Source: Roseomonas xinghualingensis (GTDB lineage Bacteria; Pseudomonadota; Alphaproteobacteria; Acetobacterales; Acetobacteraceae). Taken from it: a stretch of DNA of 17,498 bases. How positions within the stretch are numbered: the first letter of the stretch is position 1; each line of letters opens with the position of its first letter. Both the position numbers and the translations under genes were made by a program. Positions 1 through 17,498 of the stretch are shown one piece after another. The notes under the pieces are model-generated. The model was not told the origin of the DNA. It worked only from the letters and a program-made list of their open reading frames with translations, and did not search any database. The stretch spans positions 1 through 17,498 of the forward strand of contig NZ_JAOXLP010000053.1 of NCBI RefSeq assembly GCF_025791835.1, written 5' to 3'.

Positions 1-251
1 AGAAGACCGCCTCCAACCTGCAGGAAGCCGCCGCCCGCGGCGGCCGCATCATCGCCTTCACCGACGAGGACGGCGCGCCCGCGCTCCGCCCCTTCGCCTC
101 CCGCATCGTGGTGCTGCCCAGGGTCGATCCCTTCGTCGCCCCCATCCTGCACACCATCCCCGTGCAGATGCTCGCCTACCATGTCGCCGTGCTCAAAGGC
201 ACCGATGTCGATCAGCCCAGAAACCTCGCCAAGGCCGTCACCGTGGAATAA
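1..251 (+). CDS. glmS: Glutamine--fructose-6-phosphate aminotransferase (isomerizing), C-terminal part
   Basis: This is the 3' end of a gene cut by the window edge; the first whole codon is at 3 and the TAA stop is at 249-251. The 82 visible residues end in LAYHVAVLKGTDVDQPRNLAKAVTVE-like sequence (split here: LAYHVAVLKGTDVDQP then RNLAKAVTVE), the hallmark C-terminus of GlmS, where the final sugar-isomerase (SIS) domain closes the fructose-6-phosphate site. GlmS makes glucosamine-6-phosphate from fructose-6-phosphate and glutamine in the cytoplasm, the first step toward UDP-GlcNAc for peptidoglycan and lipopolysaccharide. The glutaminase and first SIS domains lie outside the window. A strong hairpin 10 nt after the stop suggests the transcription unit ends here. 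Confidence 0.95.
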   Translation, partial: KTASNLQEAAARGGRIIAFTDEDGAPALRPFASRIVVLPRVDPFVAPILHTIPVQMLAYHVAVLKGTDVDQPRNLAKAVTVE

Positions 252-260
252 CGCCGCATG

Positions 261-286
261 GGCCGCTGCCCTGGTGGGCAGCGGCC
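261..286. terminator. Bidirectional hairpin between glmS and the cupin gene
   Basis: A perfect 11-bp stem (GGCCGCTGCCC / GGGCAGCGGCC) closes a 4-nt TGGT loop. It lies between two convergent genes, 10 nt after the glmS stop and 31 nt beyond the cupin stop, so it can serve both strands. Neither side has a clear T-tract, as is common in very GC-rich genomes. Confidence 0.7.
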
Positions 287-317
287 TCGCGCATGGCACA
301 CGGATATGCCCGGCCGG

Positions 318-803
318 CTACTGCTTGCGCGGATCCTCGTTCGTGTTGACGTAGTTGACTGCCCAGGGCCCGATCGAGTTGATCTGAACGACCGTCGGCT
401 CTTCGATGAACGCGAAATGGGGCGAGTTCGGCGGCAGCGCGACGAAGCCGCCCGCGGGGATCGCCTGCGTCTTGCCCTTGTCCGCCCCGCTGCCCATGCC
501 GATGCCGAATGTCCCGGAAAGGATGGTCACCACCTCGGCGCCCGGATGGGAATGCGCCGGGATGCGGTAGTCCGCCGGGAAGCGCAGCCGCATGGCGAAG
601 GGACCTTCCATTGCGGGGTTGCCATAGAGCACGGCGACCTCGGATCCCCGCGGCAGGCTGGGCAGGCCCGCGGCCCATCGTATGTCCTGGGGCGCGACGA
701 TGCGGTGATCCGGCTGGTGCGCCGTTTGTTGCTGCGCCGCTGCGGATCCTGTCGCGACGAGGGCGCCGATTGCCGCCCATGTGGCCATGGTGGTCGGTTT
801 CAT
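318..803 (-). CDS. Exported cupin-domain protein
   Basis: A 161-residue protein. The start at 803 is chosen because AGGAAGGT (811-818) sits 7 nt upstream; an in-frame ATG at 824 lies inside a hairpin and lacks such a site. The N-terminus (MKPTTMATWAAIGALVATGSAAA) is a signal peptide ending near residue 23, so the mature protein is probably periplasmic. The rest is a single cupin beta-barrel: motif 1 reads PAHSHPGAEVV (His84, His86, Glu90) and motif 2 holds NSPHFAF with the fourth metal-binding His. The metal site therefore looks intact, but the cupin fold does not reveal the substrate; an oxygenase-like, isomerase-like or ligand-binding role is possible. It is transcribed alone, convergent with glmS, with a palindrome and direct repeats upstream. 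Confidence 0.85.
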   Translation of the reverse strand: MKPTTMATWAAIGALVATGSAAAQQQTAHQPDHRIVAPQDIRWAAGLPSLPRGSEVAVLYGNPAMEGPFAMRLRFPADYRIPAHSHPGAEVVTILSGTFGIGMGSGADKGKTQAIPAGGFVALPPNSPHFAFIEEPTVVQINSIGPWAVNYVNTNEDPRKQ

Positions 804-818
804 GGTGATGACCTTCCT

Positions 819-847
819 GCCCATCCTCGCGTCGCGCGAGGATGGGC
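819..847 (-). promoter_or_regulatory. Perfect 13-bp inverted repeat abutting the cupin ribosome-binding site
   Basis: The arms GCCCATCCTCGCG and CGCGAGGATGGGC match perfectly around a 3-nt TCG centre. On the minus strand the structure ends directly next to the AGGAAGGT ribosome-binding site at 811-818. A good -10-like TATGAT (849-854, minus strand) lies just upstream, so the repeat would be at the mRNA 5' end or between promoter and ribosome-binding site. It could be an operator for a dimeric repressor or a 5' mRNA stem-loop affecting stability or translation. Confidence 0.55.
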
Positions 848-849
848 GA

Positions 850-875
850 TCATAAACATGGGGAAGGTCATAAAC
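850..875 (-). repeat. Direct repeat pair upstream of the cupin gene
   Basis: TCATAAAC occurs at 850-857 and again at 868-875, 18 bp apart start to start. In the minus-strand reading this is GTTTATGA twice. The downstream copy overlaps the TATGAT -10-like element. Tandem sites with this spacing resemble binding sites of an activator or response regulator, but no regulator can be named. Confidence 0.4.
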
Positions 876-905
876 GGGGTGTAACGGCGAAGTGACGCCA
901 CCCCG
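875..905 (-). terminator. Probable terminator of the fah-cyclase-Bug operon
   Basis: CGGGGT pairs with ACCCCG, and inside it GGCG pairs with CGCC around a 6-nt loop, with a 5-nt bulge on one side. It lies 8 nt beyond the stop codon of the Bug receptor gene. On the minus strand it is followed by a short T-rich stretch (GTTTATG). It overlaps one of the repeats upstream of the cupin gene, so termination and cupin promoter are closely packed. Confidence 0.45.
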
Positions 906-913
906 GCCTTTCT

Positions 914-1864
914 TCAGTCAGCCGTCACGCCCAGCTCGCGCAGGATCGGTCCATAGGCGCGATACTCGCTCTGGATCAGCTTCGTGAAATCCGCGCGGCT
1001 CATGTAGTTCACCACCACGCGCATCTGCTTCGTCACGCGCAGGAACTGTTCGTCCTGCACGCCCGTGCGGCAGGCTTCCTCCAGCTTGTCCAGCACCGGC
1101 TCCGGCGTGCCGGCCGGCGCGTAGATGCCGACGGGGCTGTATTGCAGTGCATCGATGCCCTGCTCGCGCGCGGTCGGCACATCCGGGAAGTCCGGATGCC
1201 GCTTCTCGGAGAAGACCGCGATCAACCGCAGCCGCCCTGTGTTCACCAGCTCCGATCCGGAGGCGACGACGCCCGCCGAGAAATCCAGCCGTCCGCCCAT
1301 AAGTTCGTTCAGATGCGGCGGATCGCCACGGAAGGGCACATGGGTGAATTCCACCCCGGTCGCCTTCTGCACGCGCCACATGCCAAGTTGCGGAAGCGAG
1401 TTCGGGCCAGGGCTGCCGAAGGAGAGTGGGCGCTTCCTGCCTTCCGCCACCAGGTCGGGGAGGTTGCGGATGGGGCTGTCGGGCCGCACGAAGACGCCCA
1501 GCACATTCTCATTCGTGCCGCAGACGGGCGCAAAGTTCTCCGGCGCGGTGCCGGTGCCCTTCACCATCCAGGGCTGCACCACGACGGCCGTCATCGGCGT
1601 GATGCCGATGATGTGGCCGTCGGCCGGGGAGGTGGCGACATAGCGCATGCCCACCACGCCCGAGCCGCCGTCACGATTCACCACCACCACATTCTGGCCC
1701 ATGGTGCGGGTGAAGTGCTCGCCGAGTGCGCGCGAATAGGCATCGGCGGCGCTGCCCGGCGAATAGGGAAGCACGATGGTGATCGGCCGGTCGGGGAAGG
1801 CGAGCGCCGGCGCAGCCCCCATGAAGGCCGTCGCGAGGGCGGCCCCCAGCATCCGTGTTGCCAT
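914..1864 (-). CDS. Bug/TctC-family tripartite tricarboxylate transporter substrate-binding protein
   Basis: A 316-residue exported protein of normal family length. The start at 1864 is supported by a GGAGGAA ribosome-binding site and by the signal peptide MATRMLGAALATAFMGAAPALA; the longer open frame upstream only shadows the cyclase gene. The mature protein begins FPDRPITIVLPYSPGS and continues with GQNVVVVNRDGGSGVVGM and SPADGHIIG, the characteristic N-terminal pattern of Bug receptors. These are two-lobed periplasmic proteins that usually bind carboxylates. No TctA or TctB membrane subunit is present here, so it is an orphan receptor that may share a transporter encoded elsewhere or act as a sensor. 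It is the last gene of the operon, starting 2 nt after the cyclase stop. The ligand is probably the compound handled by the upstream hydrolases (inference). Confidence 0.92.
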   Translation of the reverse strand: MATRMLGAALATAFMGAAPALAFPDRPITIVLPYSPGSAADAYSRALGEHFTRTMGQNVVVVNRDGGSGVVGMRYVATSPADGHIIGITPMTAVVVQPWMVKGTGTAPENFAPVCGTNENVLGVFVRPDSPIRNLPDLVAEGRKRPLSFGSPGPNSLPQLGMWRVQKATGVEFTHVPFRGDPPHLNELMGGRLDFSAGVVASGSELVNTGRLRLIAVFSEKRHPDFPDVPTAREQGIDALQYSPVGIYAPAGTPEPVLDKLEEACRTGVQDEQFLRVTKQMRVVVNYMSRADFTKLIQSEYRAYGPILRELGVTAD

Positions 1865-1866
1865 GC

Positions 1867-2655
1867 TTATTCCTCCAGGATGGCCACTGCGCGGGTCCAG
1901 CCCGCGGAGGCCTTGTGAATCTTCACGGGGAAGCAGGACACCGTGAAGCCATCGGCCGGCAGCGCCTCGAGGTTGGACAGCTTCTCCATATGGCAGTAGC
2001 CGATCTCGCGCCCCGCGCGATGCCCTTCCCAGATCAGCGAGGCATCGCCCGTTTCCTGCACGCGGCGGCGCGTATGGCTGAAGGGCGCGTCCCAGCTCCA
2101 GGCATCGGTGCCCACCACGCGCACGCCGCGCTCCAGCAACCACAGCGTCGCCGCCTTGCCCATGCCGCAGCCCGTGTCGATGTAGTCGGCCTCGCCATAG
2201 CGGCTGCCGGCGCGGGTGTTCACCACCACGATCTCCAGCGGCCGGATCTCGTGCCCGATCCGCTTCAGCTCGGCCTCCACCTCCTCGGGCTGCACCACAT
2301 GCCCGTCCGGCAGATGGCGGAAGTCCAGCTTCACTCCGGGCTGGAAGCACCATTCCAGCGGCACCTCGTCGATGCGCATGGCAGGGCGCCCGCCCGGCAC
2401 CAGCGCCTCGTCCTGGCGCGAGAAATAGTGGTAGGGCGCGTCCAGATGCGTGCCGTTATGGGTGGAGATGTTCACCTGCTCCACCGCGGCATATTCGCCC
2501 TCCGGCAGCGCATCCACCGGCACGCCCATATACTGCGCCATGTTCGGCGCGGTCCTGTGGTGATCCCGGTAGTCGATCTGCGGCAGCATATGCGGCGGAT
2601 CGCTCGCGATGCCGGTGGTCAGCGCGACCGAGATGTCGATGATCTTGCGTGGCAT
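1867..2655 (-). CDS. Cyclase-family metal-dependent hydrolase (KynB-like)
   Basis: A 262-residue cytoplasmic protein of usual family length. The metal-binding signature STHNGTHLDAPYHYF is present (His66, His70, Asp72, His76), matching the HxxxHxD(x)3H pattern of kynurenine formamidase, isatin hydrolase and related Mn/Zn hydrolases. A GGGGAGGAAG ribosome-binding site precedes the ATG at 2655. The family cleaves amide or activated C-N/C-C bonds of aromatic-derived acids. Nothing else from tryptophan catabolism is visible, so kynurenine formamidase itself is not favoured. It sits 26 nt downstream of fah and 2 nt upstream of the Bug receptor gene, so it is almost certainly co-transcribed and probably works in the same degradation route. 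The exact substrate is unknown. Confidence 0.88.
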   Translation of the reverse strand: MPRKIIDISVALTTGIASDPPHMLPQIDYRDHHRTAPNMAQYMGVPVDALPEGEYAAVEQVNISTHNGTHLDAPYHYFSRQDEALVPGGRPAMRIDEVPLEWCFQPGVKLDFRHLPDGHVVQPEEVEAELKRIGHEIRPLEIVVVNTRAGSRYGEADYIDTGCGMGKAATLWLLERGVRVVGTDAWSWDAPFSHTRRRVQETGDASLIWEGHRAGREIGYCHMEKLSNLEALPADGFTVSCFPVKIHKASAGWTRAVAILEE

Positions 2656-2681
2656 GGTTTTTCTGCTTCCTCCCCTGCGCC

Positions 2682-3983
2682 TCAGTCAGCCGGCCAGGCG
2701 GGCGCCGGCAGGATCTGCGCGCGGCACTCGCCGAAGCCGATGGACACCGCGCCTTCCGCATGGGCGCGCCCGCGGAAGATCACCTCGTCCCCATCCTCCA
2801 GGAAGCGCCGCGTCTCGCCATTCGGCAGATGGATCGGCCCGGAGAGAATGATCTCTGCCATGCAGGCCCGGCCCTCGTCTGTGGGGCCGGAGCAGGTTCC
2901 GCTGCCCAGCAGGTCACCCGGCAGCAGGTTGCAGCCGTTGGTGGCGTGATGCGTGACCATCTGCGCCGGCGTCCAGGCCATGTGCATGAAGTCGGTGGCC
3001 GTCAGCCGCGCCGGGCCGCTGCCCTCCGCGCACATGCGCGACGTCAGCAGCCACACCTCCATGGCAATCGCCAGCCCGCCGCGCGCACGGTTCCACTCGG
3101 AATCCAGATAGGGGAGGGGAGGGGCCACGCCTTCGGTGCGCGCCGCCGGCACCTCGAAGGGGATCATCGCCTCCGCCGTCACCACCCAGGGCGAGATGGT
3201 GGTGGACAGGCTCTTCGCCAGGAAGGGCCCCAGCGGCGGCATTTCCCAGCGCTGCACGTCCCGCGCGGACCAGTCGTTCAACAGCCCGTAGCCGAACAGC
3301 CGCTCCGGCGCCCGGGACATCGGCACGGGCACGCCGAGCGCATTCTCGCCCGCCAGCCACACCGCCAACTCCAGCTCATAGTCCAGCGCCTCGGTCGGGC
3401 CGAAATGCACCCCGTCCTTGCGCTTCCACTGCCCGTTCGGTCGCACCACCGGCTCGCCGCTGACGTGCACAGAGCTGGCGCGGGAATGATAGGCGACCGG
3501 CAGGCTGTCGAAGGCCTGCGGCAGTGGCGAGTTTGGATCGCGCCGTGCCCCGAGGCGCGACGAATGGTCGCGTGAGGCCATGAAGTCCGAGAAATTCGCG
3601 ATCGCGACGGGAAGCTGCATCCGCGCCGCGCTCATCGGCACCAGGATGGAATCGCCCTGGGATGCCGCGTCGCTTCCTTCCGCCAACAGCCGGGAAAGCT
3701 GTGCCCGCAAGTCCCGCGAGGCGGGACGGCCCATGGCCATCAGCCGGTTCAGCCTCGGCTCCGCCGCCGCCTCGGCCGCCTCGCCGGAAATCAGCCCCGC
3801 CTTCAGCGCGGCGCGCAGGTCCAGCACCTGGTCGCCGATCGCCACGCCGCCGCGCGGCGCCTCGCCGTCGCGGGAGAAGACGCCGAGAGGCAGGTTCTGG
3901 ATGGGAAATTCGGAATCCGGCGCATTGGCCGAGCGGACCCAGGCCCGAAGCTTCGGGTCATGGGTGGAATCGAGGACGGTCAT
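2682..3983 (-). CDS. fahA: Fumarylacetoacetase (FAH) family hydrolase
   Basis: About 433 residues from the preferred start at 3983; in-frame ATGs at 3995 and 4010 are alternatives. Full-length FAH features are visible: an N-terminal SH3-like region with FPIQNLPLGVFS, the metal/catalytic region FSDFMASRDHSSRLG (Asp133, His140), YELEL (Glu203, Glu205), NDWSARDVQRWE followed by PLGPFLAKSLSTTISPWVV, and THHATNGCNLLPGDLLGSG. These match the Asp-His-Glu-Glu-Asp-Lys set of true fumarylacetoacetase. The known reaction splits 4-fumarylacetoacetate to fumarate and acetoacetate, the last step of tyrosine/homogentisate degradation. No homogentisate dioxygenase or maleylacetoacetate isomerase is nearby, so the in vivo substrate may be a related beta-diketo acid. 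It is first in the operon and divergent from the GntR regulator. Confidence 0.9.
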   Translation of the reverse strand: MTVLDSTHDPKLRAWVRSANAPDSEFPIQNLPLGVFSRDGEAPRGGVAIGDQVLDLRAALKAGLISGEAAEAAAEPRLNRLMAMGRPASRDLRAQLSRLLAEGSDAASQGDSILVPMSAARMQLPVAIANFSDFMASRDHSSRLGARRDPNSPLPQAFDSLPVAYHSRASSVHVSGEPVVRPNGQWKRKDGVHFGPTEALDYELELAVWLAGENALGVPVPMSRAPERLFGYGLLNDWSARDVQRWEMPPLGPFLAKSLSTTISPWVVTAEAMIPFEVPAARTEGVAPPLPYLDSEWNRARGGLAIAMEVWLLTSRMCAEGSGPARLTATDFMHMAWTPAQMVTHHATNGCNLLPGDLLGSGTCSGPTDEGRACMAEIILSGPIHLPNGETRRFLEDGDEVIFRGRAHAEGAVSIGFGECRAQILPAPAWPAD

Positions 3984-4002
3984 GCCCGCCAGCATCGCGC
4001 CC

Positions 4003-4040
4003 TTGCGCATGGCTGCAAAGGGGAAATATATTTTTTGGTG
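4003..4040. promoter_or_regulatory. AT-rich divergent promoter of fah operon and GntR regulator
   Basis: An AT-rich island (4024-4036) stands out in GC-rich surroundings. On the plus strand TTGCGC (4003-4008), an 18-nt spacer and TATATT (4027-4032) form a plausible promoter whose start would fall at or next to the GTG at 4038. The same island reads as a -10-like element on the minus strand, about 40 nt before the fah start. GntR/FCD proteins commonly bind such shared regions and repress both sides. The -35 matches are weak. Confidence 0.45.
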
Positions 4041-4733
4041 TTGATCGAAAATCCTGCCTCAGACGAAGCCGCCACCCTTTCCGAAGCTGCCGCCAGGCGA
4101 CTGCGGCAGGATATCGTGGGCGGCGGCCTGCCCCCCGCCACGCGCCTCCGCCTGCGGGACCTCTCCGCCCGCTACGGCCTCGGCGCCACTCCTTTGCGGG
4201 AGGCCCTGGCGCGCCTTGCCGCCGAGGGCTTTGTCACGCTCGAAGGCCAGAAGGGCTTCTCCGTCCCGCCCATTACCCGTGCCCATCTCATGGACATCAC
4301 CCGCTCCCGGCAGGTGGTGGAGCCCCAGGCTCTGCGCCTCGCCATGGAGCATGGCGGCGGCGCCTGGGAGGATGGCATCGTCAGCAGCCTCTCCCTTCTC
4401 CGCCATGAGATCGCCCGGCGGGATCCTTCCAGCGAGGCCTGGCTGGACGCCTATGAGACCCGCCACCACCGCTTCCACCGCGCGCTGATCGCAGCCTGCC
4501 CGCTGCCCTCCCTGCTGCGCTTCTGCGACGACCTCTACCTGCAAAAGACCCGCTATCGCCGCGTGATGGAAACCGCCCATCAGGACTGGGCCCGTATGCT
4601 CACCGTCCATGAGCGCCTCGCCGAGGCCGTGCTCGCCCGCGATGCCGGGGCGCCCGCCCTGCTGGCTTCCCATATCGGTGTGACCGCGGAAGTGGTGTTG
4701 ACCCTGCTGGGTGAGGCGCCTCCGGGCGGCTGA
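4038..4733 (+). CDS. GntR-family transcriptional regulator with FCD (FadR C-terminal) domain
   Basis: A 231-residue protein if it starts at GTG 4038 (TTG 4041 is an alternative); the longer frame back to 3960 would overlap the start of fah. Residues about 12-75 form the winged helix-turn-helix: LSEAAARRLRQDIVGG, LRLRDLSARYGLGATPLREAL, then LAAEGFVTLEGQKGFSV, a classic GntR pattern. Residues about 85-215 are the helical FCD ligand domain, with YETRHHRFHRALIAAC and HERLAEAVLARDAGAPALLASH carrying candidate metal-coordinating histidines. Proteins of this type usually repress a neighbouring catabolic operon until an acidic metabolite binds. Its divergent position makes the fah-cyclase-Bug operon the likely target. 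No clear ribosome-binding site precedes the start, so translation may be leaderless. Confidence 0.88.
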   Translation: MLIENPASDEAATLSEAAARRLRQDIVGGGLPPATRLRLRDLSARYGLGATPLREALARLAAEGFVTLEGQKGFSVPPITRAHLMDITRSRQVVEPQALRLAMEHGGGAWEDGIVSSLSLLRHEIARRDPSSEAWLDAYETRHHRFHRALIAACPLPSLLRFCDDLYLQKTRYRRVMETAHQDWARMLTVHERLAEAVLARDAGAPALLASHIGVTAEVVLTLLGEAPPGG

Positions 4734-4746
4734 CGCCCACGAACGC

Positions 4747-4779
4747 GGAAGGGCACCGCCGGCCGGCGATGCCCCTTCC
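4747..4779. terminator. Long hairpin between convergent GntR and four-cysteine protein genes
   Basis: The core CGCCGGCCGGCG (4757-4768) is self-complementary and is extended by GGAAGGGCA on the left and TGCCCCTTCC on the right, with one mismatch and one bulged C, giving about 15 pairs. It lies between two convergent stop codons (4733 and 4815) and fits a bidirectional terminator, without an obvious T-tract. Confidence 0.65.
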
Positions 4780-4814
4780 TGCCTGGTCATGAGGGACGGA
4801 TCGCCCTGTGGGGT

Positions 4815-5048
4815 TCAGTCGGCCGAGCCGGCCACCGGCGAATCGACCGTGAAATGGCCGCACCAGTCCTCGCGGGAAACAATCGGCCACAGACCATGCG
4901 CGTCGGGACTGGGCTGGGAGACGGGCGGGTTGAAGCGGCACAGGCCCTCATCGGGCGTCTTATCGGCGGCCTGGACCTTCACCTGGGGCGTTACGTGATC
5001 GTCGAAGAAGCGGCAGCGGGTGCAGGCGACATCGGCGGGGTGGGACAT
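4815..5048 (-). CDS. Small four-cysteine protein, putative metal-binding
   Basis: A 77-residue soluble protein. The ATG at 5048 has a GGAGAG ribosome-binding site about 6 nt upstream. Four cysteines occur in a regular pattern: ACTRCRFF (Cys9, Cys12), GLCRFNPPV (Cys37) and DWCGHF (Cys63), with conserved-looking aromatic residues around them (Phe14, Phe15, Trp54, Trp62). This resembles a family of short conserved alphaproteobacterial proteins of unknown function that I cannot name. A zinc ribbon or small iron-sulfur site is the simplest reading of CxxC...C...C. It is divergent from gabD across an AT-rich gap and has no obvious operon partner. Confidence 0.7.
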   Translation of the reverse strand: MSHPADVACTRCRFFDDHVTPQVKVQAADKTPDEGLCRFNPPVSQPSPDAHGLWPIVSREDWCGHFTVDSPVAGSAD

Positions 5049-5315
5049 CGTGACTCTCCAATAGAAGAAGAGAAGAAGCCGATTAGTTGGATATCATCGC
5101 TAAAGCGCCCATTGCGAGCAAAAGTCACGAAGAAGGCTTGGGGTGTCTATCAAGATTATTTGGGAAGCGCGATGCATTTGCAAATAAAGTGCTGACTGCG
5201 CCAAGTATGAGATGAAAAGGCGAGATTTTTCAGCGGAACGGGGGTTCTGAGCCGGATGACATCCGCGGCCGGTTATCCCATCTTCCGCTCCGCTCAAGCG
5301 CCTCAGGAGGCTCCC
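5049..5315. promoter_or_regulatory. AT-rich divergent intergenic region upstream of gabD
   Basis: A 267-nt gap, markedly AT-richer than its surroundings between about 5063 and 5235. It holds a purine-rich GAAGAAG repeat tract (5064-5078), a perfect palindrome ATTTGCAAAT (5176-5185) and an interrupted palindrome CGGATG-A-CATCCG (5253-5265) about 50 nt before the gabD start. For the minus-strand gene, TTGCTC (5116-5121), 17 nt and GATGAT (5093-5098) form a possible promoter. AGGAGG at 5305-5310 is the gabD ribosome-binding site. No convincing gene is present. Confidence 0.45.
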
Positions 5316-6788
5316 ATGCTCGATACCGCCGCCAAGCTCGTCCTGAAGGACCCCAGTCTCTTCCGACAGGCGAACCGCGTGGGCGACCAATGGGTCCAGG
5401 CCGCCTCCGGCAAGACCGTCGCCGTGAGGAACCCCGCCACGGGCGAGGTGATCGGCCATGTCCCCTCCCTCTCCCGCGAGGAGGTCCGTCAGGCCATCGA
5501 GGCCGCCCAGGCCGCCCAGCCCGCATGGCGCGCCCTGCTGGCCAAGGAGCGCGCCGCCATCCTGCGCCGCCTCTTCAACCTGATGATGGAGAATGCCGAC
5601 GATCTGGCCGCCATCATGACGGCCGAGCAGGGCAAGCCGCTGGCCGAGGCGAAGGGCGAAATCGCCTACGCCGCCTCCTTCATTGAATGGTTCGCCGAGG
5701 AGGGGAAGCGCGTCTACGGGGACATGATCCCGACCTTCAAGCAGGGCAGCCGCATCCTGGTGATGAAGGAGCCGATCGGCGTCTTCGCGGCGATCACCCC
5801 CTGGAACTTCCCGGCGGCCATGATCACCCGCAAGGCCGGCCCCGGCTGGGCCGCGGGCTGCACCGGCGTCATCCGCCCGGCCTCCCAGACCCCGTTCTCC
5901 GCCCTGGCCATCGCCGTGCTGGCCGAGCGTGCGGGCATGCCCGCGGGTGTCTGCAACGTCGTCACCGGCTCGGCCCGTGAGCAGGGCGAGGAGCTTTCCA
6001 CCAACCCGATGGTCCGCAAGCTGTCCTTCACCGGCAGCACCGAGGTTGGCCGCACCCTGCTTGCGCAATGCGCCGGCACCATCAAGAAGACCAGCATGGA
6101 GCTGGGCGGCAACGCCGCCTTCCTCGTCTTCGACGATGCCGACCTGGATGCCGCCGTCACGGGTGCCATGGCCTCCAAGTTCCGCAATACGGGGCAGACC
6201 TGCGTCTGCGCCAACCGCATCTTCGTGCAGGATGGCGTCTATGACGCCTTCGCCGAGAAGCTGAAGAAGGCGGTGGAGGCGCTGAAGGTCGGCAATGGCA
6301 TGGACCAGGGTGTCACCCAGGGCCCGCTCATCAATGCCGACGCCGTCGCCAAGGTCGAGGAACACATCGCCGATGCCACCAGCCACGGCGCGAAGGTCCT
6401 CACCGGCGGCAAGCGCCACTCCCTCGGTGGCAACTTCTTCGAGCCGACCATCCTCACGGATGTGCCCATCTCGGCGAAGGTGTTGAAGGAGGAGACCTTC
6501 GGCCCCATGGCCCCGCTCATCCGCTTCAAGACGGAGGAGGAGGCCATCCGCCTGGCCAATGACACCGAGTTCGGCCTCGCTGCCTATTTCTACGCCCGTG
6601 ACGTCGGCCGCATCTTCCGCGTGGCGGAAGGGCTGGAAAGCGGCATCATCGGCATCAACGAAGGCATCATCTCCACCGAGGTGGCGCCCTTCGGCGGCGT
6701 GAAGGAAAGCGGCCTGGGCCGCGAGGGCAGCAAGTACGGCATCGAGGACTATCTCGAGATCAAGTACTGCCTCATCGGCGGCGTCTGA
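5316..6788 (+). CDS. gabD: NAD(P)-dependent succinate-semialdehyde dehydrogenase
   Basis: A 490-residue aldehyde dehydrogenase of usual length; an AGGAGG site just upstream decides the ATG at 5316 over the one at 5256. It follows the GabD pattern: ITPWNFPAAMITRKAGP, KLSFTGSTEVGR, MELGGN with the general-base Glu262, FRNTGQTCVCANR with catalytic Cys296, EETFGPMAPL and the C-terminal GLGREGSKYGIEDYLEIKY. It oxidises succinate semialdehyde to succinate, ending GABA and related degradation and feeding the TCA cycle. Two usually invariant positions differ: the cofactor-site lysine of the KPASQTP motif is Arg187 (VIRPASQTP), and the proline after ELGGNA is Ala268. The CVCANR second cysteine is that of the redox-regulated GabD type. 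The gene appears monocistronic. Confidence 0.93.
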   Translation: MLDTAAKLVLKDPSLFRQANRVGDQWVQAASGKTVAVRNPATGEVIGHVPSLSREEVRQAIEAAQAAQPAWRALLAKERAAILRRLFNLMMENADDLAAIMTAEQGKPLAEAKGEIAYAASFIEWFAEEGKRVYGDMIPTFKQGSRILVMKEPIGVFAAITPWNFPAAMITRKAGPGWAAGCTGVIRPASQTPFSALAIAVLAERAGMPAGVCNVVTGSAREQGEELSTNPMVRKLSFTGSTEVGRTLLAQCAGTIKKTSMELGGNAAFLVFDDADLDAAVTGAMASKFRNTGQTCVCANRIFVQDGVYDAFAEKLKKAVEALKVGNGMDQGVTQGPLINADAVAKVEEHIADATSHGAKVLTGGKRHSLGGNFFEPTILTDVPISAKVLKEETFGPMAPLIRFKTEEEAIRLANDTEFGLAAYFYARDVGRIFRVAEGLESGIIGINEGIISTEVAPFGGVKESGLGREGSKYGIEDYLEIKYCLIGGV

Positions 6789-6795
6789 CGCGAAT

Positions 6796-6823
6796 GGGGG
6801 GCGGCCCACCGGTGCCGCCCTCC
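6796..6823 (+). terminator. Hairpin after gabD
   Basis: GGGGGGCGGC pairs with GCCGCCCTCC (one G-U pair) around an 8-nt loop, beginning 7 nt after the gabD stop. The position fits a terminator, although no T-tract follows. Confidence 0.55.
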
Positions 6824-6952
6824 GCTATCTCCCGGCCGTCCTCCAGGCCGGAGTACCTCCGTTACGGATAACCGCCGCAGCCTCTCGGAAATGAGAGCGA
6901 AGCCGGGCACGATCACGGCGTTATGGATTCGGGCAGGTGCCCAGGAGGACCC

Positions 6953-7309
6953 GTGCCGCGCGCCTTGTCCCTGTTTCCCGTCGCGATCATCCCGCTGCTG
7001 AGCCTGTGCGCAATCGTGCTGCTCGCGGATAGATCGGAGCACCAGCTCTCAGGCCTCGCCCTGCTCCTGCACATCTTCGCCGTGTCGCCACTGCTCTGGT
7101 GGATAGGGCGCCGGCTGAAGCGCCGTTGGGAGGCCAATCCAATATCCCGGGCCGATGGCCTGGTGGCTGCCATGCCTACCGTCACCGGGGCATGGAATTA
7201 CGGTGGCAACGCCGTGGGTGGGCTGGTCTTCGTTCTGCTCGCCGGCATTCCCTATCTCGCCCTCTGGCTCGGCCTGGGCCTGCATCGCCGGGATGCAAGG
7301 CTGAGCTGA
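6953..7309 (+). CDS. Small membrane protein of unknown function
   Basis: 118 residues from GTG 6953, chosen because AGGAGG (6943-6948) lies 4 nt upstream; an ATG at 6923 in the same frame has no such site. Three hydrophobic stretches are evident: about residues 5-25 (ALSLFPVAIIPLLSLCAIVL), 33-53 (LALLLHIFAVSPLLWWIG) and 88-110 (GGLVFVLLAGIPYLALWLG). Basic residues follow the second (RRLKRR) and third segments (HRRDAR), consistent with an inner-membrane protein. I do not recognise the family. It lies on its own strand-mates between gabD and gor, with a hairpin before and possibly after it. Confidence 0.65.
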   Translation: MPRALSLFPVAIIPLLSLCAIVLLADRSEHQLSGLALLLHIFAVSPLLWWIGRRLKRRWEANPISRADGLVAAMPTVTGAWNYGGNAVGGLVFVLLAGIPYLALWLGLGLHRRDARLS

Positions 7310-7316
7310 TCCCTTC

Positions 7317-7335
7317 CGGCCCTTGCGCCGGGCCG
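7317..7335 (+). terminator. Weak hairpin before gor
   Basis: CGGCCC and GGGCCG form a 6-bp stem around a 7-nt loop, 8 nt after the membrane-protein stop and 24 nt before the gor start. It may be a terminator or attenuating structure; the stem is short for a confident call. Confidence 0.3.
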
Positions 7336-7358
7336 CTTCAGAGCCGACTTTCCGGCGC

Positions 7359-8750
7359 ATGAGCGCGTCCCATCCCTACGACCTCGATCTCTTCGTCATC
7401 GGCGGCGGCAGCGCCGGCGTCAGAACCGCCCGCATCGCCGCCGGGCATGGCGCGAAGGTCGGCATTGCCGAGGGGCGCTTCTGGGGCGGCACCTGCGTGA
7501 ATGTCGGCTGCGTGCCGAAGAAGATCATGGTCCAGGCTGCGGAATACGGTGCCTGGGCGAAGGACGCCGCCGCCTTCGGCTGGACCCTGGGCGAGGCGAA
7601 GCATGACTGGGCCACCCTGGCCCGTGCCCGTGACACCGAAGTCGCCCGCCTTTCCGGCATCTACCGCCGCCTGCTGGAGGGCGTCGGCGTGCAGGTCCAT
7701 GAGGGCTACGCCCATTTCATGGGGCCGAACGAGCTTCGGGTCAGTGGGCAACGCATCACTGCCAACCGCATCATCATCGCCGTGGGCGGCAATCCCCGCC
7801 GCCCCGAGATCCCGGGCGCCGAGCATGCCTGTATCTCCGACGACCTCTTCACCCTGAAGGAGATGCCGAAGCGCGTCCTGGTCGTCGGCGGTGGCTATAT
7901 CGGCCTCGAATTCGCTTCCATGCTCCACGGCCTGGGCGCCGAGGTGACGCTCGCCTACCGCCAGTCCCTGCCGCTCCGCGGCTTCGACCATGAGCTGCGC
8001 GAGGCCGCCGCCGAAGCCCTGGCGGCCGATGGCATCACCATTTTCTCGGGCGAAACCCCGGCCGAGATCACCCTCTCCGGCGAAACCCGTGTCACCCGCA
8101 TGGCCAGTGGCAAGGTGGTGGAAGCCGACGCTGTCTTCTTCGCCACCGGCCGCGTGCCCGCCACCAAGGGGCTGGGCCTGGATGCCGCTGGCATCAACTG
8201 CCGCGAGGGCGCCGCCATCGCGGTGGATGACGACCACGCCACCAATATCCCGCATATCTACGCCATCGGCGATGTGACGGACCGCGTGAACCTCACCCCC
8301 GTCGCCACCGCCATGGGGCATGCCCTGGCCGACACGCTCTTCGGCCCGAAGCCCCGCAAGGCGTCCTACGAGAACGTCCCCAAGGCCGTCTTCACCTCGC
8401 CCCCAATGGCCAGCGTCGGCCTGACGGAGGAGGAAGCCGCCGTCCGTGGCCCCACCGAGATCTACACCAGCCGCTTCACCCCCATGCGCCACACCATCAC
8501 CAAGCGCGAGGGCCGCAAGACCCTGATGAAGCTGGTGGTGGAGGCCGGAACCGGCTGCCTGCTCGGCGCCCATATGATCGGCGAGGACAGCCCTGAGATC
8601 ATGCAGGGCATCGCGGTGGCCGTGGTGAACCGGCTGACCAAGGCCCAGCTCGACGCCACCATCGGCATCCACCCGACGGCGGCGGAGGAATTCGTGACCA
8701 TGCGCGTCGCGACCCGCCGGGTGGGGGAGGGGGCGGCGAAGGCGGCCTGA
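7359..8750 (+). CDS. gor: Glutathione-disulfide reductase
   Basis: 463 residues from ATG 7359; the upstream in-frame start at 7323 adds an Arg-rich tail not typical of the family. The FAD-binding GGGSAG (15-20), the redox-active disulfide CVNVGC (Cys46, Cys51), the second dinucleotide fold VVGGGYIGLEFAS, and the C-terminal HPTAAEE with catalytic His438 and Glu443 are all present. The arginines in YRQSLPLRGFD mark NADPH preference and separate it from dihydrolipoamide dehydrogenase and mercuric reductase. It reduces glutathione disulfide to glutathione in the cytosol and maintains thiol balance. No strong ribosome-binding site precedes the start, so start choice is less sure than function. Confidence 0.94.
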   Translation: MSASHPYDLDLFVIGGGSAGVRTARIAAGHGAKVGIAEGRFWGGTCVNVGCVPKKIMVQAAEYGAWAKDAAAFGWTLGEAKHDWATLARARDTEVARLSGIYRRLLEGVGVQVHEGYAHFMGPNELRVSGQRITANRIIIAVGGNPRRPEIPGAEHACISDDLFTLKEMPKRVLVVGGGYIGLEFASMLHGLGAEVTLAYRQSLPLRGFDHELREAAAEALAADGITIFSGETPAEITLSGETRVTRMASGKVVEADAVFFATGRVPATKGLGLDAAGINCREGAAIAVDDDHATNIPHIYAIGDVTDRVNLTPVATAMGHALADTLFGPKPRKASYENVPKAVFTSPPMASVGLTEEEAAVRGPTEIYTSRFTPMRHTITKREGRKTLMKLVVEAGTGCLLGAHMIGEDSPEIMQGIAVAVVNRLTKAQLDATIGIHPTAAEEFVTMRVATRRVGEGAAKAA

Positions 8751-8779
8751 GCCGCCCTTAACCCTTTCGGAATAGAAAT

Positions 8780-8792
8780 TATCGCGATATCG
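8780..8792. promoter_or_regulatory. Overlapping palindromes upstream of the exported small protein
   Basis: TATCGCGATA (8780-8789) is a perfect 10-bp palindrome, overlapped by CGATATCG (8785-8792). They sit in the short AT-richer gap between gor and the next gene, about 42 nt before its ATG, where an operator or promoter element would be expected. No specific regulator can be named. Confidence 0.25.
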
Positions 8793-8833
8793 TGAGCAGC
8801 CGGCGATCCAGGCCGGATCGATCGGAGTCGCTC

Positions 8834-9214
8834 ATGCATCGCCGTGCTACCGCTGTCGCTGCCCTTGCCTTGGCGGCCCTTCCATTCCTGGGGAGCCCGG
8901 GTCGGGCGCAACCCCAAAGCCATCTCGATTTCAAACTGGTCAACCGCACGGGCTACCAGATCGACCAGGTCTTCGTAGGCCGTTCGGACTCAACCTCCTG
9001 GGAAAATGACGTGCTCGGCCGCCGCGTGCTGTCGGATGGCCGCTTCCTGAACATCCGCTTCAACCCGAATTCCAGGAGTTGTCACTGGGACCTGAAGGTC
9101 ATCTACAACGATGGTGACCAGGGCCAGTGGTCCAGGCTGAACCTCTCTAATATCTCGCAGGTCACGCTCTACTGGAACCGCCGGAACGGCACGACACGGG
9201 CCGTGACCGAATAA
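8834..9214 (+). CDS. Small exported protein of unknown function
   Basis: 126 residues. The ATG at 8834 is preferred over GTG 8792 because GGAG (8824-8827) is 6 nt upstream and because it gives a clean signal peptide (MHRRATAVAALALAALPFLG, cleavage near GRAQ). The mature domain of about 85 residues is beta-rich: FKLVNRTGYQIDQVFVG, DVLGRRVLSDGRFLNIRF, SCHWDLKVIYNDG and VTLYWNR. The pattern resembles a group of short periplasmic proteins in Rhodospirillales with a G-Y/T-I-x-x-V/L-F-V beginning and a CxWDxxVxYxDG centre. Only one cysteine (in SRSCHW) is visible in the mature part. Function unknown. It follows gor on the same strand after 83 nt and ends before a hairpin. Confidence 0.72.
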   Translation: MHRRATAVAALALAALPFLGSPGRAQPQSHLDFKLVNRTGYQIDQVFVGRSDSTSWENDVLGRRVLSDGRFLNIRFNPNSRSCHWDLKVIYNDGDQGQWSRLNLSNISQVTLYWNRRNGTTRAVTE

Positions 9215-9232
9215 GTTCCTTCGCTGGCCCGC

Positions 9233-9260
9233 CTCCGGCAGCCCATATGTGTTGCCGGAG
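9233..9260 (+). terminator. Hairpin after the exported small protein
   Basis: CTCCGGCA and TGCCGGAG form a perfect 8-bp stem around a 12-nt loop, 19 nt after the stop codon. It precedes the putative promoter of the DAHP synthase operon, consistent with a transcription-unit boundary. Confidence 0.5.
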
Positions 9261-9285
9261 CATTCCTGCCCGTTTCGCTACGCCC

Positions 9286-9313
9286 TTGCTACCGGCCCCC
9301 CCCTCGCTATGGT
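9286..9313 (+). promoter_or_regulatory. Candidate promoter of the DAHP synthase operon
   Basis: TTGCTA (9286-9291), a 16-nt spacer and TATGGT (9308-9313) resemble a sigma-70 promoter. It would give a leader of about 45 nt before the ATG at 9365. No attenuator-like leader peptide rich in aromatic residues is seen in that leader. Confidence 0.4.
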
Positions 9314-9364
9314 GCCCAACCCGCCGGACACTCAGAGCGGGCGCCACACACCGGACGTAGCAAG

Positions 9365-10747
9365 ATGACCACCTCCTCCTGGCACCCTGCCTCCTGGCGC
9401 GACATGCCGATCCGCCAGGTTCCCGAATACCCGGACCAGACCCGCCTGCGGGCCATGGAGGAGAAGCTCGGCCGATTTCCCCCGCTCGTTTTTGCGGGTG
9501 AGTGCGACCGCCTGACCAACCTCCTGGCCGAAGCCGGGGAGGGGCGCGCCTTCGTCCTCCAGGGCGGCGACTGCGCCGAGAGCTTCTCGGACTTCAACGC
9601 CAACAACATCCGCGACACCTTCCGGGTGCTGCTGCAGATGGCCGTGGTCCTCACCTTCGGCGGCGGCCTGCCCGTGGTGAAGCTCGGCCGCATGGCCGGC
9701 CAGTTCGCCAAGCCCCGCAGCAGCGACACCGAGACCCAGGGCGGGGAGACGCTTCCCTCCTACCGGGGCGACATCATCAACGGCTCGGAATTCACCCCCG
9801 AGGCCCGCATCCCCGATCCGCAGCGGATGGAATTCGCCTATCTGCAATCGGCGGCGACCCTGAACCTGCTCCGCGCCTTCGCGACCGGCGGCTTCGCGGA
9901 CCTGCACGAGGTCCATCGCTGGAATCTCGGCTTCGTCGCCCGCTCCCCGCTGGCCGACCGCTATGCCGACATCGCCCAGCGCATCGACGAGACGCTGCGC
10001 TTCATGGCCGCCTGCGGCATGAACAGCCTCACCGCTCCGCAGATCCGCGAGACGGAGTTCTACACCTCGCACGAAGCTCTCCTCCTTCCCTTCGAGGAGG
10101 CGCTGACGCGCGAGCCGATGACCCATCCGCGCCGGCACTACGCCTGCTCCGCCCATTTCCTCTGGATCGGCGACCGCACGCGGCAGCCGGATGGCGCGCA
10201 TGTCGAGTTCCTCAGCGGGGTCGCGAACCCCATCGGCCTGAAGGTCGGCCCGACGACGGAGGTGGAAGACCTCCTCCGCCTGGCGGACCGGCTGAACCCG
10301 AACAACAAGGCCGGCCGCCTGACCCTCATCGCCCGCATGGGCGCAGCGAAGCTGGAGCAGAAGCTCCCCACGCTGATCCGCGCCATCCAGCGCGAGGGCC
10401 GCAAGGTCACCTGGCTGACCGACCCGATGCATGGCAACACGCATTCGGCCGGCGGCTACAAGACCCGCTCCTTCGATGCGATCCTGCAGGAGGTGCGTGG
10501 CTTCTTCGAGATCCATGACGCCGAGGGCACCTTCCCCGGCGGCGTGCATGTCGAGATGACGGGCCGCGACGTCACCGAATGCCTCGGCGGCGCCCATTGC
10601 CTGACGGAAGCCGATCTCTCCGCGAACTACGCCACCTTCTGCGACCCCCGCCTGAATGCGGAGCAGTCGCTGGAACTGGCCTTCCTCGTGGCCGAGGGGC
10701 TGAAGTCCCGCCGCGGCGCCAGCATCCAACTCCAGGCGGCGCAGTAG
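9365..10747 (+). CDS. Class II 3-deoxy-7-phosphoheptulonate synthase (DAHP synthase)
   Basis: 460 residues, normal for the plant-like class II (AroA-II) enzyme. It condenses phosphoenolpyruvate and erythrose-4-phosphate to DAHP, the entry step of the shikimate pathway. Diagnostic motifs in order: WHPASWR near the N-terminus, [10 protein letters not shown] with metal-binding Cys70, [64 protein letters not shown] and CDPRLN. All substrate- and metal-site signatures appear intact. Class II enzymes need a divalent metal and are often inhibited by aromatic amino acids through N-terminal extensions; here the N-terminus is short. It is the first gene of a plus-strand run and is only 2 nt from the nicotinate phosphoribosyltransferase gene. 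Confidence 0.95.
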
Positions 10748-10749
10748 CC

Positions 10750-11892
10750 ATGGATGCGCTGCCACCTGAGAGCCCCCTCGAAGCGGACATCGCCGCACGG
10801 ACCGATGTCTACTTCAAGCGTACCAGGGCGATCGTGCAGCGCTTCGGCAACGCTCGCGTCACCTACGCCATCTTCCTGCGGCGCCCTGTCGTCTGCGCCC
10901 CGAAGCTGATGCTGGACTGGCTTAGTGCCGTCTCGCGCCAGCGCGGCGCGGAGGTGTCGGTGGAACTGATGCACAAGGAAGGCACCTGGGTCGGCGCGGG
11001 TGACCCGATCCTCTACCTGACCGGCTCCTTCTCCCATCTGGCCGATCTGGAAACCCTGCTCCTGCAGAAGCTCGGCGCCGCCTGTGTCGCCGCGCACAAC
11101 GCCTATCAGATGTGCCTCGAACTGCCACATATCGCCTTCCTGGCGATGGAGGCGCGCCACTGCGCCGGGGCCGAGATGCAGGAGATCATGGCCTATGCCG
11201 CCGCCGTCGGCGGCAAGGCCGCGCAGGACGAGGGGGCGAAGGGCTTCGTCGGCAATGCCAATGACGCCACCGCCCATTACTACGGCGCTCCGCGCGGCGC
11301 GGGCACCATGCCCCATGCCCTGATCGGCTATGCCGGCAGCACGCTCCGTGCCGCCGAGATGTTCCACGAGACCTATCCGGACGACAATCTCACCGTCCTC
11401 GTGGATTATTTCGGCCAGGAGGTGACCGACGGCCTCGCCGTCTGCCGCCGCTTCCCCGAGCTCGCCGCCGCGGGGCGCATGGCCGTGCGCCTGGACACCC
11501 ATGGCGGCCGCTTTCTCGAAGGGCTGGACCCCGCCACCTCCTATGCGGTGATCGAGCGCCACGCCCCCGGCGCCATCCGCCGCTACCGCAGCGATGCCGA
11601 ACTGCGCCACTTGGTCGGCACCGGTGTCTCCGCCGCCGCCATCTGGCGCATGCGCGATGCGCTGGACGAGGCTGGGTTCCCGAAGGTCCGGATCATCGCC
11701 TCTTCCGGCTTCGGCGTGTCCAAATGCCGCGTGATGGCTGAGGCGAAGGCCCCGATCGATGTCGTCGGCACGGGCAGCTTCATTCCCAACAACTGGAGCG
11801 AGACCTACGCCACCGCCGATATCGTGGCCTATGATGGCGTGCCGCGCGTGAAGGTCGGCCGCGAGTTCCTGCTGCGCGACGCAGGCAGGTAG
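10750..11892 (+). CDS. Nicotinate phosphoribosyltransferase
   Basis: 380 residues, on the short side of the family. It converts nicotinate, PRPP and ATP to nicotinate mononucleotide in the Preiss-Handler NAD salvage pathway. Visible features: N-terminal ARTDVYFKRTRAIV, the beta-sandwich segment GTWVGAGDPILYLTGSF, SHLADLETLLLQKL, GFVGNANDATAHYYG, GTMPHALIGYAG with the probable phospho-accepting His189, VDYFGQEV, VRLDTHGG, IIASSGFG and a final VVGTGSF. The N-terminus is closer to archaeal and alphaproteobacterial NAPRT-like proteins than to E. coli PncB, hence no symbol. A quinolinate phosphoribosyltransferase role is less likely given the NAPRT motifs. It starts 2 nt after the DAHP synthase stop, with no strong ribosome-binding site, which suggests translational coupling. 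Confidence 0.88.
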   Translation: MDALPPESPLEADIAARTDVYFKRTRAIVQRFGNARVTYAIFLRRPVVCAPKLMLDWLSAVSRQRGAEVSVELMHKEGTWVGAGDPILYLTGSFSHLADLETLLLQKLGAACVAAHNAYQMCLELPHIAFLAMEARHCAGAEMQEIMAYAAAVGGKAAQDEGAKGFVGNANDATAHYYGAPRGAGTMPHALIGYAGSTLRAAEMFHETYPDDNLTVLVDYFGQEVTDGLAVCRRFPELAAAGRMAVRLDTHGGRFLEGLDPATSYAVIERHAPGAIRRYRSDAELRHLVGTGVSAAAIWRMRDALDEAGFPKVRIIASSGFGVSKCRVMAEAKAPIDVVGTGSFIPNNWSETYATADIVAYDGVPRVKVGREFLLRDAGR

Positions 11893-11915
11893 CACGCCCC
11901 GAAACGGCCTGGCCG

Positions 11916-11938
11916 CCGGGCCTGCCCGTCAGGCCGGG
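11916..11938 (+). terminator. Imperfect hairpin between NAPRT and NadE-like genes
   Basis: GGCCTG (11919-11924) and CAGGCC (11930-11935) pair around a 5-nt loop, extended by CC/GG after one mismatch. It starts 24 nt after the NAPRT stop. It is short, so it may be a partial terminator or simply GC-rich sequence. Confidence 0.3.
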
Positions 11939-11963
11939 TTTCCGGCCCCGCGCCGCGAGCATC

Positions 11964-11969
11964 TAGGCT
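11964..11969 (+). promoter_or_regulatory. Candidate -10 element just before the NadE-like start
   Basis: TAGGCT lies 7 nt before the ATG at 11977. No ribosome-binding site is seen in the gap, and the same hexamer occurs 5 nt before another gene at 16986. Together these suggest a leaderless transcript; no convincing -35 element is visible. Confidence 0.3.
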
Positions 11970-11976
11970 GCGCCCC

Positions 11977-13404
11977 ATGCCAGAATCCCTTCGTATCGCC
12001 ATCGCGCAGACCAATCCGCGCATGGCGGACCCCGAGGCGAATGCCGGCCGCCTCCGCGGGCTCCGTGCCCAGGCCGCCATGCAAGGCGCTGACCTCCTCC
12101 TCACCCCGGAGCTTTCCCTCTCCGGCGCCGTCCCTGCCGAACTCGCCGTCCATCCCGGCTTCGCCGCCGCCTGCGAGGCCGCCCTGGCCAGCCTTGCCGC
12201 CGAAACCGCCGATGGCGGCCCCGCCCTCATCCTCGGCACCCCCTGGCGGGATGGCCCCCGGCTGCACGACTCCATTGCCCTGCTGGAAGGCGGCACTATC
12301 CGTGCCCGCCGCGCCGCGCATGAACCCCGCCCCGGCTACGATCCCGGCCCGGTCCCAGGCCCCATCGCCTTCCGTGAAACCCGCCTCGGCCTCATGACCG
12401 GCCGCGACTGGCGCCACCCCGCCACGCCCGAAACCCTGGCGGAAACCGGCGCCGAACTGCTGATCGCGCTCGATTCCCTTCCCGCCGGTCCTGAGGCTGA
12501 CGAAACCCGCCTTCAGACCGCCCTGGCCCGGGTGGTGGAGAACGATCTTCCCCTGATCCTCCTCAACCGCCTCGGTGCCGAGGAGGAGGAGGCCCATGAC
12601 GGCGCCGCCCTGATCCTGAACGCGGATCGTGCCCCCGCCCTCCGCCTCCCACCCTTCGCCGAAGGCCTCACCCTCACCGAATGGCGGCATGACGGCACCC
12701 GGTGGTATTGTGTCCCCCAGCCATCCCCACCCCCGATGCCTGCTCCGGAGCAACTCTGGCGCGCCATCCTCCTCGCCCTACGCGACCATGCGGATCGCCA
12801 CGAGGCCGCTGCCTTCCTCATCCCGCTGTCACTGTCATCCTCTCCCGAAAGCGCCCTGGCCGCCCTCCTGGCCGCCGATGCCTTCGGCCCGGCCCGCCTC
12901 CGCGCCCTGCTGGCGGAACCGGAAGGGGAGGGGGCCGCTCCGGACTTCGCCCACCGCCTGGGCATCCCCTTCGAAACCCTCGATCTCGCCCCCGCCCTGG
13001 CGGCCCTGCCATGGGCCGCTGCTGCGCAACTCCATCAGCTGGCCCTGGACAGCTTGGCCGAAACCACCGGCGCCCTTCCCATCGTCACGGTCCCAAGCGC
13101 CTGCCCGACTGCCTTCGCCCCGTTGAAGTACCTCTCCGGACCCGAACGCCGCGCCCTTGCCGTCTGGCGGAACGCGAACCACCCCTCCGGCCTGCTCGGT
13201 CCCGGCAACCCCGCCCTGCCACTTCCCCCCGTGGACAGTCCCGCCGCGACGGGGCATGACCCCGCCCCCCCGCGGCGGCTCTGGCAAAGTCTTGCCCTGG
13301 CGGATTACAAGCGGCGCCAGGCCCCGCCCGGCGTGAAGCCCGGCCCCCGTGCCCCTGGGCACGACCGGCGCCACACCAACCCCGACGGACCAAAGGCGCC
13401 ATGA
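11977..13404 (+). CDS. Degenerate glutamine-dependent NAD synthetase homologue (probable pseudoenzyme)
   Basis: 475 residues in one open frame. Homology to bifunctional NadE runs from end to end: RIAIAQTNPRMADPEAN, LLLTPELSLSG and TADGGPALILGTPW (nitrilase-type glutaminase), RLQTALARVVENDLPLILLN, then ALAVWRNANHPSGLLGP and YKRRQAPPGVK (444-454), the NadE C-terminal signature. Both active sites look destroyed. In the glutaminase triad Glu45 remains, but the Lys region reads RRAAHEPRPGYD and the nucleophile Cys (VCEDIW in NadE) is Gly142 in MTGRDW. The ATP pyrophosphatase loop SGGIDS is replaced by LSLSSSPES (284-292), and the TGNKSE and PPSAELRP segments are absent, making it shorter than the usual 540-plus residues. 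It overlaps the next gene by 4 nt (ATGA). It could be a decaying gene or a repurposed protein; NAD synthesis must be provided elsewhere. Confidence 0.8.
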   Translation: MPESLRIAIAQTNPRMADPEANAGRLRGLRAQAAMQGADLLLTPELSLSGAVPAELAVHPGFAAACEAALASLAAETADGGPALILGTPWRDGPRLHDSIALLEGGTIRARRAAHEPRPGYDPGPVPGPIAFRETRLGLMTGRDWRHPATPETLAETGAELLIALDSLPAGPEADETRLQTALARVVENDLPLILLNRLGAEEEEAHDGAALILNADRAPALRLPPFAEGLTLTEWRHDGTRWYCVPQPSPPPMPAPEQLWRAILLALRDHADRHEAAAFLIPLSLSSSPESALAALLAADAFGPARLRALLAEPEGEGAAPDFAHRLGIPFETLDLAPALAALPWAAAAQLHQLALDSLAETTGALPIVTVPSACPTAFAPLKYLSGPERRALAVWRNANHPSGLLGPGNPALPLPPVDSPAATGHDPAPPRRLWQSLALADYKRRQAPPGVKPGPRAPGHDRRHTNPDGPKAP

Positions 13405-13796
13405 CCAATTCTCCGCACCCCACCGCCAGCGGCCCCTTCGTCCGCATCAAGGACCTGTCGGGAGGCAATGGGGACGAGCCCGTGGAGGAGATCCGCGGCT
13501 TCCTCACCACCGCCGATGCCGCGACCTTCGCCCGCCGCTATGTGCGCGACAGCATCGAGCGCTGCCGTGCGCCGGGCATGGATGCGGAGGTCGTCCTCGC
13601 TGCCTGGTTCGCCTTCGGCGAGGATGCCGAGGCCCTGGACCCTTCCGGCGAGCACTGGACCTCGGCCGCAGAGATTCGCGCCTTCGCCGCCAAGCCCCCC
13701 CGAACCAAGTCCGAGCGCAACTGGCGCGCCCTGGACCCCCGCAAGAACATGACTGACGACGAGGAAGACGACGTGAACGGAGACCAGGGCGAATGA
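13401..13796 (+). CDS. Small conserved acidic protein of unknown function
   Basis: 131 residues, soluble. It begins inside the NadE-like stop codon (ATGA at 13401-13404) and its own stop overlaps the gltX start in the same way (13793-13796), so the three genes are almost certainly translated together. The central part is helical with FVRIKDLSG, EEIRGFLTTADAATFARRYVRDSIERCR and VVLAAWFAFGEDAEAL; the C-terminus is strongly acidic (DDEEDD) and probably disordered. I do not recognise a named domain. The tight coupling to gltX, and a position between metabolic and tRNA-charging genes, give the only hint of role. AAAGGCG before the ATG may act as a weak ribosome-binding site. Confidence 0.75.
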   Translation: MTNSPHPTASGPFVRIKDLSGGNGDEPVEEIRGFLTTADAATFARRYVRDSIERCRAPGMDAEVVLAAWFAFGEDAEALDPSGEHWTSAAEIRAFAAKPPRTKSERNWRALDPRKNMTDDEEDDVNGDQGE

Positions 13797-15124
13797 AGGT
13801 CCGCTTCGCCCCCAGCCCCACCGGCTGGCTGCATGTCGGCAATGCCCGCCCCGCCCTGGCCAACTGGCTGGAGGCGCGCAAGCGCGGCGGCACTTTCATC
13901 CTGCGCCTGGACGACACGGATACTGGCCGCTCCAAGCCCGAATACGCCCAGGGCATCGAGGAGGACCTGCGCTGGCTCGGCCTCGACTGGGACGAGTTCT
14001 TCCGCCAGTCCGACCGGCTGGACCGCTACGCGGCCGCCGCCGAAGTGCTGAAGAAGAAGGGCCTGCTCTATCCCTGCTTCGAGAGCGAGGATGAGCTGAA
14101 CTTCAAGCGCGAGCAGCGCCGCAAGCAGGGCCGCGCCCCGATCTATGACCGTGGCGCCCTGAAGATGACGCAGGAGCAGCTTGAGCGCGCCCTGGCCAAC
14201 GGCAAGCAGCCCTATTACCGCTTCAAGCTGAACACCCGCACCGTCTCCTGGCGCGACGGCGTGCTGGGCGAGCGCAATGTGAAGCTGCCCAGCCTGTCGG
14301 ATCCCGTGCTGGTCCGCGCCGACGGCTCCTTCCTCTACACCTTCACCTCGGTCGTGGATGACCTGGAGACGGGCATCACCCACATTATCCGGGGCGAGGA
14401 CCACGTTACCAACACCGGCATCCAGATCGATATCATCGAGGCGCTGTCCGGCCGCCCCAACCGCATCCATTTCGCGCATATGCCGCTGCTGATGGATGCG
14501 GAGGGCGGGCAGCTCTCCAAGCGTCTCGGCAGCATCTCGCTCCGCCAGTTCCGGCGCGATGGCATCGAGCCCGCGGCCATCACCGGCTATCTCTCAGCGC
14601 TCGGCACCTCGCGCGATCCCGTCGCCGCCGCGCCGCGCGACCTGATCGCGGATTGGGACATCACCCGCGTCTCCCATTCCCCCGCGCGCTTCGATACGAA
14701 GCAGCTTCTCGCCCTCAACCGGAAGTACCTGCACGCGCTGGACTTCGAGCAGGTGAAGGATCGCCTTCCGGAAGGCGCGGACGAGGAATTCTGGCTCGCC
14801 ATCCGCGGCAATCTCGACCTGCTGCCCGAGGCGCGCGACTGGTTCGACGTGGTGAGCGGTGACATCACCGTGCCCGAGCAGCCCGAGGAAGCCGAAGTCC
14901 TGAAGGCCGCGCTCGAAACCCTGCCCGACGGTTCCTGGGACGCCACCACCTGGCCGGCCTGGGCGGCCGCCATCGGTGCCGCCACGGGCCGCAAGGGCAA
15001 ACCCCTCTTCCTCCCCCTGCGGCGCGCGCTGACGGGCGAGGAACACGGCCCCGACCTCAAGACCTTCCTGCCGCTGATCGGCCGCGACCGCGCGGCTGTC
15101 CGCCTGCAACGCTCCCTCGGCTGA
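13793..15124 (+). CDS. gltX: Glutamyl-tRNA synthetase
   Basis: 443 residues, in the range of bacterial GluRS. It charges tRNA(Glu), and in many alphaproteobacteria one GluRS also charges tRNA(Gln) for the amidotransferase route. The class I signatures are present: FAPSPTGWLHVGN (HIGH box, His14), LRLDDTDTGRS, the tRNA-end-binding region, DLETGITHIIRGEDHVTNT, and QLSKRLGS (the KMSKS-equivalent loop, Lys243). The last third is the helical anticodon-binding domain, ending HGPDLKTFLPLIGRDRAAVRL. Alphaproteobacteria often carry two gltX copies; which type this is cannot be settled by eye. The start overlaps the preceding stop (ATGA), with GGAG (13779-13782) about 10 nt upstream. cysS follows after 5 nt. 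Confidence 0.95.
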   Translation: MKVRFAPSPTGWLHVGNARPALANWLEARKRGGTFILRLDDTDTGRSKPEYAQGIEEDLRWLGLDWDEFFRQSDRLDRYAAAAEVLKKKGLLYPCFESEDELNFKREQRRKQGRAPIYDRGALKMTQEQLERALANGKQPYYRFKLNTRTVSWRDGVLGERNVKLPSLSDPVLVRADGSFLYTFTSVVDDLETGITHIIRGEDHVTNTGIQIDIIEALSGRPNRIHFAHMPLLMDAEGGQLSKRLGSISLRQFRRDGIEPAAITGYLSALGTSRDPVAAAPRDLIADWDITRVSHSPARFDTKQLLALNRKYLHALDFEQVKDRLPEGADEEFWLAIRGNLDLLPEARDWFDVVSGDITVPEQPEEAEVLKAALETLPDGSWDATTWPAWAAAIGAATGRKGKPLFLPLRRALTGEEHGPDLKTFLPLIGRDRAAVRLQRSLG

Positions 15125-15129
15125 ACCTG

Positions 15130-16557
15130 ATGCAACTCCATTTCCACGACAGCGCCCGCCGGCAGAAGGTTCCCTTCCAGCCGATCGATCCTAACCACGT
15201 GCGCCTCTATGTCTGCGGGCCCACGGTCTATGACCTGGCGCATCTCGGCAACGCGCGCCCGAATGTCGTCTTCGACGTGCTCGCGCGCCTGCTGCGCCGC
15301 GAGTTCCCGCGCGTCACCTATGTCCGCAACATCACGGACGTGGACGACAAGATCAACGCGCGCTCGCGCGAGAGCGGCGAGCCGATTTCGGCCATCACCG
15401 CGCGCACCACGGCGGATTTCCACGCCGACATGGCGGCGCTGAACTGCCTTCCGCCCGATGTCGAGCCGCGCGCGACCGCCAGCATCCCGGAGATGATCAC
15501 GCTCATCGAGCGCCTGATCGCCAATGGCCATGCCTATGCCGCCGAGGGCCATGTGCTCTTCAGCGTCGCGTCCTACCCCGATTACGGCAAGCTCTCAGGC
15601 CGTAGCCCCGACGAGCTTCTCGCCGGGGCGCGCGTCGATGTCGCACCCTACAAGCGCGATCCCGGCGACTTCGTCCTCTGGAAGCCTTCCGACGACACAA
15701 CCCCCGGCTGGGATTCCCCCTGGGGCCGCGGCCGCCCCGGCTGGCACATCGAGTGCTCCGCCATGTCCTGGAAGCATCTGGGCGAGGATTTCGATATCCA
15801 TGGCGGCGGGCACGACCTGATCTTCCCGCACCACGAGAATGAGGTGGCGCAATCCTGCTGCGCCTTCCCCGGCAGCCACTTCGCGCATCTGTGGATGCAT
15901 AACGGCATGCTGCTCGTGAACGGCGAGAAGATGTCGAAGTCCCTCGGCAACTTCCTCACCCTGCGCGACATCCTCTCCCGCGGTCCCTGGGCCGGCGAGG
16001 CCTTCCGCCTGCTGCTGCTCAAGACCCATTACCGCGCCGCCCTGGACTACACCGCCGAACGCCTGGACGAGGCCCGCGCCGAGCTGGACGACCACTACGC
16101 CCTTCTCGCCCGCGACCTCCCCGAGCCGGAGGAGGGCGATGAAACCGTCGCCGACATGGTCGCCTGGGCATTGGAACCCCTGGCCGACGACCTGAACACG
16201 CCCCTGGTCATCGCCCGCCTCCGCGACCTGCGCGCGCTGGAGAATGTGATGCAGGTCGGCGGCTCCATGACCACCGTGCTCTCCCGGTCCGGCCGCGACT
16301 GGAAGCCGAAGCCCGGCCAGGCGGGCGCCGCGCTGCGCCTGGCCGCCAATGTCATCGGCCTGCTCCCCTCTGACCCCATGGCCTGGCGCCAGGGCGGGGC
16401 AGGGGACGACGCGGAGATCGAGGCCGCCATCCAGGCCCGTCTTGCCGCCCGCGCCGCCAGGGACTGGGCCGAGGCCGACCGCATCCGCGCCGAGCTGGCG
16501 TCCAAGGGCATCCTGCTTGAGGACGGCAAGGGCACCACCACCTGGCGGCGTGCCTGA
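15130..16557 (+). CDS. cysS: Cysteinyl-tRNA synthetase
   Basis: 475 residues, normal length. It attaches cysteine to tRNA(Cys). The zinc ligands Cys29, Cys209, His234 and Glu238 occur at nearly the same positions as in the E. coli enzyme, within YVCGPTVYD, HIECSAM and HHENE. The HIGH box reads HLGN (38-41) and the KMSKS loop is intact at 267-271 (EKMSKSLGNF). RNITDVDDKIN and FDIHGGGHDLIFPHHENE are further CysRS hallmarks. The C-terminal helical and tRNA-binding region ends ADRIRAELASKGILLEDG, followed by GTTTWRR, as expected. It lies 5 nt after gltX with no strong ribosome-binding site of its own, suggesting coupled expression, and is followed by two hairpins marking the end of the operon. 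Confidence 0.96.
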   Translation: MQLHFHDSARRQKVPFQPIDPNHVRLYVCGPTVYDLAHLGNARPNVVFDVLARLLRREFPRVTYVRNITDVDDKINARSRESGEPISAITARTTADFHADMAALNCLPPDVEPRATASIPEMITLIERLIANGHAYAAEGHVLFSVASYPDYGKLSGRSPDELLAGARVDVAPYKRDPGDFVLWKPSDDTTPGWDSPWGRGRPGWHIECSAMSWKHLGEDFDIHGGGHDLIFPHHENEVAQSCCAFPGSHFAHLWMHNGMLLVNGEKMSKSLGNFLTLRDILSRGPWAGEAFRLLLLKTHYRAALDYTAERLDEARAELDDHYALLARDLPEPEEGDETVADMVAWALEPLADDLNTPLVIARLRDLRALENVMQVGGSMTTVLSRSGRDWKPKPGQAGAALRLAANVIGLLPSDPMAWRQGGAGDDAEIEAAIQARLAARAARDWAEADRIRAELASKGILLEDGKGTTTWRRA

Positions 16558-16561
16558 CAAA

Positions 16562-16596
16562 GGGCGGGGGCGCCCGGCGCGGGGCTGAACCCGCCC
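16562..16596 (+). terminator. First hairpin after cysS
   Basis: GGGCGGG (16562-16568) pairs with CCCGCCC (16590-16596), with an alternative inner stem GCGGG/CCCGC. It starts 4 nt after the cysS stop. No T-tract. Confidence 0.45.
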
Positions 16597-16610
16597 TGGG
16601 CACCGGCCTG

Positions 16611-16639
16611 GCGCGATGGCAGCGGCACTGCCATCGCGC
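16611..16639 (+). terminator. Second, perfect hairpin after cysS
   Basis: GCGCGATGGCAG and CTGCCATCGCGC form a perfect 12-bp stem around a 5-nt loop. It lies 53 nt beyond the cysS stop and before the next gene, fitting a terminator or an mRNA 3'-end stabilising stem. Confidence 0.6.
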
Positions 16640-16717
16640 GCGTGCTACGGATGTTCGGAGGGGTCGTGGGGGCGAGATGCCATCGGCCCACAACGTCCAG
16701 CAAGGAGGCTTGGCCCT

Positions 16718-16918
16718 GTGATCACGCGTCAGCCGAATGAAGTCGAGCGCCTTTCGCGTGAAGGCGAGGAAGACCGGCGTCACTATGAGCGGATCGCCAA
16801 TGCCGGCGCGGACCTCATGAGCCGCCTGCATGCGATGGTTGCGGCCGGCGCGTTGAAAGCCTTCCCCGAAATGGAAGCCATGGAGATCGCCCTGGCCGAT
16901 CGGGACGGGGAACCCTAG
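16718..16918 (+). CDS. Small hypothetical protein
   Basis: 66 residues from GTG 16718, chosen because AAGGAGG (16702-16708) lies 9 nt upstream; the in-frame ATG at 16616 falls inside a hairpin. The protein is charged and probably helical: NEVERLSREGEEDRRHYERI followed by ANAGADLMSRLHAMVAAGAL. There is no signal peptide, membrane segment or cysteine. I do not recognise the family. The good ribosome-binding site and consistent codon use support a real gene. Confidence 0.6.
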   Translation: MITRQPNEVERLSREGEEDRRHYERIANAGADLMSRLHAMVAAGALKAFPEMEAMEIALADRDGEP

Positions 16919-16974
16919 CTGCCCGGCCGCAGCGTCATGCCGGAAACGTGCGCCCACGCAGCACGCAAAGGGCC

Positions 16975-16980
16975 TAGGCT
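16975..16980 (+). promoter_or_regulatory. Candidate -10 element before the DUF1488-like gene
   Basis: TAGGCT lies 5 nt before the ATG at 16986, within the context CTAGGCTG that is also found before the NadE-like gene at 11963-11970. The gap has no ribosome-binding site, so the transcript may be leaderless. Confidence 0.3.
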
Positions 16981-16985
16981 GGCTG

Positions 16986-17375
16986 ATGGCTCACGACAAT
17001 CAAACCTTCCCATTCGAAGCCTCCGGGCAGGCACCACAAGGTACCCATCCGGCGGCGGCCAATCAGCCTCTGTCGCTCCGATCGCCCCGGTGGCTCCATG
17101 ACCGGATCCTGTTCGAGATCGAGGAACGCGGCACCGCGATCGCCTGCTCCATCTCGAAGGCCGCCGTTCAGGACGCATGCGGGCGCTACTCCAACCTGCC
17201 GCGTGACGTCATGTCCGAATTCCTTCGCCTTCGGCCAAGGATCGAAGAGGTCGCGCTCGCCAAGCTCCGCGAACGTTCGGGCAGCGTGGAAGGGCCGGTC
17301 CATGTCTGGTCCGCCGATCTCGACGACGATCCGGAGCCGCCGGGCGAGGCGAGCCAGGCCGCAATCCAGCCCTAG
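16986..17375 (+). CDS. DUF1488-like small protein
   Basis: 129 residues. The central part (about residues 40-95) reads ILFEIEERGTAIACSISK, AAVQDACGRY, then SEFLRLRPRIEEVALAKL, which resembles the DUF1488 pattern: a short beta-hairpin with a C-x-I-S motif followed by helices ending in F-x-x-x-R-x-x-I-E-x-x-A. The N-terminal 35 residues are low in structure, and the C-terminus is acidic and proline-rich (DDDPEPPGEAS). Function is unknown for this family. The stop codon TAG coincides with the inferred edge of an IS630-type element, so the last residues may have been altered by the insertion. Start choice rests on the first ATG of the frame; no ribosome-binding site is seen. Confidence 0.65.
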   Translation: MAHDNQTFPFEASGQAPQGTHPAAANQPLSLRSPRWLHDRILFEIEERGTAIACSISKAAVQDACGRYSNLPRDVMSEFLRLRPRIEEVALAKLRERSGSVEGPVHVWSADLDDDPEPPGEASQAAIQP

Positions 17376-17498
17376 AGCAGACTCCGTTCATTCGGGTTCA
17401 TAGCCGGCGGCTGTGAAGAGGTTGGCGCACTCGGCTGGTGTGAACTGGGGGAGTGCGGTCCCGATGACGGTCCAGAGGTCGTCGAGGTTGCGGGCGGC
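17373..17498 (-). mobile_element. IS630-family insertion sequence, one end, continues beyond window
   Basis: The transposase C-terminus reads toward this edge, so the end of the element must lie between its stop (17388) and the DUF1488-like gene. The TA at 17373-17374 fits the TA target that IS630 elements duplicate. The exact boundary and terminal inverted repeat cannot be confirmed without the other end. Confidence 0.6.
17388..17498 (-). CDS. IS630-family transposase, C-terminal fragment
   Basis: The last 36 codons of a minus-strand gene cut by the window edge; the stop is at 17388-17390. The visible sequence ARNLDDLWTVIGTALPQF followed by TPAECANLFTAAGYEPE matches the C-terminus typical of alphaproteobacterial IS630 transposases (NLxxLWxxIGxxLxxFTPxECxNxFxAAGY). 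The DDE catalytic residues are outside the window, so activity cannot be judged. Confidence 0.8.
   Translation of the reverse strand, partial: AARNLDDLWTVIGTALPQFTPAECANLFTAAGYEPE

Follow-up and report, generated by a model that had tools for sequence, protein, structure and literature searches.

A probable NAD synthetase pseudoenzyme of the NadE2 type, with both active sites lost and its reading frame kept, in Roseomonas-type bacteria

The window, which is the whole 17,498-nt stretch of Roseomonas xinghualingensis DNA analyzed here, contains a nadE-like gene, termed nadE′, located between a nicotinate phosphoribosyltransferase-like gene and the genes orf131 and gltX (Table 1). The first-pass annotation, made from the sequence alone, described nadE′ as NadE-like from end to end with its frame kept, and this was confirmed, because the ORF (475 aa) is open and its homology to PRK13981, the short two-domain glutamine-dependent NAD synthetase, extends over both domains. 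PRK13981 was the best NCBIfam family of nadE′, with a score of 198.9 bits versus a cut-off of 479, and the curated cut-off for NadE2-Gln was not reached; the intact relative P0040 (554 aa, from the protein search) scored 789 bits against the same family. Pfam detected a CN_hydrolase domain (4e-15), while NAD_synthase was matched with an E value of only 0.055, which is below the cut-off. A sequence search of the PDB returned 18 sequences, with the NAD synthetases 4f4h (2.4e-37), 5kha, and 3n05 at the top, and amidases and others further down. The AlphaFold2 model of nadE′ has a confident NadE fold. A scan of the genome contigs found no relative.

Table 1. Features of the nadE′ locus in the window, and the NadE1 gene located elsewhere in the same genome
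Feature	Position	Strand	Basis
Nicotinate phosphoribosyltransferase-like gene (NAPRT)	10750..11892	+	
−10-like element CTAGGCT, 14 nt before the nadE′ ATG, conserved	11963..11969	+	
nadE′, nadE-like CDS, 475 aa, probable pseudoenzyme of NadE2 type	11977..13404	+	homology, gene order, tree, AlphaFold2
Nitrilase-like (glutaminase) domain, residues 1–238, fold retained	11977..12690	+	Pfam, AlphaFold2, fold comparison
Ala114 codon replacing catalytic Lys (Lys in 104/104 rows taken as intact)	12316..12318	+	alignment
Gly142 codon replacing catalytic Cys	12400..12402	+	alignment
Shrunken NAD-synthetase (Rossmann-like) domain, residues about 256–420	12742..13236	+	Pfam, AlphaFold2, fold comparison
SSSPES (287–292) replacing the ATP-binding SGGIDS loop	12835..12852	+	alignment
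Lys-Arg-Arg (445–447) kept, C-terminal YKRRQAPPG motif	13309..13317	+	alignment
orf131 (131 aa, no known family), ATGA-coupled to nadE′ and gltX	13401..13796	+	
gltX, glutamate-tRNA ligase	13793..15124	+	
NadE1 of the window genome, about 700 aa	G000:C38:16571-18598 (L153)		motifs intact

The comparison of nadE′ with the dimeric type-2 enzyme NadE2-Gln (PRK13981; PDB 4f4h; Azospirillum NadE2) showed that they have in common the whole fold, the N-terminal AQ.NP and C-terminal YKRRQAPPG motifs, and a locus shared with the intact relatives, to which nadE′ has 36–51% local identity. Unlike NadE2-Gln, nadE′ has no catalytic Cys or Lys, no SGGxDS and no GNKSE sequence, is about 80 residues shorter, and scores under the family cut-off. 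Both the homology over the two domains with the same fold, and the shared locus with the placement in the tree described below, identify nadE′ as NadE2-Gln by descent. Judged from these sequence comparisons, nadE′ is orthologous to the two-domain glutamine-dependent NadE2 of the PRK13981 type and occupies the same place.

The hydrolysis of glutamine by NadE enzymes needs a Glu-Lys-Cys triad, while the SGGxDS loop serves ATP. The replacement of the catalytic Cys by Gly142 and of SGGIDS by SSSPES, and the absence of GNKSE and PPSAEL, all of which had been read from the sequence in the first-pass annotation, were seen in the alignment of the window protein. The further claim that the glutaminase site was lost holds for Cys and for Lys, which is now Ala114, although the third residue of the triad, Glu45, survives. 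To describe these losses in related proteins, 34 distinct degenerate proteins (20 of the window type and 14 others, after removal of eight duplicate rows) were set against 104 rows taken as intact among the matches listed. In the degenerate proteins the position of the catalytic Cys was occupied by Gly in 32 and by Ala in two, and the catalytic Lys, the exact SGGxDS, and the exact GNKSE were each found in 0/34, while all four features were present in 104/104 rows taken as intact, among the matches listed; because both sets were chosen by us according to rank, length, Pfam content, and reading, the counts of 34/34 and 104/104 describe those sets. The triad Glu was kept in 14/34 degenerate proteins, including the window protein. 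Hence, nadE′ has neither the full triad nor the SGGxDS and GNKSE sequences of a functional NadE2. Intact catalytic residues elsewhere in nadE′ were rejected as an explanation, since the alignment shows no replacement catalytic Cys or Lys and the fold comparison suggests none.

A degenerate orthologue is shared by related genomes. A nadE′ copy was found in 14 of the 15 genomes of the genus, and it was degenerate in all 14, with ten copies of the core type and four of a longer type (G003, G004, G011, and G013). The frame was open in 19/19 degenerate genomes that were read, and the length of nadE′ was 435–531 aa in 18 of them and 566 aa in G013, while that of NadE2 was 553–556 aa in the eight intact genomes read. 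The proteins from eight genomes of the genus match database entries exactly, first residue aside, and the names of such entries include Muricoccus roseus, M. aerilatus, M. pecuniae, Roseomonas populi, and Pararoseomonas indoligenes. The gene order was compared in 26 fetched loci other than the window (18 degenerate and eight intact), where nadE was followed by orf131 in 26/26, by gltX in 25/26, and by cysS in 21/26, with NAPRT upstream in 19/26, some genes possibly being outside the fetched stretch. This conserved order indicates that nadE′ is the resident nadE2 and no stray duplicate. Five genomes with NadE1 have no nadE at the locus, which are G009 from the genus, and G188, G015, G023, and G027 from other genera. 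NAPRT, orf131, and gltX are present at the locus in all five, and tblastn at 1e-3 detected no nadE remnant there. In the four genomes from other genera it may be an intact NadE2 that was lost, while the absence of nadE′ from G009 means that it is dispensable in at least this genome.

In the nadE tree the 24 degenerate rows form one clade (100/100), which spans four genus labels and lies beside the intact G018 and G230/P0020. The tree of gltX, cysS, and orf131 conflicts with it, because there the intact G230 pairs with the degenerate G132 (100/100). A topology with the very divergent G020 outside the degenerate clade was not rejected (p-AU 0.105), while one with both G020 and G132 outside was rejected (p-AU 0.036). 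Repeated independent losses are disfavored by the single nadE clade, and one origin with a later exchange affecting G132 or G230 is preferred, even though long-branch attraction of dead sequences may underlie the single clade. The residues needed for NadE2 activity were likely lost once, in the ancestor of several Roseomonas-type genera.

The first-pass annotation had placed nadE′ beside an NAD-salvage gene and had described it as ATGA-coupled to gltX. The upstream neighbor is NAPRT-like by appearance, although its best NCBIfam score of 131.5 bits is below the cut-off of 378. The direct coupling has to be corrected, because nadE′ couples to orf131, and it is orf131 that couples to gltX at 13793. 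With starts picked by rule, the ATGA overlap of nadE′ and orf131 was present in 14/19 degenerate genomes and a 4-nt overlap of orf131 and gltX in 18/19, while in the intact carriers nadE and orf131 overlapped by 4 nt in 3/8 (one ATGA and two GTGA), and orf131 and gltX in 0/7. The orf131 product had no Pfam or NCBIfam match; at E ≤ 0.001 it had 763 homologues, the best 120 of which are unnamed, hypothetical, or uncharacterized, and its AlphaFold2 model (pLDDT 83.4) gave no credible PDB match to its fold (best E 0.88). A promoter-like sequence, CTAG[GC]NT, lies 13–17 nt before the ATG in 7/8 intact and 10/19 degenerate genomes (8/10 of the core type) and is absent in 9/19 degenerate genomes; it precedes 20 of 7442 ATGs in the fetched loci, these matches included. 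At this distance from the ATG, the element would give rise to an mRNA with little or no leader, so the nadE′ transcript could be leaderless or nearly so. In several intact relatives TTGAC could be seen by eye with a 17-nt spacer to the −10-like element.

The other NAD synthetase of these bacteria is NadE1-Gln, the long octameric type-1 enzyme (PRK02628; M. tuberculosis type). A separate nadE gene does exist, because the long NadE1 was found in 15/15 genomes of the genus, with scores of 1060.7–1085.3 bits versus a curated PRK02628 cut-off of 473. NadE1 has the same two domains as nadE′ and is co-resident with it in the genus, but it is encoded by a separate gene elsewhere in the genome and, in the window's genome, its motifs are intact (FPELGLSG, VPKIHLPNY, AEICEDLW, and GVSGGLDS), which suggests that it is likely the working NAD synthetase. 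Among 200 genomes of the family, 102 had a NadE2-type match, 110 had NadE1, 17 had both, and five had neither at the thresholds used. NadE1 was present in 9/9 carriers of a degenerate copy versus 8/93 other NadE2 carriers (Fisher 1e-8), an association that is no test of independent events, because the loss was probably one event; of the 93 carriers, eight sequences were read and 85 were counted as intact, since nothing marked them as degenerate among the matches listed. Eight carriers keep both NadE1 and a NadE2 not marked as degenerate among the matches listed. The co-occurrence of the degenerate copy with NadE1 fits with NadE1 having made NadE2 dispensable, in which case NadE1 would have come first. 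Some further frames related to these enzymes were observed. In 7/15 genomes of the genus (G005, G006, G007, G009, G010 with two, G012, and G013) there is an extra open frame of 350–423 aa, whose match to the NadE1 model (380–386 bits, under the cut-off) is confined to roughly its first 300 positions and which corresponds to a stand-alone glutaminase-like domain. Loci L087 and L088 (G004:C1 and G013:C1) contain an extra NAD_synthase match of 194 bits in a 352-aa open frame, besides NadE1 and the degenerate copy in both genomes. The NadE2 of G125 (L140) retains every motif, although the loop that follows its catalytic Lys is shortened, and the NadE1 match of this genome is without the first 117 model positions.

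Selection on nadE′ was measured with our own implementation of a codon model (F3x4) with a single ω. For the ten core genomes ω was 0.131 for nadE′, 0.042 for orf131, and 0.051 for gltX, and these values, like those below, are approximate because of large neutral tree lengths (28.9 for the ten genomes and 0.9–11 per pair), with synonymous sites near saturation in most comparisons. Fixing ω at 1 was worse by 2ΔlnL of 1309 for nadE′ in the ten core genomes. Eight pairs of degenerate copies, not all independent, had ω of 0.057–0.150 (2ΔlnL 125–220), and one intact pair had 0.044. In the least saturated pair, G004/G003 (0.89), ω was 0.081 for nadE′ versus 0.085 for its gltX. The constraint was stronger in residues 1–215 (0.077) than in residues 263–475 (0.186) of the core group, and for the last 40 residues (436–475) ω was 0.51 with 2ΔlnL of only 9.6. 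Data simulated with ω = 1 were estimated at 0.70–1.32 in 12 runs (two on the ten-genome tree and ten on two pairs), while data simulated with ω = 0.13 gave 0.127 and 0.132. When branches were separated into classes (419 gap-free codons, 14 taxa), ω was 0.094 for intact and 0.134 for degenerate branches; in a three-class model the stem ω of 4.48 equals the fit bound, at a stem length of 0.09, and carries no interpretation. The mean identity among the ten core genomes was 62% for nadE′, 80% for orf131, and 87–89% for GltX, CysS, and NAPRT. A plain pseudogene is disfavored by the low dN/dS, compared with the simulated neutral range, and by the open frames, and the frameshifts and neutral dN/dS expected of one were not borne out. 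A conserved loss of catalytic residues is found together with selection at the protein level, a combination expected of a pseudoenzyme.

The core type has also acquired residues of its own: in 37 columns, counted here as fixed, at least 93% of its rows share a residue that is rare among the intact rows. Among them, W to R146, N to D166, Q to R198, and Q to E202 are each fixed in 20/20 distinct core-type proteins and are by sequence in or near the former glutaminase motifs. Most of the fixed residues do not recur in the other 14 degenerate proteins. The C-terminal Lys-Arg-Arg is retained in the core type (Lys and the second Arg in 20/20, the first Arg in 19/20) and largely in the other 14 (Lys in 11, each Arg in 13). 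These patterns suggest that the binding surfaces of nadE′ may have been altered rather than lost.

The open frame could be explained if nadE′ were a translational passenger, i.e., the first gene of an operon in which stops or frameshifts would silence orf131 and gltX, while the protein itself is idle. The gene overlaps in the degenerate carriers (14/19 and 18/19, versus 3/8 and 0/7 in intact ones), the promoter-like element directly before nadE′ in 10/19 of them, and the fast divergence of nadE′ fit this explanation. However, it predicts ω near 1, and ω = 1 was worse in every set tried, under a model which itself excludes stops, with the last 40 residues as the weakest case (2ΔlnL 9.6). The 37 newly fixed positions also argue against an idle protein, and orf131 and gltX persist in the five genomes whose locus has neither nadE nor nadE′, so a passenger is not needed there; we consider this explanation unlikely. 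It is also improbable that nadE′ is a former NadE2 in slow decay, still losing constraint and selected solely to fold without aggregation. The shortened proteins (435–531 aa in 18/19 and 566 aa in G013, versus 553–556 aa in intact genomes), the eroded synthetase half, and the absence of nadE′ from G009 would be expected from such decay, but the ω of 0.077 for the core N-terminal domain is near that of the intact pair (0.044) and of GltX (0.051), and the clade covers four genus labels with the frame open in all 19 genomes read. The passenger and decay readings jointly account for about a quarter of our expectation.

A new enzyme, with the glutaminase pocket rebuilt with other residues for another reaction, would be consistent with R146, D166, R198, and E202 being fixed near the old motifs in 20/20 core-type proteins, and with the presence of Glu45 and His115 in the window protein. 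On the other hand, the core group as a whole does not retain Glu45, the other 14 degenerate proteins lack most of the fixed residues, and none of the 34 has Cys at position 142, which makes a new catalytic function very improbable. We find it probable that nadE′ is a selected, folded pseudoenzyme, even though it diverges faster than its neighbors, the synthetase half has shrunk and is less constrained (ω 0.186, and 0.51 for the last 40 residues), the promoter-like element is absent from 9/19 degenerate genomes, and G009 as well as NadE1-only genomes elsewhere are without it. The first-pass annotation had left nadE′ as either decaying or repurposed, for instance as a regulator, a scaffold, or a ligand sensor; the orthologues in 14/15 genomes, the low dN/dS, the open frames, the presence of NadE1, and the lack of a replacement Cys or Lys in the alignment and fold comparison favor repurposing, while decay is disfavored.

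As to what a selected pseudoenzyme of this kind could do, we tentatively propose a role in NAD metabolism, as a regulator or as a partner in assembly. The sequence shows that nadE′ descends in place from a dimeric-type glutamine-dependent NadE2, with both active sites gone, and that its protein, the nitrilase-like domain above all, has stayed under purifying selection. In the proposal, the earlier presence of NadE1 would have freed NadE2 from catalysis. If the NadE2 ancestor had binding roles, NadE1 could take over its chemistry while these roles persisted; NadE1 would then do the catalysis and nadE′ would be retained for binding or regulation. It may still bind partners of NadE2, which could be itself, NadE1, or the PII signaling protein, or alternatively NaAD, NAD+, or glutamine in a remodeled pocket, and it would then be a non-catalytic regulatory or assembly subunit made from the nadE′-orf131-gltX operon. 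The available text on the dimeric NadE2 of Azospirillum, Herbaspirillum, and Synechocystis describes inhibition by NAD+ that is relieved by PII, and, for Azospirillum NadE2, an inhibition site apart from the substrate site (PMC7196632). A more specific form of the proposal, which we regard as rather doubtful, is that the doubly dead NadE2 serves as a sensor or a regulatory subunit that can dissociate and that would link NAD synthesis, now carried out by NadE1, to nitrogen status, through PII and glutamine, or to translation, through the coupled orf131-gltX operon, its glutamine pocket having been rebuilt to a new charged ligand site in the Muricoccus/Pararoseomonas lineage.

Live enzymes that are activated by a partner without catalytic activity of its own have been described (PMC5201418; PMC10795190). 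Similarly to the trypanosome AdoMetDC prozyme, a dead paralogue (PMC5201418), and to HisZ, the regulatory subunit of ATP-PRT (PMC10795190), nadE′ is a presumably non-catalytic protein beside a live enzyme of its pathway. As those texts describe them, the prozyme and HisZ have proven partner binding, while a partner of nadE′ is so far a proposal, and its live counterpart, NadE1, is of a distant type and not a close paralogue. The loss of NADS forms is described as lineage-specific in the available text of PMC3376133, in which a word search found neither "inactive" nor "paralog". A search of the open-access literature, Roseomonas and the nitrilase superfamily included, found no report of a NAD synthetase pseudoenzyme, the papers listed for nadE pseudogenes being on mycoplasma genomes and on sigma-S in E. 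coli, and judged by this search nadE′ would be the first one of the family. If it regulates NAD synthesis, it would provide a natural test of non-catalytic roles outliving enzyme chemistry, at one locus where intact enzyme, graded loss, and absence are found across related genomes. In the databases, 7 of the best 19 rows of the protein search, the window protein included, are named "NAD+ synthase" by at least one source, and several other rows of these 19 have only a nitrilase-related or hypothetical name at NCBI.
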